Made by a program: the position numbers and the translations under genes. Below, in pieces: positions 1 through 64,000 of a stretch of DNA of 64,000 nt (its first letter is position 1; every line of letters begins with the position of its first letter). Below the pieces are notes generated by a model that did no database searches, was not told the DNA's origin, and saw nothing but the letters and a program-made list of their open reading frames with translations. Origin of the DNA: an uncultured Tateyamaria sp. (lineage in GTDB: Bacteria; Pseudomonadota; Alphaproteobacteria; Rhodobacterales; Rhodobacteraceae); NCBI RefSeq assembly GCF_947487805.1, contig NZ_CANKXW010000003.1, positions 310,001 through 374,000 of the forward strand, read 5' to 3'.

Positions 1-1020
1 GACCTGCTGGACTGGTATGATGTCCATGCGCGGCAGATGCCGTGGCGCGTGTCCCCCGCCGACAAGAAGGCGGGCATGCGGCCCGATCCCTATGCCGTCT
101 GGATGTCCGAGATCATGCTGCAACAGACCACCGTGGCGGCCGTCACCGCCTATTTTCAGCGGTTCATGGCGCGCTGGCCCACGGTCGCCGATCTTGCCGC
201 GGCGCAGGATGCGGACGTGATGGGCGAATGGGCGGGGCTGGGGTACTATGCCCGCGCGCGCAACCTGCTGAAATGCGCGCGCGCCGTGGTGGCCGACCAT
301 GGCGGTGCCTTTCCCGCCGATCACGCCGCACTGCTGAACTTGCCGGGGATCGGGCCCTATACGGCGGCGGCGATCTCTTCGATTGCCTTTGACCTGCCCT
401 TTACGGTTGTGGACGGCAACGTGGAACGGGTGATGGCCCGCCTGCACGACGAACACACGCTACTGCCCGGCGCCAAGCCCACCCTGACCGCACAGGCCGA
501 GGCGCTGACGCCGCAGGCCCGCCCCGGCGACTACGCGCAGGCGGTCATGGACCTCGGCGCGACCATCTGCACACCGAGGAACCCGGCCTGCGGCATCTGC
601 CCCTGGCGCGCGCCTTGCCTTGCCCGCGCGCGCGGCACCGCGCCTGCATTGCCGAAAAAGACCCCGAAAAAGGCCAAGCCCATCCGCCACGGCACCGTCT
701 ATCTGGCACAGCGCAGCGATGGCGCGTGGCTGCTGGAAACCCGGCCCGACAGCGGGCTCTTGGGCGGCATGCTGGGCTGGCCAGGATCGGACTGGGTCGA
801 TGCCAGCGCACCGCGGCCCACTGCACCCCCCATGGACGCCGCGTGGACACAGCTGCCAGGCGAGGTGCGCCACACCTTCACCCATTTCCACCTGATCCTC
901 GACGTGATGGTGGCGCAGGTGCCAATGTCCGCGCCCGGCACCTTCCTGCCGCGCGACAGGTTCCGCCCCTCCGACCTGCCCACGGTGATGCGCAAGGCTT
1001 TCGACCTGGCACAGAAATGA
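1..1020 (+). CDS. mutY: A/G-specific adenine DNA glycosylase MutY (5' end outside window)
   Basis: The reading frame is open from base 1, so the start codon lies upstream of the window. MutY removes adenine mispaired with 8-oxoguanine in base-excision repair. Seen: a helix-hairpin-helix with the LPGIGPYTAAAI glycosylase motif, followed by VDGNVERV carrying the catalytic aspartate. After that come four cysteines spaced C-x6-C-x2-C-x5-C (CTPRNPACGICPWRAPC), which bind the 4Fe-4S cluster of this family. The last third matches the NUDIX-like MutY C-terminal domain that recognises 8-oxoG (GGMLGWPG, HTFTHFHL). The visible length of about 339 residues is close to the usual 350. It ends 86 bases before alkB. 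Confidence 0.95.
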   Translation, partial: DLLDWYDVHARQMPWRVSPADKKAGMRPDPYAVWMSEIMLQQTTVAAVTAYFQRFMARWPTVADLAAAQDADVMGEWAGLGYYARARNLLKCARAVVADHGGAFPADHAALLNLPGIGPYTAAAISSIAFDLPFTVVDGNVERVMARLHDEHTLLPGAKPTLTAQAEALTPQARPGDYAQAVMDLGATICTPRNPACGICPWRAPCLARARGTAPALPKKTPKKAKPIRHGTVYLAQRSDGAWLLETRPDSGLLGGMLGWPGSDWVDASAPRPTAPPMDAAWTQLPGEVRHTFTHFHLILDVMVAQVPMSAPGTFLPRDRFRPSDLPTVMRKAFDLAQK

Positions 1021-1106
1021 CACGCGGCGCTGCGTCACGCTTGGCAGGCGCGCCCCGCCTGCCCTATGGTCAGCACGCGCGCACATAACCCAAAGAGGTC
1101 CCGAGC

Positions 1107-2243
1107 ATGACCCTGCCCCCCGAAACCGTTGCCAAGGTGCAGAACGCCCTGCCCTTTGCCATGTCCTTCCTGCTGATCCCGCTGGCGGTGATCAGCGCCA
1201 CCTATGGCGGGTGGACGGTGATCCTGTTGCCGGTGGTGACGTGGTACATGTTCTCGGTCCTCGACCTCGCCGTGGGCCTGAACACCGACAATGCGGACCT
1301 GAACGCGACCGAGGATGACCTCTTCTGGTACCGCATGATCACCACCGCCTGGGTGCCTGCGCAATTCCTGATGCTCTTTGGTCTGATCGCCTATGTCGCC
1401 CCGGCAGACCATCTGAACAGCTTTGAGAAATTCGCCGTCTTCTTTGGCGTGGGCGTGGTCACCGGCACGGTCGGCATCAACTACAGCCACGAACTGATGC
1501 ACCAAAAGAACAAGCTGGAACGCTGGCTGGCCGATGCGCTGCTGGCCATGGTGCTCTATTCCCACTTCCGCTCCGAACACCTGCTGGTGCACCACCGCTA
1601 TGTCGCGACCCCGCGCGACCCGGTCACGGCGCGCATGAACGAAAGCTTCTACCGTTTTTACCCCCGCGTGCTGAAACAGTGTTTCCACTCCGCCTGGAAC
1701 GCGGAAAAGGCGATGCTGGCGCGCAAGAGCCTGCCCGCCACGGACCTGTCCAACCCGTTCTGGCGCTATGCCGGATTGCAGGCCGCCTGCCTTTTGCTGG
1801 CCTTCCTGCTGGGCGGCTGGACGGGCATCGTGCTGTTCCTCGTGCAGGCCGGCGTCGCCATCTGGCAGCTCGAGCTGGTGAACTACATCGAGCACTACGG
1901 GCTGACGCGCAAACATCTGGGCGACGGCAAGTACGAACACGTCCAACCGCGCCACTCGTGGAACGCCGCGCACAAGGCGTCGAACTGGCTGCTGATCAAC
2001 CTGCAACGCCACTCCGATCACCACTACAAGCCCGATCGCCGGTTCCCGGTCCTGCAAAACTATACCGAAGCCGACGCACCCCAACTGCCCTACGGCTATC
2101 CGGTGATGACCATCGCCGCGATGATGCCGCGCGTATGGAAACGGGTGATGAACCCCCGCGTGCAGAAATGGCGGGATATGTACTATCCGGAAATCACGGA
2201 TTGGACCGCCTACAACAAGGCGGCAAATCCGCTGCCAAGGTAA
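1107..2243 (+). CDS. alkB: Alkane 1-monooxygenase (AlkB-type integral membrane di-iron hydroxylase)
   Basis: 378 residues. AlkB hydroxylates the terminal carbon of medium-chain alkanes in the inner membrane, using electrons from rubredoxin. All the histidine boxes of the family are visible: HELMH at residues 128-132, EHLLVHH at 157-163, NYIEHYGL at 259-266 and LQRHSDHH at 299-306. Several hydrophobic segments lie between residues 15 and 120 and between 222 and 255. The ATG follows an AGAGG-like ribosome site (aaagaggtcccgagc). No rubredoxin, rubredoxin reductase or alkane regulator gene is nearby, so electron partners must be encoded elsewhere. The exact substrate range cannot be read from sequence. 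Confidence 0.93.
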   Translation: MTLPPETVAKVQNALPFAMSFLLIPLAVISATYGGWTVILLPVVTWYMFSVLDLAVGLNTDNADLNATEDDLFWYRMITTAWVPAQFLMLFGLIAYVAPADHLNSFEKFAVFFGVGVVTGTVGINYSHELMHQKNKLERWLADALLAMVLYSHFRSEHLLVHHRYVATPRDPVTARMNESFYRFYPRVLKQCFHSAWNAEKAMLARKSLPATDLSNPFWRYAGLQAACLLLAFLLGGWTGIVLFLVQAGVAIWQLELVNYIEHYGLTRKHLGDGKYEHVQPRHSWNAAHKASNWLLINLQRHSDHHYKPDRRFPVLQNYTEADAPQLPYGYPVMTIAAMMPRVWKRVMNPRVQKWRDMYYPEITDWTAYNKAANPLPR

Positions 2244-2314
2244 CTCTGGCACGCTCTCTTGATAAACTACGAATTACGTACTAAATGTTTTTCCAAGCGG
2301 TTGGAGGGCATAAA

Positions 2315-2872
2315 GTGGGTGCGGACGCGATCAGTGGACCCAAGGCAGTTGTGACAGGAACGGCACACGGAGCTCTGGCCGAGGTCTGGGAACGATTTGT
2401 ATTTGTCGAGTTGCCTGACGTCTTTCCAAACCCCAAAGGGCCGATACCCGCTGTCGTTGCGGTTGAAGATCAGGATGGCCGTTGGGACACAGTGGGCCGG
2501 TCACGCACCGTGGTTCTGGCCGACGGCATGCGCGTCCACGAAGAGATCACGCACAGCAATCCCACGGGCGGCGCACCGGCGCAGGGTCGCGCGGAATTCG
2601 GGTACACCGTATCGAACTTTACCGGACCGCTCAGCTGGCTGGTGCGCGAGGCACACGGCACCTGGGTTTTCGAGGACCAGGGGCCCGACACACACATCAC
2701 ATGGACCTACCAGTTCTGTCCCACCCATACGCTCGCACGTCCATTGGCTGCGGCAATCATCATGCTTTTTTGGCAACGCTACATGCGCGACGGCATGCAA
2801 AACGTCACGCGGATCACGGGTCAATCCAAGACCCAAACTGGCAGCGGCTCAGCAACGCCACGCACGGCTTGA
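2315..2872 (+). CDS. SRPBCC-family (START/Bet v1-like) protein of unknown substrate
   Basis: About 185 residues. The pattern resembles SRPBCC/polyketide-cyclase-like lipid or ligand-binding proteins: an N-terminal helix with PKAVVTGTAHGALAEVWERF, the central strand FGYTVSNFTGPLS and the strand DTHITWTYQF, then a long C-terminal helix. I place the start at the GTG at 2315 because GGAGGG sits at 2303-2308, six bases before it; an ATG ten codons upstream has no such site. It follows alkB by about 70 bases on the same strand and may be cotranscribed, which suggests a link with hydrophobic substrates, but this is only inference. Its last 52 bases overlap the end of the convergent cyclase gene. Confidence 0.72.
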   Translation: MGADAISGPKAVVTGTAHGALAEVWERFVFVELPDVFPNPKGPIPAVVAVEDQDGRWDTVGRSRTVVLADGMRVHEEITHSNPTGGAPAQGRAEFGYTVSNFTGPLSWLVREAHGTWVFEDQGPDTHITWTYQFCPTHTLARPLAAAIIMLFWQRYMRDGMQNVTRITGQSKTQTGSGSATPRTA

Positions 2873-4176
2873 TCCGGCACGCGCCGGAACGCATCAGACC
2901 CTTGCGTGGCCGCCGCCATCGCCGCATCACTGACGATGGCACGCACGTTCAGGGCACGGGTCATAGCCTCAAGACGGCTGGCCACGTTGACCGTATCGCC
3001 CAGCACTGCGAATTCCAGCCGGTTGGCCCCGATATCGCCCAGAACCACCGCGCCGTAATGCAGGCCAAACCGCGCGTCGATCTCCGGCAACCCCTCGATG
3101 CGGCGGTCGGTATTCAACGCCACCATCCGCTCCGCCATCGCGCGCACACAGGCCACCGCCCGCGCGGCATCATCGGACGCAGGCAGCGGCGTGCCAAAGG
3201 TCGCCATCAGCCCATCGCCCAGATATTTGTCGAGCGTGCCGCCATGGGCAAACACCTCGCTCTCCATCCGCGCGTGAAAGGCGCGCAGCGTCTCGATCAC
3301 CTCCTGCGGCGGGCGACCATCGGAAAAGGTTGTGAACCCCACGATATCGACAAACAACACAGCGGCGTCATGGCTGCGGATCTGGCCCAGCGGCTCGTCC
3401 TTGGTCGACAGCTCCTCCACCATGGTGGGCGAGAAATAGCGCGCCAGATTTGTCCGCTCCCGCGCCATCTCCGCACTGTCCAGCACCAAAAGCTGATAGC
3501 GGCGCACCGCCACGGCCAGGATCGCGGACATGATGAAAAACACGATCACCTCCTGTATCCGCAGATCCCAGTTGATGGCATTGGGATCAAACAGCCGGGC
3601 CAGATCGGGATTGTCCGGAAACATCGCCGCGGCCCCCTCGCTCAGTGCGGGATAGGTCCGGCCAAACCACCACACGCACCCCGCCCCCAACAGCCACATC
3701 ACCGCCGTCCAGTTGCCCATCGCAATGATCGTCCGCCAGGAATAGGTCAGCACCCCGGCCGCCAGGATGATCGAGAAAAACTGGAACACCTCGAACCGGA
3801 AAATCATCGCCGTCGGCACCGGTTCGGTCGAAAACGGATTGGGCACCAGCAACGCCACCGTCATCAGCACCAGATCCGCAAACAGCAGGCCAAGCTCGGC
3901 CCGCGATTGCCCCACCCGCCCGACACGCCGCTGCGCCAGCCCGACCGCCACCAGCGCGACAAGCAGGCCGTGATACCACAGCACGTCCCAATTGGGGTTC
4001 AGAAACACCAGCAACAGCGCCGTCGCACCCAGCGCCCCAATCCGCGCCTTGACGGCCAGATCCATGCCTTCGCGCTTGTTGCGTTCCAGCGCCTCGCGGG
4101 CGTGTCGGTGCTTGGGCAATTCCGCCTCTTCCGAGGCTCTGCGGACCCGAAACCGCGTGTTGCTGATGTCCACCAT
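2821..4176 (-). CDS. Membrane-anchored class III adenylate cyclase
   Basis: 451 residues. An N-terminal half with about six hydrophobic segments (residues 45-62, 68-82, 95-112, 128-146, 150-171, 208-226) is followed by a class III nucleotide cyclase domain. All catalytic positions are present: metal-binding D277 (LFVDIVGF) and D321 (YLGDGLMA), adenine-selecting K317 and D394, and transition-state N397 and R401 (GDTVNVASRLE). This predicts an active enzyme making cAMP from ATP at the inner membrane. The layout matches the adenylate cyclase 1/2-TM families common in alphaproteobacteria. It is convergent with the SRPBCC gene and overlaps it by 52 bases. Confidence 0.88.
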   Translation of the reverse strand: MVDISNTRFRVRRASEEAELPKHRHAREALERNKREGMDLAVKARIGALGATALLLVFLNPNWDVLWYHGLLVALVAVGLAQRRVGRVGQSRAELGLLFADLVLMTVALLVPNPFSTEPVPTAMIFRFEVFQFFSIILAAGVLTYSWRTIIAMGNWTAVMWLLGAGCVWWFGRTYPALSEGAAAMFPDNPDLARLFDPNAINWDLRIQEVIVFFIMSAILAVAVRRYQLLVLDSAEMARERTNLARYFSPTMVEELSTKDEPLGQIRSHDAAVLFVDIVGFTTFSDGRPPQEVIETLRAFHARMESEVFAHGGTLDKYLGDGLMATFGTPLPASDDAARAVACVRAMAERMVALNTDRRIEGLPEIDARFGLHYGAVVLGDIGANRLEFAVLGDTVNVASRLEAMTRALNVRAIVSDAAMAAATQGSDAFRRVPDQAVRGVAEPLPVWVLD

Positions 4177-4223
4177 TCCCTGCGTCCTCTGCCGGTGTGA
4201 CCCACAATGTAACGCGCTTTAAC

Positions 4224-4250
4224 AAAAAAGCCCCGCCAAAAAGGCGGGGC
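4224..4250 (-). terminator. Rho-independent terminator downstream of ccrM
   Basis: A perfect 8-bp stem gccccgcc/ggcggggc (4230-4237 and 4243-4250) encloses an A5 loop. On the minus strand it is followed by a run of six T (A6 at 4224-4229 on the plus strand). It lies about 75 bases after the ccrM stop, so it probably ends the ccrM transcript before the cyclase gene. Confidence 0.85.
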
Positions 4251-4323
4251 ATAGGTGCAGTGCCGTTGGCAAAGCCTTGGGTAAGGCCGCAGGCACCTGG
4301 CGGTGTTGGTAAATTCCTGAGGG

Positions 4324-5514
<1,191 letters not shown>

Positions 5515-5536
5515 AGCGCCTTACGAAAAATACTTG

Positions 5537-6127
5537 TCACAACATATTGTGGACGGGTTTGAAGGTTCGTCTATGGTGTGGGGTCACCCCAAGATTTTCC
5601 AATGCCATTTTGTGACGGTTTGAAGGATATCCCATGTTCGTCTCCCAGCCATAGCCGGGATGCTGTTGCGCCAAATCCACCATGATCCGATCGCGACATA
5701 TTTTGGCCACAATTGAGGCCGCCGCAATCGACACCGACCGCCCGTCGCCACGCACCACCGGCGTGGCCACCACGTCCAGCCCCCGCGGCACCATCGTGCC
5801 GTCGATCAACGCGTGATCCGGACGGCACCGCAACCCGGCCACCGCCCGCTCCATCGCCAGATGCGAGGCCCGCAAAATGTTCAGCTCCTCGATCTCCGCC
5901 ACGCTCGCATGGGCCACCGACACATCCGCATGGGCCATGATCCCGGCCCAGACCGCCGCCCGACGCCGCGCCGTCATCTTCTTGGAATCGTCCAGCCCCT
6001 CCGGAATGAACGCCGGATCCAGCACAACCGCCGCCGCCGTCACCGGCCCGGCCAGGGGCCCGCGCCCCACCTCGTCCACACCGGCCACACGCCCGCCGAT
6101 CCGCGCTTCGATCTCAAAGTCAGGCAC
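5537..6127 (-). CDS. rnhB: Ribonuclease HII
   Basis: 196 residues, normal for the family. RNase HII nicks RNA-DNA hybrids 5' to ribonucleotides and removes misincorporated ribonucleotides from DNA. The signature GVDEVGRGPLAGP near residues 16-28 supplies the first catalytic Asp and Glu, and LDDSKKM near residue 45 is typical. HALIDG and the SIVAKICRDRIM segment give the further active-site acids. The start ATG at 6127 begins MPDFEIEARIGG. It lies upstream of ccrM on the same strand, separated by about 110 bases that hold the GANTC cluster, an rnhB-ccrM order I believe is common in related bacteria. Confidence 0.94.
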   Translation of the reverse strand: MPDFEIEARIGGRVAGVDEVGRGPLAGPVTAAAVVLDPAFIPEGLDDSKKMTARRRAAVWAGIMAHADVSVAHASVAEIEELNILRASHLAMERAVAGLRCRPDHALIDGTMVPRGLDVVATPVVRGDGRSVSIAAASIVAKICRDRIMVDLAQQHPGYGWETNMGYPSNRHKMALENLGVTPHHRRTFKPVHNML

Positions 6128-6210
6128 CGCCCCAACCTTTCATTGTTCCAGAAATATGCACATCCCGGCGCCAGTCACACCGAACCACCGCCCGGATTGC
6201 AACACCATAA

Positions 6211-6266
6211 AAAAGACCAGACACGGAAAAAAGGACGGTGCCCGAACACCGCCCTTTCCAGTCTGG
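6211..6266 (-). terminator. Probable rho-independent terminator of the secreted-protein gene
   Basis: Nested inverted repeat: an outer stem ccagac/gtctgg (6217-6222 and 6261-6266) and an inner near-perfect stem aaggacggtg/caccgccctt around the loop cccgaa. On the minus strand it runs into a T-tract (A6 near 6209-6214 on the plus strand). The gene at 6306-6815 ends 40 bases upstream of it. Confidence 0.65.
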
Positions 6267-6305
6267 CCGCCCCCAAGGGACCAAGGGGGCCGCCGCTGCC
6301 CGCTC

Positions 6306-6815
6306 TTACCGACGGGCCAACTGATATCCCTGCTTGTTCAGGCACCGCGCGCCATAGCCGAACCCGGCCCCGCGGCTGGTCCACACACGCCGCCCACAGT
6401 GCTGCGGCAACTGGCCCACATGGGAATAGTGACGGTTCAGACACCGCTGACCAAAGACCTGGATATAGCGGCCATTGTCATTGGGCAGGTTGAACAGGCA
6501 CCGCTGCGGCAACAGCTTGCGGTTCACCCGGCGCGGCAGGGGCCGTGGCTCGACATGGCGCGGATGGCGCGTGACATGACGCGGCGGAGGACCGGGCTGC
6601 ACATGCGGCTGCGGTACATGCACCTGTTGGCGCGCCTTGCGGTCGTCGCGCTTCTCCTTGATGACCGCGCCCACAATCGCCAATCCCAGCAAGGCCGCCA
6701 GCGCCGCCCCCACCTCGTCCTCTCCGGCCCGCGCCGGGGCGGCACCAATTCCGGTGATCGCAATCGCGGCCGCAGCCACCGTGGCAATGAATGTCTTCTG
6801 AATACGCAGCGTCAT
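6306..6815 (-). CDS. Secreted cysteine-containing protein, function unknown
   Basis: 169 residues, family not recognised. Residues 1-30 form a signal peptide ending in APARA before GEDE. A second hydrophobic stretch (about 35-52) is followed by a His/Pro/Arg-rich linker with repeated HV motifs (residues 63-100) and a C-terminal cysteine region. Within that region the motif FGQRCLN (121-127) recurs as YGARCLN (154-160), suggesting a small internal duplication; C106 and C140 could pair with these. The start at 6815 has AAGGA upstream. A terminator follows. Export to the periplasm or membrane attachment is likely, but no role can be assigned. Confidence 0.7.
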   Translation of the reverse strand: MTLRIQKTFIATVAAAAIAITGIGAAPARAGEDEVGAALAALLGLAIVGAVIKEKRDDRKARQQVHVPQPHVQPGPPPRHVTRHPRHVEPRPLPRRVNRKLLPQRCLFNLPNDNGRYIQVFGQRCLNRHYSHVGQLPQHCGRRVWTSRGAGFGYGARCLNKQGYQLARR

Positions 6816-6977
6816 GGGGCAGTCCTTTTTCCAAAAGCGCAAGAGTGCGGTGTTGATGCCACCGATCTGGCCCCCCGGCTGTCAGACAGGCAATATCGCC
6901 CCCCTGTTATCGAATATCACGCGCCGCGCACCGGCACGGTTATTGAATATCCCGCCCGAACGCCGCAGGTTGGGGCC

Positions 6978-7259
6978 ATGAAACAGATCCTGCTTTCCCT
7001 CCCGCTCGTGCTGGCCACGACTGCCATGGCACAGGCCCAGTGTTTTGCCGACTACAAGGCCAAACAGGACAACCCTCTGCGCCTGCACTATGGTGTGGCC
7101 CAGATCTCCGGTGACTGCGCGCCCGGCAACGCACAACAACAACTGGGGCCCCGCCTCGCCGCGCAGGGCTGGACGCTCCTGCAAGTTCAATCGGTGTTCG
7201 GCCCCGAAGGCCTCGATCAAAGGAAAGCCAGTGCAGGACACTACTACCTCCGCTTCTGA
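6978..7259 (+). CDS. Small secreted protein, function unknown
   Basis: 93 residues, with a clear signal peptide MKQILLSLPLVLATTAMAQA cut before QCFADY. The mature part is about 73 residues with two cysteines (CFADY and GDCAPG), probably a disulfide, and ends SAGHYYLRF. It begins at the ATG at 6978, with only a weak purine-rich stretch upstream. Its stop is one base before the ATG of the next gene, so the two are probably translated from one mRNA. I recall similar short periplasmic proteins of unknown function in Rhodobacteraceae, but I cannot name a characterised homologue. Confidence 0.65.
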   Translation: MKQILLSLPLVLATTAMAQAQCFADYKAKQDNPLRLHYGVAQISGDCAPGNAQQQLGPRLAAQGWTLLQVQSVFGPEGLDQRKASAGHYYLRF

Positions 7260-7260
7260 C

Positions 7261-7935
7261 ATGCGCCGCACCGGCGGCCGCCTCGTCGTCTTCGGCATCG
7301 CGGGCATCGTGCTCCTCCTCGTTCTGGCCGCGGCCCTGCTGTTCTTCTCCCTGCCCGATGCAGGGGCTTTTGACGCGCGCGTCGAACGCATGTTCATCGA
7401 AAACGCCGACCTCACGGAACAGACCGACATCAAACTGCTGGAAATCCTCGCCCAATCCGGCACCGCTTTCGCCGACACGCTGGCCAGCTACCGGCTGGTG
7501 ATCTTCGTGCTGCTGGTCTTCGCCACCGCAATGATGATCGCCGCCCTGGTCTTCCTGATCCTGCTCGTGGGCTTCAACCGCCGCATGGCCCAGATCGAAC
7601 GCGTGGGCATCCAGGTCAACTCCCTGCTGATCAGCCGCGAGGAAAACACCGTCTACCTCAACAACCTCGGCTTCAAACTGACCGACGCCGCGATGGAAAC
7701 CATGTCCGTTCTGGCCGAGGCACGCATGGACGACGACGTCCTGTCCGGCTCCGAAATCGAAAGCGTGATCTCGGGCCGCAACGCGGCAGACTGCGAAGAG
7801 GCAGCAGGCGCCACCCGCATCAAACGCCTGCGCGACACGCTGGGCAACCAGATCGTCAGCGAACTGCTGGTCAAGAACATCGCCCGCCGCGGCTACATGC
7901 TCAGCGTCGAAAAGGACGTGATCAAGGTCCTCTGA
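7261..7935 (+). CDS. Two-helix membrane protein with OmpR-like winged-helix tail
   Basis: 224 residues, starting at the ATG one base after the preceding stop. Two transmembrane helices (about residues 7-31 and 82-106) flank a roughly 50-residue periplasmic loop. The cytoplasmic part (residues 107-224) ends in TRIKRLRDTLGNQ and VKNIARRGYML. These resemble the recognition-helix and wing region of OmpR/PhoB-type DNA-binding domains (RRLRxKLG and TVRGxGYRL). No receiver domain is present. This layout would place a DNA-binding domain directly under the inner membrane, in the manner of ToxR/CadC but with the order of parts reversed. The winged-helix assignment is an inference from motif similarity. 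Confidence 0.6.
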   Translation: MRRTGGRLVVFGIAGIVLLLVLAAALLFFSLPDAGAFDARVERMFIENADLTEQTDIKLLEILAQSGTAFADTLASYRLVIFVLLVFATAMMIAALVFLILLVGFNRRMAQIERVGIQVNSLLISREENTVYLNNLGFKLTDAAMETMSVLAEARMDDDVLSGSEIESVISGRNAADCEEAAGATRIKRLRDTLGNQIVSELLVKNIARRGYMLSVEKDVIKVL

Positions 7936-8089
7936 CCCCTTCATTGTTCCAGAATACATGCCCGCCGGAGGCACCGCCTTTGCGCCCCGCAAAGGCCAGG
8001 CATCGCGTGGCGCGCCAGCGCCGCATTTCCACAGTAGCCACGGGCGCACCGCTCCGGCTAGGGTGCCCCGACATCAAAGGAGACCGCCC

Positions 8090-8857
8090 ATGCCCGCCCC
8101 CCACAACCCGTTCAAGGCCGCGATCCGCAACGGCGAAACCGTCATCGGATGCTGGCTCAGCCTCGGCGATCCGCTCGCCACCGAAATCGCAGGCACCGCC
8201 GGGTTCGACTGGCTGCTGATCGACGGCGAACACACGCCCTATGACATCTCGCGGATGCGGATGCAGCTCATGGCGCTTCAGGCCTCCGACAGCCACGCCG
8301 CCGTGCGCGTGCCCACGGGCGAGACCTGGATCATCAAACAGGTGCTCGACGCCGGCGCGCAAACCGTGCTGGTCCCCATGGTCGAAACCGCCGAACAGGC
8401 CCGCCAACTGGTCCACGACGTGCGCTACCCGCCCACGGGCGGGCGCGGGGTGGGCTATTCCGGCGCACGGTGCAGCCGCTTTGGCGCCATCACCGACTAC
8501 GGCCAGACCGCCGATGACCAGATCTGCCTGCTGATCCAGGTCGAAAACCGCGCAGGCATCTCCAATCTCGACGACATCCTCGCCGTGGACGGCATCGACG
8601 GCGTGTTCATCGGCCCCGCCGACCTCAGCGCCGATATGGGCCACATGGGCAACCTGACCCACCCGGAGGTCCAGGCCACGATCAAGGACGCCTTCGCCCG
8701 CATCGAGGCCGCGGGCAAGGCCCCCGGCGTGCTGGCCACGACCGATGCGTTCACGCAGGACTGCCTCGACTGGGGTGCGCGCTTTGTCGCCACCGGCATC
8801 GACCTGCTGATCCTCGCCAACCAGATGCGCACTCTGGCGCAAAAGTGGAAACGCTGA
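8090..8857 (+). CDS. HpcH/HpaI-family aldolase
   Basis: 255 residues, the usual length. Members are metal-dependent class II aldolases that cleave or form 2-keto-3-deoxy or 4-hydroxy-2-oxo acids, as in HpaI, GarL and YfaU. Family landmarks are IGCWLSLGDPLATEIAG, FDWLLIDGEHTPYD, TVLVPMVETAEQA, the metal-site QVENRAGISNLDDI and VFIGPADLSADMG. The ATG at 8090 follows AAGGAG (8076-8081). It stands alone between a divergent-function membrane gene and the convergent DUF3095 gene, so no pathway context fixes the substrate. Confidence 0.88.
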   Translation: MPAPHNPFKAAIRNGETVIGCWLSLGDPLATEIAGTAGFDWLLIDGEHTPYDISRMRMQLMALQASDSHAAVRVPTGETWIIKQVLDAGAQTVLVPMVETAEQARQLVHDVRYPPTGGRGVGYSGARCSRFGAITDYGQTADDQICLLIQVENRAGISNLDDILAVDGIDGVFIGPADLSADMGHMGNLTHPEVQATIKDAFARIEAAGKAPGVLATTDAFTQDCLDWGARFVATGIDLLILANQMRTLAQKWKR

Positions 8858-8863
8858 CCCGGC

Positions 8864-9994
8864 TCAGGCCCTTGCCTTCAACCCGACCGAGGCCTGCGTA
8901 TACCCGCCCGCGGCCCCGTCGATGAAATGCACATGCGTGTCCTCCATGATCGAGGGCACGATACAGGTCATCATCGCCTCGTCCTGCGTGTGCATCCCGT
9001 AATCCGCAATCCCCTGTGCCCGCGCCATGTCCAGGATACGGCGCAGCGCCGACACCGTGTCCGCATCGCAATCGATGGTCATCTTCAACCCGTCATCGAA
9101 TTTGCGGTAATCCGCATTCGCCCCCACGGTGCGCTGGTAATGCGCCGGGTCAAACCCGCCCAACTTGATCCGCGTGGTCAAGAACACCCAGGCCATCGCC
9201 GTCTCGATCCAGATCTGCCGCTTGCGCTTGGCCGCCGTGACCCCCTCGGGGCGCGCGGACACCTCCAGACCGGCACCGGGCGGTGGCCAGCTGAACCCCG
9301 GTCCCTCGGCAGGGGACGGGTGCCCGTTGCGGCGCAGATGCGCCACCGCGTCCAGCACCGCTTGCGTCACACGGGCAAAGGCCGCCTCCTCCGCGCCCGC
9401 CGCCGGCTGCACCAGCAGCGACAGGATGGTGCCGTTGCGCGCCGCCATGTGGTTCCACCGACAGCTCAGCCCCGTCAGATCCGGCCACGTGCCCGGCGCC
9501 GCCGCAGGCACCGTATCCACCCCCGCCTTCATCCGCTCCTCGGCCCAGCTGATGCCGCCGCCCGCGAACATTGCGTAATCCACACCGTCCGACACCGCAT
9601 AGCGGGCCACGGCCACATCCCGCCCCGCCGCGCGGATGTCCGCCACGCGGAACAGGCCCACGCGCAACCCCATGTCGAACTCTTCGGTGGCCCAGACCTG
9701 CACCGCCGCCAGCGCCTGCGCCGCCGTCTCGGCAAATTCCGGCGGATGGGCAAAGGCCGCCCCATCCCCGCCAAACACATAAGGAAAGGCACGCCCGCCC
9801 GCCGCGTTGATCTGCGCCGAAATGACCGCCGCGCCGATCATGTTCACGGTCTTGTACTTGCCCGCCGCCACCGCCGCCGTCGACCCGACGATATCCGAGG
9901 TGCCGACAACCCAGTCATCCGGCAGCGGCGTGTACTGGGCCGGGTCGGCCAGATCGGAAAAGGACGACCGCAGCCGCAACGCATCATAGAACAT
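8864..9994 (-). CDS. DUF3095 family protein with nucleotide-cyclase-like motifs
   Basis: 376 residues from the ATG at 9994. The sequence fits the DUF3095 family, whose function is unknown. The N-terminal 110 residues carry WVVGTSDIVGST, which resembles the first metal-binding aspartate motif of class III cyclases (DIVGFT). They also carry FPYVFGGDGAAFA, which resembles the GD/GGDEF second motif. The C-terminal third is alpha/beta with conserved IDCDADTVSALR and GIADYGMHTQDEAMMTCIV. A cyclase-like fold is therefore plausible, but catalytic activity is not shown. It is convergent with the HpaI-type aldolase gene, six bases apart. Confidence 0.75.
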   Translation of the reverse strand: MFYDALRLRSSFSDLADPAQYTPLPDDWVVGTSDIVGSTAAVAAGKYKTVNMIGAAVISAQINAAGGRAFPYVFGGDGAAFAHPPEFAETAAQALAAVQVWATEEFDMGLRVGLFRVADIRAAGRDVAVARYAVSDGVDYAMFAGGGISWAEERMKAGVDTVPAAAPGTWPDLTGLSCRWNHMAARNGTILSLLVQPAAGAEEAAFARVTQAVLDAVAHLRRNGHPSPAEGPGFSWPPPGAGLEVSARPEGVTAAKRKRQIWIETAMAWVFLTTRIKLGGFDPAHYQRTVGANADYRKFDDGLKMTIDCDADTVSALRRILDMARAQGIADYGMHTQDEAMMTCIVPSIMEDTHVHFIDGAAGGYTQASVGLKARA

Positions 9995-10102
9995 GTAACC
10001 GTACCTCTCTGCCTTGAACCCTAGCACGGGCGCACGGCACGGCAATCACCCTTGCGCACCCCCACCTTCCATGTCACCCCTGACATCAAGGGAAGAGGAA
10101 CC

Positions 10103-11275
10103 ATGAAAACCGGATTGCTGCTCTTGGGGCTGGCCTATGTGCTCAGCCAGTTCTTCCGCGCGTTCCTCGCCGTCCTCACAACACCGCTGCGCGACGCCCT
10201 CGGCATCGAACCCGCCGTGCTGGCCACCGCGTCGGGCTACTGGTTCCTCGCCTTTGCCGCCATGCAGATCCCCGTCGGCCGTGCGCTCGACACCATTGGG
10301 CCGCGCCGTACCGCCGGGTGGCTCCTGCTGGTGGGGAGTGGTGGCGGGGCGGCACTCTTTGCCCTGGCCCAGGCACCCCTGCACATCCACGCCGCCATGG
10401 CGCTGATCGGCGTGGGCTGCTCGCCGGTGCTTATGGCCAGCTTCTATATCTTTGCCCGCGAATTCCCGCCCGCCCGCTTTGCCACGCTGGCCGCGCTGAT
10501 GATCGGCATCGGCACCGTGGGCAACCTGATCTCCTCCTACCCGCTCGCCTTCGCCGTGGACGCCATCGGCTGGCGCGCGTCCCTCTGGGCGCTGGCGGCC
10601 CTGTCGGGCGCCGTGGCCATCGGCGTCCTGACATCCGTCCGCGATCCCGCCCGCGCCGACGCGGCAGGACAGGGCAGCCTGATGGACCTGCTGCGCCTGC
10701 CCGTCCTTTGGCTGATCATCCCGATCATGTTCGTCAACTACGCCCCCGTGGCCGCCATCCGGGGCCTTTGGATCGGCCCCTACCTGCGCGACGTGTTCGA
10801 CCTGAGTACCGGCCAGATCGGCGTCGCCACACTGGTGATGAGCCTCGCGATGATCGTGGGCACCCTCGCCTACGGCCCGCTCGACCGGCTGCTGGGCACG
10901 CGCAAATGGGTCGTGTTCGGCGGCAACGCCCTGACCATCCTGCTGCTCACCGGGCTGATCACCCAAACGGGTCGCAGCGCCACGCTCTCCATCGCGATCA
11001 TGGCCGCCATCGGGTTTTTCGGCGCGTCCTTCCCCGTCATCATCGCCCACGCGCGCAGCTTCTTTCCCGCGCACCTGACCGGGCGGGGCGTGACGCTGAT
11101 GAACCTCTTTGGCATAGGCGGCGTCGGCGTGATGCAGTTCGCCTCGGGCCGCCTGCACAGCGCCTACACAGGCGGCGACCCCGCCACACCCTACACCGTG
11201 CTCTTTGCCTTTTTCGCGATTGCACTGGCCGTCGGTGTGGCGATCTACGCACTAAGCCGTGACTCCACCGACTGA
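10103..11275 (+). CDS. Major facilitator superfamily transporter
   Basis: 390 residues with about twelve hydrophobic segments, and a typical MFS loop after helix 2 (GRALDTIGPRRTAG). Helix 4/5 has PPARFATLAALMIGIGTVGN. It is an inner-membrane secondary transporter, probably drug/metabolite type. The ATG at 10103 is preceded by GAGGAA. It is divergent from the DUF3095 gene (about 110 bases apart) and stands 63 bases before asd on the same strand. No substrate can be inferred. Confidence 0.85.
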   Translation: MKTGLLLLGLAYVLSQFFRAFLAVLTTPLRDALGIEPAVLATASGYWFLAFAAMQIPVGRALDTIGPRRTAGWLLLVGSGGGAALFALAQAPLHIHAAMALIGVGCSPVLMASFYIFAREFPPARFATLAALMIGIGTVGNLISSYPLAFAVDAIGWRASLWALAALSGAVAIGVLTSVRDPARADAAGQGSLMDLLRLPVLWLIIPIMFVNYAPVAAIRGLWIGPYLRDVFDLSTGQIGVATLVMSLAMIVGTLAYGPLDRLLGTRKWVVFGGNALTILLLTGLITQTGRSATLSIAIMAAIGFFGASFPVIIAHARSFFPAHLTGRGVTLMNLFGIGGVGVMQFASGRLHSAYTGGDPATPYTVLFAFFAIALAVGVAIYALSRDSTD

Positions 11276-11338
11276 CGCCCTTTCCCCCATGCGCCAATGG
11301 GTGTAAGGGCCACCCACCTACCCAAAAAGGAGACAATC

Positions 11339-12361
11339 ATGGGGTATCGTGTCGTCGTCGCGGGCGCCACCGGTAACGTGGGCCGCGAAATGCTGAACAT
11401 CCTGGCCGAGCGCCAGTTTCCCGTGGACGAGATTGCCGTGCTGGCAAGCCGCCGTTCGCTGGGAACGGAGGTGACGTTCGGTGACAAGACGCTGACGACA
11501 AAGGACCTTGATACGTTCGACTTCACGGGCTGGGACATGGCGCTCTTTGCCATCGGGTCCGACGCGACCAAGAAATATGCCCCCGTCGCGGCCAAGGCCG
11601 GGTGCGTGGTCATCGATAACTCGTCGCTCTACCGCTACGACCCCGACATTCCGCTGATCGTGCCCGAGGTGAACCCGGACGCGATCATGGGCTATGCCAA
11701 AAAGAACATCATCGCCAACCCCAACTGCTCGACCGCGCAGATGGTTGTGGCCCTGAAACCCCTGCACGACCGCGCCACGATCAAGCGCGTCGTGGTGTCC
11801 ACCTACCAATCCGTGTCGGGTGCCGGCAAGGAAGGGATGGACGAGCTGTGGGACCAGACCAAGGCCATCTACAACCCCACATCCGAGGTGGAACCCAAGA
11901 AGTTCCAGAAGCAGATCGCCTTCAACGTGATCCCGCAGATCGACGTCTTCATGGAAGACGGCTCGACCAAGGAAGAGTGGAAGATGGTCGTCGAGACCAA
12001 GAAAATCGTCGATCCCTCGATCAAGGTCACGGCCACCTGCGTGCGCGTGCCCGTCTTTGTCGGCCACTCCGAGGCCGTGAACATCGAGACTGAGGATTTC
12101 CTCGACGAGGACGAAGCGCGCGATATCCTGCGCGAGGCGCCCGGCATCATGGTCATCGATAAACGCGAGGACGGCGGCTACGTGTCGCCCATCGAATGCG
12201 CGGGCGACTATGCGACGTTCATCAGCCGCATCCGGCAGGATTCGACGATTGATAACGGCCTGAACTTCTGGTGCGTCAGCGACAACCTGCGCAAGGGCGC
12301 CGCCCTCAACGCGGTGCAGATCGCCGAACTGCTCGGCACGCGCGTGCTGAAAAAGGGCTAA
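11339..12361 (+). CDS. asd: Aspartate-semialdehyde dehydrogenase
   Basis: 340 residues, typical length. It reduces aspartyl phosphate to aspartate semialdehyde with NADPH, feeding lysine, threonine, methionine and diaminopimelate synthesis. Seen: the N-terminal Rossmann motif VVAGATGNVGREML, active-site cysteine in NPNCSTAQMV, substrate-binding STYQSVSGAGKEGM, and VRVPVFVGHSEAVNIE. AAAAAGGAG lies just upstream of the ATG at 11339. A rho-independent terminator follows at 12387. Confidence 0.97.
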   Translation: MGYRVVVAGATGNVGREMLNILAERQFPVDEIAVLASRRSLGTEVTFGDKTLTTKDLDTFDFTGWDMALFAIGSDATKKYAPVAAKAGCVVIDNSSLYRYDPDIPLIVPEVNPDAIMGYAKKNIIANPNCSTAQMVVALKPLHDRATIKRVVVSTYQSVSGAGKEGMDELWDQTKAIYNPTSEVEPKKFQKQIAFNVIPQIDVFMEDGSTKEEWKMVVETKKIVDPSIKVTATCVRVPVFVGHSEAVNIETEDFLDEDEARDILREAPGIMVIDKREDGGYVSPIECAGDYATFISRIRQDSTIDNGLNFWCVSDNLRKGAALNAVQIAELLGTRVLKKG

Positions 12362-12386
12362 CGCCACTCTGATCATCAGGGGGAAC

Positions 12387-12409
12387 AAGGGGCCGGTTGG
12401 CCCCTTTTT
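12387..12409 (+). terminator. Rho-independent terminator after asd
   Basis: An 8-bp stem aaggggcc/ggcccctt with a GGTT loop, then T5. It lies 26 bases after the asd stop. Confidence 0.9.
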
Positions 12410-12460
12410 CTTTGCTCCCTCGCCGGGCATGGTGGGGCATCCGATCTGAAAGGTTGCCCC

Positions 12461-14071
12461 ATGCGTCTTGCCGCTGCCCTCCTCTGCGCCCTGCCCCTCG
12501 CCGTGCACGCCGACACCTTCACCCTCACCGCGCCGCCCGTGGCGGTCACCGCCTATGCCAGCGGCGCCATGATCACTCGCACCACCCGGATCGACCTGCC
12601 CGCGGGCCAGCACCTTCTGCAACTGGCGGATATGGACGCTGCGGTGGATGCGGAGCTGATCGACATCGCGCTCGACGGGGCCACCCTGCTGTCGCGCCAG
12701 TGGCAGGATCGCAGCGCCACCCCCTACCGCGCCCCGCGCACCCCGGCCTGGCTGGCGGCCAAGGACCGGCTCGACACGGCCACCGCCGCGCTGGCCGCGC
12801 TGGATGACCAGATCGCCCTGGCCGAGGCGCAGGCCGACGCCGCGCGCGATCAGGTCGCCTTTCTGGGTGGGATCGACCTGACCGGCGATGGCGATACAGA
12901 CGCCGAGACCCTGCGCGCCATCGGTCAGCTGATCGCGTCCGACGGGACCGCCGCACGCGGTGCCATGCTCGCCGCCCAGACCCAGGCCCGCACCCTGCGC
13001 ATCGGGCGCGACGACCTTGCCCACGCCGTGGCCACCGCCCGCGCAGCACTTGACCAGGTGACACCGCCCAATTCCGACCCCGCCCAGCTGGGCCTGCGTG
13101 TCTCATTGCCAGAGGCGGGGCCGGTCGCCCTGACCGTGACCTACCCAACCGACAACGCCAATTGGCAACCCATCTACACGCTCCGCCTGACCGACGACGA
13201 CACCCTGACCGTCGAACGCGGCGCACAGATCCGGCAACGGTCCAACGAACACTGGACCGAAGTGGCGCTGACCCTATCCACCCTCTCGCCCTTCGCCGGG
13301 TCCGACCCCGGCACCCTGTGGCCCCTTCGCCGCCGGATCGAGGACCCGGTCCAGCCCCAGCGCACCCTGTCCCGCATGCAGGCCGACAGCATGGCCGAAC
13401 TGGTGATCGAGGCGCCCGTGATCGTCGAAGAGGTCACCGCCGCCGCTGACTTCTCCGGGGTCGGCGTCACCTATACCCTGCCCGGCACTGTTACCGTGCC
13501 CGCAGATGTCGGTGCCACCAGCATCGCGCTCGACACGCTGTCGTTCGATGCCACGCTCAGCGCCCATGCGGTGCCGCGCCTCGACGACACCGCCTATCGC
13601 CGTGTCACCTTTGACAACACCGCGCCCGAAATCCTGCTGCCGGGCACCGCGCTCGTGTATGTGGACGCCCAGTTGGTCGGCGGCACAGACCTGCCCCTCC
13701 TGCCACCGGGCGCCGAGGCGCAGGTGTTCTTTGGCCCCATCGAAGGGCTGCGCCTGACCCGCACGGTCCTCAACCGCAACGAAGGCGACCGCGGCCTGAT
13801 CTCGCGCAGCAACGAAGAACACGAAACCGTCCGCATCGAAATCGAGAACCTGACGGGACGCACATGGCCTGTGCACCTGCGCGACGCCGTCCCGTTTTCG
13901 GAACAGGAGGACCTCGTCATCGACTGGCAGGCCACCCCCGCCCCGGACGACACCGCGCTGGACGACCGCCGCGGCATTCTCGAATGGCGGTTCGACCTGC
14001 CCCCCGCCGGGACCCAGACCATCACCCTCGACACCCGCCTGTCCTGGCCCGAGGGCATGATCCTGCGCTAA
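12461..14071 (+). CDS. MuiA-type DUF4139 domain protein, exported
   Basis: 536 residues. A signal peptide (MRLAAALLCALPLAVHA) precedes a DUF4140-like N-terminal domain (about residues 22-120). A helical linker rich in Ala and Gln (100-200, likely coiled coil) leads into the long DUF4139 beta domain (about 205-536) with NANWQPIYTLRL, ALTLSTLSPFAG and the closing RRGILEWRFDLPPAG. The family name comes from the 'mucoidy inhibitor' annotation; its biochemical role is unknown. The protein is probably periplasmic. The ATG at 12461 has AAAGG seven bases upstream. It is a single-gene unit after the asd terminator. Confidence 0.82.
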   Translation: MRLAAALLCALPLAVHADTFTLTAPPVAVTAYASGAMITRTTRIDLPAGQHLLQLADMDAAVDAELIDIALDGATLLSRQWQDRSATPYRAPRTPAWLAAKDRLDTATAALAALDDQIALAEAQADAARDQVAFLGGIDLTGDGDTDAETLRAIGQLIASDGTAARGAMLAAQTQARTLRIGRDDLAHAVATARAALDQVTPPNSDPAQLGLRVSLPEAGPVALTVTYPTDNANWQPIYTLRLTDDDTLTVERGAQIRQRSNEHWTEVALTLSTLSPFAGSDPGTLWPLRRRIEDPVQPQRTLSRMQADSMAELVIEAPVIVEEVTAAADFSGVGVTYTLPGTVTVPADVGATSIALDTLSFDATLSAHAVPRLDDTAYRRVTFDNTAPEILLPGTALVYVDAQLVGGTDLPLLPPGAEAQVFFGPIEGLRLTRTVLNRNEGDRGLISRSNEEHETVRIEIENLTGRTWPVHLRDAVPFSEQEDLVIDWQATPAPDDTALDDRRGILEWRFDLPPAGTQTITLDTRLSWPEGMILR

Positions 14072-14378
14072 AACAGCCCCATCATGGTTGCGGTCCGGTT
14101 AACAGAAATGTTGACCCCGCAATGATTCTCGCCTGCAAGCAGGCTGGATACAGTTTTAAATATCCTCTTTTCGTACCTAAGATGCTGATTTTACTACGTT
14201 AATAAAGACATTAACGCCACCCCGAAAACTGCCCCGAAAACGGCAAGAAATTAGTAATTGGTCGCTGTCATAAAGATCCCATCGAACGGCAACACGCCGC
14301 CAGAGACACCGGCCCGGGGGGGCCGGAACGCCAAATACCGGTCCGGGGGGGCCGGCCAGACATAAAGAGGTGAGTGGG
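14072..14378. other. Intergenic region with AT-rich patch and G-tract repeats
   Basis: 307 bases without a gene. The first half (about 14140-14260) is markedly AT-richer than its surroundings. It holds TTAA at 14199 and 14211 separated by 8 bases, one more than a CtrA site needs. The second half contains two copies of a G-tract repeat (listed separately). This is the only obvious promoter region for the small gene at 14379. Confidence 0.5.
14309..14355. repeat. Tandem pair of 18-bp G-tract repeats
   Basis: ccggcccgggggggccgg (14309-14326) and ccggtccgggggggccgg (14338-14355) differ at one base and are offset by 29 bases. Each contains G7 flanked by complementary CCGG/CCGG arms, so each may form a short hairpin or a G-rich structure in the leader of the following small gene. 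Confidence 0.8.
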
Positions 14379-14585
14379 ATGATGACTTGGATGAAACAGC
14401 TGCTGGGTGAGACAGCGACCGAGGAAATGACAACAGACATGCCGGTTGCACCGGATGTCACGCGCGCCGAACTGTCGGATCTCTTTGCCGACGAACTGGC
14501 CCGCCCGGCGCTGCAAAAGCGCGCCAAGGCACGGCTTGGGAAGCCACGCCACCTGATGGCAGGACGCCAGCTCCAGCTTGCATGA
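14379..14585 (+). CDS. Small hypothetical protein
   Basis: 68 residues from the ATG at 14379, with AGAGG at 14366-14370 as ribosome site; an ATG at 14382 is equally possible. The sequence is largely alpha-helical and charged: WMKQLLGETATEEMT, a spacer, then TRAELSDLFADELARPALQ and a basic tail. There is no signal peptide or membrane segment. No family was recognised. It is preceded by the G-tract repeats and followed by about 280 bases of apparently non-coding DNA before sbtB on the other strand. Confidence 0.5.
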   Translation: MMTWMKQLLGETATEEMTTDMPVAPDVTRAELSDLFADELARPALQKRAKARLGKPRHLMAGRQLQLA

Positions 14586-14868
14586 ACGATGTTGCGCCGG
14601 TGACAGACCGTGCGCGCCACCATGCGGCGCATGGCCTGCCGGCCGGTGCATCCACAATCGACAAGGAGCCCCGATTTCGCGCCCACGCGGCCGATCCGGG
14701 ATCAGCAAAGACAACAGGTTTCAGGGCCCGCGCGGGAACCGCGCACCGCCCCAACAGGATCCGCGCGCATTGAGGTGACGATCATTCCGGGATGAGTGTC
14801 GCGCGGACAGGTGAGGTAACGAGTGACACGGGGTGGCCCGCCAGCAATGGCGCGCCGCCCCGTTTTCG

Positions 14869-15180
14869 TCAGAACCGTTCGGCGCGCAGCACTTCGCAAT
14901 CGCTGACCGACACGATGCCGATATGGCGCTCGACCACGGCAAAGGCCGCCTCCAGCAATTCATCCAGCCGCTCTGGCCGGATCACACAGACCACCTGCAC
15001 CATCCCGGTGCCCCGGCTGATCTGTCCCTCGCGGCTCCAGGCACCGGACTGACCGGACCCGCCCAGCACCGGCAACACGGTCCACCCGGTGACGCCCGCA
15101 TCGGTCATGGCGTCGGTCAGACGGCTTTGCATCACCTGTTCGATGATGATGGCGACCCGTTTGGCCTGATGTGTCTGCAT
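14869..15180 (-). CDS. sbtB: PII-like regulatory protein SbtB partner of SbtA
   Basis: 103 residues with the ferredoxin-like PII outline: VAIIIEQVMQSRLTDAMTDAGVTGWTVLPVLGGSG, a variable T-loop-like region, then VQVVCVIRPERLDELLEAAFAVVERHIGIVSVSDCEVLRAERF. In cyanobacteria SbtB binds adenine nucleotides, including cAMP, and docks on SbtA to control bicarbonate uptake. Here it directly follows sbtA (3-base gap, AGGA in that gap). The canonical PII uridylylation tyrosine context is not visible. Nucleotide binding is assumed from family, not shown by the sequence. Confidence 0.82.
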   Translation of the reverse strand: MQTHQAKRVAIIIEQVMQSRLTDAMTDAGVTGWTVLPVLGGSGQSGAWSREGQISRGTGMVQVVCVIRPERLDELLEAAFAVVERHIGIVSVSDCEVLRAERF

Positions 15181-15183
15181 GGC

Positions 15184-16161
15184 TTATCCTCCGGTCAGCG
15201 CGCTGGCGACGGCCACATAGATCGGGATGCCAAGCGTCAGGTTGAATGGAAACGTCACCCCGAGCGACAGGGTAAGGTAGATCGACGGGTTCGCCTCGGG
15301 CAGGGCCACACGCATCGCCGCCGGCACCGCGATATAGCTGGCCGAGGCCGACAGCACCATGAACAGCGCCACGCCCCCCGTGGTCAGTCCCAACAACAGG
15401 CCGGTGCCAAGGCCCAGCGTCGCCCCCACCAGCGGCATCACCATGCCAAAGGTCAGCACACCGGGCCTGAGCACCCCCGATCCGCCGCGCAGGCCACGCC
15501 CCGCGACAAGACCCATATCCAGCAGGAACAGGCACAGCACACCCTGGAACGGCGACACGATGAACGCCTCGATCTTGGCCAGCCCCTCCGCCCCTGTGAC
15601 CCACCCGATCAGGAAACTGCCCACCAGCAGGACGATGGACCCGTTCAGCATGATCTCGCGCAGCAGATCGCTGTCCATGCGGCGGCTGTCTCCGCCCCGC
15701 GAAATCAACCACAGCGCCGACAGGATGGCCGGGGCCTCCATCGCGGCGGCCACGGCGACCATGTACCCTTCGGACGCGATCCCGCTTCCCTCCAGAACGG
15801 ATGTCGCCGCCACGAATGTGACGATCGAGATCGACCCGTAATGCGCCGCCACCGCCGCCGCATCCAGACGGCTGAGATTGCCCATCACCTGCAACAGCGC
15901 AAAGGCAATCAGCGGCAGCACCGCCGACAGCACCACACCCGCCAACAGCGACAGGCCCAGCGTCACGTCCAACCCGTGATCCGCCACGCTGACGCCGCCC
16001 TTGAACCCGATGGCAAACAGCAGATAGATCGACATCCCCTTGGCCACCGCCTCGGGAATGTTCAGATCAGACCGCGCAAGCGCCGCCGCCACCCCAAGGG
16101 CAAAGCTCAGGATGATAGGGGACAGCAGGTTCGCTGCCGCCAGGCTCAGTATCTGATCCAT
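15184..16161 (-). CDS. sbtA: Sodium-dependent bicarbonate transporter SbtA
   Basis: 325 residues with about ten hydrophobic segments, the SbtA (DUF897) layout of two five-helix halves. Recognisable family segments are IPEAVAKGMSIYLLFAIGFKGG, AVAAHYGSISIVTFVAATS, EGYMVAVAAAMEAPAI, FLLDMGLVAGRGL and SASASYIAVPAAMR. It is predicted to co-transport HCO3- with Na+ across the inner membrane. AGAGG lies five bases before the ATG at 16161. It sits between a beta-carbonic anhydrase gene (57 bases upstream) and sbtB (3 bases downstream), which strongly supports a role in inorganic carbon supply. Confidence 0.9.
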   Translation of the reverse strand: MDQILSLAAANLLSPIILSFALGVAAALARSDLNIPEAVAKGMSIYLLFAIGFKGGVSVADHGLDVTLGLSLLAGVVLSAVLPLIAFALLQVMGNLSRLDAAAVAAHYGSISIVTFVAATSVLEGSGIASEGYMVAVAAAMEAPAILSALWLISRGGDSRRMDSDLLREIMLNGSIVLLVGSFLIGWVTGAEGLAKIEAFIVSPFQGVLCLFLLDMGLVAGRGLRGGSGVLRPGVLTFGMVMPLVGATLGLGTGLLLGLTTGGVALFMVLSASASYIAVPAAMRVALPEANPSIYLTLSLGVTFPFNLTLGIPIYVAVASALTGG

Positions 16162-16218
16162 CGTGACCTCTTTGGCGGGATTGCCCGTTCATGTGGCCGG
16201 ATCGGCCACGAAGTAAAG

Positions 16219-16869
16219 TCAAACCGGCTGGAAATCGAGCGTTTTGCCCATGAACTGGCTCATGCTGCCTTCGGCGATATCGGTCCACAGCCCATGGATG
16301 CTCAGCGACCCGTTGTTCACCCGTTCCTCGACAAAGGGAAACGTCATCAGGTTTTCCATCGAGGTGACAACCGCCAGCTGCTCCAGCCTGCGCGATTTGC
16401 TGTCATTGTCGGGCATCTCCGACACCTCGCCGTATTTCGGCTTCAGGATGTCCATCCACCGCCCGACAAAGCTTGCTTTTTCCTCCAACTCGGGCGCACG
16501 GCCCTCGCACATGTCCAGACACCCCTGCACCCCGCCACAGCGCGAATGCCCCAGCACCACCAGATGCGCGACCTGCAACACGTTCACCGCATATTCGACC
16601 GCCGCCGACGTGCCATGGTGATCCCCGTCCGGCTCATAGGGCGGCACGAGGTTGGCAATGTTGCGGTGGATGAAGAACTCGCCCTGATCCGCGCCAAAGA
16701 TGGACGTCACCTGCACCCGGCTGTCGCAGCACGAGATGATCATGGCCCGCGGCCGCTGCCCCTCGGTCGCCAGACGCCGGTACCACGCGCTGTTCTCGGT
16801 ATAGGTCGTGGCCTTCCACCCCTGATACCGCTGCAAAAGAAAATTCGGTAACGGTTTGACCCTGTGCAT
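16219..16869 (-). CDS. Beta-class carbonic anhydrase
   Basis: 216 residues from the ATG at 16869. Beta-carbonic anhydrases interconvert CO2 and bicarbonate. The zinc ligands are visible in CCDSRVQ (C-x-D-x-R) and HSRCGG (H-x2-C). Also present is FIHRNIANLVPPYEPDG, and the N-terminal helix PLPNFLLQRYQGWK is typical of the short proteobacterial form. There is no signal peptide, so it is cytoplasmic. Being first in a run with sbtA and sbtB, it probably equilibrates imported bicarbonate with CO2 for carboxylases; the window also encodes acetyl-CoA carboxylase subunit AccD. The start could be further upstream, but family length favours 16869. Confidence 0.92.
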   Translation of the reverse strand: MHRVKPLPNFLLQRYQGWKATTYTENSAWYRRLATEGQRPRAMIISCCDSRVQVTSIFGADQGEFFIHRNIANLVPPYEPDGDHHGTSAAVEYAVNVLQVAHLVVLGHSRCGGVQGCLDMCEGRAPELEEKASFVGRWMDILKPKYGEVSEMPDNDSKSRRLEQLAVVTSMENLMTFPFVEERVNNGSLSIHGLWTDIAEGSMSQFMGKTLDFQPV

Positions 16870-17037
16870 GTCGGTGTTCCGCCTGTCCCTGTTCGTACTG
16901 GCTGCGGTGGTTAGCCTGAATTCGCGGCAAATTCGAGCGAAAAGACCATCCCGCCCTAACGATTTGGGAACGGTGTTCATGCGATCACCCTGTCAGCCGT
17001 GGGGGCACACCACATTGGGTGAGAAGAGGTGAGAGTT

Positions 17038-17418
17038 TTGACAAATGTAACACAGATCCGGCTGGCAGAGCCGGTTCAGGTCAACCATGACCGGCTTGAC
17101 GCGCTGTATTCCGAGATGGACCCGGTGAATGCCGAGGATGTCGTTTGCCGCGCGATGGAGGAACTGGCGCTGCGCATGGCGCATTGTGACCGGCTCTACC
17201 GCGCCGGTGATCTGGACGAATTGCGCAAATCCAGCCGGTCGCTGATCGCCATCGCCGACCAGATCGGCATGACCGTGCTGGCGCAGGTCGCCCGCGACGT
17301 CGTCGCCTGCACCGAGGCGCGCGATCAGGTGGCACTGGCCGCCACCCTGGGCCGTCTGCTGCGCGCGGGCGAGGGGTCGCTGACCGCCATCTGGGATCTT
17401 CAGGACATCACGATCTAG
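17038..17418 (+). CDS. Small helical protein, possible Hpt-like domain lacking the histidine
   Basis: 126 residues. The TTG at 17038 is my preferred start because AGAGG (17025-17029) lies eight bases before it; the GTG at 17029 overlaps that site. It is all-helical with no signal peptide. The segment RKSSRSLIAIADQIGMTVLAQVARDV resembles the Hpt core (AHSLKGSARxIGxxxLA), but with arginine where the phosphorylated histidine should be. If it has an Hpt fold, it cannot transfer phosphate in the usual way. It is divergent from the carbonic anhydrase gene and 72 bases before the aminopeptidase gene. Confidence 0.55.
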   Translation: MTNVTQIRLAEPVQVNHDRLDALYSEMDPVNAEDVVCRAMEELALRMAHCDRLYRAGDLDELRKSSRSLIAIADQIGMTVLAQVARDVVACTEARDQVALAATLGRLLRAGEGSLTAIWDLQDITI

Positions 17419-17490
17419 GCGGCCGCATCTTGCAGCGCCGGGCAAAGCAGCTAGGGTCAGGGCAACCGTCACACGAAAAGGTGCCCCACC

Positions 17491-18870
17491 ATGACCCTGG
17501 CCTTTGCCGACCCGGATCCGTCCGCCATCCCCCTGCACCTGCTCGACGAGGCCGCGTTTGACACATGGGCCGATGCACAGGACGCGCCGACCCGCGCCTG
17601 GGTCACGGCACAGGGGTTCAAGGGTGCACTTGGACAGGTCCTGACCTGCCCCGGACCGGACGGCATCGCGCTGGCCGCCATCGGATACGGCACCGCCCCC
17701 GCCCGCGCGCGCGGGCGCTTCCACCTTGCCGCAGGGGCGGCGCGCCTGCCCTCAGGCACCTACACCTTGCACCACGACCTCGACCCGGACACCCTGGCCA
17801 CCGAGGCGCTGGGATGGCTGCTGGCCAGCTACCGCTTTGACCGCTACCGCGACCAGACACCCATGGCCGCGCGACTGGTCGCGCCCGACGGCATCGACGC
17901 GGGCCACATCACTGCCATCGCCAATGGCGAGGCGCTGACCCGCACCCTGATCAACACGCCCGCCGCCGACATGGCGCCACCCGACCTCGAACAGGCCGCA
18001 CGCGATGTGGCCGCACAGTTCGACGCCCGGATCACCGTCATCAGCGGCGATGACCTGCTGGCCCGGAACTTTCCCCTGATCCACACCGTGGGCCGCGCCG
18101 CCGACCGCGCACCGCGGCTGATCGACCTGCGCTGGGGCAGCACGGGGCCGAAACTCACGCTCGTGGGCAAGGGCGTCTGCTTCGACACCGGCGGCCTCAA
18201 CCTCAAACCCGGCGCGTCGATGGGCCTGATGAAAAAGGACATGGGCGGCGCCGCCGCCACGCTGGGCCTCGCCCAGATGATCATGGCCACCGGGCAACGG
18301 GTCCAACTGCGCCTGCTCATCCCCGCCGTCGAAAACAGCGTGTCCGGCAACGCCTTCCGCCCCGGCGACATCCTGCCCTCGCGCAAGGGCCTGACGGTCG
18401 AGATCAACAACACCGACGCCGAAGGCAGGCTGGTCCTTGCCGACGCCCTCGCCTACGCGGACGAGGACGCGCCCGATCTGGTCATCTCCATGGCCACCCT
18501 CACCGGGGCCGCGCGGGTGGCCGTGGGCCCCGACCTCGCCCCCTACTACACCGATGACCCGGCCCTGGTGACCGCCCTCGAACAGGCCGCACACGCGCAG
18601 GCGGACCCGGTCTGGCGCATGCCCTTCCACACGCCCTACGAGGCGATGATCGAACCGGGCATCGCCGATCTCGACAACGCGCCCAAAGGCGGCTTTGCCG
18701 GATCGATCACCGCCGCCCTGTTCCTGCGCCGGTTCGCAGGCGCGCGGCGCTACATGCATTTCGACATCTACGGCTGGCAACCCTCCGACGCCCCCGCCCG
18801 CGCCAAGGGCGGCGTGGGCCAGGGCACCCGCGCCCTGCTCGCGGCCCTGCCGCGGATGCTGTCCCCGTGA
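17491..18870 (+). CDS. M17 leucyl aminopeptidase family protein
   Basis: 459 residues. M17 enzymes are cytosolic hexameric di-zinc peptidases that remove N-terminal residues. The catalytic domain is clear: GKGVCFDTGGLNLKPGASMGLMKKDMGGAA, then AVENSVSGNAFRPGD, the signature NNTDAEGRLVLADALAYA, and ISMATLTGAARVAVG. The N-terminal 160 residues are shorter and more divergent than in PepA, as is usual for the PepB-like alphaproteobacterial branch. The ATG at 17491 is preceded by AAAAGGTG. Its stop overlaps the GTG start of the NlpC/P60 gene (GTGA), so the two peptidases are translationally coupled. Confidence 0.93.
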   Translation: MTLAFADPDPSAIPLHLLDEAAFDTWADAQDAPTRAWVTAQGFKGALGQVLTCPGPDGIALAAIGYGTAPARARGRFHLAAGAARLPSGTYTLHHDLDPDTLATEALGWLLASYRFDRYRDQTPMAARLVAPDGIDAGHITAIANGEALTRTLINTPAADMAPPDLEQAARDVAAQFDARITVISGDDLLARNFPLIHTVGRAADRAPRLIDLRWGSTGPKLTLVGKGVCFDTGGLNLKPGASMGLMKKDMGGAAATLGLAQMIMATGQRVQLRLLIPAVENSVSGNAFRPGDILPSRKGLTVEINNTDAEGRLVLADALAYADEDAPDLVISMATLTGAARVAVGPDLAPYYTDDPALVTALEQAAHAQADPVWRMPFHTPYEAMIEPGIADLDNAPKGGFAGSITAALFLRRFAGARRYMHFDIYGWQPSDAPARAKGGVGQGTRALLAALPRMLSP

Positions 18871-19637
18871 CCGACCCACGGCTGACCCCGGACCCGCACC
18901 TGGTCGACGGCGCACGGCCCGGCCAGATCACCGCCCCCCATGTGGACCTGCAACGCGGCCCGAACGGCGCGCGCGACCGCCAGCTGATCGGCGGCGCGAC
19001 GGTCACGGTGCTGGGCGCGCAAGGCGATCACACCTATCTGCGCGCGGATCTCGACGGCTATGTGGGGTTTGTTGCGGCCTACGCCGTGGGGCCAGTCACC
19101 ACACCCACACACGTGGTCACCACCCCCGCCGCCCACGCCTATACCGCGCCCGACATCAAATCACCCCAGGCCCACGCGCTGACCTTCGGCACCCGCCTCA
19201 CCGCCACGGACGAGACGGCCGACTTCATCCACACCCATCTCGGCCATGTGCCCAAGGCCCAGATCACCGCCACACCGTTCCGCGCGCCACCGACCGAAAC
19301 CGCGCGCCTGTTCCTCGGCACGCCCTACCTCTGGGGCGGCAACACCCGTGCAGGCATCGACTGTTCCGGCCTCACCCAGATCGCCCTGACCACCGCCGGC
19401 ATCCCCTGCCCCGGCGACAGCGACCACCAACAACAGCATTTCGCCGATGCCACAGGCCCCTACGCCCCCGGCGACCTGCTCTTCTGGAAAGGCCACGTGG
19501 CCCTCGTCACCAGCAAAACCCAGATGATCCACGCCAACGCCTTCCACATGTCCGTGACCGAGGAACCGATCGCAACCGCCACCGCCCGCATCGCCGAAAC
19601 GGGCGGCGGCCCCGTCACCGCCCACAAACGCCCCTGA
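18867..19637 (+). CDS. NlpC/P60 cell-wall endopeptidase with SH3 domain
   Basis: 256 residues. The N-terminal half (about 20-135) is SH3-like (bacterial dipeptidyl-peptidase SH3 type: LIGGATVTVLGAQGDHTYLRADLDGYVGFVAA). The C-terminal NlpC/P60 domain has catalytic Cys in GIDCSGLTQ, His in WKGHVALV and the third residue in MIHANAFH. It is predicted to cut gamma-D-Glu-diamino acid bonds in peptidoglycan peptides. There is no signal peptide, so like related Rhodobacteraceae proteins it may act on recycled muropeptides in the cytosol. Its coupling by a GTGA overlap to an M17 aminopeptidase supports murein-peptide recycling. Confidence 0.9.
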   Translation: MTDPRLTPDPHLVDGARPGQITAPHVDLQRGPNGARDRQLIGGATVTVLGAQGDHTYLRADLDGYVGFVAAYAVGPVTTPTHVVTTPAAHAYTAPDIKSPQAHALTFGTRLTATDETADFIHTHLGHVPKAQITATPFRAPPTETARLFLGTPYLWGGNTRAGIDCSGLTQIALTTAGIPCPGDSDHQQQHFADATGPYAPGDLLFWKGHVALVTSKTQMIHANAFHMSVTEEPIATATARIAETGGGPVTAHKRP

Positions 19638-19640
19638 CCC

Positions 19641-19697
19641 CTTCCTTTCGCCATGAAATACCTTCGGGGGAGCGCGAGGGGGCAGACAGCCCCCTCG
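19641..19697 (+). repeat. REP-like intergenic element, copy A
   Basis: Begins cttcctttcgcc, continues aaataccttcgggggagcg and ends in the 8-bp stem cgaggggg/ccccctcg (19675-19682, 19690-19697). The same architecture recurs at 51931-51980 (inverted) and 52101-52156. It lies three bases after the NlpC/P60 stop, between convergent genes. Confidence 0.75.
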
Positions 19698-19738
19698 TCA
19701 ACAAAAATAGATAGCGCCCGCGCCAGCGGACAATTGGA

Positions 19739-20086
19739 TCACTCGACCGCCCGGATCAGCTTGCGTTCCAGCACCCGCAGCACTGTCTTCAGATCATGGC
19801 CCCGGCGCAGGATCTGGCCGTCCATGCCGATCACCGCATACATGCCCTGCCGCCCGCGCAGCTTGGGCCGCTTCTCGATCCGGTACAGCGGGTTCTCCGC
19901 CGTGCGCCGAAACACCGAAAACACCGCCACCTCGCGCAGGCACGAAATGCCATAGTCCCGCCACTCGCCCGCCGCGACCATCCGCCCATAAAGCGACAGG
20001 ATCACGGCCAGCTCGGTCCGGTGAAACGCAACCTGCAACGGCGGCATCTCGCGGGAATTGGACGGGGGGGGCGTGTGCAACGTCAT
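19739..20086 (-). CDS. DUF2794 family protein
   Basis: 115 residues from the ATG at 20086, matching the short DUF2794 family conserved in alphaproteobacteria. Core segments are FHRTELAVILSLYGRMVAAG, WRDYGISCLREVAVFSVFRR, PLYRIEKRPKLRGRQGMYAV and DLKTVLRVLERKLIRAVE. It is soluble and basic at the C-terminus, with unknown function. It is convergent with the NlpC/P60 gene across REP copy A and divergent from paaI. Confidence 0.8.
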   Translation of the reverse strand: MTLHTPPPSNSREMPPLQVAFHRTELAVILSLYGRMVAAGEWRDYGISCLREVAVFSVFRRTAENPLYRIEKRPKLRGRQGMYAVIGMDGQILRRGHDLKTVLRVLERKLIRAVE

Positions 20087-20197
20087 ACCCCGACAGTTGC
20101 GCGACCGCCGCCACAATTCAAGAGGCTCTGACAGGAATGCTTGAACATGTTACAAAATCGGGGCAACCTTTCAAAAATGGAAACGCATGAGGCCCCC

Positions 20198-20632
20198 ATG
20201 ACCCCCCAGGACCGCGCCACCCGCTGCGCCGACGCCATGTGGGCCAACGATCTGGCCAGCCAGTCGCTGGGCATCCACGTCGATCACATCGGCCCCGGAC
20301 AGGCCACCCTGTCGATGCCCGTGCGCGCCGATATGCTCAACGGCCACGGCATCTGCCACGGCGGCATGATCTTTACCCTCGCCGACAGCGCCTTTGCCTT
20401 CGCCTGCAATACCTACAACCGGATTGCCGTGGCCCAGCAGAACCAGATCACCTACCTCTCCCCCGGCCAACCGGGCGAAACCCTGACAGCCACCGCAACC
20501 GAAACCGCCCGCCAGGGCCGCTCGGGCACCTACGATGTCACAGTCACGGGCGGCGACGGACGCACGGTCGCCCTCTTTCGCGGCCTGTCCCGCACCATCT
20601 CCGGTACCCATTTCGACGAGGATCAGCCATGA
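20198..20632 (+). CDS. paaI: Hydroxyphenylacetyl-CoA thioesterase PaaI
   Basis: 144 residues from the ATG at 20198 (GAGG five bases upstream). An in-frame ATG at 20177 would add seven residues but lacks a ribosome site. It is a hotdog-fold thioesterase; the motif GHGICHGGMIFTLADSAFAFACN contains the family active site. PaaI removes stalled acyl-CoA intermediates of phenylacetate catabolism. Its stop overlaps the paaK start (ATGA). The ring-epoxidising paaABCDE genes are not in this window, so this pair is a detached part of the pathway. Confidence 0.9.
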   Translation: MTPQDRATRCADAMWANDLASQSLGIHVDHIGPGQATLSMPVRADMLNGHGICHGGMIFTLADSAFAFACNTYNRIAVAQQNQITYLSPGQPGETLTATATETARQGRSGTYDVTVTGGDGRTVALFRGLSRTISGTHFDEDQP

Positions 20633-21906
20633 AGGATCTCACCCCCGACCGCAGCACGCTGGACCCCATCGAAATCGCCAGCCGCGACGAAATCACGGCA
20701 CTACAGACCGACCGCCTGCGCTGGTCGCTGGCCCATGCCTACGCCAACGTGCCCCACTACACCCAGGCCTTCGACGCCGCAGGCGTGCACCCGGACGACC
20801 TGACCGACCTGTCTGACCTGTCCAAATTCCCCTTCACCGTGAAATCCGACCTGCGCGCCAACTACCCATTCGGCATGTTCGCCGTGCCACGGGATCAGGT
20901 CAAACGTATCCACGCCTCCTCCGGCACCACCGGGCAACCGACCGTCGTGGGCTACACCCAATCCGACCTCGAAAACTGGGGCCAGGTCGTCGCTCGTTCC
21001 CTGCGCGCGGCGGGGATGCAGCCGGGCGACCTTCTGCACAATGCCTACGGCTACGGCCTCTTTACCGGTGGACTCGGCATCCACCTCGGCGCCGACGCAC
21101 TGGGCCTCAGCACCATCCCCATCTCGGGCGGCATGACCCCCAGACAGGTCCGCCTGATCGAAGACTTCAAACCCAAGGGCATCACCGTCACCCCCTCCTA
21201 CGCACTCTCCGTGCTCGACGAATTCCACGCCCAAGACCTCGACCCCCGCGCCTCCAGCCTCGAAGTCGGCATCTTCGGCGCCGAACCCTGGACCAACGCC
21301 ATGCGCGCCGAAATCGAACAGGCCTTCGACATGCACGCCGTCGACATCTATGGCCTCAGCGAGGTCATCGGCCCCGGCGTCTCCATGGAATGCGTCGAAA
21401 CCAAGGACGGCCTGCACATCTGGGAAGACCACTTTTTCCCCGAAATCATCGACCCCACCACCGGCCAACCCGTCGCCGATGGCGAAATGGGCGAACTGGT
21501 CTTCACCTCCCTGACCAAAGAGGCGTTCCCGATCATCCGCTACCGCACCCGCGACCTCACCCGCCTGCTGCCCGGCACGGCGCGGTCAATGCGCCGCATG
21601 GAAAAGGTCACGGGCCGCAGCGACGACATGATCATCCTGCGCGGCGTGAACGTCTTTCCGACCCAGATCGAGGAATGCGTGATGGCCACCCCCGGCCTCG
21701 CCCCGCATTTCCAGATCGAACTGACCAAACCTGACCGTATGGACGTCATGGCCATCCACTGCGAGGGACCGGACCCCGCCGCAGGCACGGCACTGGCCAC
21801 GCGCATCAAGGACAGCATCGGCATCTCCGTCCAGATCACCGTGGGCGCGCCGGGCTCCGTCGCCCGGTCACAGGGCAAGGCCGTGCGGATCGTCGACAAC
21901 CGCTGA
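20629..21906 (+). CDS. paaK: Phenylacetate-CoA ligase
   Basis: 425 residues, normal for PaaK. It activates phenylacetate to phenylacetyl-CoA with ATP, the first step of aerobic phenylacetate degradation. Seen: the adenylate-forming P-loop-like motif HASSGTTGQPTVVGYT, the family segment DLLHNAYGYGLFTGGLGIHLG, YGLSEVIGPGVSMEC, and in the C-terminal domain RYRTRDLTRLL and ILRGVNVFPTQIEE. The ATG at 20629 is inside the paaI stop (ATGA overlap), so translation is coupled. Confidence 0.95.
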   Translation: MKDLTPDRSTLDPIEIASRDEITALQTDRLRWSLAHAYANVPHYTQAFDAAGVHPDDLTDLSDLSKFPFTVKSDLRANYPFGMFAVPRDQVKRIHASSGTTGQPTVVGYTQSDLENWGQVVARSLRAAGMQPGDLLHNAYGYGLFTGGLGIHLGADALGLSTIPISGGMTPRQVRLIEDFKPKGITVTPSYALSVLDEFHAQDLDPRASSLEVGIFGAEPWTNAMRAEIEQAFDMHAVDIYGLSEVIGPGVSMECVETKDGLHIWEDHFFPEIIDPTTGQPVADGEMGELVFTSLTKEAFPIIRYRTRDLTRLLPGTARSMRRMEKVTGRSDDMIILRGVNVFPTQIEECVMATPGLAPHFQIELTKPDRMDVMAIHCEGPDPAAGTALATRIKDSIGISVQITVGAPGSVARSQGKAVRIVDNR

Positions 21907-21921
21907 CGATCCGCACGCCGA

Positions 21922-23124
21922 TCATCCCACGACGTTGAACGCCGGCCCATAGGGATAGCCGGTGATGTTCTCCGGCCCATCCTCGGTGATGATCAGAATA
22001 TCATGCTCGCGATATCCCCCCGCGCCGGGTCTGCCCTCCGGCACGGTCAGCATCGGCTCCATCGAAATGACCATGCCCGGCGCCAGCACCGTGTCCACAT
22101 CTTCGCGCAGCTCCAGCCCCGCCTCGCGGCCATAGTAATGCGACAGCACCCCAAAGGAATGGCCATAGCCAAAGGTCCGGTATTGCAGCAGATCCCGTTC
22201 GGCAAAAAACCCGTTGATCTGTGCCGTCACCTCCGAACAGCGCGCGCCGGGCTGCAACAGGCTCATGCCGAACTCATGCGCCGCCACATTGGCCTCCCAG
22301 ATCTCAAGGCTGGCCGCATCCACCGTTTCCACGAACATCGTCCGTTCCAGCGCGGTGTAATAACCGCTGATCATGGGAAAGGTGTTCAGGCTCAGGATAT
22401 CGCCCGGCTGCAAGACGCGGCCCGTCACCGGATTGTGCGCCCCGTCGGTGTTGATCCCGGATTGAAACCAGACCCAGGTGTCGCGGTACTCGGCATCGGG
22501 AAACCGCCGGGCAATCTCCAGTTCCATTGCGTCGCGCCCCGCCATGGCGACGTCAATCTCGCGCGTGCCCGCCCGGACCGCGTCCCGGATCGCATGGCCG
22601 CCCACATCCGCCACGGCGGCACAGGCCCGGATATGCGCGATCTCTGCGGCCGACTTGTGCATACGCTGGCGCATGGTCATCGGGGCGACATCCACCGTGG
22701 TCTTGGGCGACAGGAACCTGTCCATCAGGTCGCGCTGCGCCAGTGTCAGGTGATCGGCCTCGTATCCGATGGCCTTGCCCGGCCCGGTGACGGACAGAAC
22801 CGCCCGCCAATAATTGTCCCGCTGCCAATCGGTATAGGTGATGTTGTCGCCATGGCTGCGCCGCCACGGCTGTGCGGCGTCAATCCCTGCGCTGATGGTC
22901 ACGTCCTCGGTCTGGGTCACGACCAGCGCATAGGCCCGCCCGAACGCGCAATAAAGGAACCCGGAATAATAGGCCACGTTGTGCATCGAGGTGAAAACGC
23001 AGGCGTCAACACCCGACGCCTGCATGTCCGCACGCAGACGCGCCAAACGGTCCTCGTATTCCTGCGGTACAAAAGGCAGGGTCTTCTGACCCTGATGAAA
23101 ACGGTAGAATTCTGGGCGATCCAT
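21922..23124 (-). CDS. Creatinase (creatine amidinohydrolase)
   Basis: 400 residues from the ATG at 23124, preceded by GGAGGAG. Creatinase hydrolyses creatine to sarcosine and urea. It has the pita-bread fold of the M24 family without metal. As I remember the Pseudomonas enzyme, the match is close over the whole length: AQPWRRSHGDNITYTDWQRDNYW, WFQSGINTDGAHNPVTGR (containing the catalytic histidine), ILSLNTFPMISGYYTALERT, LQYRTFGYGHSFGVLSHYYG and PGAGGYREHDILII. The M24-like DMSP lyase DddP was considered and does not fit as well. No sarcosine oxidase, creatininase or urease gene is adjacent. Confidence 0.88.
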   Translation of the reverse strand: MDRPEFYRFHQGQKTLPFVPQEYEDRLARLRADMQASGVDACVFTSMHNVAYYSGFLYCAFGRAYALVVTQTEDVTISAGIDAAQPWRRSHGDNITYTDWQRDNYWRAVLSVTGPGKAIGYEADHLTLAQRDLMDRFLSPKTTVDVAPMTMRQRMHKSAAEIAHIRACAAVADVGGHAIRDAVRAGTREIDVAMAGRDAMELEIARRFPDAEYRDTWVWFQSGINTDGAHNPVTGRVLQPGDILSLNTFPMISGYYTALERTMFVETVDAASLEIWEANVAAHEFGMSLLQPGARCSEVTAQINGFFAERDLLQYRTFGYGHSFGVLSHYYGREAGLELREDVDTVLAPGMVISMEPMLTVPEGRPGAGGYREHDILIITEDGPENITGYPYGPAFNVVG

Positions 23125-23563
23125 TGCTGGCTCCTCCATGACGTGCCGCAACACGATCCGAAGAAGTGGGCCTTCCTCGGCTGTGCCACAGCAAAGAAAA
23201 ATCCCGGCGTTCAGGAAGGGGGAAACGGGTGTGCATGTGCATGCTGGCGACGCCATCGCCGACCCGGTCCAATCATCGCCGGGAATGGCGACACGGGGCA
23301 AGCCTTTTTTCGGGTCGTGCGCGCGTTTGTTAAGGGAATATCAACCAAGGTTAACAAGGAACCGATACTTGCCAATTGGTAAACGAGGCGGCGGTCTCTC
23401 CGGCGCGTCAAAACGTACAGTTTGGCGGGCAAACTGCGTGTTTTTGGCGAAACGGGCCTGTTCGGGGCGGATACGGGCCCTGCAAAACGTACAGTTTGCG
23501 GGGTAAATTGCACGGTTTCATGCGCCCCCGACCACCGCGCGCTGCGTTAACCCCACCGTACGG
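23125..23563. other. Intergenic region between imuB and the creatinase gene
   Basis: 439 bases without a convincing gene. It carries a duplicated operator-like dyad (listed separately) and an AT-richer stretch with GTTAA motifs around 23330-23365, which is the likely promoter area for the minus-strand creatinase gene. No hairpin with a T-tract was found downstream of imuB. Confidence 0.5.
23409..23511. promoter_or_regulatory. Duplicated operator-like inverted repeat
   Basis: A 16-bp exact direct repeat, caaaacgtacagtttg, occurs at 23409-23424 and 23483-23498. In the first copy it starts a perfect dyad cagtttg/caaactg around gcggg (23418-23436). In the second the dyad is imperfect (cagtttg/taaattg around cgggg, 23492-23510). 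The spacing is 74 bases, close to seven helical turns, which suits cooperative binding by a dimeric regulator of the creatinase gene. Confidence 0.6.
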
Positions 23564-25222
23564 TCAGGCAAAGGATCCGTGACAAAACCACCCCGACGAC
23601 ATCGCCCCCCCATGCGCATAAAACAGCCACAACCGCTGTCCGTCCTCGGTGTCCGTCACCCAATAGTCCCGCGTGCCGCTGCGCCAGTTCGGGTCGTCCA
23701 GCCACCATTCCGGCGCGATCCGTTCCGGCCCCAGCGCCCGCAGCCGCACCAGATCCCGCCCCCGCCAGCGAAAGGTTTGCGGCAGGCGCGGCACATCCGG
23801 CGCATGCACCGGTTCGGGGTGCCACAGCAGCATGGGGCGCGGGTTGACCGGGGCGGGCCACGGCCCCTCATGCGGCTTGGACCAGGCCGCGGCCAGCACC
23901 TTCTGGGACTTCTCGGGGATGTTGCTGTCGGCCGGTTGCAGACGGCGGATCGCGTCCAGCCCCACCCGCGCGCCCAGCCGCCCGATCAGGTCGTCCAGCG
24001 CATTGGCATTGTTCAGCCGCGCCTGCACCGCAGCCCCCGCCTGCATATGGCCCACGGCCATCACGTCATGCACCGGCTCCACCTGCACCGCCACCAGCCG
24101 CAGCATGTCGATGCCAAAGCCCGCGTCGATCTCCTCCAGCTTCAGCTCCAGCAGGGGGCGGATGCGGTCGGGGTCGTGGCTGGGTCGGGCCAGCCCGATC
24201 TCGATCACCTCGATGGCGTGGTCGCTGCGGTGGGCGTGCAGCGCCACGCGGCGCGCGCCTTTTCCCTTGTCTTTCAACGCTGTACACAAACGCGGCAGCA
24301 GCCGGTCAATCCCCGCCATCACGTCCTCTGTCAGACCGATGGGGTCCGGCAGGGTCATGCGCACCGCGAAGTGGTCGGGCGGCTTGGCCGGGGATACCGG
24401 CTCGGGCGCGCTGCCCATCGCCTGGTCCATCCGCATCACCAGCCCCCTGCCAAACCGGCGCGCCAGCCCGGCCCGCGGCTGGCCCAGCAGGTCGCCCACA
24501 CGGCGCAGGCCCAGCCGCCCCAGCTGGGCGGTGGTCTCGGGCTCCAGCCGCAGGGCGGCAATGGGCAGCGGCGCCAGCGCGCCATAGGTCTGGCCCGGTG
24601 GCGCAATCCGCGTGACGTCCCCGGACCGGGTCACCACCGGCGGCGCCGCGCCGCCCTTGGTCCAGTGGCGCCGCTTGCCCGCGCGGGACCGGGTGGCGCG
24701 CGCCTCCTGGTCGATGGCGTCGCCGCTGCGGTCCGACCCCGCCGCGCGCCCGGCATAGCGGGCCAGCGCCCAGGCCGCACCACGGGTGTCGGCCAGCCCC
24801 ATCAGAACGGTCAGCCCCAGATCGGTGCAGTCGTCCTGCACCACCTGCATCAACTGCGCCTCGCCCCCGAAAAGATGCGCACAGCCCGTCAGGTCCACCA
24901 CCAGCGCATCGGTTTCCTCGGGCGCGACCCAAGGGCTGAACTTGCCCGCCCAGCGCTGCAACGCCTCCAGAAACCGCGCCTCACCCACCGCGCTGCGCGT
25001 GTGGGTCAAAAGCCCCGGACACATCGCGTGGGCGTCGCGCACCGGCTGTCCCACCTGCACGCCCTGCGCCTGCGCGACACCGTTCAAGGCACTGATAACC
25101 TGGGTATTTTGCCGTTCCTCGACGATGGCGACGGGCTGATCGGCCAGCACCGGTTGCCGCCGGATCAGGCGTTCGGCCCCCAGCCGGGGAAACCACAGGG
25201 ACAGGATGCGGCGGTCGGACAT
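23564..25222 (-). CDS. imuB: ImuB, catalytically inactive Y-family polymerase of the SOS mutasome
   Basis: 552 residues. The N-terminal half follows Y-family polymerases but lacks the catalytic acids: LSLWFPRLGAERL replaces the DxDxF motif and LVVDLTGCAHLFGGE the SxDE motif, as in ImuB. A helix-hairpin-helix (LGRLGLRRVGDLLGQP) and little-finger region (residues 235-370) follow, then a C-terminal extension with PRLPQTFRWRGRDLVRLRALGPERIAPEWW. ImuB bridges the beta clamp, ImuA and DnaE2 in mutagenic repair. The start at 25222 has no evident Shine-Dalgarno; a LexA box lies nine bases upstream. Neither imuA nor dnaE2 is adjacent, unlike the usual cassette. Confidence 0.9.
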   Translation of the reverse strand: MSDRRILSLWFPRLGAERLIRRQPVLADQPVAIVEERQNTQVISALNGVAQAQGVQVGQPVRDAHAMCPGLLTHTRSAVGEARFLEALQRWAGKFSPWVAPEETDALVVDLTGCAHLFGGEAQLMQVVQDDCTDLGLTVLMGLADTRGAAWALARYAGRAAGSDRSGDAIDQEARATRSRAGKRRHWTKGGAAPPVVTRSGDVTRIAPPGQTYGALAPLPIAALRLEPETTAQLGRLGLRRVGDLLGQPRAGLARRFGRGLVMRMDQAMGSAPEPVSPAKPPDHFAVRMTLPDPIGLTEDVMAGIDRLLPRLCTALKDKGKGARRVALHAHRSDHAIEVIEIGLARPSHDPDRIRPLLELKLEEIDAGFGIDMLRLVAVQVEPVHDVMAVGHMQAGAAVQARLNNANALDDLIGRLGARVGLDAIRRLQPADSNIPEKSQKVLAAAWSKPHEGPWPAPVNPRPMLLWHPEPVHAPDVPRLPQTFRWRGRDLVRLRALGPERIAPEWWLDDPNWRSGTRDYWVTDTEDGQRLWLFYAHGGAMSSGWFCHGSFA

Positions 25223-25230
25223 CTATATTT

Positions 25231-25245
25231 GTTCACATTTTGTTC
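25231..25245 (-). promoter_or_regulatory. LexA (SOS) box for imuB
   Basis: gttcacattttgttc fits exactly the alphaproteobacterial LexA consensus GTTC-N7-GTTC. It is located eight bases before the imuB start codon, so LexA would block the promoter or the very start of the transcript. Confidence 0.85.
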
Positions 25246-25287
25246 TCATTCCGAAACTACGCCGAGTCGCGGGGCTGAGTCGAGATG

Positions 25288-25905
25288 TCAGACGCCGTAA
25301 CGGGCCAGAAAGGTCTCGACCGCGCTGTCGACCACCCGGTCGATATCGTCCTGCGATACGCTGTCGATGACGCCAAAGATCAGGCGCGGCCAGATATCGG
25401 CCTTGCACAGCTCACCGAACTGATCCGCCGCCAGCGTCAGGTCATCAATCCGCAGCTCGCCGCGATCGACGGCGGCCTGAAAATAGCCGCCCATCTCCGC
25501 ACGCATCCGTTCGGGCCCCGACTTGTAGAACGCCCGCCCGATCTCGGGGAAACGGTCGGATTCCGCCACGCAGATGCGAAACACCTGTTGGCCGAATTTC
25601 GACGTGATAAAGTGCAGGAAATGCTTGCCCACCTGGCACAAAACGTCCCGCGGCGGCGCGCTCATGTCGATGTTGTCGATGGCCGCCTGGCTTTGGCGGG
25701 CGCATTCCATATTGGCCACTTCCATGAACAGCAGCCGCTTGTCCGGGAAATAGCTGTAGAGCGTCGCCTTGCTGACCTGGGCCGCCTTGGCGATGTCATC
25801 GACGCTCGCACCCTCAAAGCCATCGGCCATAAAGACCAGCCGCGCACCCTCGAGCACCTGATCAAATTTGCGGCCCTTGCGGACGATGGGTGTTGCGTCG
25901 TTCAT
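25288..25905 (-). CDS. TetR/AcrR-family transcriptional regulator
   Basis: 205 residues from the ATG at 25905. The N-terminal helix-turn-helix is classic TetR: EGARLVFMADGFEGASVDDIAKAAQVSKATLYSYFPDKRLLFMEV. The C-terminal ligand domain is all-helical, with no recognised effector; the family branch resembles AefR/TetR_C_7 types. An alternative ATG at 25938 lacks a ribosome site. It lies 65 bases upstream of the LexA-controlled imuB on the same strand and is divergent from the AEC transporter gene (about 185 bases between starts), so the transporter is a possible target. Confidence 0.85.
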   Translation of the reverse strand: MNDATPIVRKGRKFDQVLEGARLVFMADGFEGASVDDIAKAAQVSKATLYSYFPDKRLLFMEVANMECARQSQAAIDNIDMSAPPRDVLCQVGKHFLHFITSKFGQQVFRICVAESDRFPEIGRAFYKSGPERMRAEMGGYFQAAVDRGELRIDDLTLAADQFGELCKADIWPRLIFGVIDSVSQDDIDRVVDSAVETFLARYGV

Positions 25906-26090
25906 GAACTTTCCCGGAACCAAGACAGGCCTTAACATAAACCGATCCGTTCAGTTTCTATAGTAAAATCGCCGCAAGGCGACGTCAGGGCATATAACGC
26001 AAGCGCGCGCCACAGGTTCCCGCACCCGTTTTTGCCCCATGCCGCGCATCGGCAGTGGATAGCGGCGCGCGCACGCGCTATGCCTGTGGC

Positions 26091-27014
26091 ATGCTGCCGA
26101 TCCTTTTCAAAACACTGCCGTTTTTCGCCCTGATCGGGCTGGGATACTGGGCCGGGCGCACGCGGTTTTTCAGCCAGGAGGCCACCGCCTATCTGACCAA
26201 GTTCGTGTTCTACTTTGCCCTCAGCGCCATGATCTTCCGGTTTGCGGCCAATCTGGAACTGGCGCAGGTCTGGGACGGGCGGCTGGTCGCCGCGTATCTG
26301 TGGGGCACGGCCTTTGTCTACGGGATTGCCACGCTGGTCGGGTTCCTGCGCAAGCTGGACGTGGCCACCAATGCGGTCGAGGCGCAATGCGCCGTGATCG
26401 GCAACGCGGGCTTTCTCGGGCTGCCCATGCTGGCGCTGCTTTTTGGTCCGCAGGCCATCGGGCCGGTCATGCTGGTGCTGGCCACGGACCTGATCGTGTT
26501 TTCCAGCTTGATCGTGATTCTGATCACGGTGGGGCGCGGCGGGCGCATGTCGCCCGGTATCTTCAAGACCATCGGCATCGGTTTGATCAAGAACCCGATG
26601 ATCGTGGCCATGGCGACGGGCCTTTTGTGGGCGGGTTTCAAGATCCCGATCCCCACGCCAATGAACGACTTTCTCAGCATTCTGGGCGGAGCGGCGACGC
26701 CCGGCGCGTTGTTTGCCATCGGCGCGTCGCTGGCCTCGAAGACAACCGAGCGGATCGAGATCGCGGGCTGGCTGAGTTTTTGCAAGCTGGTGCTGCACCC
26801 CGCCTTTGTCGCTTTTTCCGCGCTCTATCTGTTCCACGTCGACCCGTTTGGCGCGGCGATGATCATCGCCTGTGCCGCCATGCCTGTGGCGGGCAACATC
26901 TATATGCTGGCGCAGCATTACGGCGTGGCACCGCAGCGTGTGTCGGCCACCATCCTCGTGTCGACCGCGCTCAGCATCGTGACGCTTACCGCCGTGATTG
27001 CATGGGTCAGTTGA
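26091..27014 (+). CDS. AEC-family (auxin efflux carrier-like) transporter
   Basis: 307 residues with about ten transmembrane helices in two inverted halves. Family marks are LIGLGYWAGRTRFFSQEATAYLTKFVFYFALSAMIF and, in helices 4 and 9, GNAGFLGLPMLALLFG and MPVAGNIYMLAQHYG. Bacterial members move small organic anions such as malate or malonate. The ATG at 26091 has a poor ribosome site. It is divergent from the TetR gene and is followed after 77 bases by the fghA run. Confidence 0.87.
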   Translation: MLPILFKTLPFFALIGLGYWAGRTRFFSQEATAYLTKFVFYFALSAMIFRFAANLELAQVWDGRLVAAYLWGTAFVYGIATLVGFLRKLDVATNAVEAQCAVIGNAGFLGLPMLALLFGPQAIGPVMLVLATDLIVFSSLIVILITVGRGGRMSPGIFKTIGIGLIKNPMIVAMATGLLWAGFKIPIPTPMNDFLSILGGAATPGALFAIGASLASKTTERIEIAGWLSFCKLVLHPAFVAFSALYLFHVDPFGAAMIIACAAMPVAGNIYMLAQHYGVAPQRVSATILVSTALSIVTLTAVIAWVS

Positions 27015-27091
27015 GGCCGCATTTCACGCACCCGGAACTTGCCGCTGCGGCCCTGGCCCGCTAGCGATGAAAAAACGAAAGGATCACGCCC

Positions 27092-27922
27092 ATGCAAACC
27101 CAATCCGAGAACGCGTGCTTTGGCGGCACCCAAGGCGTCTATACCCATGCGTCCAGCGCCTGCGCCTGCGACATGACCTTTGGGCTGTTCCTGCCCGAAG
27201 AGACGCGCGACGGGCCGGTGCCGCTGCTGTGGTATCTGTCGGGGCTGACCTGCACCCACGAGAACGCGATGACCAAGGCGGGCGCGCAGGCCTGGGCGGC
27301 GGAGCATGGCATCGCGCTGGTCTTTCCAGACACGTCACCGCGGGGCGAGGACGTTGCGGATGACGACGGCTATGACCTGGGCAAGGGGGCGGGGTTCTAT
27401 GTGAACGCGACCGAGGCACCATGGGCCGCGCATTACCGGATGTGGGATTACGTGATGGAGGAGTTGCCCGAGCTGCTGGGCAATGAATTTGCGCTGGACA
27501 TGGACCGCCAGTCGATCACCGGGCATTCGATGGGCGGGCACGGAGCGCTGACCATGGCGATGTCCCCGCGGGGACAGTTCCGGTCGGTGTCGGCCTTTGC
27601 GCCTATCGTGAACCCCACCGCAAGCGATTGGGGGCGCAAGCAGCTTGGTGCATATTTGGGGAACAATGAAGACCTGTGGTCGCCCCATGATGCGACCCTG
27701 TGCATGCGGGATCGGGGGTTTGACGGGCCGATGCTGATTGATACGGGCACGGCGGACCAGTTCATTGATCTGTTGAAGCCCGAGGCGCTGGCCGAGGCGG
27801 CAGCGGCCAAGCGTCAGCAGATCACCCTGCGGATGCAGCCGGGATACGATCATTCCTATTTCTTTGTCTCGACCTTCATGGAAGATCACGTGGCCTTTCA
27901 CGCCGAGGCGCTGTGGGCGTGA
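27092..27922 (+). CDS. fghA: S-formylglutathione hydrolase
   Basis: 276 residues, standard length. This esterase hydrolyses S-formylglutathione to formate and glutathione, the second step of glutathione-dependent formaldehyde oxidation. Catalytic serine in [11 protein letters not shown], plus the family segments [33 protein letters not shown] and DTGTADQF (aspartate), with the histidine in [23 protein letters not shown] precedes the ATG. The formaldehyde dehydrogenase partner is not adjacent. It starts a run of five genes whose neighbours overlap by 4 bases. Confidence 0.95.
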
Positions 27923-28368
27923 CCACGCTCTATATTGATGCGGATGCGTGCCCGGTGAAGGCAGAGGCCGAGCGGGTCGCGACGCGCCACAAGGTGCCGA
28001 TGAAGGTGGTGTCGAATGGCGGGCTGCGCCCGTCGCAAAACCCGTTGGTAGAGACTGTTATCGTGCCCGAAGGCCCGGATGTGGCGGATATGTGGATCGC
28101 GGATCGCGCGGGCGCGGGTGACGTGGTGATCACCGGCGACATACCGCTGGCGGCCAAGTGCGTCGAGGCAGGCGCGCGGGTGCTCAAGCACAATGGTGAG
28201 GCGTTGACGGCGGCCAATATCGGCAATGTGCTGGCCACGCGGGACCTGATGGCCGATCTGCGCGCGGCGGATCCGTTTCGTCAGGGGGGCGGCAAGGGCT
28301 TTACCAAGGCGGACAGATCGCGTTTTCTGGATGCGTTGGAGCGGGAACTGAGGGCGGCAAAACGATGA
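27919..28368 (+). CDS. DUF188 / YaiI-YqxD family protein
   Basis: 149 residues from the GTG at 27919, overlapping the fghA stop (GTGA). It matches the UPF0178 family: [23 protein letters not shown] at the N-terminus, then [38 protein letters not shown], and [16 protein letters not shown]. The acidic pattern (DAD, GD, D) resembles PIN-like metal-dependent nucleases, an inference only. Function unknown. Confidence 0.9.
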
Positions 28369-28985
28369 CGATCAAGGCGGTGGTATTCGACATCGCGAAT
28401 GTGCTGATCGAGTGGCAGCCCGAGCGGTTTTTCGACAGTGTGATCGGCGAGACGCGCAGGCGTGCGATGTTCGCGGCGGTCGATCTGCATGGCATGAATG
28501 ACAAGGTCGACATGGGCCACCATTTCACCGAGACGGTGCACGCCACCGCCGATGCCTATCCCGAATGGCGCGACGAGATCCACATGTGGCACGATCGCTG
28601 GATCGAGATGGCCGCCCCCGTGATCGACCATTCCGTGCGCCTGATGGAGGCGTTGCAGGCCAAGGGGATACCGGTATTTTCGCTGACGAATTTCGGCATT
28701 CAGACCTATGATCACGCGGCCACGTTCTATCCGTTCCTGCGCCAGTTCGACCGGGATTTCATCTCGGGACATATGGGGGTGATCAAGCCGGATCCGACGA
28801 TCTACCAGATGCTGGAGGATGCAAGCGGGCTGTCGGGCGATGCGTTGATCTTTGCCGATGACCGGGCCGACAACATCATCGCCGCCGCCGCACGAGGCTG
28901 GCGCACGCATCTGTTTGAGGGGCCGCAGGGCTGGGCCGATCGGCTGGTGGCCGAGGGGCTGTTGACGGCGGACGAGGCGGCATGA
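28365..28985 (+). CDS. HAD-IA family hydrolase, YihX-like
   Basis: 206 residues, start overlapping the previous stop (ATGA). HAD motifs: I is [11 protein letters not shown], which keeps the nucleophile Asp but lacks the usual second Asp two residues later, as in YihX-like proteins (FDLGNV). II is [10 protein letters not shown] is the lysine in GVIKPDP and IV is FADDRADNI. It probably hydrolyses small phosphorylated metabolites. The absence of the general-acid Asp makes phosphatase activity less certain. Cotranscribed with its neighbours. Confidence 0.87.
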
Positions 28986-29896
28986 GCGGCATCCCCTTCA
29001 TCCCCTTTGCCGAAGGTGAGGCGCTGCTGGACTGGATCGGGCTGACCGATGCGCTGGCGGCGGGGCATGACCTGCCGCGGGCCGAAATTGGCGACACGTT
29101 CCTGTATCGTGATCCCGACACGCTGCTGAGCCGGGCGGCGTGGATCGACGGGCTGGGCATGGCGGTCAAGACGGCGACGGTGTTTCCGGGCAATCCGGGA
29201 CGCGGTGCGCCGATGATCAACGGGGGTGTGAACCTTTATGCCGATGGCGATGGCACGCTGGAGGCGATTGTCGATTTCCATCTGGTGACCAAGTGGAAGA
29301 CGGCTGGAGACAGTTTGCTGGCCGCGCGGCGTCTGGCCCGGCCAGACAGCCGGCGCATCCTGATCGTGGGCGCGGGAACGGTGGGCCGCTCGCTGCACGA
29401 TGCCTATGGCGCGGCCTTTCCGCAGGCAGAGTTCACCGTGTGGAACCGCACCCGCGCCACCGCCGAGGCGATGGCCGCCGAGCGGCCCGGTCTGCGCGTG
29501 GCGGAGGACCTTGAGCAAGCCGTGCACGAGGCCGACATCATCACCAGCGCCACCATGTCGACCGCGCCGCTGATCCGTGGCGCGTGGCTGCGCCCCGGTC
29601 AGCATATCGACCTGATCGGGGCCTACCGTCCCGACATGCGCGAGGTGGACGACGCGGCCATTGCAGGCGCGCGCGTGTTCGTGGACAGTTACGACACCAC
29701 CATCGGCCATATCGGAGAGATCAAGATCCCCCTCGAGGCAGGCACCATCACCCGCGATCACTTGCAGGCGGATTACTATGATCTGGCTGGGTTTACCCGT
29801 GCACCAGAGGACATCACCCTTTTCAAGAACGGTGGCGGGGCACATCTGGACCTGATGACCAGCCGCTACATCCTGGATCGGTGGCGCGCGCAATGA
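28982..29896 (+). CDS. Ornithine cyclodeaminase/mu-crystallin family reductase
   Basis: 304 residues, ATGA overlap with the HAD gene. The Rossmann fold is marked by ILIVGAGTVGRSLHDAYGA and WNRTRATAEAMAAE, then ADIITSATMSTAPLI and GQHIDLIGAYRPDMREVDD. Family members include ornithine cyclodeaminase, ketimine reductase and delta1-pyrroline-2-carboxylate reductase; the exact substrate cannot be told. NAD(P)-dependent and cytosolic. Confidence 0.86.
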   Translation: MSGIPFIPFAEGEALLDWIGLTDALAAGHDLPRAEIGDTFLYRDPDTLLSRAAWIDGLGMAVKTATVFPGNPGRGAPMINGGVNLYADGDGTLEAIVDFHLVTKWKTAGDSLLAARRLARPDSRRILIVGAGTVGRSLHDAYGAAFPQAEFTVWNRTRATAEAMAAERPGLRVAEDLEQAVHEADIITSATMSTAPLIRGAWLRPGQHIDLIGAYRPDMREVDDAAIAGARVFVDSYDTTIGHIGEIKIPLEAGTITRDHLQADYYDLAGFTRAPEDITLFKNGGGAHLDLMTSRYILDRWRAQ

Positions 29897-30807
29897 TGTG
29901 GTTTGTGCTGATCCTGCTGGGCCTTCTGGCCGTGCCCCTGACCATAGAATGGATGCGCGATGACATTGGGGACAAGGCGCGCGGCAATGCGTCGGGCCAG
30001 TTCGCGTTGCTGTCGCAGGGGGCCACGCATTACGAGTGGATGGGCCCGGAACGCGGGCCGGTGGCGCTGTGCATCCACGGGCTGACCACGCCGTCCTTTG
30101 TCTGGCGAGGCATGGCCAAGGGGCTGGCGCTGATGGGGTTTCGGGTGCTGGTCTATGATCTCTATGGCCGGGGCCTGTCGGACCGGGTGCGGGGCAAGCA
30201 GGATGCCGCGTTCTTTGTCCAGCAGATCACTGATCTGTTGGCGCATGAGAACGTCAAGGGCCACCTGACGGTGTTCGGCTATTCCATGGGCGGGGCCATT
30301 GCCGCGCATTTCACCGCGCAGCATCCGGGATCGGTCAAGCAGTTGGTGCTGCTGGCCCCGGCGGGGATGTTCGATCTGGGTGGAGGGCAGCTGCGCATTG
30401 CGCGCGACCTGCCGGTGATCGGCGACTGGCTGTTTTTGCTGGTCTATCCGTTCATCCTGCGCAAGGGGATCCGGGCGGAGGCGCATCTGCCGTCCAGCGT
30501 GCCGGACATTGCCGCCCTGCAAGCGGCAGAGACGGACAGGCGTGGGTATTTTCCGGCGGTGCTGGCATCGCTGCGGGGGGTGTTGCGACACGACGCAGAG
30601 GATGCGCACCGCGCCATTGCGGCGGCGGGCGTGCCGGTTCTCGCCATCTGGGCCGAAGAGGATGATGTCATCCCGCTGAGCGGCAAGGATACGCTGGCGC
30701 AATGGAACCCGCAGGCGATGCAGGCGGTGATACCCGAGGCCGCCCATTCGGTGACCTATACCCACACCGATCAGGTGCTCGAAGTCTTTCGCACCTCGCG
30801 CGGCTAA
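29893..30807 (+). CDS. Alpha/beta hydrolase with N-terminal membrane anchor
   Basis: 304 residues from the ATG at 29893 (ATGA overlap with the previous gene). A single hydrophobic helix at residues 2-18 is probably a membrane anchor. Then come the oxyanion segment VALCIHGLTTPSFVW, nucleophile serine in FGYSMGGAIAAHF, an acid in IWAEEDDVIPLS and catalytic histidine in PEAAHSVTYTH. Carboxylesterase or lipase-like; substrate unknown. It ends the five-gene run and is followed by a nested inverted-repeat element. Confidence 0.85.
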   Translation: MMWFVLILLGLLAVPLTIEWMRDDIGDKARGNASGQFALLSQGATHYEWMGPERGPVALCIHGLTTPSFVWRGMAKGLALMGFRVLVYDLYGRGLSDRVRGKQDAAFFVQQITDLLAHENVKGHLTVFGYSMGGAIAAHFTAQHPGSVKQLVLLAPAGMFDLGGGQLRIARDLPVIGDWLFLLVYPFILRKGIRAEAHLPSSVPDIAALQAAETDRRGYFPAVLASLRGVLRHDAEDAHRAIAAAGVPVLAIWAEEDDVIPLSGKDTLAQWNPQAMQAVIPEAAHSVTYTHTDQVLEVFRTSRG

Positions 30808-30910
30808 AGCAGTTTTCGATAAACCTGAATCACTTAACCCTGCCTGAAATCAAAGATTTCAACGGATTAAGTGATGAGTGATGGTTCCGGTTAAATCGAA
30901 AACGCTCTAG
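30808..30910. repeat. Nested inverted-repeat element between convergent genes
   Basis: Outer arms gttttcgat (30812-30820) and atcgaaaac (30895-30903); middle arms tcacttaa (30830-30837) and ttaagtga (30867-30874); inner hairpin gaaatc-aaa-gatttc (30846-30860). The whole unit spans the gap between the alpha/beta hydrolase and the convergent MFS gene and may serve as a bidirectional terminator or be a small mobile-derived (MITE/REP-like) repeat. Confidence 0.7.
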
Positions 30911-32151
30911 GCCACGGCGGGCTGCGCCAGCGGGCGTTCCCTGACCGGCAGGTGCACAACCGCGCTGAAGACACCGATGCCGACGCCGATCCACCAGACC
31001 AGCGTATAGTCGCCGTAGACATCATAGAGCCGCCCGCCCAGCCACACGCCCAGGAACGACCCCAGCTGGTGGCTGAAAAAGATGATGCCATAAAGCGTGC
31101 CCATATAGCGCAGCCCGTAGATATACGCGACCAGTCCGCTGGTCAGCGGCACGGTGGCCAGCCACAGCATGCCCATCGCAAAGGAAAAGAGCAGCACCGA
31201 GGTCGGCGTGATCGGGAACATGATAAAGAGCGCGGCCGCAATGGCCCGCCCGATGTAGATCCCCGCCAGCAGGTATTTCTTGGAATAGCGCTGGCCTGCC
31301 CACCCGGCGGCAAGGGTGCCCGCGATATTCGCCAGACCGATCATCGACAGGGCCACGGCCCCAAGGGCAGACGTGGACGAGATGCCCATGCTGTCCAGCA
31401 TCCCACCCGGCAGGATCGGGCCGCACAGCTCGGTCACAAAGGCCGGGAAATGGGCCGTGACGAACCCAAGCTGATAGCCGCAGGAGAAAAAGCCGAGGAA
31501 GATCAGCGTATAGGACGGGTCGCGAAAGGCCTTGACCAGTACGTGGCCCAGGCTTTCCTCGATCTGGTGCTTTGAGGCCAGCGGCGGCACCCGCATCATG
31601 GGCAGGGTCAGCAGGATGGCCATCACGGCCACGGCAAAGATCAGGAACACGCCCTGCCACGACATGCTGCCCAGCAGCCATTCAGCCAGCGGCGGGCCAA
31701 AGATCTGGCCGAACGACCCGGCCGCGGCGGCGATCGCAAGGCTCATCGAGCGGTTTTCATCGCTGGCGGCGCGCCCCACCACGGCGAGGATCACGCCAAA
31801 GCCGGTTCCCGCCACGCCAAAGCCCACGAGCCACGCATAAAGCTGGTGTTCCAGCGGCGTTGTCGACCACGCGGACAGGACCAGACCCGCCGCATAGACA
31901 AAGACGCCGATCACAATTGACCGGCGGTCACCGATCTTTTCCGCGATGGCGCCGAAAATCGGCTGGCCGATCCCCCAGGCCAGGTTCTGGATCGCGATGG
32001 CCATGGAAAACTCGGCCCGCGCCCAGCCGAATTCATCCGCAATCGGGATCTGGAACACGCCAAAGGACGCGCGGATCGCAAAGCTGATGATGATGACGAC
32101 ACAGCCCACGATCAGGACGGGTGTGAAGATGGAGGTGCGGCTGGTGGTCAT
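30907..32151 (-). CDS. MFS transporter, monocarboxylate/oxalate-formate type
   Basis: 414 residues with twelve predicted helices. Helix 1 SFAIRASFGVFQIPIADEFGW and the following MAIAIQNLAWGIGQPIFGAIAEKIGDRRSI are typical of the OFA/MCT-like MFS branch that exchanges carboxylates. The stop codon falls at the edge of the inverted-repeat element. It is divergent from zapE. Substrate unknown. Confidence 0.85.
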   Translation of the reverse strand: MTTSRTSIFTPVLIVGCVVIIISFAIRASFGVFQIPIADEFGWARAEFSMAIAIQNLAWGIGQPIFGAIAEKIGDRRSIVIGVFVYAAGLVLSAWSTTPLEHQLYAWLVGFGVAGTGFGVILAVVGRAASDENRSMSLAIAAAAGSFGQIFGPPLAEWLLGSMSWQGVFLIFAVAVMAILLTLPMMRVPPLASKHQIEESLGHVLVKAFRDPSYTLIFLGFFSCGYQLGFVTAHFPAFVTELCGPILPGGMLDSMGISSTSALGAVALSMIGLANIAGTLAAGWAGQRYSKKYLLAGIYIGRAIAAALFIMFPITPTSVLLFSFAMGMLWLATVPLTSGLVAYIYGLRYMGTLYGIIFFSHQLGSFLGVWLGGRLYDVYGDYTLVWWIGVGIGVFSAVVHLPVRERPLAQPAVA

Positions 32152-32254
32152 TCGTGTCTCCGACGTGTTGCCGCGACAGTACGGAGCGCACGCGCCGCGT
32201 CAAATCAGCATTTCTGAGGCGCGGTTCAATTTCCTTGAACTGTCGTGGCTTTTC

Positions 32255-33340
32255 ATGCACGAGGCGGCGCGGTACGACATGGAAATGACCGATCTGATCC
32301 AGGCCTATGACGCCCTTGTGGCCGACGGCACGCTGCAACGCGATGACGCGCAAGAGGCCGTCCTGCCCGAGTTCGAGCGCATCCGCGCAGCACTGGCCGA
32401 ACCGGTCAAACGCGGGTTGTTCCGCCGCGCGCCCGAGCCGCCCAGGGGCCTCTACCTCTGGGGCGGTGTGGGGCGGGGCAAATCCATGCTGATGGACTTT
32501 TTTGTCAGCCATCTGTCCGTGCCCGCGCGCCGCGTCCATTTCCACGCCTTCATGCAGGAAATCCACGCCGCCATGCACGTGGCGCGGCAGCGCGGGGTGG
32601 ATGATGCGATTGCCCCCGTTGCGGCGGATGTGGCGGCGTCCGTGCGACTGCTGGCCTTTGACGAGATGCAGATCACCGACATCACCGACGCGATGATCGT
32701 GGGCCGCCTGTTCGAGGCGCTGTTTGCCGCCGGGGTGGTGGTGGTGACCACCTCGAACAGGGTGCCGGATGACCTTTATAAGGACGGGCTGAACCGCCAG
32801 CTGTTCGTGCCGTTCATCGACCTGATCAAGGACCATCTGGTGGTTTGGGAACTGGCCTCGCCCACCGATTACCGGCAGGACAGGCTGAGCGGCAGCCCCA
32901 CCTATTTCAGCCCGTTGAGTGCCGAGGCGCGCGCGCAGCTGGATGCGATCTGGGCCGATCTGTCGGGACCGGACGCACAGCCGCTGGATATCGCGATCAA
33001 GGGGCGCACCGTGACGGTGCCGCAGTTTTCCAACGGGGTCGGGCGCGCGAGCTTTTTCGACCTGTGTTCAAAACCGCTGGGTCCCGGCGATTTTCTGGCC
33101 ATTGCCGAGGCCTGCAAGGTTCTGATGATCGACGACATCCCCTGCCTGTCACGCAACAATTTTAACGAGGCCAAGCGGTTCGTGACGTTGATCGATGCGC
33201 TATACGAGGCGCGGGTGCGGTTGATATGTTCGGCGGCGGCCCAGCCCGAGATGCTGTACCTGGAGGGCGAAGGCACGTTCGAGTTCGAACGCACCGCATC
33301 CCGCCTGCGCGAAATGCAAAGCGCGGATTGGGCGGCCTAG
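32255..33340 (+). CDS. zapE: Cell division protein ZapE (AFG1-like ATPase)
   Basis: 361 residues from the ATG at 32255; ATGs at 32279 and 32285 are alternatives. It is a P-loop ATPase of the AFG1/ZapE family that acts on the FtsZ ring or in membrane-protein quality control. Walker A YLWGGVGRGKSMLMDFF, then RVHFHAFMQEIHAAMH, Walker B LLAFDEMQITDITDAMI, sensor VVTTSNRVPDDLYKDGLNR. Length fits the family (about 355-390). Its TAG stop interlocks with the stop of the opposite gene in the tetranucleotide CTAG. Confidence 0.93.
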   Translation: MHEAARYDMEMTDLIQAYDALVADGTLQRDDAQEAVLPEFERIRAALAEPVKRGLFRRAPEPPRGLYLWGGVGRGKSMLMDFFVSHLSVPARRVHFHAFMQEIHAAMHVARQRGVDDAIAPVAADVAASVRLLAFDEMQITDITDAMIVGRLFEALFAAGVVVVTTSNRVPDDLYKDGLNRQLFVPFIDLIKDHLVVWELASPTDYRQDRLSGSPTYFSPLSAEARAQLDAIWADLSGPDAQPLDIAIKGRTVTVPQFSNGVGRASFFDLCSKPLGPGDFLAIAEACKVLMIDDIPCLSRNNFNEAKRFVTLIDALYEARVRLICSAAAQPEMLYLEGEGTFEFERTASRLREMQSADWAA

Positions 33341-33915
33341 CCGCGCGCGTAGCGGACCAGCGCGACCAGCAGCGTTTCGGTGTCCATCCGGCCGGATGTC
33401 ATCATCAGCTGCCGGGGCGGTGTGAATTCACCGCGTGCGGCCGCCGTATTCAGCAGGGCGTCGATATAGGCGTTGGATTGCCCCTCGGTCAGCGCCTGCA
33501 CAAGCAGCCCCTGTAACCGGTCGCCTGACTGTACGCCATATCCGAATTCGGCCAGCACGGTGGCCGTGAGGCTGCGCAGGTCGCTGCGGCTGGCATCGGT
33601 GTCGGTCAGGCGGATGGGTTGGCGCAACTGGCGGCTGACCGCCTCGGATGCGGAAAGGCCGTCAAGGTCCAGAAGCGACGCGTCGGACCGGGTCACCTCG
33701 GGCGTGGGAGAGGCGTCGATCAGGGGGGCAGTGTCTTCGATCACGGCAATCTGGTCAGTGGCAGGGTCGGCGCCCGGCTGAAGCAGGATCAGCCCGATCG
33801 TCACCGTCAGAAAGGCGACCGCAATCAGAAGCATCTTGATGTTTGATGTCGAGCGATCCAGATCGAGATCCGTCGCATCGGTTGTGTCGGCCGGTTTGGC
33901 CCCACGCCTGAACAT
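33337..33915 (-). CDS. Single-pass membrane protein, function unknown
   Basis: 192 residues from the ATG at 33915, preceded by GGGGGAAG. A cytosolic basic N-terminus, one transmembrane helix (about residues 27-46: MLLIAVAFLTVTIGLILL), then a periplasmic domain of about 145 residues with no cysteine pairs or known motif. Its C-terminal half includes LLVQALTEGQSNAYIDALLNTAAARGEF. I recall no characterised homologue. Its stop shares three bases with the zapE stop. Confidence 0.6.
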   Translation of the reverse strand: MFRRGAKPADTTDATDLDLDRSTSNIKMLLIAVAFLTVTIGLILLQPGADPATDQIAVIEDTAPLIDASPTPEVTRSDASLLDLDGLSASEAVSRQLRQPIRLTDTDASRSDLRSLTATVLAEFGYGVQSGDRLQGLLVQALTEGQSNAYIDALLNTAAARGEFTPPRQLMMTSGRMDTETLLVALVRYARG

Positions 33916-34051
33916 ACCGCTTCCCCCAAAGCTGCGCCGCGTGATCGTGCCAAATCCGCGGCTTAATTCCGCAAAATGTAGCAAAAAACCGCCTATGGGG
34001 TCAATATACAGTGGCGTCTACTAGGGGTTGTTTCGGTGATTTGGCCTGAAA

Positions 34052-35332
34052 TCAGGCGTTTTCGCGCAACACTGCCCCGGCCAGATAGAGCGATCCGCAG
34101 ATCAGCACCCGCGCGTGTGGCGTGGTCTTCAGAATGGTGCGCAGGGCGGTTGTCACATTCTCTGCCGTATCGCTGGCCAGCCCGACATCTGCTGCGGCCT
34201 GTGCGGTGTCTGCGGCAGGCAGGGTGTTGGCCTCGCCCGGAATGGACAGCGCGGTCAGCCCGTCGGCCACCTGCGCCAGCGGGGCCATGTATCCGCGCGC
34301 ATCCTTGGTGTTGAGCATGCCGCAAATGAGGTATGTGGGCCGCTTGGGCAGTTGCGCGATGACTGCGGCCAGCGCGTGCCCCGCGGCGGGGTTGTGCCCC
34401 CCGTCCAGCCACAGCTCGGCCCCCTCGGCCTGCGCCATCTCGGGCAAGGGGCCAGACGACAGGCGTTGCATCCGGGCGGGCCACTGCGCCTTGGTCACGG
34501 CGGCCACGCAGGCCGCTTCGTCGCAGCCCAGATGCCGCAGTGCCGCGAGCGCCATGCCTGCGTTCTGGATCTGGTGATCGCCGGGCAGCACAGGCGCGGG
34601 CAGGTCCAGAAGGCCGGTGTCGTCCTGATAGACCATCCCGTCGCGTTCGCGCGCGGCGTGCCAGTGTTGCCCATAGGCCAGAAGCGGCGCGCCCAGCGCG
34701 GTGGCGCGGGCTTCGATCACGTCGAGACCCGCCTCGTCCTGCGGGCCGACGATGCAGGGCACCTGCCGCTTGATGATCCCGGCCTTTTCGCCCGCAATGG
34801 CGGCCAGTGTGTCGCCCAGAAACGCCTCGTGATCCATTGACACGGGCGTGATCACCGTCAGGCGCGGATCCTTGACCACATTGGTGGCGTCAAGCCGCCC
34901 GCCGAGGCCCACCTCGAGCAGGGTGAAATCGGCCGGGGTCCGGGCAAAGGCCAGAAGGGCGGCGCAGGTGGTGATTTCGAAATAGGTGATGTCCGCACCG
35001 CCATTGGCGTCATAGCATTCATCGAGATATTCGGTCAGCGACGGCTCGGAAATCAGCGTTCCGGCCAGCCGGATGCGTTCGTGGAACCGCGCGAGATGCG
35101 GTGAGGTGTAGGCGTGCACGCGGTGGCCCGCCGCCTCGAGGCCCGCCCGGATCATGGCTTGGGTCGATCCCTTGCCATTGGTGCCCGCGATGTGGATCAC
35201 CGGCGGCAGGCTGTCCTGCGGATTGCCGAGCGCATCCAGCAGGCGCCACATCCGGTCAAGGGTCAGGTCGATGACCTTGGGGTGCAGGGCCATCATGCGC
35301 GCCAGAATGGCGTCCGATCCGGGGGCGGTCAT
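34052..35332 (-). CDS. folC: Bifunctional folylpolyglutamate/dihydrofolate synthase
   Basis: 426 residues. FolC adds glutamate to dihydropteroate and to folates with ATP. Mur-ligase-like motifs: P-loop [71 protein letters not shown] and [14 protein letters not shown]. The start overlaps the accD stop (ATGA), the conserved accD-folC coupling of many alphaproteobacteria. A hairpin without a T-tract spans its stop codon (34044-34057). Confidence 0.96.
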
Positions 35333-36252
35333 GGGGCGGTTGCGTCGCTTTCGGCGGGGGTGTCGCCCTCGGTCGGCGCGGGCAGGTCGCCTTTGACCGC
35401 AGGGGTCATGCCCATCAGCATCCGCGTGATGGTGATCAGTTCATCCCGCATCTCTGTCCGGCTGGTCACCCGGTCGAGCATGCCGTGATCCAGCAGGTAT
35501 TCGGCGCGCTGGAACCCTTCGGGCAGTTTCTCGCGGATGGTCTGTTCGATCACGCGCGGCCCGGCAAAGCAGATCAGCGCGTTGGGTTCGGCAATATGCA
35601 CGTCGCCCAGCATCGCATAGGACGCTGTGACACCACCGGTCGTGGGGTGGGTCAGCACGACGATATAGGGCAGGCCCGCCTCTTTCAGCATCTGCACGGC
35701 AACGGTGGTGCGCGGCATCTGCATGAGGCTCAGGATCCCTTCTTGCATGCGCGCACCACCGGCGGCCGAGAACAGGATCAGCGGGCGCTTGAGTTTGACC
35801 GCCTCTTCGGCGGCGGCGATGATCGCATTGCCCACATACATGCCCATCGACCCGCCCATAAAGGAAAAGTCCTGCCCGGCGGCGATGATCGGCGTGCGCC
35901 CGATTTCGCCGGCGGCGACAAGCATCGCCTCGTTCTCGCCGGTGCCCTTCTGGGCCGCCTTCATCCGGTCGGGGTATTTCTTTTGATCGCGAAACATCAG
36001 CGGATCGGTTACCGGGGCGGGCACGGCCACCTCGGTAAAGATGCCGCCGTCGAACAGGGCCGTGAACCGGTCGCGCGGGGTAATCCCCATGTGGTGATTG
36101 CAATTGGTGCAGACGTTCAGATTGTCCGACAGCTCGCGGTGAAACAGCATGGTGCCGCATTCGTCGCATTTGGTCCAAAGGTTGTCCGGCGTTTCGCGGC
36201 GCGAGAAGATCGAGTTGATCCGGGGCCGGACGTAGTTTGTGATCCAGTTCAT
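35329..36252 (-). CDS. accD: Acetyl-CoA carboxylase carboxyltransferase subunit beta
   Basis: 307 residues. With AccA it transfers carboxyl from biotin to acetyl-CoA, making malonyl-CoA. The N-terminal zinc ribbon is complete (CDECG and CTNCN, two CxxC pairs). The crotonase-like core follows with [39 protein letters not shown] and [20 protein letters not shown]. The length is usual. It is translationally coupled to folC. Malonyl-CoA formation needs bicarbonate, the product delivered by the SbtA operon elsewhere in the window. Confidence 0.97.
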
Positions 36253-36328
36253 TGGGCTGTCCTGCTGCGATGTCGGGTGTCAGATAATCTGGGCGCGGGC
36301 CAAATGCAATCGGGGGTGTGACGCATGG

Positions 36329-37234
36329 TCAGGCGCGGATCGCCAGTCGGGCGGCCAGCCACATCACCAGCATGAACCCGAATTCCGCCGGCAGCCATGC
36401 AGCCATCTGCGCCTCGTCCCCGACCCCGAAGGGCAGGACATAGAGCGCAAGGCCTGACATTTCATCCGGCGTGCCGGTAAGCACCATGGCGGAAATGTTG
36501 TTGGCGAAATGCACCGCGATGGCGGGGCCCAGCGTGCCGGACCGCGCCGTCAGATCCGCCATCAGCAGGCCAAAGACCGTGGCCCAGAGCGCGATGGTGG
36601 TCGCATTGCTGCCCGCCGTTTCCGGAAGGTAGTGCCCCACCCCGAACAGCCCCGCAGGCAGCAGCATCCACACCAGCGGCGACCGGAACCGCGCGGCCAG
36701 CTGTTGCTGGATGTAGCCGCGGAAAAACACTTCTTCGGCGCTGGTCTGGATCAGGACGGCGAGCAGCGCCACAGGCAGCAGCAGCATCCAGCGCCCCAGG
36801 CTCATGTTGCGTTCCAGCGGATCGCCAAAGTCGTAAGGCGGCAGGAGCCACAGCGCGAGCGTCAAGAGCGCCATCATGCTGAGCACGGCCACGAATTGCC
36901 GCGTGGCCAGTCCCACCGGCCCGATCAGCGTGGCGGGCCTGCGCTTGTGCACCATGATCACCACAAGTGCGGCGGTCACCGACAACAGCCCCAGCTGAAG
37001 CAGAAGCAACAACGTCCCGCCCGCGGTCTGACCCGTGGTACCATCGGTCGCCAATGCCGCCCGCGCGCCCGGTTCAAGCACGGAAAACACCGTGCTGATC
37101 ATCATCCGCGACAGCGCCACAAAGATCGCGGCCGCCAGCACAAGCCCCATCAGCAGCCGCCACAGCTGTGCCGTATCGCGCGCAGGCGCGACAAAGCCGT
37201 CATGCGGGCGGTAGTCGAAACGCCAAAGGCTCAT
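36329..37234 (-). CDS. CPBP-family intramembrane metalloprotease
   Basis: 301 residues with about eight hydrophobic segments. The CPBP (Abi/CaaX protease) motifs are present: EEVFFRGYIQQQL with the paired glutamates, the later GVGHYL histidine and HFANNISAMVL. Homologues cut prenylated or membrane proteins, or act as bacteriocin-immunity proteins. Its start overlaps the stop of the large ABC/cNMP protein gene (ATGA), so both are made from one message and may act together in the membrane. Confidence 0.87.
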   Translation of the reverse strand: MSLWRFDYRPHDGFVAPARDTAQLWRLLMGLVLAAAIFVALSRMMISTVFSVLEPGARAALATDGTTGQTAGGTLLLLLQLGLLSVTAALVVIMVHKRRPATLIGPVGLATRQFVAVLSMMALLTLALWLLPPYDFGDPLERNMSLGRWMLLLPVALLAVLIQTSAEEVFFRGYIQQQLAARFRSPLVWMLLPAGLFGVGHYLPETAGSNATTIALWATVFGLLMADLTARSGTLGPAIAVHFANNISAMVLTGTPDEMSGLALYVLPFGVGDEAQMAAWLPAEFGFMLVMWLAARLAIRA

Positions 37235-40200
37235 GCGTCGAGCGGCGGGGGCGGTGGGCCCTCTTCCTGCGGGATCTGGACATTGGCCTGCCGCAACAGG
37301 TCGGCGGCGCCGGTCAGGTGGCTGGAGACGGTCTTGAGCAGGCTCATCAGCACAGTCGAATCGTTTTCCAGAACCGCGCGGAATTCGGCGGCACCGATCC
37401 GCAGGAACGTCACATCCGTCTGCGCGGTCAGGTGCAGCTGGCGCGGCTCGTCCAGAATGATAGACAGGTCACCGATCAGACGGCCCGGTTCCACCGTGGT
37501 CACGGCGCGGTCCTTTCCGTCCTCGGAATCGTAGCTGAGCACCGCCGTGCCCGCCACGCAGAGATAGGCGGCGTCCGCCCGCTCGCCCATGGAAAAGAGC
37601 CGCTGCCCGGCGGGAGCGTCGTACCACTGCGCGGCAAAGGCCAGCAGCCTCTGGTTGCGCCCGTCGATGCCCGCAAACAGGTCGGCCCGCGCGATGGCAC
37701 GCAGCTTGCGGCTGAGATCGTCGCCTTCTTCGTCCTCGTCATGGCTCTGGACACCGTCGATGCGGCCATCCTTGATCTCGACAAAGAGGTCATAGGCATC
37801 CGGGTTCTGGAATTTTTCCTCAAGAAAGATCAGCGTCGCATCGGGCAGCAACCGGCGCAGCGCGGTGCGGGTCCGGCTGCGTTCCTCTGCGGAATGGCTG
37901 GCCAGCGCGCGGTCCAGCACAAGAACATCGGGCCGCTTGATCCCGGCGCGCGAGAACGCGGCGCGTTCGTGAAAGATCGTCGGCAGGTTGGTGCCACCCA
38001 GCCCGGTACGGATGTCAAAGATCGTCTCGGCCACTTCGCGGCGCAGTTTCTTTTGCCCCAGCAGGTCGGCCACGAGATCCTCGATCAGCTCGCCCTTGGT
38101 GCCCGCCACCATCGAGACCCGGCCATAAAGCGCGTTCTCCAGGATGGTCAGGCGCGGCAGGTACTGATCCGGCTGGATCGGCACGAACATGTTGTCCGTC
38201 TGCTCTCGCAGCGCCGCCCCGCTGGTCTTGCGGATGCCCACGATGTCCTTTTTGAAGCTGTCGGGAAAGGCCGGGCCGATCTGTTCGGCGGTAAAGGCAA
38301 AAGGCACCGTCAGCAGCAGCGCAAATTCGTCATCGGTCAGCGCGATGTCGCCCCGTTCCCGCCGCCGTCCGGCAATGTCGACAAGGGTGTTGTACATCTC
38401 TTCGTCGATGTTGAGCGCGGTGAACAGCGGGTGATTGGTGCCATCCATGCCAAAGGTCTGGTGCAGCGTTTCGATCAGCGTCTGCGAAATCGCGATGCCC
38501 TGTTCGGCCAGGCCATGTTCAAAGAGCAGGTTCATAAACCGCGCGTCCGAGGCCAGCCCCTGTTGCGAGATGTCCCGTTTGGGCGCGGCAAACAACAGGT
38601 TGCCGCCCAGCGGCACCGCCGGGTTGAACTCGTCTGGATCAAATCGGTAGACGGCGTCCAGTACGCCCTTTTCCCGCAGGCACTCTTCAACTTCGGGGCG
38701 CAGATCGACGATGGCCTTGGCCAGTTCCGGGTGCGCTTCGGGGTCGATGCGGCTGTTCAGCATGCGGCGGAACATGAATTCGTCGATGCCCATCGCCTGC
38801 ACCAGCTCGAACCACCATTTGCGGATCTCGGTGGCGTCCGACAGCCCGGCCAGCGACGGGTCGAGCCAATCGGCGTCGAGGCTGTCGAGGCTGTTGCCGG
38901 ACCGCTTGGCCTCGTTCAGGTACTTGCTGTCCTTGCGATCCGGGGACCAGGACACCGTTCTGGGGCTGGTCATCAGCGGCATCAGCAGGTTGGTGCCCAG
39001 CGTCCCGTCAAAGAGGTAGGGCCGCGAATGGGCATAGCCGATGCGCGCCGAGATCACCGCCTGGTGCAGCTGCGACAGGTCATGGCCGTCGATGGACACC
39101 CGCCCCCGCGTGGGCAGCACCTCGCGGGTGAGCAGTTCGGCAATGGCCGTGCGTTCGGTCTGGTTCTTGGCCTGGATGGCGACGCGCGCGCCTTGAGGGA
39201 TGGTGAGGTCCATCCGTTCCAGCACGGCGTTGTTGTCGGTGTTGCGCAGCATCACGCCGTCCAGCACGATATCCCCGCGCAGGTGCGGGATCTCGTCCGG
39301 CTCTCCTTCGAACAGGGCCTCGTCGATCATGCCCTGCGGTGCGAAACGGTCAGTGACGATTTCCCAGCGCAGCGCCATGTCCTGCGTCTGGTTGTAATAG
39401 GTCAGCAGCTCTTTCCACGGGCTCGACAGATCCTTGTAGGCGGCAATCGCCGCAACCAGCGCGCCCACGGTGATGTCGCCCCGGATCGCCAGCACGCCCC
39501 CCACCAGATAGAAAAAGAATGGCGTCAGCTGGGTGATGAAGTTGTTGAGGAACTTCATAAAGAATTTCTGCTGGTAGATCCGGAACCGCAGATCAAAGAT
39601 GTGGCCGAGGCGCGAGGTGAACTGCGCCAGCCGGAACCGCAGGCCGCCATTGGTGCGCAGATCGGAAATGCCCGCCGCGCTTTCGCCAATCTCGGCGGAA
39701 AAGGCGCGCACGTGCACGATGCGTTCCTTGTTCAGCAGGTTGATCCGCCGTTGCAACAGCGGAATCAGCCACGCCTGAAGCGGAATCAGCGCGATACCGG
39801 CCAGCCCGAACCAGAACGATTGCAGGAACAGGAACACCAGGATGATCAGCATCTGACCGGCCTGGAACACCGGCTGGGCCACCATATCCCCCATCAGCCC
39901 GCCCATCGGCTCGGCCTCTGAGGTGACCATGCTGACCAGCTCGCCCTGGCTGGTCGAGCGGAAATAGGCGCGCGGGAACCGCAACATGCGGCTGATCAGT
40001 TGGAACCGGAACCGGCGCAGCAGACGCTCGGCCGTCACGCCCTTCATCGTGTTCAGGCGCATTTTCAGCAGGCCGTGCACCAGCACCGCGCCCAGGTATC
40101 CGAAACACAGCGCCATCAGGAACTGGATCTGGGTGAATTCAAGTCCCAGCACGGTAAAGGACGAATCCGTCGCGCCGATCGCGTCGTTGATGATCCGTTT

Positions 40201-40314
40201 GGGCAGTTCCAGCGTGACGTAGAGAAACGGGAACGTCACCACCGTCAGCGCCAACAGCATCAGCTGATCGCGTTTCGAATGCTTCCAGATGAATGCAAAA
40301 AGGGAGGAATCCAT
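37231..40314 (-). CDS. ABC-exporter-like protein with degenerate ATPase domain and C-terminal cyclic-nucleotide domain
   Basis: 1027 residues. Residues 1-325 form a six-helix ABC exporter domain. The nucleotide-binding region (345-860) is highly altered. Where Walker A (GxxGxGKS/T) is expected stands QAKNQTERTA (381-390), without the lysine. The Walker B region is VLVLDRALAS (797-806), with arginine replacing the catalytic glutamate. The LSGGQ signature is replaced around 781-788 (FHERAAFS). About 260 residues (445-705) are inserted between the Q-loop region and the helical subdomain. Residues 875-1005 form a cNMP-binding domain (GRLIGDLSIILDEPRQL). ATP hydrolysis appears unlikely; a cNMP-gated or structural membrane role is inferred. 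It is coupled to the CPBP protease gene. Confidence 0.85.
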   Translation of the reverse strand: MDSSLFAFIWKHSKRDQLMLLALTVVTFPFLYVTLELPKRIINDAIGATDSSFTVLGLEFTQIQFLMALCFGYLGAVLVHGLLKMRLNTMKGVTAERLLRRFRFQLISRMLRFPRAYFRSTSQGELVSMVTSEAEPMGGLMGDMVAQPVFQAGQMLIILVFLFLQSFWFGLAGIALIPLQAWLIPLLQRRINLLNKERIVHVRAFSAEIGESAAGISDLRTNGGLRFRLAQFTSRLGHIFDLRFRIYQQKFFMKFLNNFITQLTPFFFYLVGGVLAIRGDITVGALVAAIAAYKDLSSPWKELLTYYNQTQDMALRWEIVTDRFAPQGMIDEALFEGEPDEIPHLRGDIVLDGVMLRNTDNNAVLERMDLTIPQGARVAIQAKNQTERTAIAELLTREVLPTRGRVSIDGHDLSQLHQAVISARIGYAHSRPYLFDGTLGTNLLMPLMTSPRTVSWSPDRKDSKYLNEAKRSGNSLDSLDADWLDPSLAGLSDATEIRKWWFELVQAMGIDEFMFRRMLNSRIDPEAHPELAKAIVDLRPEVEECLREKGVLDAVYRFDPDEFNPAVPLGGNLLFAAPKRDISQQGLASDARFMNLLFEHGLAEQGIAISQTLIETLHQTFGMDGTNHPLFTALNIDEEMYNTLVDIAGRRRERGDIALTDDEFALLLTVPFAFTAEQIGPAFPDSFKKDIVGIRKTSGAALREQTDNMFVPIQPDQYLPRLTILENALYGRVSMVAGTKGELIEDLVADLLGQKKLRREVAETIFDIRTGLGGTNLPTIFHERAAFSRAGIKRPDVLVLDRALASHSAEERSRTRTALRRLLPDATLIFLEEKFQNPDAYDLFVEIKDGRIDGVQSHDEDEEGDDLSRKLRAIARADLFAGIDGRNQRLLAFAAQWYDAPAGQRLFSMGERADAAYLCVAGTAVLSYDSEDGKDRAVTTVEPGRLIGDLSIILDEPRQLHLTAQTDVTFLRIGAAEFRAVLENDSTVLMSLLKTVSSHLTGAADLLRQANVQIPQEEGPPPPPLDA

Positions 40315-40484
40315 GCTCTGACCTGATCAGCCGCGTCTGCTGTCCAATTGGCCGATCACTGCGGCCGGCGCGTGCCGTTTGGGAAACCTAGTATCCGCTA
40401 TGTCTTATTACAACCGCGCGTGGCGCTTGCAGGCGTTGTGGGCAATGGCTATTCCGGTCAGCAACGATTTCAGGGAGACGCCAG

Positions 40485-42248
40485 ATGCTCAAGGGCAAGT
40501 TCGACAAATCCAAGCTGCCAAGCCGTCACGTGACCGAAGGGCCCGCACGCGCGCCGCACCGGTCCTATTACTACGCGATGGGCATGACCGAGGAAGAAAT
40601 CCACCAGCCGCTCGTCGGTGTGGCGACCTGCTGGAACGAGGCCGCCCCGTGCAACATCGCGCTGAACCGTCAGGCACAGGCGGTCAAAATGGGCGTGAAA
40701 TCCGCCTATGGCACGCCGCGCGAGTTTACCACCATCACCGTGACCGACGGCATCGCCATGGGCCACGAAGGCATGCGGTCGTCCCTGGCCAGCCGCGAGG
40801 CGATTGCCGACACGGTCGAGCTGACCATGCGCGGCCACTGCTATGACGCCATTGTGGGTCTGGCGGGCTGTGACAAGTCCCTGCCCGGCATGATGATGGC
40901 CATGATCCGCCTGAACGTGCCGTCCGTGTTCCTTTATGGCGGATCGATCCTGCCGGGTCGCGCGCCGTCGGGTGCACAGGTGCCCGCCGAATATGCCAAC
41001 CGCGACCTGACGGTGCAGGACATGTTCGAGGCCGTGGGCCACCAGCAGAACGGCACCATGACCGAAGCCGAGCTTGACGTGCTGGAACGCGTGGCCTGCC
41101 CCTCTGCCGGGGCCTGCGGCGGCCAGTTCACCGCCAACACGATGGCCTGCGTGTCCGAAGCGATCGGCCTTGCGCTGCCCAACTCGTCCGGCGCGCCCGC
41201 ACCCTACCAGTCGCGTGACCAATATGCCGAAGCCTCCGGCGCGGCCGTCATGACGCTGATCGAAAAGAACATCCGCGCCCGCGACGTCTGCACGCGGCAA
41301 GCCTTTGAAAATGCGGCGCGCGTCGTGGCCTGCACGGGCGGGTCGACCAATGCCGGTCTGCACCTGCCCGCCATGGCACACGAGGCAGGCATCGACTTTT
41401 TCCTTGATGACGTCTGCGAAATCTTCCGCGACACGCCCTACTTCGTCGACCTGAAACCGGGCGGGCAATTCGTGGCCAAGGATCTCTATGAGGTTGGCGG
41501 CGTCTATGTGGTGATGAAGGAGTTGCGCAAAGCGGGCCTGATCCACGAGGATTGTATGACCGCATCCGGCTATTCCATCGGCGAGGAACTGGACAAGATC
41601 GAAGGCGAGGCCGATGGCCGCGTCATCCACCCTGTCGAGACACCGATCACCAAGACCGGCGGCGTTGTCGGCCTCAAGGGCAATGTCGCCCCCGAAGGCG
41701 CCATCGTGAAGGTCGCGGGCATCGAGCCGCAGCACCAGATCTTTACCGGTCCGGCGCGCGTGTTCGAATGCGAGCAGGATGCCTTTGAATCGGTACAAAA
41801 CCGCACTTATGAAGAAGGCGAAGTGTTCGTGATCCGCAATGAGGGGCCGTCAGGCGGGCCGGGCATGCGCGAAATGCTGGCCACCACGGCGGCCCTGTCG
41901 GGCCAGGGCATGGGCAAGAAGGTGGCGCTGATCACCGATGGCCGGTTCTCGGGCGCGACACGCGGGTTTTGCGTCGGCCATGTCGGCCCCGAAGCAGCCC
42001 ATGGCGGCCCCATCGCGCTGCTGAAAGACGGCGACGTGATCACGATCAACGCCATCGAAGGGTCGATCAATGTCGACCTGACCGACGAGGAACTGGAGAC
42101 GCGCAAAGCCGCATGGAGCGGCCCGCGCGAGACCATCTATGCCTCGGGCGCGCTGTGGAAATACGCGCAGTTGGTCGGTGAAACCTACAAGGGTGCGGTC
42201 ACGCATCCGGGTGCCAAGGCGGAACGTCATGAATACATGGACCTCTAG
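40485..42248 (+). CDS. ilvD: Dihydroxy-acid dehydratase
   Basis: 587 residues. It dehydrates dihydroxy acids in isoleucine and valine synthesis. Cluster cysteines occur in [31 protein letters not shown] and [15 protein letters not shown]; also [10 protein letters not shown] and [22 protein letters not shown]. The ATG at 40485 follows AGGGAGACGCCAG. The 170-base upstream gap from the divergent ABC gene shows no obvious branched-chain leader peptide. The lipoprotein gene start overlaps its end by 20 bases. Confidence 0.97.
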
Positions 42249-42849
42249 GGGGGCCATGGTCGGGGCCTGTTGTCTGGCCCTGACGGCATGTGACGATATC
42301 GGTGGTCCGGGTCTGGGGGCAACCGCGCCCGAGGGCCTCGCCTTTGCCGAGCTGGGGCGCGGCGCAGTCACCTTGGTGCCGCCCGACGGGTTCTGCATCG
42401 ACCCGCGCAGCCTGCGGGCGAGTTTCGCACTGATCGCGCGCTGCGACACGCTGGGCGGTGGGCAAGGGCGCGGCCAGCCGCTTGCCATCATCACCGCGAC
42501 CACCGTGCCATCCAGCGCCGAAGCGGCCAGCGCGGTCGGCACGGATCAGGAAACCGTGCTGGATGAAACCCGCACCGACGCGCTGGTTCTGGCGCGCGTG
42601 CGCGGCACACCGCCCAGCCCGGATGTCCGCGACATCTATTGGCGCGCTGTCGGGCAGATCGGCGATCAGGCCGTGGGCTTTGCCCTCTACGAGGCGTCGG
42701 GCAGCCCGGAACTCGGCGCGCTTGCCCCGGATCTGCTGATCCAGATGATGGACCGCACACAGCGCAAATCGGCAGCACCGCAGGACAATTCTGCAACGAC
42801 GGCGGCAAAACCGGAGCCGCGAGGGCTGCTGGCCGGTTTATTTAGGTGA
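42229..42849 (+). CDS. Putative lipoprotein, function unknown
   Basis: 206 residues from the ATG at 42229, which lies inside the end of ilvD. This start gives a 20-residue signal sequence, [20 protein letters not shown], ending in a lipobox LTAC. An internal ATG at 42256 would leave too short a signal. Asp-Asp follows the lipidated cysteine, a pattern that in E. coli keeps lipoproteins in the inner membrane. The mature part contains two further cysteines (FCID and ARCD) and no recognised domain. The proline/alanine-rich tail ends in GLLAGLFR. Confidence 0.65.
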
Positions 42850-42908
42850 AACCTTTGGCATAGATAACGGGCGCACCGGACAACGGGCAGGAAACGGCGC
42901 AAGGGCAC

Positions 42909-43682
42909 ATGGCAGGCAAAAAGATCAAGTTCATCGACAGGCTGGCGCATCGGCGCGCGATGCGCCGTTGGGCGCGGGCCGCACGCGACGCCCGCGAGAC
43001 GCCGTTGGACGAACTGCGTGGCCTGCGCAGCGCCGCGCGCCTGATGCGCAGCCATCTTGATCGGCTGATCCACCGCGCCGACGAACGGCTGGCGCTTCCT
43101 GTCATCGGCTCCACCAGCTTTCCCAAGCCGCACAATGCCGACTGGTCATGGCGACCCGAACTGTGGCGCGGGCCGCTGCCCACACCCGGCGCGTCCTCGG
43201 TCCAGACGAAATCGATGCTGGGCAAGGAGGTGACGCTGTTCCATGACTGCGCGCTCAGCGAACTGACCCTGCGCCAGCTGCGCAACCTGCGCGAAGAGGA
43301 CCTGGCCCCCTACGGCCTGCGTCTCGACGTTTTCAAATTCGACGGCTCGTTCCTGTCGCTGGTGATCGACCTGCCGCCCGACGCGGTGCAGGGCCTGCGC
43401 AAGACGCATCTGGTCGGCATGAACGCCATCGTCGAGATGGAAAAACCGCTGGAAATCTTTGGTCGCCTCAACATCCGCCACGGCCCCAACACCGAACAGA
43501 TCGTCCGCGAACTGCCCCTGAACCAGGAGGACGTGACCGTGGAATTTGATCTGGCCTATTCGAAACTGAACGAAAAGCGCGTGGAACGGGCGTGGATCGA
43601 CCTGATCTTTGAAGGCCCCGAAATGAACCAGATCACGTTGCGCGATCTGACCTTCTCGCGCCGCCCGCGCGCCGCATTGTGA
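42909..43682 (+). CDS. DUF6478-like hypothetical protein
   Basis: 257 residues. A basic, helical N-terminus (KFIDRLAHRRAMRRWARAARDA) precedes a beta-rich body with WSWRPELWRGPLP, GKEVTLFHDC, LRLDVFKFDGSFLSLVIDLP, EIFGRLNIRHGPNTEQI and VERAWIDLIFEGPEMNQI. I believe it corresponds to DUF6478 in Rhodobacteraceae, from memory and not checked. There is no signal peptide or membrane segment. The next gene begins 13 bases downstream, probably one operon. Confidence 0.65.
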   Translation: MAGKKIKFIDRLAHRRAMRRWARAARDARETPLDELRGLRSAARLMRSHLDRLIHRADERLALPVIGSTSFPKPHNADWSWRPELWRGPLPTPGASSVQTKSMLGKEVTLFHDCALSELTLRQLRNLREEDLAPYGLRLDVFKFDGSFLSLVIDLPPDAVQGLRKTHLVGMNAIVEMEKPLEIFGRLNIRHGPNTEQIVRELPLNQEDVTVEFDLAYSKLNEKRVERAWIDLIFEGPEMNQITLRDLTFSRRPRAAL

Positions 43683-43695
43683 CGGAGACCGGCCC

Positions 43696-44064
43696 ATGAG
43701 CACGCTGACACTGACACCCACGAAAATGCGCCACGGCATCTGGCAAGGGCACATCCAGCAATCCGGCACCGGCGTGCCGCAGATCAAGGTCACGCATCTG
43801 GGCAATGACGTCCCTGATGTGCAAGTCAGCGAGGGCAGCGACGGCCAGTGGCTGATGCAGGTGCCCATCCCCTCCGAAGCGATTGCAGACGGGGTCCAGG
43901 TCTTTGTCATCACCGACGCCACGGATGACAGCAAGCTGGGGCAATTTACCCTGATCGCGGGTGAGGCGCTCGGCGACGACATCCGCAACGAGGTGGAACT
44001 GCTGCGCGCCGAGCTGGACATGCTCAAGCGCGCGTTCCGCCGTCACTGCGTCGAAACCACCTGA
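43696..44064 (+). CDS. Hypothetical protein with beta domain and C-terminal helix
   Basis: 122 residues, soluble. The first 90 are predicted beta (GIWQGHIQQSGTGVPQIKVTHLG, WLMQVPIPSEAIADGVQVFVI). The last 25 form a charged helix (NEVELLRAELDMLKRAFRRH) that may be a coiled coil for oligomerisation. GGAGA lies before the ATG. Likely cotranscribed with the preceding gene. Its 3' end overlaps the convergent DUF2783 gene by 22 bases. Function unknown. Confidence 0.65.
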   Translation: MSTLTLTPTKMRHGIWQGHIQQSGTGVPQIKVTHLGNDVPDVQVSEGSDGQWLMQVPIPSEAIADGVQVFVITDATDDSKLGQFTLIAGEALGDDIRNEVELLRAELDMLKRAFRRHCVETT

Positions 44065-44246
44065 CGCTGCGCAGCGGCCAGCGCCGCGCGCAGCACGTCC
44101 CGATCCCCCACATGATTGGCCAGCACGAGGATCAGCCGGGCGTTCAGCGCGTCGCTGTCCGCCTTGCTTAGCCCCTGATGCGCCGCGAGCAGTTCGTCAT
44201 AGAACCCGTCCGGGTCCGGGATGTTCGGATCAAGGTTGAGTGTCAT
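44043..44246 (-). CDS. DUF2783 family small protein
   Basis: 67 residues: LNLDPNIPDPDGFYDELLAAHQGLSKADSDALNARLILVLANHVGD is characteristic of DUF2783, a short helical family usually encoded next to FAD-dependent aromatic hydroxylases. Its ATG overlaps the stop of the FAD monooxygenase (ATGA), consistent with a partner or stabilising role, which is an inference. Confidence 0.82.
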   Translation of the reverse strand: MTLNLDPNIPDPDGFYDELLAAHQGLSKADSDALNARLILVLANHVGDRDVLRAALAAAQRQVVSTQ

Positions 44247-45862
44247 GCCGTCCCCTTTCCCAGCGCGGTGCGCATCGCCGCCGCCACATCGTCTGCGGTC
44301 GCGGTAGACCAGCGCGCCACGATATGCTGATCCGGCCGGATCAGGTAAACCGCACTGTCCGCGTCCCCCAGATACCGTTCGGTCAGATACGGATTGCCCC
44401 GGCCCGTCAGGTCCAGACGTGTGATCGGCACACCGTCCACCGCATCCAGATCGGGCGCCACCGCATCGATGCACAGCAGGGTAAACCCATCAGACAGCCG
44501 GTCCAGCAGATACGTATCGCCCAGCATCGCATCCACCGCAGGTGCCCCCACCCGCGTCCGCGCCGGCCCATCCAGCATATCCGGCCCATTGAGCGACAGC
44601 CCGTCATAGACACAAGGCACCGATAACCGTCCCGAATTGACCAAAGGCCGGGCAAAGGCATGATCCCGCGCCAGCTCCAGCACCGCATTGCGGAACACTT
44701 TGCTGATCTCGCTCTTGGGGGTCAGGAAATCCGTGGCGCGGGTGGAGTTCAGGATGTTCTCATCCGCCGCCACGGCGCGTTCCTCGGAATAGCTGTCGAG
44801 CAGCGTCTCGGGTGCCAGCCCGCGCAGCACATAGTCCAGCTTCCACGCCAGATTGTCCGCGTCCTGCACCCCGCTATTGGCCCCGCGCGCGCCAAAGGGC
44901 GACACCTGATGCGCCGAATCCCCGGCAAAGATCACGCGGTCGTGGCGAAACTCCTGCATCCGGCGGCATTGGAAGGTGTAGATCGAAGTCCACTCGAGTT
45001 CATATTCCGCCCCTTCACCCAGCATCGCATCGACCCGCGCGCGGATGTTGTCGGGGTGCAGCTCCTTGGTCCGGTCGATGTCCCAGCCCAGTTGGAAATC
45101 GATGCGCCAGATGTCATCGGGTTGTTTGTGCAGCAGCGCCGACTGACCCGCACCTTCAAACGGCGGCTCGAACCAGAACCACCGCTCGGTCGGGAAATCG
45201 GCGGTCATGTGCACGTCGGCGATCAGGAAATTGTCCTCGAACACACGGCCATCAAAGCTCAGCCCCATCATGTCGCGGATTGGACTGCGCGCGCCGTCAC
45301 AAGCGATGAGCCACTCCGCCTCGATCTGGTAGGGGCCGTCGGGCGTGTCCACGTCGAGCAACACGTGGTCGCCGCGCTGGTCCATCCCGGTCAGCGCATT
45401 GCGCCCCCGTATCTCAATCGGCGCGCCCTGTTCCTGTGCTGCGCGGATCTCGTCCACCAGGAACTTCTCGAAATAGGGCTGTTGCAGGTTGATGAAGGCG
45501 GGGCATCGATGCCCATCCTCGGGTTGCAGGTCGAACCGAAAGACGCGGTCGTCGCCATGGAACACTTTGCCCACGTTCCACACCACGCCCTTGTCGATCA
45601 TGCGCTGCCCCGCGCCAAGGCGGTTGGCGATCTCAAGCGTCCGCTTGGCAAAACAAATCGCCCGACTGCCCTGCCCCACACCGTCATGGTCATCGAGCAC
45701 CAGTACGGGCGTCCCCTTGCGCCCAAGGTCCAGCGCCAAGGCCATCCCAATGGGGCCACCACCGACGATGACGACAGGGTGCCGTTGCGCGGGCATCGTC
45801 TGCGCTGCGACGGGGGCGTAGGGATACAGTTGGAAGGCTATGTCATAGCGAACGTCGACCAT
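44243..45862 (-). CDS. FAD-dependent aromatic hydroxylase (class A flavin monooxygenase)
   Basis: 539 residues. FAD-binding GGGPIGMALALDLG (34-47), the DG motif CDGARSPIR (188-196) and the GD motif IFAGDSAHQVSPFGARGAN (311-329) are all present, followed by a thioredoxin-like C-terminal domain as in MhpA/PheA-type phenol and hydroxyphenylpropionate hydroxylases. It adds one oxygen to an aromatic ring with NAD(P)H. AGGAG is six bases before the ATG. It is the fourth gene in a run with maiA, an MBL-fold enzyme and a small membrane protein. The operon suggests hydroxylation to a gentisate- or homogentisate-type intermediate, though the ring-cleavage gene is not here. Confidence 0.88.
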   Translation of the reverse strand: MVDVRYDIAFQLYPYAPVAAQTMPAQRHPVVIVGGGPIGMALALDLGRKGTPVLVLDDHDGVGQGSRAICFAKRTLEIANRLGAGQRMIDKGVVWNVGKVFHGDDRVFRFDLQPEDGHRCPAFINLQQPYFEKFLVDEIRAAQEQGAPIEIRGRNALTGMDQRGDHVLLDVDTPDGPYQIEAEWLIACDGARSPIRDMMGLSFDGRVFEDNFLIADVHMTADFPTERWFWFEPPFEGAGQSALLHKQPDDIWRIDFQLGWDIDRTKELHPDNIRARVDAMLGEGAEYELEWTSIYTFQCRRMQEFRHDRVIFAGDSAHQVSPFGARGANSGVQDADNLAWKLDYVLRGLAPETLLDSYSEERAVAADENILNSTRATDFLTPKSEISKVFRNAVLELARDHAFARPLVNSGRLSVPCVYDGLSLNGPDMLDGPARTRVGAPAVDAMLGDTYLLDRLSDGFTLLCIDAVAPDLDAVDGVPITRLDLTGRGNPYLTERYLGDADSAVYLIRPDQHIVARWSTATADDVAAAMRTALGKGTA

Positions 45863-45871
45863 CCGGTGCTC

Positions 45872-46135
45872 CTAATCTCCATCGCCAGAAACCTCAGTTT
45901 CCAGCTCAGTCACGGATTCCAGTTGTTCGTATTCATGCTCATGGCCGTCAGCGTCGCCGTCATCGTCGACGCGACGCCGAACAGCAGATTGATCCAACGA
46001 AATGGTTCCAGCAAAGAACCCCGCTGCTGCCAACGTAGGAACCACCCAAACCATCTTGTCTGTTAGGTACGCTGCTGTATAGCTTGGCACCAATACGATC
46101 GCGGCCTTCAAAGCCGCTTCTTTCGCTTTGATCAC
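45872..46135 (-). CDS. Small two-helix membrane protein with acidic tail, unknown family
   Basis: 87 residues from the GTG at 46135, which overlaps the MBL-fold gene stop (GTGA) and has GGGAGG nine bases upstream. An N-terminal amphipathic stretch, two hydrophobic segments (about 7-22 and 27-43), then a strongly acidic C-terminus with DDDGDADGHEHEYE. The coding sequence is noticeably less GC-biased than its neighbours (many A/T third positions), suggesting recent acquisition or unusual selection. I recognise no family. Its position inside a catabolic operon hints at a membrane or assembly role for the flanking enzymes. Confidence 0.6.
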   Translation of the reverse strand: MIKAKEAALKAAIVLVPSYTAAYLTDKMVWVVPTLAAAGFFAGTISLDQSAVRRRVDDDGDADGHEHEYEQLESVTELETEVSGDGD

Positions 46136-47082
46136 CCCTGCAACGCCTCCCACATCTCGATATCCCGCTTGTCCGTCCAGATGCGCGGATGGGCGATGCC
46201 GCGGGCCTCGTCATAGGCGCGGGCGACGTTGAATGGCAGGCAGTGTTCGTAGATCGCATAATCGCTGAACTTCGGATCGCACTCGGCGCGCACCGCGTCC
46301 CACGCCTCTTTCAACGTGCCGCCACGCGCCGCCACACGCGCCGCGGGGCGGTAGGTGCTGTCCACGAAATCGCGGGTGCTTTCGATGGCCTTGTTCACCA
46401 TCTCGGACCCCACCAGCGCATCGCCCCGGCCCGGCGCAATGGCGTCCACACCGTAGGCCTTGATCGCGTCCAGCGTCCCGCCCCAGTCGCCGAAATACCC
46501 GTCGCCGCAATAACAGGCCGAGTGGTATTCGACGATGTCGCCGGTAAACATCACGTTCTGATCCGGCACATGGATCACGGCATCCCCCGCCGTATGGGCG
46601 CGGCCCACGTGCTTGATGTCCACGCGCCGCGACCCGAGATATACGGTCATCGCATCGGAAAAGGTCGTCGTCGGCCAGGTCAGCCCCGGAATGCTCTCGT
46701 GCCCCTCGAACAGACGGGGAAAGCGTTGGAACTCGCTGTCCCAATCCTCTTGCCCGCGCTCGGCCACCATGCCGCGCGCCATGTCGGACATGATGATCTG
46801 ATCGGCACCATAGGCCGACGCGCCCAGCACGCGGACGGCGTGGTAATGGGTCAGCACCAGATGTGAGATCGGTTTGTCGGTGACGCTGCGCACCTTTTCG
46901 ATCACCTTTTCGGCCAGACGCGGGGTCGCCTGCGCCTCGACGATCATCACGCTGTCGTCGCCGATGATCACGCCGGAATTGGGATCGCCCTCGGCGGTAA
47001 AGGCCCACAGACCCTCACCGATCTCGTCAAAGGTGATGGTCTTTTCGGTCATGTCCCCTTGGGAGGCAAAGGCCTTGGCCAT
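46132..47082 (-). CDS. MBL-fold metallohydrolase with variant metal motif
   Basis: 316 residues. The metallo-beta-lactamase fold is indicated by GVIIGDDSVMIVEAQATP, HLVLTHYHAVRVLGASAYG, VGRAHTAGDAVIHVPDQNVMFTGDIVEYHS and the C-terminal GRGDALVG. The usual HxHxDH is HYHAVR here: the first two histidines (79-81 region) remain, but the Asp-His pair of the second metal site is gone. It may therefore bind one metal only. AAAGGA precedes the ATG. Between maiA (12-base gap) and a small membrane gene (GTGA overlap). Probably a thioester or lactone hydrolase for an aromatic pathway; unproven. Confidence 0.82.
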   Translation of the reverse strand: MAKAFASQGDMTEKTITFDEIGEGLWAFTAEGDPNSGVIIGDDSVMIVEAQATPRLAEKVIEKVRSVTDKPISHLVLTHYHAVRVLGASAYGADQIIMSDMARGMVAERGQEDWDSEFQRFPRLFEGHESIPGLTWPTTTFSDAMTVYLGSRRVDIKHVGRAHTAGDAVIHVPDQNVMFTGDIVEYHSACYCGDGYFGDWGGTLDAIKAYGVDAIAPGRGDALVGSEMVNKAIESTRDFVDSTYRPAARVAARGGTLKEAWDAVRAECDPKFSDYAIYEHCLPFNVARAYDEARGIAHPRIWTDKRDIEMWEALQG

Positions 47083-47094
47083 GGTCGGGTCCTT

Positions 47095-47742
47095 TCAGGA
47101 TGCGTCGGGTTGTTGGTCGGGATGTGCAGCGGCAATGGCCGGGTGCGCAAGGCAGGCGGCTTCGATCCGCGCGACATTCGGGAAGGGGTCGAGGTCCACG
47201 CCCCAGCGCCGCGCGTTATAGACCTGCGCCACGATGCAAAGGTCCGCCAGATCGGGGGCTGTACCAAAGGCAAAGGGCGTGTCGTCCTGCACCAACGCCT
47301 CGAGTGCTGTGAACCCTTCGGTCATCCAGTGGCGCATCCAGTCCATTGCTCCATCGGTGCCCGCATCATAGGCGTCACGCAGGTGGGTCACGACGCGCAG
47401 GTTGTTCACCGGATGCACGTCCAGCGCCATGGTATGCGCCGCCGCCAGCACACGGGCCCGCGCCACGGGATCGGCAGGCAGCAAGGGCGGCGTGGGCCAC
47501 TCCGCGTCGATATAGTCGAGGATCGCCAGCGATTGCGTCAAAACGGTCCCGTCCGGCAGCACCAGCGTCGGCACACCCTTGCCCGGGTTCATCGCGGCGT
47601 AGTCATCGGCTTTCTGATCGCCCGCCACCAGGTCCACCGGCACGATGTCATAGGCCACGCCCTTGAGGTTCAGCGCGGCCCGCACCCGGTAGGACGTCGT
47701 CGAACGCCAATAGCTGTAAAGGGTCAGGGGGGCAGAGGTCAT
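47095..47742 (-). CDS. maiA: Maleylacetoacetate/maleylpyruvate isomerase (zeta GST)
   Basis: 215 residues from the ATG at 47742. Zeta-class glutathione transferase: active-site SYWRSTTSYRVRAALNLKG, NPGKGVPTLVLPDGTVLTQSLAILDYID and ALDVHPVNNLRVV. Uses glutathione to isomerise maleylacetoacetate (tyrosine/homogentisate route) or maleylpyruvate (gentisate route); the sequence alone does not separate these. First gene of the apparent operon running to DUF2783; the region just upstream carries a 9-bp direct repeat that could bind its regulator. Confidence 0.9.
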   Translation of the reverse strand: MTSAPLTLYSYWRSTTSYRVRAALNLKGVAYDIVPVDLVAGDQKADDYAAMNPGKGVPTLVLPDGTVLTQSLAILDYIDAEWPTPPLLPADPVARARVLAAAHTMALDVHPVNNLRVVTHLRDAYDAGTDGAMDWMRHWMTEGFTALEALVQDDTPFAFGTAPDLADLCIVAQVYNARRWGVDLDPFPNVARIEAACLAHPAIAAAHPDQQPDAS

Positions 47743-47753
47743 GCAGGCACCGT

Positions 47754-47787
47754 TTGAATTTGGTTGCATGCGTAATGGTTGAATTTG
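47754..47787 (-). promoter_or_regulatory. Direct-repeat operator candidate upstream of maiA
   Basis: ttgaatttg occurs at 47754-47762 and again at 47779-47787, a 25-base repeat distance, in an AT-rich island between maiA and the binding-protein gene. No motif of a known regulator is recognised. The position suits control of the maiA operon. Confidence 0.45.
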
Positions 47788-47802
47788 TAACCAACAAGGC
47801 CG

Positions 47803-48807
47803 TTATCGCACCAGCGCCGAGGTCCACGCCTCGAGAAAGATCTGGCGTTTGAGCCGGTCGAGATAGACGAGCAGGCCCGGCTCCAGCGACACCACGTTCA
47901 GGCGCGCGGGATCAGATACACCGATGGACGGCAGCGGATATTCCGGCTGCGCCGCATCGGCCCATGCCCCTTGGGTCAGGTAGGCGACAAGGTCTGTGGC
48001 CGCGGCCTCCTCGCCGGTGGCGTCCAGCACCAGCGCCGTGCGCATCATCGTGGTGGCGAAATCGCTTGGCGTGATGATCGCGACCTTGTCCCGTGTTTCC
48101 GGCCGGGTGGAGGCATAGCTGCCCAGCACGTTGTAGGCGACGAACAGGTCGCCCTTGGCCAGATCGTCGATCATATCCCCCGAACAGCAATAAAGCCGCG
48201 CATCAAGGCTGCCGAAAACCTCCATCAGCCGCCAATAGGTCTCTGACGTGCGCGCGTCTTGCGTGGCAAAGAGGTACCCAAGCCCCGACAGGCGCACGTC
48301 ATAGGTGCCCAGACGCCCGCGAAAATGGGCGGGGTCGGCGCGCACCGCCTCGATCAGCTGTTGCCGCGTTTCCGGCACGGGCCGCCCGGCAAAGGCGGCG
48401 CGGTTCAGCACGATGGTCGCGGGTTCGAGGGTAAAGCCAAAAAGCGTCTGCCGCCACTGGGTGCCCGCCGTCTGCTCCAACCCCGACAGGCGCCGCGCCA
48501 GCCCGTCATTGGCAAGCTTGAGTTGCAGGTCCATGGCGCTGGATATGGCGATGTCGTAGCAATCGGGACAGTCCGCGATCAGTGTCACGATGTCGGCGGA
48601 GCCCGCCACGGCATAGTCGATCCGCAGGTCCGGGCGCTGCGCGAGAAACCCCTCGAGAATGGGTGCGAATATGTCCGTGTCCGTGCTGGAAATCACCCGC
48701 AGGGTGGTTTCCGCGGCGGCCCCCTCGAACATCTGGCGGTCCTCCAGGTCTGCGGCCCAGACGAAGGGGGCCCAGATCATCGCCACTAAAAGTACAAGAC
48801 TGCGCAT
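47803..48807 (-). CDS. Periplasmic binding protein associated with the TctE-like kinase
   Basis: 334 residues. A signal peptide (MRSLVLLVAMIWAPFVWAADL) precedes a type 2 periplasmic-binding fold of the iron(III)/spermidine type: VISSTDTDIFAPILEGFLAQRPDLRIDY, YDIAISSAMDLQLKLANDG, GTYDVRLSGLGYLFATQD and VLGSYASTRPETRDKVAI. No ABC permease or ATPase is adjacent; instead its start overlaps the kinase gene end by about 22 bases. Such proteins in TctDE-type operons can act as extracytoplasmic co-sensors, which I infer here. Confidence 0.82.
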   Translation of the reverse strand: MRSLVLLVAMIWAPFVWAADLEDRQMFEGAAAETTLRVISSTDTDIFAPILEGFLAQRPDLRIDYAVAGSADIVTLIADCPDCYDIAISSAMDLQLKLANDGLARRLSGLEQTAGTQWRQTLFGFTLEPATIVLNRAAFAGRPVPETRQQLIEAVRADPAHFRGRLGTYDVRLSGLGYLFATQDARTSETYWRLMEVFGSLDARLYCCSGDMIDDLAKGDLFVAYNVLGSYASTRPETRDKVAIITPSDFATTMMRTALVLDATGEEAAATDLVAYLTQGAWADAAQPEYPLPSIGVSDPARLNVVSLEPGLLVYLDRLKRQIFLEAWTSALVR

Positions 48808-50144
48808 GCGCCACCCGCTTCCAGATTTTTCAACTCCAGCCGCCCGCCATGGGCCTCGGCCACGTCCTTGGCAATCGTCAGCCCCAGCCCGGACCCCACC
48901 GTATCGCGCGCATTGTCGCCCCGCTGGAACCGTTGCGACAACAGTTCGATCTGGTCCTTGGGAAAGCCGATGCCCTGATCCGTCACGGTGATGGACGGGC
49001 CGGGTTGCGCCGACACATGGATGTGCACCACGCTTTCCGCGGAGGAGTATTTCAGCGCGTTGTCGACCAGATTGCGCACAGCGTTCTGCACCAGGATCGG
49101 GTCGGCCTGCACCGGCACGGGCCCGTCGCTCGAAATGGTCAGGTCAAGGTCCATCATCTCGGCCACCGGCGTCAGCCGATCCACGATATCCGAGCAGATG
49201 GAGACCAGATCGACATCCTGTTTGTCCAGCTGGTCGCCGCGAAACGTCACCATCGCATGATCTAACAGCTGCCCTGCGGCCCGGCTGCTTTCGTCGATGG
49301 CGCGGATCATCGACCGCAGCGCCTGCCGGTTCTCATCCTTGTCCACCCGCATCAGCGTGACCTCTGCATGACTGCGCACCGTGGCAAGCGGCGTGCGCAC
49401 CCGGTGCGCAGCCTCGGCAATAAACGTCTCGGATTGGGTCAGCGAATGGCTCAGCCGTGTCATCAGCGCATTGAACGAGGTCACCAGCGGCGACAGCTCG
49501 GTCGGCACCGACCGGGTCACGGGCCGCAGATCGCTGGGCCCGCGCCGCGCAACCGACGCCGCAATCTGCCCAAGGGGCCGCAAGGTGGAGGCGGAGGTCC
49601 AGAGCGCCATGCCCGCCGCCAGTAGAAAAAACACCGCACCAAACACGGCGGCGTTGATCGAGATCGTCAGCAAGGTGCCCGACAGGCTGTCGCGCGTCTG
49701 CGCCACACTCACGGTCAGCAACACGGGCCGCGGACTGGCCGGCAGGCTGTGGGTCAACGTGGCGACCCGCACATCGCCGCCTGCGAAACCCCGCGTGGCG
49801 AACCGCGGCTCGCCCATCGGCGCGAACGGGCCCGACGACAGCCCCTCATACCCGCTCAGCAACACGTCCCCCTGATGGATCGCATAGAACACCCGGTCAT
49901 CGGCCGCCGTGTCCAGCATCGAAAACGCGGCATAGGGCAGGTCCAGCTCGATCTGCCCGCCGCGCACAACCGCCGCGTCCATCAGCGACGTGACCGACGC
50001 CTCGAGGATACGGTCCTGGCTTTGTTGCGCGATGCCCTGCGCATAGGTGCGCACCACGAGGTAGAAAAGGATGGCCAGCACCGCCGCCCCGCCGATCAGG
50101 GTCAGGGTCAGACGACGGCGCAGGGACCATCCGCTACCCCTCAT
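48786..50144 (-). CDS. tctE: TctE-like sensor histidine kinase
   Basis: 452 residues from the ATG at 50144. Two membrane helices (about 12-33 and 160-185) enclose a periplasmic domain of about 125 residues, then a linker, the H-box AEAAHRVRTPLATVRSHAE, N-box NLVDNALKYS, DQGIGFP and GSGLGLTIA. It closely follows the TctE/QseC layout. It overlaps the response regulator by 11 bases and the binding-protein gene by about 22 bases. Divergent from tctCBA, which it presumably controls through the adjacent regulator. Confidence 0.88.
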   Translation of the reverse strand: MRGSGWSLRRRLTLTLIGGAAVLAILFYLVVRTYAQGIAQQSQDRILEASVTSLMDAAVVRGGQIELDLPYAAFSMLDTAADDRVFYAIHQGDVLLSGYEGLSSGPFAPMGEPRFATRGFAGGDVRVATLTHSLPASPRPVLLTVSVAQTRDSLSGTLLTISINAAVFGAVFFLLAAGMALWTSASTLRPLGQIAASVARRGPSDLRPVTRSVPTELSPLVTSFNALMTRLSHSLTQSETFIAEAAHRVRTPLATVRSHAEVTLMRVDKDENRQALRSMIRAIDESSRAAGQLLDHAMVTFRGDQLDKQDVDLVSICSDIVDRLTPVAEMMDLDLTISSDGPVPVQADPILVQNAVRNLVDNALKYSSAESVVHIHVSAQPGPSITVTDQGIGFPKDQIELLSQRFQRGDNARDTVGSGLGLTIAKDVAEAHGGRLELKNLEAGGACAVLYF

Positions 50145-50799
50145 CCAACCGGTACCCCAGCCCACGATGGGTCGAGATCGTCACGCTCGACCCCTCCAGA
50201 TGCTTGCGCAGCCGCCCGACATAGACCTCGATCGCGTTTTCGGTGACCGTGTCGTCATAGGAAAACAGCCTGTCCACCAGCTTGTCCTTGGAAAAGATCT
50301 GGCCCGGCGCATTCATGAACAGCTCGAGCAGGCGCAATTCGCGGTTGCGCAACGTAGTCTCGTTGCTGCCCACGGTCAGCACGCTGGCGACCGGGTTCAA
50401 GGCCACCGTACCCCGCCGTATGACGGTCTGGGCCGCGCCCGCTCGGCGGCGCATCACCGCGCGACAGCGGGCCTGCAACTCCGCATGATCAAACGGTTTG
50501 GTCAGGTAGTCATCCGCGCCCAGATCCAGCATACCCACCCGGTCGGACACTTCGGACCGGGCGGTCAGCACGATCACCGGCGTGTCGTCCTGCCGTGCGC
50601 GGTGCCGCTCCAGAAATCCGCGCCCGTCCCCATCGGGCAACATGATATCCAGCAGGATCAGGTCATAGTCTCCCACATGCAGGAAATCGGCCCCCTCGGA
50701 CAGGGTCGCGGCGTGGTCGATGACGTGGCCGTCCAGCCGCATCCGATCACACAGCGCGGCGGCCAGCTCTGCATTGTCTTCGATCAGCAGGTATTTCAT
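50134..50799 (-). CDS. tctD: TctD-like response regulator (OmpR family)
   Basis: 221 residues from the ATG at 50799. Receiver MKYLLIEDNAELAAAL with phosphorylation Asp in LILLDIMLPDGDG, lysine in YLTKPFD; a winged helix follows with LRNRELRLLELFMNAPGQIFSKDKLVDRLFSYDD and STHRGLGYRL. It activates transport genes in the TctDE paradigm. Divergent from tctC; the 106-base gap must contain both promoters and its binding site. Confidence 0.9.
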   Translation of the reverse strand: MKYLLIEDNAELAAALCDRMRLDGHVIDHAATLSEGADFLHVGDYDLILLDIMLPDGDGRGFLERHRARQDDTPVIVLTARSEVSDRVGMLDLGADDYLTKPFDHAELQARCRAVMRRRAGAAQTVIRRGTVALNPVASVLTVGSNETTLRNRELRLLELFMNAPGQIFSKDKLVDRLFSYDDTVTENAIEVYVGRLRKHLEGSSVTISTHRGLGYRLDEG

Positions 50800-50905
50800 A
50801 GCGCAATCTTTGTCTGCAAGTGGCCGTGACAGGTCTGTGTCAGGTTCAGGTGTTTGACTGTCAGCATTCGCGTGCAACGCATGTGAAGTCAAATGGGAGG
50901 AAAAT

Positions 50906-51889
50906 ATGAAAACGTTTGAACTGAGCCGTCGGGCTCTTTTGGGCGCCGCTTTGGCGTTGGGTCTGGGTGGTCAGGCCATGGCGGACGGCCATCAGGTCGT
51001 CGACAGCATCCACTTTCTGATCCCCGGCGGCGCCGGTGGTGGCTGGGACGGCACCGCGCGCGGTACAGGCGAAGCGCTGACAGGCGCGGGCCTCGTGGGC
51101 AACGCGTCCTATGAAAACATGTCGGGCGGCGGCGGCGGCAAGGCCATCGGCTTCCTGATCGAAAACGCCGACAGCAACCACGGCACGCTGATGGTCAACT
51201 CGACCCCCATCGTGATCCGCTCGCTGACCGGTGTTTTCCCGCACAACTTCCGTGACCTGACACTGGTCGCAGGCACCATTGGCGACTATGCAGCCATGGT
51301 CGTGGGCAAGGACAGCCCGATCAACTCGATGGCCGACCTGATCGCCGCCTATGACGCCGATCCCGGTGCCACAGCTGTGGGCGGCGGATCCGTTCCCGGT
51401 GGCATGGACCACCTCGTCGCCGCGATGGTGATGGAAGCGGCGGGCAAAGATGCGCTTGGCGTGAAATACATCCCCTACGATGCAGGCGGCAAAGCCATGG
51501 CGGCCCTGCTGTCGGGCGAGATTGCGGCGCTGTCCACCGGCTTCTCCGAAGCGGTCGACCTGGCCAATGCGGGCGAAGTGAAGATCATCGGCGTCACCGC
51601 GCCCGAGCGTGTGGATGCATACCCGGATGCGCAGACCATGATGGAACAGGGCATCGACACCGAATTCGTGAACTGGCGCGGTTTCTTTGCAGCACCGGGC
51701 CTGCCCGAGGCACAGCTGGCCGCCTATCAGGATGCCATTGCCAAGATGTATGCGACCCCCGAATGGGAAGCCGTGCGCGCCCGCAACGGGTGGGTGAACA
51801 TCCACAACAATGGTGACGACTTCAACACTTTCCTGGAAAACCAGGAAAAGGTCATCGGCGATCTGATGAAGAAGCTTGGCTTCCTCTGA
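50906..51889 (+). CDS. tctC: Tripartite tricarboxylate transporter binding protein TctC
   Basis: 327 residues. An export signal with SRRALLGAALALGLGGQAMA contains a twin-arginine pair, so Tat export is possible. The mature protein has the TctC/Bug fold: IHFLIPGGAGGGWDGTARG, NMSGGGGGKAIGFLIEN, LMVNSTPIVIRSLTG, VGGGSVPGGMDHLVAA and WRGFFAAPGLP. GGGAGGAAAAT precedes the ATG. It captures the substrate in the periplasm for TctAB. A gap of 340 bases with two REP-like elements separates it from tctB, so differential expression or RNA processing is likely. Confidence 0.93.
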   Translation: MKTFELSRRALLGAALALGLGGQAMADGHQVVDSIHFLIPGGAGGGWDGTARGTGEALTGAGLVGNASYENMSGGGGGKAIGFLIENADSNHGTLMVNSTPIVIRSLTGVFPHNFRDLTLVAGTIGDYAAMVVGKDSPINSMADLIAAYDADPGATAVGGGSVPGGMDHLVAAMVMEAAGKDALGVKYIPYDAGGKAMAALLSGEIAALSTGFSEAVDLANAGEVKIIGVTAPERVDAYPDAQTMMEQGIDTEFVNWRGFFAAPGLPEAQLAAYQDAIAKMYATPEWEAVRARNGWVNIHNNGDDFNTFLENQEKVIGDLMKKLGFL

Positions 51890-51930
51890 TCCAAAGGCGC
51901 GGCTTTCGCCGCACATTATCTAAAACTGTG

Positions 51931-51980
51931 CGAGGGGTTTCACCCCTCGCGCTCCCCAAGGTATTTTCGGCGAAAGGAAG
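51931..51980 (-). repeat. REP-like intergenic element, copy C (inverted)
   Basis: Read on the minus strand it begins cttcctttcgccgaaaat, continues accttggggagcg and ends with the stem cgaggggt/acccctcg. Same architecture as copy A and copy B. Confidence 0.75.
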
Positions 51981-52100
51981 AGGAGACGATCCGGCCTCCC
52001 CTTCCCCTCGAAGGCGGTTCAACGGCCTTCCTCTCGCACGGTCATCGGCTCCTCAGCCTGTACCGTGCGGCCAAGGTACAAAGCATTTTATTAAAATTTG

Positions 52101-52156
52101 CTTTCCTTTCGCTCAAAATACCTCGGGGGAGTCCGAAGGACGGGGGCAGCGCCCCC
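52101..52156 (+). repeat. REP-like intergenic element, copy B
   Basis: Begins ctttcctttcgctcaaaat, continues acctcgggggagtccg and ends with the stem gggggc/gccccc around agc. Inverted relative to copy C, 120 bases away. Confidence 0.75.
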
Positions 52157-52229
52157 ATAGCAACGGCCGGTCATTTGACACGTCGGTCTGGCTGTCCCCG
52201 CGGGGACAGAATGTAACGGGAGAATGGAA

Positions 52230-52712
52230 ATGGCACTCGATCGCTGGATCGGATTGATATTGCTGGGGATATTCCTGGCCTATGGCTATGCGGCCTGGTT
52301 CACGATGGATGCGAGCCTTGCGCCTTTCATGCAGCGCAACCCCATCTGGCCCTCCACATTCCCCAAGATCCTGTCGATAATGGGCATTCTTTGCGCACTG
52401 GTCATTATTGCAGGCCTGGAAAAGGGCGAGGCCAAGATCGGGGACATCGATTACCGGCGACTGGGTGACTACCACCTTGGTCAGGCGCTGGGACTGCTGG
52501 CGTTGATGGTGGCCTATGCGCTGCTGCTGCGCCCTGGCGGGTTCCTTTTTTCCACCACCGGCTTTCTGATCGTGGGATCGGTGATCCTTGGCGAACGGCG
52601 GTGGATCACGATGATCGTGGTGTCGGCACTGGCCACCGGCGTCGTCTGGTATCTCGTGCAGGAGGTCCTTGGAATTTTCCTGCGCCCCCTGCCCGGCTTT
52701 CTAGGAGGATAA
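52230..52712 (+). CDS. tctB: Tripartite tricarboxylate transporter small subunit TctB
   Basis: 160 residues from the ATG at 52230 (GGGAG seven bases upstream; the ATG at 52224 is too close to it). Four hydrophobic helices (about 5-23, 44-62, 83-97 and 103-145 as a pair), the layout of TctB. FPKILSIMGILCALVII and LRPGGFLFSTTGFLIVGSVILGERRW are typical. Forms the membrane complex with TctA; their genes are four bases apart. Confidence 0.9.
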   Translation: MALDRWIGLILLGIFLAYGYAAWFTMDASLAPFMQRNPIWPSTFPKILSIMGILCALVIIAGLEKGEAKIGDIDYRRLGDYHLGQALGLLALMVAYALLLRPGGFLFSTTGFLIVGSVILGERRWITMIVVSALATGVVWYLVQEVLGIFLRPLPGFLGG

Positions 52713-52716
52713 CGCG

Positions 52717-54231
52717 ATGCTCGAAGGTATTCTGATCGGCCTGCAAACGGCCCTATCCGTCCAAAACCTGCTGATGGTGATCGGTGGGTGTCTGATCGGC
52801 ACGTTCATCGGCATGTTGCCGGGCCTTGGCCCGATGTCCATCATCGCCATCATGATCCCGGTCGCCATTTCGATGGGCGACGCGGCGGCAGCGCTGATTC
52901 TGCTTGCGGGGGTGTACTATGGCGCCATCTTCGGCGGCTCCACCTCGTCGATCCTGCTGAATGCGCCGGGGGTCGCGGGCACGGTCGCGACCAGTTTCGA
53001 CGGCTATCCGATGGCGCGGCAGGGTAAGGCCGGCAAAGCGCTGACAATCGCCGCGATTGCATCCTTCTGCGGTGGGACCATCGGGGCGGTCCTGTTGATG
53101 GTCTTCGCGCCGATGCTGTCGTCGGTCGCGCTGCTGTTTCATTCGGCGGAGTATTTTGCGCTGATGGTTGTGGGCCTGTCGGCCATCGCCGCCTTTGCCG
53201 GGACGGGTCAGGTGGCCAAGGCGATCATCATGACGCTGCTGGGCCTGATCATGGCCACAGTCGGCGAGGGCGCGCTGTTCAACATGCCGCGGTTCACCAT
53301 GGGGTTGATGGATCTGCAATCTGGCTTTGGCTTCATCACCCTCGCCATGGCGATGTTTGCCCTGCCCGAGGCAATTTTCCTCGTGCTCAACCCGGCGCGG
53401 TCCGCCCAAGGCGACAGCGGCGACATCAAGGACCTGCGCATTTCGCGGGCCGAGGCAAAGTCCATCGCGCCAGTGATCGGGCGGCAATCGCTTCAAGGGT
53501 TCTTTATCGGCGTGTTGCCGGGGGCCGGGGCGACGATTGCGTCTTTCCTCGGCTATGCCGTGGAACGCAACATCGCACCAAAGGCGGAGCAGGACGAGTT
53601 TGGCAAAGGATCGGTCAAGGGCCTTGCCGCACCCGAGACGGCCAACAACGCGGCCTGCACCGGGTCCTTCGTCCCGCTTTTGACGCTGGGCATTCCCGGC
53701 TCCGGCACCACGGCGATCCTGCTGGGGGCGCTCATCGCCCTCAACGTCACGCCAGGGCCGCGCCTGATGATCGACGACCCCCAGATCTTCTGGGCGGTCA
53801 TCATCTCGATGTATATCGGCAATCTGGTACTGTTGATCCTGAACCTGCCGCTGATCCCCTACATCGCCAAGATCCTGTCGGTGCCGCGGAATTTCCTGAT
53901 CCCGTTCATTCTCTTCTTTACGCTGATGGGGGCCTATATCGGGCAGAACAACGCGACCGAGCTCTTGTTGCTCGTGGGCTTTGGCATTTGCGCGACGGTG
54001 CTGCGCTTTGCCGATTACCCGCTGGCGCCGCTGCTGATCGGGTTCATCCTTGGCGGTATGCTCGAGAACAACTTCAGCCGTTCCATGCAGCTGTACGACG
54101 GGGTCAGCTTTGTCTGGGAGCGGCCCATGACGCTGGGCCTGTTGATTGTGGCGGCACTGCTGGTGATCCTGCCCAGCTACCGGGCGCGGCGCGCGCGGTT
54201 GCGGGCCAAGGGTGTGGCCGACGGTGACTAA
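52717..54231 (+). CDS. tctA: Tripartite tricarboxylate transporter large subunit TctA
   Basis: 504 residues with about eleven helices. Signature segments: GTFIGMLPGLGPMSIIAIMIP, GVYYGAIFGGSTSSILLNAPG, the repeat half PGAGATIASFLGYAVERN and LGIPGSGTTAILLGALIALN. Uses the cation gradient to import carboxylates delivered by TctC. GGAGG lies before the ATG. The downstream CoA-transferase gene begins inside its last codons, so uptake and activation are probably coexpressed. Confidence 0.96.
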   Translation: MLEGILIGLQTALSVQNLLMVIGGCLIGTFIGMLPGLGPMSIIAIMIPVAISMGDAAAALILLAGVYYGAIFGGSTSSILLNAPGVAGTVATSFDGYPMARQGKAGKALTIAAIASFCGGTIGAVLLMVFAPMLSSVALLFHSAEYFALMVVGLSAIAAFAGTGQVAKAIIMTLLGLIMATVGEGALFNMPRFTMGLMDLQSGFGFITLAMAMFALPEAIFLVLNPARSAQGDSGDIKDLRISRAEAKSIAPVIGRQSLQGFFIGVLPGAGATIASFLGYAVERNIAPKAEQDEFGKGSVKGLAAPETANNAACTGSFVPLLTLGIPGSGTTAILLGALIALNVTPGPRLMIDDPQIFWAVIISMYIGNLVLLILNLPLIPYIAKILSVPRNFLIPFILFFTLMGAYIGQNNATELLLLVGFGICATVLRFADYPLAPLLIGFILGGMLENNFSRSMQLYDGVSFVWERPMTLGLLIVAALLVILPSYRARRARLRAKGVADGD

Positions 54232-55417
54232 ACCGCTGGGTGGCATACGGGTTCTGGACCTGACCAATGTTCTGGCCGGTCCGTTCTGTTGCCACCAGTT
54301 GGTCCATATGGGTGCAGAGGTGATCAAGGTCGAAGCGCCCGGGCGCGGCGACCTTGCCCGCCAGCTGGGCGCGGATCCGGACCTGAATGCGCGGGGCATG
54401 GGCGTGTCCTTTCTGGCCCAGAACGCGGGCAAGAAATCAGTGACCGTGAACTTCAAGCATCCCGAGGGCAAGGCGCTGTTCGAACGGTTGGTGACCACCG
54501 CAGACGTGGTGGTCGAGAACTTTCGCCCCGGCGTCATGGCGCGGTTGGGGATCGGGTATGATGCCCTGACCAAACATAGGCCCGATCTGGTCTATTGCGC
54601 CATTTCGGGGTTTGGACAGGACGGCCCGTGGGTGGATCGGCCGGCCTATGATCAGATCATTCAAGGCGTGTCCGGGGTGATGTCGATCACCGGTGACGCA
54701 GACAGCGCGCCCTTGCGCGTGGGCTATCCGGTGGCGGACACGGTGGGCGGCATGACGGCGGCCTTTGCCGTGGCGGCGGCGCTGAACGCGCGCCCGCGCG
54801 GGTGTTTCATCGATTGCTCCATGCTGGAAAGCGTGCTGGCCACGATGGGATGGGTGGTGTCGAACCACCTGATTGCCGGGGCCACCCCGACGGCCCATGG
54901 CAACGAAAACCCGACCTCGGCCCCGTCCGGCGCGTTTCAGACCGGCGACGGGTTGATCAACATCGCCGCGAACAAGGACGAGCAGTGGGGGCTTTTGGTG
55001 GACTACCTTGGCCTGTCAGAGCTGCGCACCGATCCGGACTACGCGACCCGCGAGGACCGCAAGCGCAACCGGCACGCGCTGCGCACGCGGATCGAAGAAC
55101 GGCTTGCGCCCTGTTCCGCCCGCGCACTGGCACGCGAGTTGAACAGGATCGGTGTCCCCGCGGGGGCGGTGATGGAGGTCGCGGATGTGCTGGCCCATCC
55201 GCAGATTGCGGATCGCGGGTTGCTGACGGACTATGCGGATGTGCCGGGGGTGGGGCGCGATATCTCGGTGGTGAATACCGGGGTCAAGATGAACGGCGCG
55301 CCATTGCAGGTCGATGCGCCGCCGCCGCAACTGGGCGCGCATGCGCAAGAAATCTGGGGCGCGCTGGGGCTGGATGCGGCGGCGGTGCAGGACCTGGTGG
55401 ACAAGGGGGCGATATGA
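54224..55417 (+). CDS. Class III (CaiB/BaiF) CoA transferase
   Basis: 397 residues from the GTG at 54224 (GTG at 54212 is an alternative). CaiB/BaiF enzymes move CoA from a donor thioester to a carboxylic acid. Seen: GGIRVLDLTNVLAGPFCCHQLVHMGAEVIKVE at the N-terminus, NAGKKSVTVNFKHPEGKALF, DVVVENFRPGVMARLGI, ISGFGQDGPWVDRPAYDQI (the motif just before the catalytic aspartate region) and RGCFIDCSMLES. Located between tctA and a citryl-CoA-lyase-like gene, it probably makes the CoA ester of the imported acid; the donor is unknown. Confidence 0.92.
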   Translation: MTKPLGGIRVLDLTNVLAGPFCCHQLVHMGAEVIKVEAPGRGDLARQLGADPDLNARGMGVSFLAQNAGKKSVTVNFKHPEGKALFERLVTTADVVVENFRPGVMARLGIGYDALTKHRPDLVYCAISGFGQDGPWVDRPAYDQIIQGVSGVMSITGDADSAPLRVGYPVADTVGGMTAAFAVAAALNARPRGCFIDCSMLESVLATMGWVVSNHLIAGATPTAHGNENPTSAPSGAFQTGDGLINIAANKDEQWGLLVDYLGLSELRTDPDYATREDRKRNRHALRTRIEERLAPCSARALARELNRIGVPAGAVMEVADVLAHPQIADRGLLTDYADVPGVGRDISVVNTGVKMNGAPLQVDAPPPQLGAHAQEIWGALGLDAAAVQDLVDKGAI

Positions 55418-56205
55418 GCGACAGGGAATCGGATGTCTCAGAATGGTGGACCACATCGATCATCGACATGGCCCCCGGCCAGATCCGGATGCGCGGCCAT
55501 CCGATCGAGGACCTGATCGGCGAAGTCAGCTTTGTCCAGATGATCTGGTTGATGATGCGGGGCACCCTGCCCGAGGCCGCCGAGGCCCGCCTGTTGGAGG
55601 CGGCCCTTGTGGCGGCGGTGGACCACGGGCCGCAAGCGCCGTCGATTGCCGCCGCGCGTATGGCCGTCACCTGCGGGGTCGGGTTGAACGGGGCGCTGGC
55701 ATCGGCCGTGAATATGTTGGACGACGTGCATGGGGGTGCAGGCGAGCAGGCGGTAGAGCTGTACCAGCGGATTGCGGACACAAACGCGCCCCTAAGGGAC
55801 GTTCTGGACGATTGGCGGGCCGAACATGGGCGGTTCATCCCCGGTTTTGGCCACCGGTTTCACACGCCCACGGATCCGCGCGCGCCACGGCTGCTTGGGC
55901 TGGTGGATGATGCGGCGCAGGGGGGCATGGTGACGGGGCGGTTCGCGCAGATCGCGCGCGGCATCGAGACCACACTGGCGGAGGAAAAGGGCAAGCCCGT
56001 GCCGATGAACATCGACGGGGCCACGGCCGTGATCTTTGCCGAGCTGGCGTTCGCGGCACCGCTGGCACGCGGGCTGTTCTGCCTGTCGCGGTCCGTGGGG
56101 ATCCTGGCCCACGCGTGGGAACAGACGCAGCAGGGCGGACGCAACAAGGGGCCGACGCCACCGGGCTATCGTTGGACCTATACGGGTGACAACCCGATCA
56201 AGTGA
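55414..56205 (+). CDS. Citryl-CoA lyase-like short citrate synthase family protein
   Basis: 263 residues, far shorter than citrate synthase (about 430). The three catalytic residues of the family are present: histidine in DDVHGGAGEQA, histidine in GFGHRFHTPTDPRA and aspartate in PMNIDGATAVI. The last motif resembles the citryl-CoA-cleaving module of ATP-citrate lyase (NVDG) more than citrate synthase. The ATG overlaps the CoA-transferase stop (ATGA). Expected reaction: cleavage of citryl-CoA, or a similar 3-hydroxyacyl-CoA polycarboxylate, to acetyl-CoA and an oxoacid. Direction and substrate are inferred from context. Confidence 0.82.
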   Translation: MSDRESDVSEWWTTSIIDMAPGQIRMRGHPIEDLIGEVSFVQMIWLMMRGTLPEAAEARLLEAALVAAVDHGPQAPSIAAARMAVTCGVGLNGALASAVNMLDDVHGGAGEQAVELYQRIADTNAPLRDVLDDWRAEHGRFIPGFGHRFHTPTDPRAPRLLGLVDDAAQGGMVTGRFAQIARGIETTLAEEKGKPVPMNIDGATAVIFAELAFAAPLARGLFCLSRSVGILAHAWEQTQQGGRNKGPTPPGYRWTYTGDNPIK

Positions 56206-56217
56206 TGAGGCCGCCCT

Positions 56218-57141
56218 TCACCGCAGGGTGCTGTGACCGATCCGCCGCAACCCTTTGCGCGACAGTTCCTTTGCCAGAAGGTCAAAGACCAGACGAATGC
56301 TGGGGTTGGTGCGCAACTCGCGGTGCGCGACAAGCCATGTTTCGACTTCGACGGGTTCGAAACCGTCCCATGCCACAACCAGTTCGTCATAGAACTTGGC
56401 GATTTCGTCAGGCAGCACGCCGATCCCAAGCCCTTGCCGCATCAGCTCAACCGACATCGTGCCACTGGCCGTGCAAAGGTTGAAATTCGCACGGGTCAGA
56501 TTGAGCCCGCGCGACGCCATCAGCCCCAAGAGGTGTTCGGGATGTTCGAACCCGACGAATTGCAGCGCCGTGAAATCCTCGGGTTTTGACGGATGCCCGA
56601 CAGAAGCCAGATAGGACCGGGACGCATAAAGCGTCGCCGTGCGGTCAGGCAGACGCTTGGCAAAGAGGGCGTCATCCTGGGGCCGTGCATGGCGGATCGC
56701 GATATCTGCCTCGCGGCGCCGCAGATCGCTGATCTGGTTGGAGGTGACGATCTCGACCTGAAGCCCAGGCGCCACCGCTTGCAATTCGGCGAGGATGGCC
56801 GGCAGATACTGCGTAGCCAGCAGGTTCGTCGCCGAGATCGCGACATGCCCGGTAAAGGATTGCGACTGCCCGGTGGCGGCAATCGAGATGCGGTTGGCCG
56901 CGTCCCCCATGGTGCGGAAATGCTCCAGCAGCTGGGTCCCGGCCTGGGTCAGCAAAAGCGTGCGCGAACTGCGTTCGAACAGGGTCACGCCAAGCGCCTC
57001 TTCGATCCCGGCCACCTGTCGGCTGAGCGTGGGCTGCGTCAGCCCCAGCGCACGGGCAGCCGCCGACAAAGACCCTTCCTCGGCCGTGACCAAAAAGGCC
57101 CGCGCCTGGTTCCAATCGAAATTTGCACCCTTCCACTCCAT
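56218..57141 (-). CDS. LysR-family transcriptional regulator
   Basis: 307 residues from the ATG at 57141. N-terminal winged helix: FDWNQARAFLVTAEEGSLSAAARALGLTQPTLSRQVAGIEEALGVTLFERSSRTLLLTQAG. The ligand domain follows (GHVAISATNLLATQYLPAIL, IAIRHARPQDDALFAK). No clear Shine-Dalgarno, so possibly leaderless. Convergent with the lyase gene (12 bases between stops) and divergent from the first methyltransferase gene, which it probably regulates. A CGTATAG direct repeat lies in the shared 78-base promoter region. Confidence 0.9.
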   Translation of the reverse strand: MEWKGANFDWNQARAFLVTAEEGSLSAAARALGLTQPTLSRQVAGIEEALGVTLFERSSRTLLLTQAGTQLLEHFRTMGDAANRISIAATGQSQSFTGHVAISATNLLATQYLPAILAELQAVAPGLQVEIVTSNQISDLRRREADIAIRHARPQDDALFAKRLPDRTATLYASRSYLASVGHPSKPEDFTALQFVGFEHPEHLLGLMASRGLNLTRANFNLCTASGTMSVELMRQGLGIGVLPDEIAKFYDELVVAWDGFEPVEVETWLVAHRELRTNPSIRLVFDLLAKELSRKGLRRIGHSTLR

Positions 57142-57147
57142 CAAATG

Positions 57148-57185
57148 CGTATAGCAGCCCCACGGATTTTGGCAATTTCGTATAG
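57148..57185. promoter_or_regulatory. CGTATAG direct repeat in the LysR/methyltransferase promoter region
   Basis: cgtatag occurs at 57148-57154 and 57179-57185, 31 bases apart, about three helical turns. The position between divergent genes matches the usual location of LysR regulatory and activation sites. Confidence 0.45.
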
Positions 57186-57219
57186 AGTGACGTCGGCATA
57201 GACGCCGTGGAAACTCCAG

Positions 57220-57996
57220 ATGGATGGATACGCCATGACTTTCGCACCTGTGCACCCTTCGGATCAGTCCAACGCCGGAACGACCGTTCCCGTAGGTGTT
57301 GCACGGCTGGGGTCGTGGGAAATCGGTGTGCGCCGCCATGTGCGCTCGTCCAGCGATCTGGCCGCGCAATACGATGTGGCCGCGGGGACATGGGAGGACA
57401 CCGCACGGCGGTTCGGACTGGTCGACAGTTACGGGCACGCACTGCGCCGGGGACGGATCGGCACAGGTCAGCGACAGGGGCACGGCGCCACACGCGTGCT
57501 CGATTGCGGCATCGGCACGGGGAGCCTGAGCTTGGCTCTGCGCGGCATATGTGCGGGACCGGTGGAGTATTCTGGCATCGATACCTCCGCGCGGATGCTG
57601 GCGCAGGCGGATATGTTCTTGCGCGGGGCGGACATCCTCTGCGAGCTTCGGCGCGGCAGTATCGACGCGATCCCCCATGACGGCGCATCCTTTGATATTG
57701 TCACGGCGGCGCATGTGCTTGAGCACCTGCCTGACCCCGTCGCCGGCTTGCGCGAGATGGCGCGGGTACTGAAACCGGGCGGACGCCTCTTTGCCTGCGT
57801 GACGCGTCCGTCGCTGTTCGGTGCGTTCATCAAGATGCGCTGGCGCACCTGGACGGTGAGCGAGCGGCAGGGCGTGACATGGCTCCGCGAGATGGGGTTG
57901 CAGGACATTGGCCTGTGCCCGCTGGCACTTGGGGCCGTGACCCGGCAGGGAAGCACGGCCTTTTGGGCCACCAAACCTGCATATTCGGATGCGTGA
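57220..57996 (+). CDS. Class I SAM-dependent methyltransferase
   Basis: 258 residues if it starts at 57220; the ATG at 57235 is also possible. Core motifs: RVLDCGIGTGSLSLAL (SAM-binding motif I), YSGIDTSARMLAQA, then FDIVTAAHVLEHLPDPVAGLREMARVLKPGGRLFACV. An unusual 80-residue N-terminal extension precedes the core. Cytosolic, substrate unknown. Followed after 19 bases by a second methyltransferase gene on the same strand. Confidence 0.85.
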   Translation: MDGYAMTFAPVHPSDQSNAGTTVPVGVARLGSWEIGVRRHVRSSSDLAAQYDVAAGTWEDTARRFGLVDSYGHALRRGRIGTGQRQGHGATRVLDCGIGTGSLSLALRGICAGPVEYSGIDTSARMLAQADMFLRGADILCELRRGSIDAIPHDGASFDIVTAAHVLEHLPDPVAGLREMARVLKPGGRLFACVTRPSLFGAFIKMRWRTWTVSERQGVTWLREMGLQDIGLCPLALGAVTRQGSTAFWATKPAYSDA

Positions 57997-58015
57997 AGAC
58001 GAGAGAGAGATGAAA

Positions 58016-58642
58016 ATGACATTGAGCCGAGAGGCACGATTCTGGGACCGGATGGCAAATCGATACGCAAAAAGCCCGATCGCCGACCCTGTCGCCTACG
58101 AGGAAAAGCTGCGCCTGACACAGGAGCGCCTCAGCCCCGAAATGCGGGTGCTGGAGGTCGGATGCGGCACGGGTGGAACGGCGCTGCGCCAAGCGCCATT
58201 TGTCACGGACGTGCACGCGATTGACGTGTCCCCACGGATGATCGCCATCGCCAATGCCAAGAAGGCGGAGGCCGGAATTGGCAATGTCCGGTTTGACGTC
58301 GACGATCTGCACGGGTTCACACCGGACGGCGTGCGCTATGACGCCGTTCTCGCCATGAGCATCCTGCATCTGGTGTCTGACAGGGATGTTGCGCTGGCCA
58401 AGATCCGCAGCCTGTTGCAACCCGGTGATCTGTTTGTGTCGAGCACGGTCTGCATGGGCGATGACCTGAAGATCTTCAAATGGATCGCACCGATCGGCAA
58501 GGCGCTGCGCCTCTTTCCGACGGTGCGTGTGTTCACATCGGATGCCTTGGCCCATTCGATCACCGCCGCCGGGTTCGATATCCGGCATCGCTGGAAACCG
58601 GGGCCGCGCACGGCCACGTTTCTTGTCGCGACGGCGCGCTGA
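58016..58642 (+). CDS. Class I SAM-dependent methyltransferase, lipid/small-molecule type
   Basis: 208 residues from the ATG at 58016, with GAGAGAGA upstream; the ATG at 58010 is too close to that site. FWDRMANRYAKSPIADPVAYEEKL is typical of a methyltransferase family near phospholipid N-methyltransferases. Motif I is RVLEVGCGTGGTALRQA and motif III region YDAVLAMSILHLVSDRD. The late IAPIGKALRLFPTVRVFTSD segment may touch a membrane or lipid substrate. It pairs with the preceding methyltransferase, presumably for two steps of one modification controlled by the LysR gene. Confidence 0.85.
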   Translation: MTLSREARFWDRMANRYAKSPIADPVAYEEKLRLTQERLSPEMRVLEVGCGTGGTALRQAPFVTDVHAIDVSPRMIAIANAKKAEAGIGNVRFDVDDLHGFTPDGVRYDAVLAMSILHLVSDRDVALAKIRSLLQPGDLFVSSTVCMGDDLKIFKWIAPIGKALRLFPTVRVFTSDALAHSITAAGFDIRHRWKPGPRTATFLVATAR

Positions 58643-58657
58643 GCGGTCGATCATGGT

Positions 58658-58834
58658 TCAAGGCGCCGGACGCCACTGTTCCGACTTGAACCAGTAGTCA
58701 GAGAAACAGGCCTTCGACCGGGTGAAGCCTGCGCATTCGGTGGCATAGACCTTCACAGCCTGCAACAGGTCTTCGACCTCTGTCCGGTCGTCCAAAGCCT
58801 CCCTGATCCAGCGCAGACAGTCAGCCTTGGCCAT
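58658..58834 (-). CDS. Small hypothetical reading frame next to an IS remnant
   Basis: 58 residues (MAKADCLRWIREALDDRT...FKSEQWRPAP). It begins inside the end of the IS3 fragment and has only AAGG 12 bases upstream. Helical N-terminal half, then three cysteines in the whole protein (DCL, TECAG, KACF). No family recognised. It may be a real small gene or a fragment left by the rearrangement that placed the IS3 remnant here. Confidence 0.3.
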   Translation of the reverse strand: MAKADCLRWIREALDDRTEVEDLLQAVKVYATECAGFTRSKACFSDYWFKSEQWRPAP

Positions 58835-58917
58835 GGGCTATTTTGACCTTCTTGCCCCGCCTGACGCCTTCAATGCCAATGTCGCGCATCACTCTTTCAA
58901 CTGTGCAGCGGGCGATT
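58821..58917 (-). mobile_element. IS3-family transposase (OrfB) remnant
   Basis: About 97 bases on the minus strand encode IARCTVERVMRDIGIEGVRRG, the conserved segment just before the DDE catalytic core of IS3 OrfB (ARCTVxRLMRDMGLxGVxRGK). The frame stops shortly after it and no DDE residues or terminal inverted repeats are present. A decayed insertion fragment, not a functional element. Confidence 0.75.
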
Positions 58918-59253
58918 GTACCGAGGATGATGCGGCTGCATTTCACGCGCGGTTTACGACGCTCACGCTTCTCTCGGCAAAGCTTGGCCAAGGCAGCAGA
59001 TCGATCTCGCAGCGCCTGAAGGCGGCCGGAATCGAGAGGTTTCGGCCCGGCGACACCTACTTTGGCCCGGTTTACCTCTTGGATGACGTTGAATCTGTTC
59101 TGCATGGACTTGAGTGCAGGGATCTGGTCTCGAAATCGAACTGAACGGCGATCGTATCGGTTGCCGATAGTTCGGAGAAGCAGACCTCTGCCCTTCACGC
59201 AGCTAAGGTCCGGAAAGAGCCCAAGGCGGTCATCATGATTACGTGTTGCGTAA

Positions 59254-59635
59254 CCACTCAGCGTGAAAACCGCTGTGGCTGCTCTGACCATGCCGCTGCA
59301 GAGCGGCGAGGAAACCAGCCATTCATTCATCGCGCGGCGGTATATTTGTGGCCTGTCTCGACGACCAGGTGGTGGGTTGCGTCATGTACAATGAAATGTC
59401 GGCTGGTGTCGCCGAATTCAATCGCATGTTCGGGAGTGAAGCGGGCCATGGTCACGGGATTGGTCGCCTTCTGTTGAATAAAAGGTACAATCAACTGATC
59501 GAAGTCGGGTGCCAGAAAGTCGTTTTCTCATCAGCAGTTTTTCTGACATATGCGAAAGCGAGGTATCAAGCCGCCGGATTTACAGGTTCGCTGCATCCCA
59601 AAGGCTTTCCTGACGAATGGAAACCATACGTCTAA
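59254..59635 (+). pseudogene. GNAT acetyltransferase pseudogene (frameshifted, 5'-truncated)
   Basis: From about 59333 to the stop the sequence reads VACLDDQVVGCVMYNE, FNRMFGSEAGHGHGIGRLLLNK, VVFSSAVFLTYAKARYQAAGF, a clear GNAT core with the acetyl-CoA loop GHGIGRLL. The expected preceding piece (LQSGEETSHSFIAR) lies in a different frame upstream, so a frameshift near 59330 separates them, and everything before 59254 is missing. It sits beside the IS3 remnant. Confidence 0.65.
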
Positions 59636-59745
59636 TTCATGGAACGTGCGCTTTAGGGCGAATCGCGTAATCCCATGCAATGACGCCGCTTTTGAAGAAG
59701 ACTTACCGCCGCATCAAAATAATTTAAGGATCGCGAAACAAGCCG

Positions 59746-60774
59746 TTATGCAAACGTAAACGCGCTAACTGACTCGGCGAACCCTTTCAAACGGACGTCC
59801 GAGATCTCCCGGGTGCTGGAGGTGTCCAGCAGGCTGGCACATGTCGTCTGGTCAAACAGGATCTCGCAGCCCGCCACCTTGGTGTACGCCTCCAGCCGTG
59901 CCGCAAGGTTCACCGTTTTGCCAATGCAGGTATAGGTCGCGCGGTGCTGCGCGCAGGTATATCCCGCCACCACTTCGCCTGTGGCGATCCCGAAACCGAT
60001 CCGCAAGGGGGTTTCTGCAACGGCTGTGCGTTCTTCATTCAGTGCGGCGGTCATGGCAAGCATGTCTTGCGCGGCAGTCACGGCGCGTTGCGCGGAATTC
60101 TCAAGCGGGTTGGGCGCACCAAACAGCGCCATGAGCCCATCACTAACCATAAGGCTGACGATGCCCCCTTGGCTGGACACCGCGTCGAACATCAACGTGT
60201 AATAGGTGTTGATCAGATCAATCGTGGCCTCGGGCGTCATGGTTTCCGAAATGGCTGTGAAATCCCGGATATCGCAGAACAGAACCGTTGCAACCAGACG
60301 CTCGCCCCCGATGGCAAACCCGCTTTCGGTCAGCTGATCGGCCACTTCCTGGGTGGCAAACCGGTTCAGCAGTTCCTTTTGTTCGTCCTGCAGCCGCTTG
60401 CGTTCAAGACTGGCGCTGACACGGGCCTTGAGCAGAACCTTGTTCACGGGTTTCGGGATGTAGTCTTCGGCCCCCAATTCGATACAACGCACGATGTGGT
60501 CGAGCCCTTCGACCGACGATGTCACAATCACAGGCAGGTGGCGCAGGGTGGGCATGCTCTTGATCGCTTCGAGGACCTCAAAGCCGTCCATTTCGGGTAT
60601 TTCGATATCAAGCAGAAGAATGTCGAACCGGTCCGATGCCAGCATGTCCATCGCAATGCGTCCGTTTTCGGCGACAGACACGCGGTGGCCCAGCATCTCG
60701 ACATTGCGCGTCAGCAGCAGGCGGTTCACCTTGTTGTCATCGACGATCAACACGTGTCCGGGCGCATCATTCAT
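59746..60774 (-). CDS. Response regulator with class III nucleotide cyclase output
   Basis: 342 residues from the ATG at 60774. An N-terminal receiver domain (phosphorylation D56 in LLLDIEIPEMDG, K109 in YIPKPVNK), a coiled-coil linker (about 120-145) and a class III cyclase domain. Metal-binding D168 (LFCDIRDF) and D212 (VSDGLMA) and transition-state N289 and R293 (TVNLAARLE) are present. The two base-recognition positions are Leu208 and Lys286 instead of the Lys and Asp seen in adenylate cyclases. Activity is plausible but the nucleotide is uncertain. Overlaps the Hpt gene by 8 bases. Confidence 0.88.
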   Translation of the reverse strand: MNDAPGHVLIVDDNKVNRLLLTRNVEMLGHRVSVAENGRIAMDMLASDRFDILLLDIEIPEMDGFEVLEAIKSMPTLRHLPVIVTSSVEGLDHIVRCIELGAEDYIPKPVNKVLLKARVSASLERKRLQDEQKELLNRFATQEVADQLTESGFAIGGERLVATVLFCDIRDFTAISETMTPEATIDLINTYYTLMFDAVSSQGGIVSLMVSDGLMALFGAPNPLENSAQRAVTAAQDMLAMTAALNEERTAVAETPLRIGFGIATGEVVAGYTCAQHRATYTCIGKTVNLAARLEAYTKVAGCEILFDQTTCASLLDTSSTREISDVRLKGFAESVSAFTFA

Positions 60775-61102
60775 CGCACAATGCCTTAAGGGCGGTTTCC
60801 GTATCTGACCACATGGTGTCCAGATCCGCGACCGGGGGCGGTGCATCCGCCAAACTGGTCAGTTCCATCTGCCGCGACAGGCCAGCCAGCGCCGTTGCGC
60901 CAAAAATCTCGGCATTCGATTTGATCGAATGTGCGGCGCGGCGATAGCCGTCGGCATCGTCCTCGGCCACAGCCGTTTTGAGGGCGGCGAGCATCTTCGG
61001 TGCCTCACTCAGGAACGTGTCGAGAAGTTCGGCGGCGAAATCATCGCCCATGGCCTCGCACAGCTCAGCAAAGACCTCGGTATCTACGATGTCTTCGGTC
61101 AT
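60767..61102 (-). CDS. Histidine phosphotransfer (Hpt) protein
   Basis: 111 residues from the ATG at 61102, which overlaps the hybrid kinase stop (ATGA). Hpt core [28 protein letters not shown] contains the phosphorylated histidine; the N-terminal [32 protein letters not shown] is the usual first hairpin. It should relay phosphate from the receivers of the hybrid kinase to the following receiver-cyclase. Confidence 0.93.
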
Positions 61103-64000
61103 TTCTGATCCTCTCGCGATGTTGGTACGTTCAAAAGCGCTTCGACCAGGCGATCCACCCGGATCGGTTTGGCGATATAATCGTCCATGCCCGCAGCCAA
61201 GCACATTTCGCGGTCGCCCTGCATCGCGTTAGCGGTCATCGCGATGATGCGCGGGCGTGTTTCGGCATGTTCGTGGTTGATCCGGCGCGAAGCCTCGAGC
61301 CCGTCCATTTCGGGCATCTGCACGTCCATCAGAACCACGTCATAGGTTTGCCGCGCCACGCTTTCGCAGGCTTCAATTCCATTGCTGGCCAGATCAATGC
61401 GATAGCCCATCTGTTCCAGCAGCCGCGTTGCGAGTTTCTGGTTCACCAGGTTATCCTCAGCGAGCAGGATGCGCAGGGGATGACGCTTGGCCATGTCTGG
61501 GTCTGATTGCGGCTTGCCTGGCGCCTTGCGTTTGACCTTGGTCGCGACGGCTGGCGCAAAGAGCGTGACCAACGTGTCAAACAGCTGGGACTGGCGCAGC
61601 GGTTTTGCCAAAGCGGCGGCAAAGAGGTTCTTGTCGTCGTCCGTGTCGCGCAGCCCGAGCGAGCTGAACAGGATTTTCGGCAGGTCGGGTTGGCGTGTTT
61701 GGATCTGGCGGGCGAGATCAATGCCGTCCATCTCGGGCATGTGCATGTCCAGGATCGCAAGATCAAAACCTTGCCCCCCGTCCAGCGCCTTCAGCGCATC
61801 GGTCGGCGTGGAAAAGGCCGTGGTCTGGGTGCCCCACTTCTGCGTTTGCAAGGTGAGGATCTTGAGGTTCGTTGCGTTGTCGTCGACCACCAGCAGACGT
61901 TTGCCCTGCAGTTCGGATTGTTCACCGATCAGGCTGCGGCTTTCGGTGTCGGGCAGCGCGGCGGGTTTGGCGTCGATGGTAAAATGAAAAGTCGATCCCT
62001 TGCCTGCGCCACCGCTGGCCGCCCACATGGTGCCGCCCATCAGTTCTGCAAGACGCTTGGAAATGGCGAGGCCCAGCCCGGTGCCGCCATATTTGCGGGT
62101 GGTGGAACTGTCGGCCTGGCTGAAGGACTGGAACAGGCGGCTCATGCCCTGGTCGGTCAGCCCGATGCCGGTGTCGCGCGCGCTGAACTCAAGGGTTGTC
62201 TTGCCGCTGTCCGAGCGGGCGGCGCTGACCGACAAAATCACCTCGCCGGCATCGGTGAACTTGACCGCATTCGATAGCAGGTTCAGCAGGATTTGCCGCA
62301 GCCGCGTCAGGTCGGCGCTGATCCCGACCGGCACATTGTCGTCATAGATATAGGCCAGCTCAAGCTGCTTTTCCGCGGCGCGCCCGCTGATCAGATCCAG
62401 CGCGGATTCGATGCAATTACGAAGGTCAAACGGGTGATCCTCAATATCCATCTGCCCGGCTTCAATCTTGGAGAAGTCGAGGATTTCGTTGATGATCCCC
62501 AGAAGCGCATCGCCGCTGTCGCGAATGGTGCGCGCATAATCGGCCTGTTCTTCGTTCAGCTCGGTGTCCATGATCAGACCGCTCATCCCGATGACGGCGT
62601 TCATCGGGGTGCGGATTTCGTGACTCATCGTGGCAAGAAAGGCGCTCTTGGCCTCGTTTGCCTTTTCGGCTTCTTCGCGGGCGTCTTGCGCTTCCATGAA
62701 CAGCCGGACGTTTTCGATGGCGATCACTGCCTGGTCGCAGAACGATCTCGCAACGGCAATTTCTTCGCTACGGAACGGCCGCGGGTCTTGCCGGATAAAC
62801 AGCATCACGCCATGCGACGTACCCGCCTGCAACAAGGGCAGCATCAGGGATGCACGAACGACGTATTTCTCTTGAGTACGCTGTTCGAATGGCGTCAACG
62901 TGATCGCGTCCCAGTCCGGCAGGTGCAGCATCTCGCCGGATTGCATAACCTGCCTGGGAAAGTTCATCTCTGGATCGAAAGGAAACCGGTTATTTGTTTC
63001 GTCGACTTCTTCCAGACCGTCCGGTTGCGCGCGTGCGATCACTTTGAACTGATTCTCTGACAGGATCGTCGCGCCAACCATGTGGCAATCCACAAGCCGG
63101 ACACCCGCCTGCACGATTTCCTCAAACACCGGACGCACATCTGTCGGCGATTCACTGATCACGCGCAACACATCTGCACTCGCAGTCTGGCGCGCGAGCG
63201 ACGCCTGGGTGTCATTGAACAGCCGCGTGTTTTCGATGGCGATCAGCGCTTGGTCGCAGAAGCTTTCGGCCAATTCGATTTCTTCGGCGGTAAAGGCGCG
63301 CGCCTTGGACACGCGCGTGAAGATGAGAACGCCCAACGTGACCCCGTCGCGGATCATGGGCAGGTAGATCGCTGATTTCATGCCGAACTTGGGAACGGTA
63401 TCGCGTTCGTGCACGGGCAGTTCGACGGTTTCAAAGTCGGGGATGTGGACCATCTGTCCACTCAGGAAAACTTGCGACGGATAGTTCATCGCAGCATCGA
63501 TATGCACAGGTTCCGGGTCGAGGTTGGCGATACGACCCGTCGTTTGAAAACCGCCTTCCGGGATGAAGGTATCGCCCTCCCGGATCAGGACGGCGGCACC
63601 TTCACACGACAGCAATTGTATACCCGTCTGCGCAATCGCTTCGAAGACCGGGCTGGCGTCGGCTTGGGCGCTGCTGATGACCCTCAGAATATCAGCGCTG
63701 GCCGTCTGGCGGGCCAGTGATGTCTGCGTGTCGCTGAACAGGCGCGCGTTCTGGATCGCGATGACAGCCTGATCGGCAAAGCTGTTCAGAATGGAAATGT
63801 CTTCAACGGTAAACGGCTTTACCTCACGCTTGTACAAGGCAAGGCTGCCGATGCCCTGTCCCTTGTGCACCAATGGTACAGCGAGAAACGTGCGCACCCC
63901 TTCTTCGTCTACGGCATGCCGGCGAAGTTCGTTCCCTTCACGATAAAGGTCAGTGTCCTTCAGATCGGCAATCTGGACGGCTTGCTTGTTCCTGATTGCC
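61099..64000 (-). CDS. GAF-domain hybrid sensor histidine kinase (5' end outside window)
   Basis: The frame stays open to base 64000, so the N-terminus is missing; about 966 residues are visible. Order: part of one GAF domain (to about 63740), two further GAF domains (about 63720-63220 and 63215-62705) joined by near-identical linkers ([10 protein letters not shown] followed by LRVIS in both), HisKA with phospho-His in [15 protein letters not shown] (near 62620), HATPase with NLLSNAVKF and [14 protein letters not shown], then two receivers ([13 protein letters not shown] near 61750 and [13 protein letters not shown] near 61320). No membrane segment is seen in the visible part, so it is probably a cytosolic sensor. 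It is the first gene of a kinase-Hpt-cyclase operon. Confidence 0.92.

Follow-up and report, generated by a model that had tools for sequence, protein, structure and literature searches.

The tctCBA-caiB-ccl locus

The window analysed here, a stretch of 64,000 nucleotides from an uncultured Tateyamaria sp., carries five genes on its forward strand between positions 50906 and 56205, in the order tctC, tctB, tctA, a gene for a class III (CaiB/BaiF) CoA-transferase (caiB) and a gene for a citryl-CoA lyase (ccl). The first three encode the substrate-binding receptor (tctC, 50906..51889; PF03401, 91 bits), the small membrane subunit (tctB, 52224..52712; PF07331, 74 bits) and the large membrane subunit (tctA, 52717..54231; PF01970, 465 bits), all above the respective Pfam cut-offs, and thus make up a complete tripartite tricarboxylate transporter. 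They are followed by caiB (54224..55417; 397 aa; PF02515, 393 bits) and ccl (55414..56205; 263 aa; PF00285). Intergenic distances along the row are 334, 4, -8 and -4 bases, i.e. three tight junctions: caiB starts with a GTG codon within the 3′ end of tctA, and caiB and ccl share an ATGA overlap. An earlier note on this DNA had described five genes on one strand, with overlapping or near-overlapping junctions among the last three; both statements are confirmed, and the tctB/tctA junction is tight too. The 334-base gap between tctC and tctB (51890..52223, forward strand) features a strong hairpin just past tctC; such gaps with a hairpin are common after genes for highly expressed binding proteins.

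A tctD/tctE-like pair, absent from the earlier note, lies divergent from tctC on the reverse strand (48786-50799). It consists of a gene for a TctE-like sensor histidine kinase of uncertain start codon (48786..50165; 2CSK_N, HAMP, HisKA and HATPase domains; PF08521, PF00512, PF02518) and one for a TctD-like response regulator (50134..50799), whose top NCBIfam match, NF012023 TctD, remains below cut-off (178 bits, cut-off 337). A TctE-like kinase gene is divergent from tctC in many relatives too. At the other end, a convergent gene for a LysR-type regulator (56218..57135, reverse strand, start uncertain; PF00126, PF03466) was considered as regulator of the operon and rejected, as it is seldom found at that position in relatives; it probably lies outside the unit.

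The product of ccl scores 436.3 bits against NF004864, the NCBI curated model for citryl-CoA lyase (cut-off 261), and structure comparison places its predicted structure nearest to solved citryl-CoA-lyase modules, whose fold it shares. A structure from one of the closest known systems, the citryl-CoA lyase of Hydrogenobacter thermophilus (6hxp), is 33% identical over 233 aligned residues. The residues listed for the window protein are H71, H106, H147, R156, D201, R226 and R243. The catalytic His-His-Asp set (H106, H147, D201) is retained and an NIDG motif is found at residues 199-202, as the earlier note had claimed; in four alignments, the corresponding site reads NVDG in the Hydrogenobacter citryl-CoA lyase and NTDF in three citrate synthases. 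R156, R226, H71 and H147 are conserved in all 180 full rows of an alignment of 181, and we take these four to be the ones with which citrate synthase binds the two carboxylate groups of oxaloacetate. Their conservation suggests that oxaloacetate fits as a product better than pyruvate or glyoxylate. By family and residues the protein may thus be assigned as a citryl-CoA lyase, with cleavage as its presumed activity. The same name is already given to it automatically in databases.

In CaiB, D172 aligns with an Asp of solved relatives which we take to be the catalytic Asp of class III CoA-transferases, and the relatives retrieved from the PDB include succinate-hydroxymethylglutarate CoA-transferase. 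None of the seven curated models matched by CaiB reaches its cut-off, the top-scoring ones being those for succinate-glutarate and mesaconate transferases. A PDB search with TctC returned 11 relatives, none of them named as citrate-binding.

Elsewhere in the genome, aconitase is encoded, and no match was found to the CitF alpha subunit (PF04223). A search of the genome with the lyase as query gave just two hits, the lyase itself and one citrate-synthase-like frame of 470 residues. No ATP-citrate lyase module was among these hits, and no synthetase module is present within the operon genes, in agreement with the earlier suggestion of a route independent of holo-citrate lyase and ATP-citrate lyase. 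Neither an itaconyl-CoA hydratase nor a CitE-type citramalyl-CoA lyase is among the five operon genes, the lyase there belonging to PF00285. Two hits to PF15617 in the genome are both away from the cluster and both below cut-off.

Occurrence of the gene pair in other genomes

A close relative of ccl is present in 15 of 19 congeners, 12 of which have the full tctCBA-caiB-ccl arrangement and 3 the caiB-ccl pair without tctCBA. At the level of the family, ccl was found in 88 of 394 genomes at 93 loci, and the neighbourhood counts cover all 93, either fetched or inside the window. A caiB gene lies directly upstream of ccl at 64 of these loci, or is linked to it at 66 under a looser rule that also admits two loci where a CaiB-like gene (29%) lies downstream. 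With this rule, tctA is located just upstream of the pair at 39 loci (window included) and is lacking there at 27. The earlier note had proposed a comparative search for the same neighbourhood, and the recurrence of tctA-caiB-ccl at 39/93 family loci agrees with its view of the locus. The remaining loci comprise 16 of a second type described below, 2 probably of that type, a single locus of a third type, and 8 others. In 7 of these 8, a neighbour or two was scanned: one (L197) features an AMP-binding ligase gene, and the other 6 show no acyl-CoA-forming gene there. This leaves 7 of 93 loci with neither caiB beside ccl nor a recognised acyl-CoA-forming gene (neighbours scanned in 6 of the 7). 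Among the best 80 named loci, which were picked for their likeness to the window, caiB is adjacent to ccl in 78 and tctA just upstream in 39. The whole genome contains just four class III CoA-transferase genes, so that adjacency of caiB and ccl by chance is unlikely given its frequency in both samples (78/80 and 64/93).

The transporter genes occur more widely than this arrangement. Orthologous tctA (at least 81%) is present in 105 of 394 genomes, together with ccl in 64 and alone in 41, and a further 24 genomes have ccl alone; co-occurrence of the two genes is strong (Fisher odds ratio 17, kinship ignored). No CaiB-like gene was detected downstream of tctA in the 20 tctA-only genomes fetched out of 41, in one of which (L227) the sequence stops about 370 bases past tctA. 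TctC in the fetched tctA-only genomes is 78-87% identical to that of the window. On a tctA tree of 59 rows, three of them long-branched or mostly gaps, presence or absence of ccl switches approximately 10 times, 2 of these switches being forced by starred branches. Taken together, the tctA-only relatives, the TctC identity in them and the switching on the tree make caiB-ccl look like an add-on to the transporter, whose substrate has probably remained unchanged. In another tctA-only genome (L226), a 28% CaiB match is located upstream on the opposite strand.

In a wider search, 29 plasmid records carrying the lyase were found and 13 of them opened. A CaiB-like gene is adjacent to the lyase gene in 11 of these 13, the exceptions being from Roseibium and Shinella. 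A Ruegeria plasmid displays the architecture of the window, with genes annotated as CoA transferase and citryl-CoA lyase. Acetate kinase and phosphate acetyltransferase, seen on this plasmid, were considered as parts of the system and rejected, as they occur at 1 of the 39 type I family loci. A plasmid of Photobacterium, a Gammaproteobacterium, carries tctC-tctB-tctA-caiB-ccl with a caiB-ccl overlap of 4 bases. This operon adjoins a gene for a response regulator with DpiA as best match, below cut-off (173 bits, cut-off 264), and for a kinase scoring 389 bits against DcuS/MalK (C4-dicarboxylate; cut-off 520) versus 373 bits against DpiB (cut-off 656). Other contexts are also evident: a TctC-family gene with caiB and ccl in Cupriavidus metallidurans CH34, a DASS anion symporter gene with the caiB-ccl pair in Methylobacterium nodulans, and, in Diaphorobacter, a relative of caiB-ccl within a ring-degradation-like cluster that includes genes for a cupin protein and for members of the fumarylacetoacetate-hydrolase family. 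This last cluster could presumably yield citramalate, and the Diaphorobacter pair may act on that or on some other acid.

A putative route of citrate cleavage and its rivals

The reading that we regard as on balance probable is that of an accessory citrate-cleavage operon, in which citrate would be imported, activated by CoA transfer and split as citryl-CoA to acetyl-CoA and oxaloacetate. TctCBA, under control of the divergent TctDE-like pair, would import citrate; the class III CoA-transferase would form citryl-CoA by loading citrate with CoA taken from a donor, succinyl-CoA and acetyl-CoA being the likeliest; and the stand-alone lyase would then release acetyl-CoA and oxaloacetate. Aconitase would thereby be bypassed, in parallel with the ordinary TCA route. 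With succinyl-CoA as donor, one thioester would be spent to obtain acetyl-CoA and oxaloacetate, with no need for aconitase and no loss of CO2. The import-activate-cleave logic put forward in the earlier note has good support in the genes present, in the conserved residues and in the comparative context; the acid, the CoA donor and the direction of the reaction are inferred. In a genome with aconitase and no match to CitF, the operon would represent a second way to use citrate. The presence of aconitase, together with the 41 of 105 genomes that have this tctA and no ccl, suggests that the route is accessory and not needed for citrate use. For the same reasons, growth on citrate of a simple deletion mutant may be unaffected. 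Other observations that speak against this reading are the failure of CaiB to pass any curated specificity model, the slightly higher score of the Photobacterium kinase with DcuS/MalK than with DpiB, the setting of the Diaphorobacter pair, the 27 of 93 loci with caiB-ccl and without this transporter, and the 7 of 93 loci with no recognised acyl-CoA-forming partner.

Citrate is the most likely imported acid, on three grounds: the phenotype of a transporter mutant in another species, the oxaloacetate-binding residues of the lyase and the regulator beside the Photobacterium operon. In a study of Ruegeria pomeroyi transporters in a coastal bloom, a tctABC mutant (SPO0184) is reported to have had both its growth on citrate and its citrate drawdown cut by 99%, and the authors state that this transporter is well conserved in Roseobacters (PMC10130141). 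SPO0184-0186 are labelled hypothetical proteins where they appear in PMC4809877 and PMC2953401. The main rival acid is citramalate, to which the Diaphorobacter cluster points. That the same activation and cleavage act here on citramalate, methylcitrate or homocitrate, brought in by the transporter, appears rather unlikely to us: the best CaiB models, below cut-off as they are, and the succinate-hydroxymethylglutarate transferase among its solved relatives are in line with such an acid, as is the setting of the Diaphorobacter pair, but the invariant R156, R226, H71 and H147 suit oxaloacetate, and the Roseobacter TctABC that has been studied is a citrate transporter (PMC10130141).

The two other readings concern the logic of the operon itself. 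Transporter and caiB-ccl could be separate modules with nothing but a promoter in common, caiB-ccl then serving an internally made acid and imported citrate being used via aconitase only. The 27 of 93 loci with caiB-ccl and without this tctCBA, the 41 of 105 genomes with the reverse situation and the repeated switching of ccl on the tctA tree are all compatible with such a loose association, which we nevertheless consider improbable, given that tctA-caiB-ccl recurs at 39 of 93 family loci and in a Gammaproteobacterium and that tctA and ccl co-occur strongly, kinship ignored. Very improbable, in our view, is that the lyase acts as a synthase in vivo, or that the pair runs in reverse and produces citrate or a similar acid. 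Chemically, the reaction can go both ways, and citrate synthase has the same fold; nevertheless, a separate citrate-synthase-like frame of 470 residues is present in the genome, the protein is as short as lyase modules and has their N-[IV]-D-G motif, and its gene accompanies those of importers and, among relatives, sometimes those of other acyl-CoA-forming enzymes. Replacement of caiB in such relatives by other enzymes able to make acyl-CoA favours cleavage over synthesis.

The citrate-cleavage route proposed here recalls several known systems. In Hydrogenobacter thermophilus, citryl-CoA synthetase and citryl-CoA lyase act in sequence (Aoshima 2004a,b, cited in PMC9768450). The window enzyme resembles this lyase as a stand-alone protein of the same fold and family that would split free citryl-CoA. 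In H. thermophilus, however, a synthetase forms the citryl-CoA as part of reductive TCA carbon fixation, whereas the window combines a class III CoA-transferase with an import operon in a genome encoding aconitase. Holo-citrate lyase (CitDEF), with its regulator CitAB/DpiBA, also proceeds by thioester transfer to citrate followed by cleavage. This transfer-then-cleave logic is common to both, and the Photobacterium operon adjoins a DpiA-like regulator and a DcuS/DpiB-type kinase, but the parts are unrelated: the window lyase has the citrate-synthase fold and not that of CitE, and free CoA rather than an acyl-carrier protein is expected as thioester carrier. The lyase of the itaconate pathway belongs to the CitE family as well. 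In that pathway, too, an acid is activated by a CoA-transferase and a hydroxyacyl-CoA is then cleaved to acetyl-CoA, the three enzymes Ict, Ich and Ccl leading to acetyl-CoA and pyruvate (PMC12290011); unlike the window route, it requires a hydratase and yields pyruvate. As for import, TctCBA belongs to the same family as the citrate transporters SPO0184-0186 of R. pomeroyi (PMC10130141), a likeness in kind, and TctABC of P. aeruginosa, described with a Tct-type two-component regulator (PMC10865840). Unlike in those operons, two catabolic genes are appended in the window.

The author of the earlier note did not know this exact set as a characterised aerobic pathway. This holds for the pathway, as neither a route for citrate by CoA-transferase and citryl-CoA lyase nor a CoA-transferase acting on citrate was found described in the literature searched, with subscription journals mostly outside its scope; it does not hold for the parts, the caiB-ccl pair being widespread and the lyase already named. 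Should the operon function in this way, some of the citrate would be split directly, with no involvement of aconitase, ATP-citrate lyase or citrate lyase, which would change predicted carbon flow and add a citrate-acting CoA-transferase. The locus also points to a partner and a function for a large family already listed in databases as citryl-CoA lyase.

Other acyl-CoA-forming partners

Loci of the second type associate ccl with TRAP transporter genes, a QuiC-like fusion, an acylating-aldehyde-dehydrogenase-like gene (NF047625, 423 bits, below the cut-off of 600) and a gene for a thiamine-diphosphate enzyme. At another locus (L191), ccl stands with genes for the E1/E2 subunits of a 2-oxoacid dehydrogenase. 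Azoarcus has the thiamine-diphosphate enzyme of the second type (66% identity) together with caiB-ccl, shikimate dehydrogenase and AroD.

It is tempting to speculate that the short lyase family serves aerobic bacteria as a general hub for citryl-CoA with interchangeable thioester-making feeders, and that the aldehyde-dehydrogenase type is part of an undescribed route from a quinate- or shikimate-like cyclitol to citryl-CoA, a possibility that we advance tentatively. The feeders would be a CoA-transferase for imported citrate, as in the window, an acylating aldehyde dehydrogenase behind a thiamine-diphosphate enzyme, a 2-oxoacid dehydrogenase complex and an AMP-forming ligase. Nothing relevant came from literature searches linking quinate with citryl-CoA, or Tateyamaria with citrate.

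At loci of the aldehyde-dehydrogenase type, the neighbours include genes for QuiC-like and Gfo/Idh/MocA dehydrogenase proteins. Quinate has a tertiary hydroxy-acid carbon that matches the one in citrate.

A ccl operon type without caiB

A second type of operon with the citryl-CoA-lyase gene ccl, which lacks the class III (CaiB/BaiF) CoA-transferase gene caiB, accounts for 16 of the 93 ccl loci of the family, with two further probable cases (examples are loci L208, L051, L190, L195 and L205). Genes for a GntR regulator, a Gfo/Idh/MocA dehydrogenase, TRAP DctPQM (in most), a QuiC-like fusion, a sugar-isomerase-like protein, an acylating-aldehyde-dehydrogenase-like protein and a thiamine-diphosphate enzyme accompany ccl, and such operons possibly represent an undescribed cyclitol-to-citryl-CoA pathway. 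At another locus (L191, 5896-16899), the genes for a dedicated 2-oxoacid dehydrogenase complex adjoin ccl: those for E2, E1 beta and E1 alpha stand between an aldehyde dehydrogenase gene and one for a DddP-like protein, and an E3 gene is on the opposite strand.

Modules in Azoarcus and Cupriavidus

The ccl module on plasmid pAZKH of Azoarcus sp. KH32C (L245, 3843-11357) comprises genes for HPPD-like and sugar-isomerase-like proteins, caiB, ccl and a thiamine-diphosphate enzyme, followed by shikimate dehydrogenase and AroD genes, which suggests a tie of the module to shikimate/quinate breakdown. The 2010 genome paper of Cupriavidus metallidurans CH34 states that the citryl-CoA synthetase and citryl-CoA lyase route is not encoded (PMC2864759). 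In contrast, at one CH34 locus (L241, 4703-7810) a TctC-family gene occurs together with genes for a class III CoA-transferase and for a lyase that shares 70% identity with that of the window.

Variation around tctCBA and ccl

The 334-base tctC-tctB gap of the window (51890-52223), with a strong hairpin immediately 3' of tctC, is among the longest by distances measured across the family loci. In two cases tctA and ccl are separated by a gene for an AbrB-family membrane protein (L076, 7955-9001; L085, 5361-6452), and caiB is found several kilobases upstream. Acetate kinase is present in only one of the 39 type I (tctA-caiB-ccl) family loci. In Ruegeria sp. THAF33 (L240, 8770-11360), acetate kinase and phosphate acetyltransferase genes are convergent to ccl.
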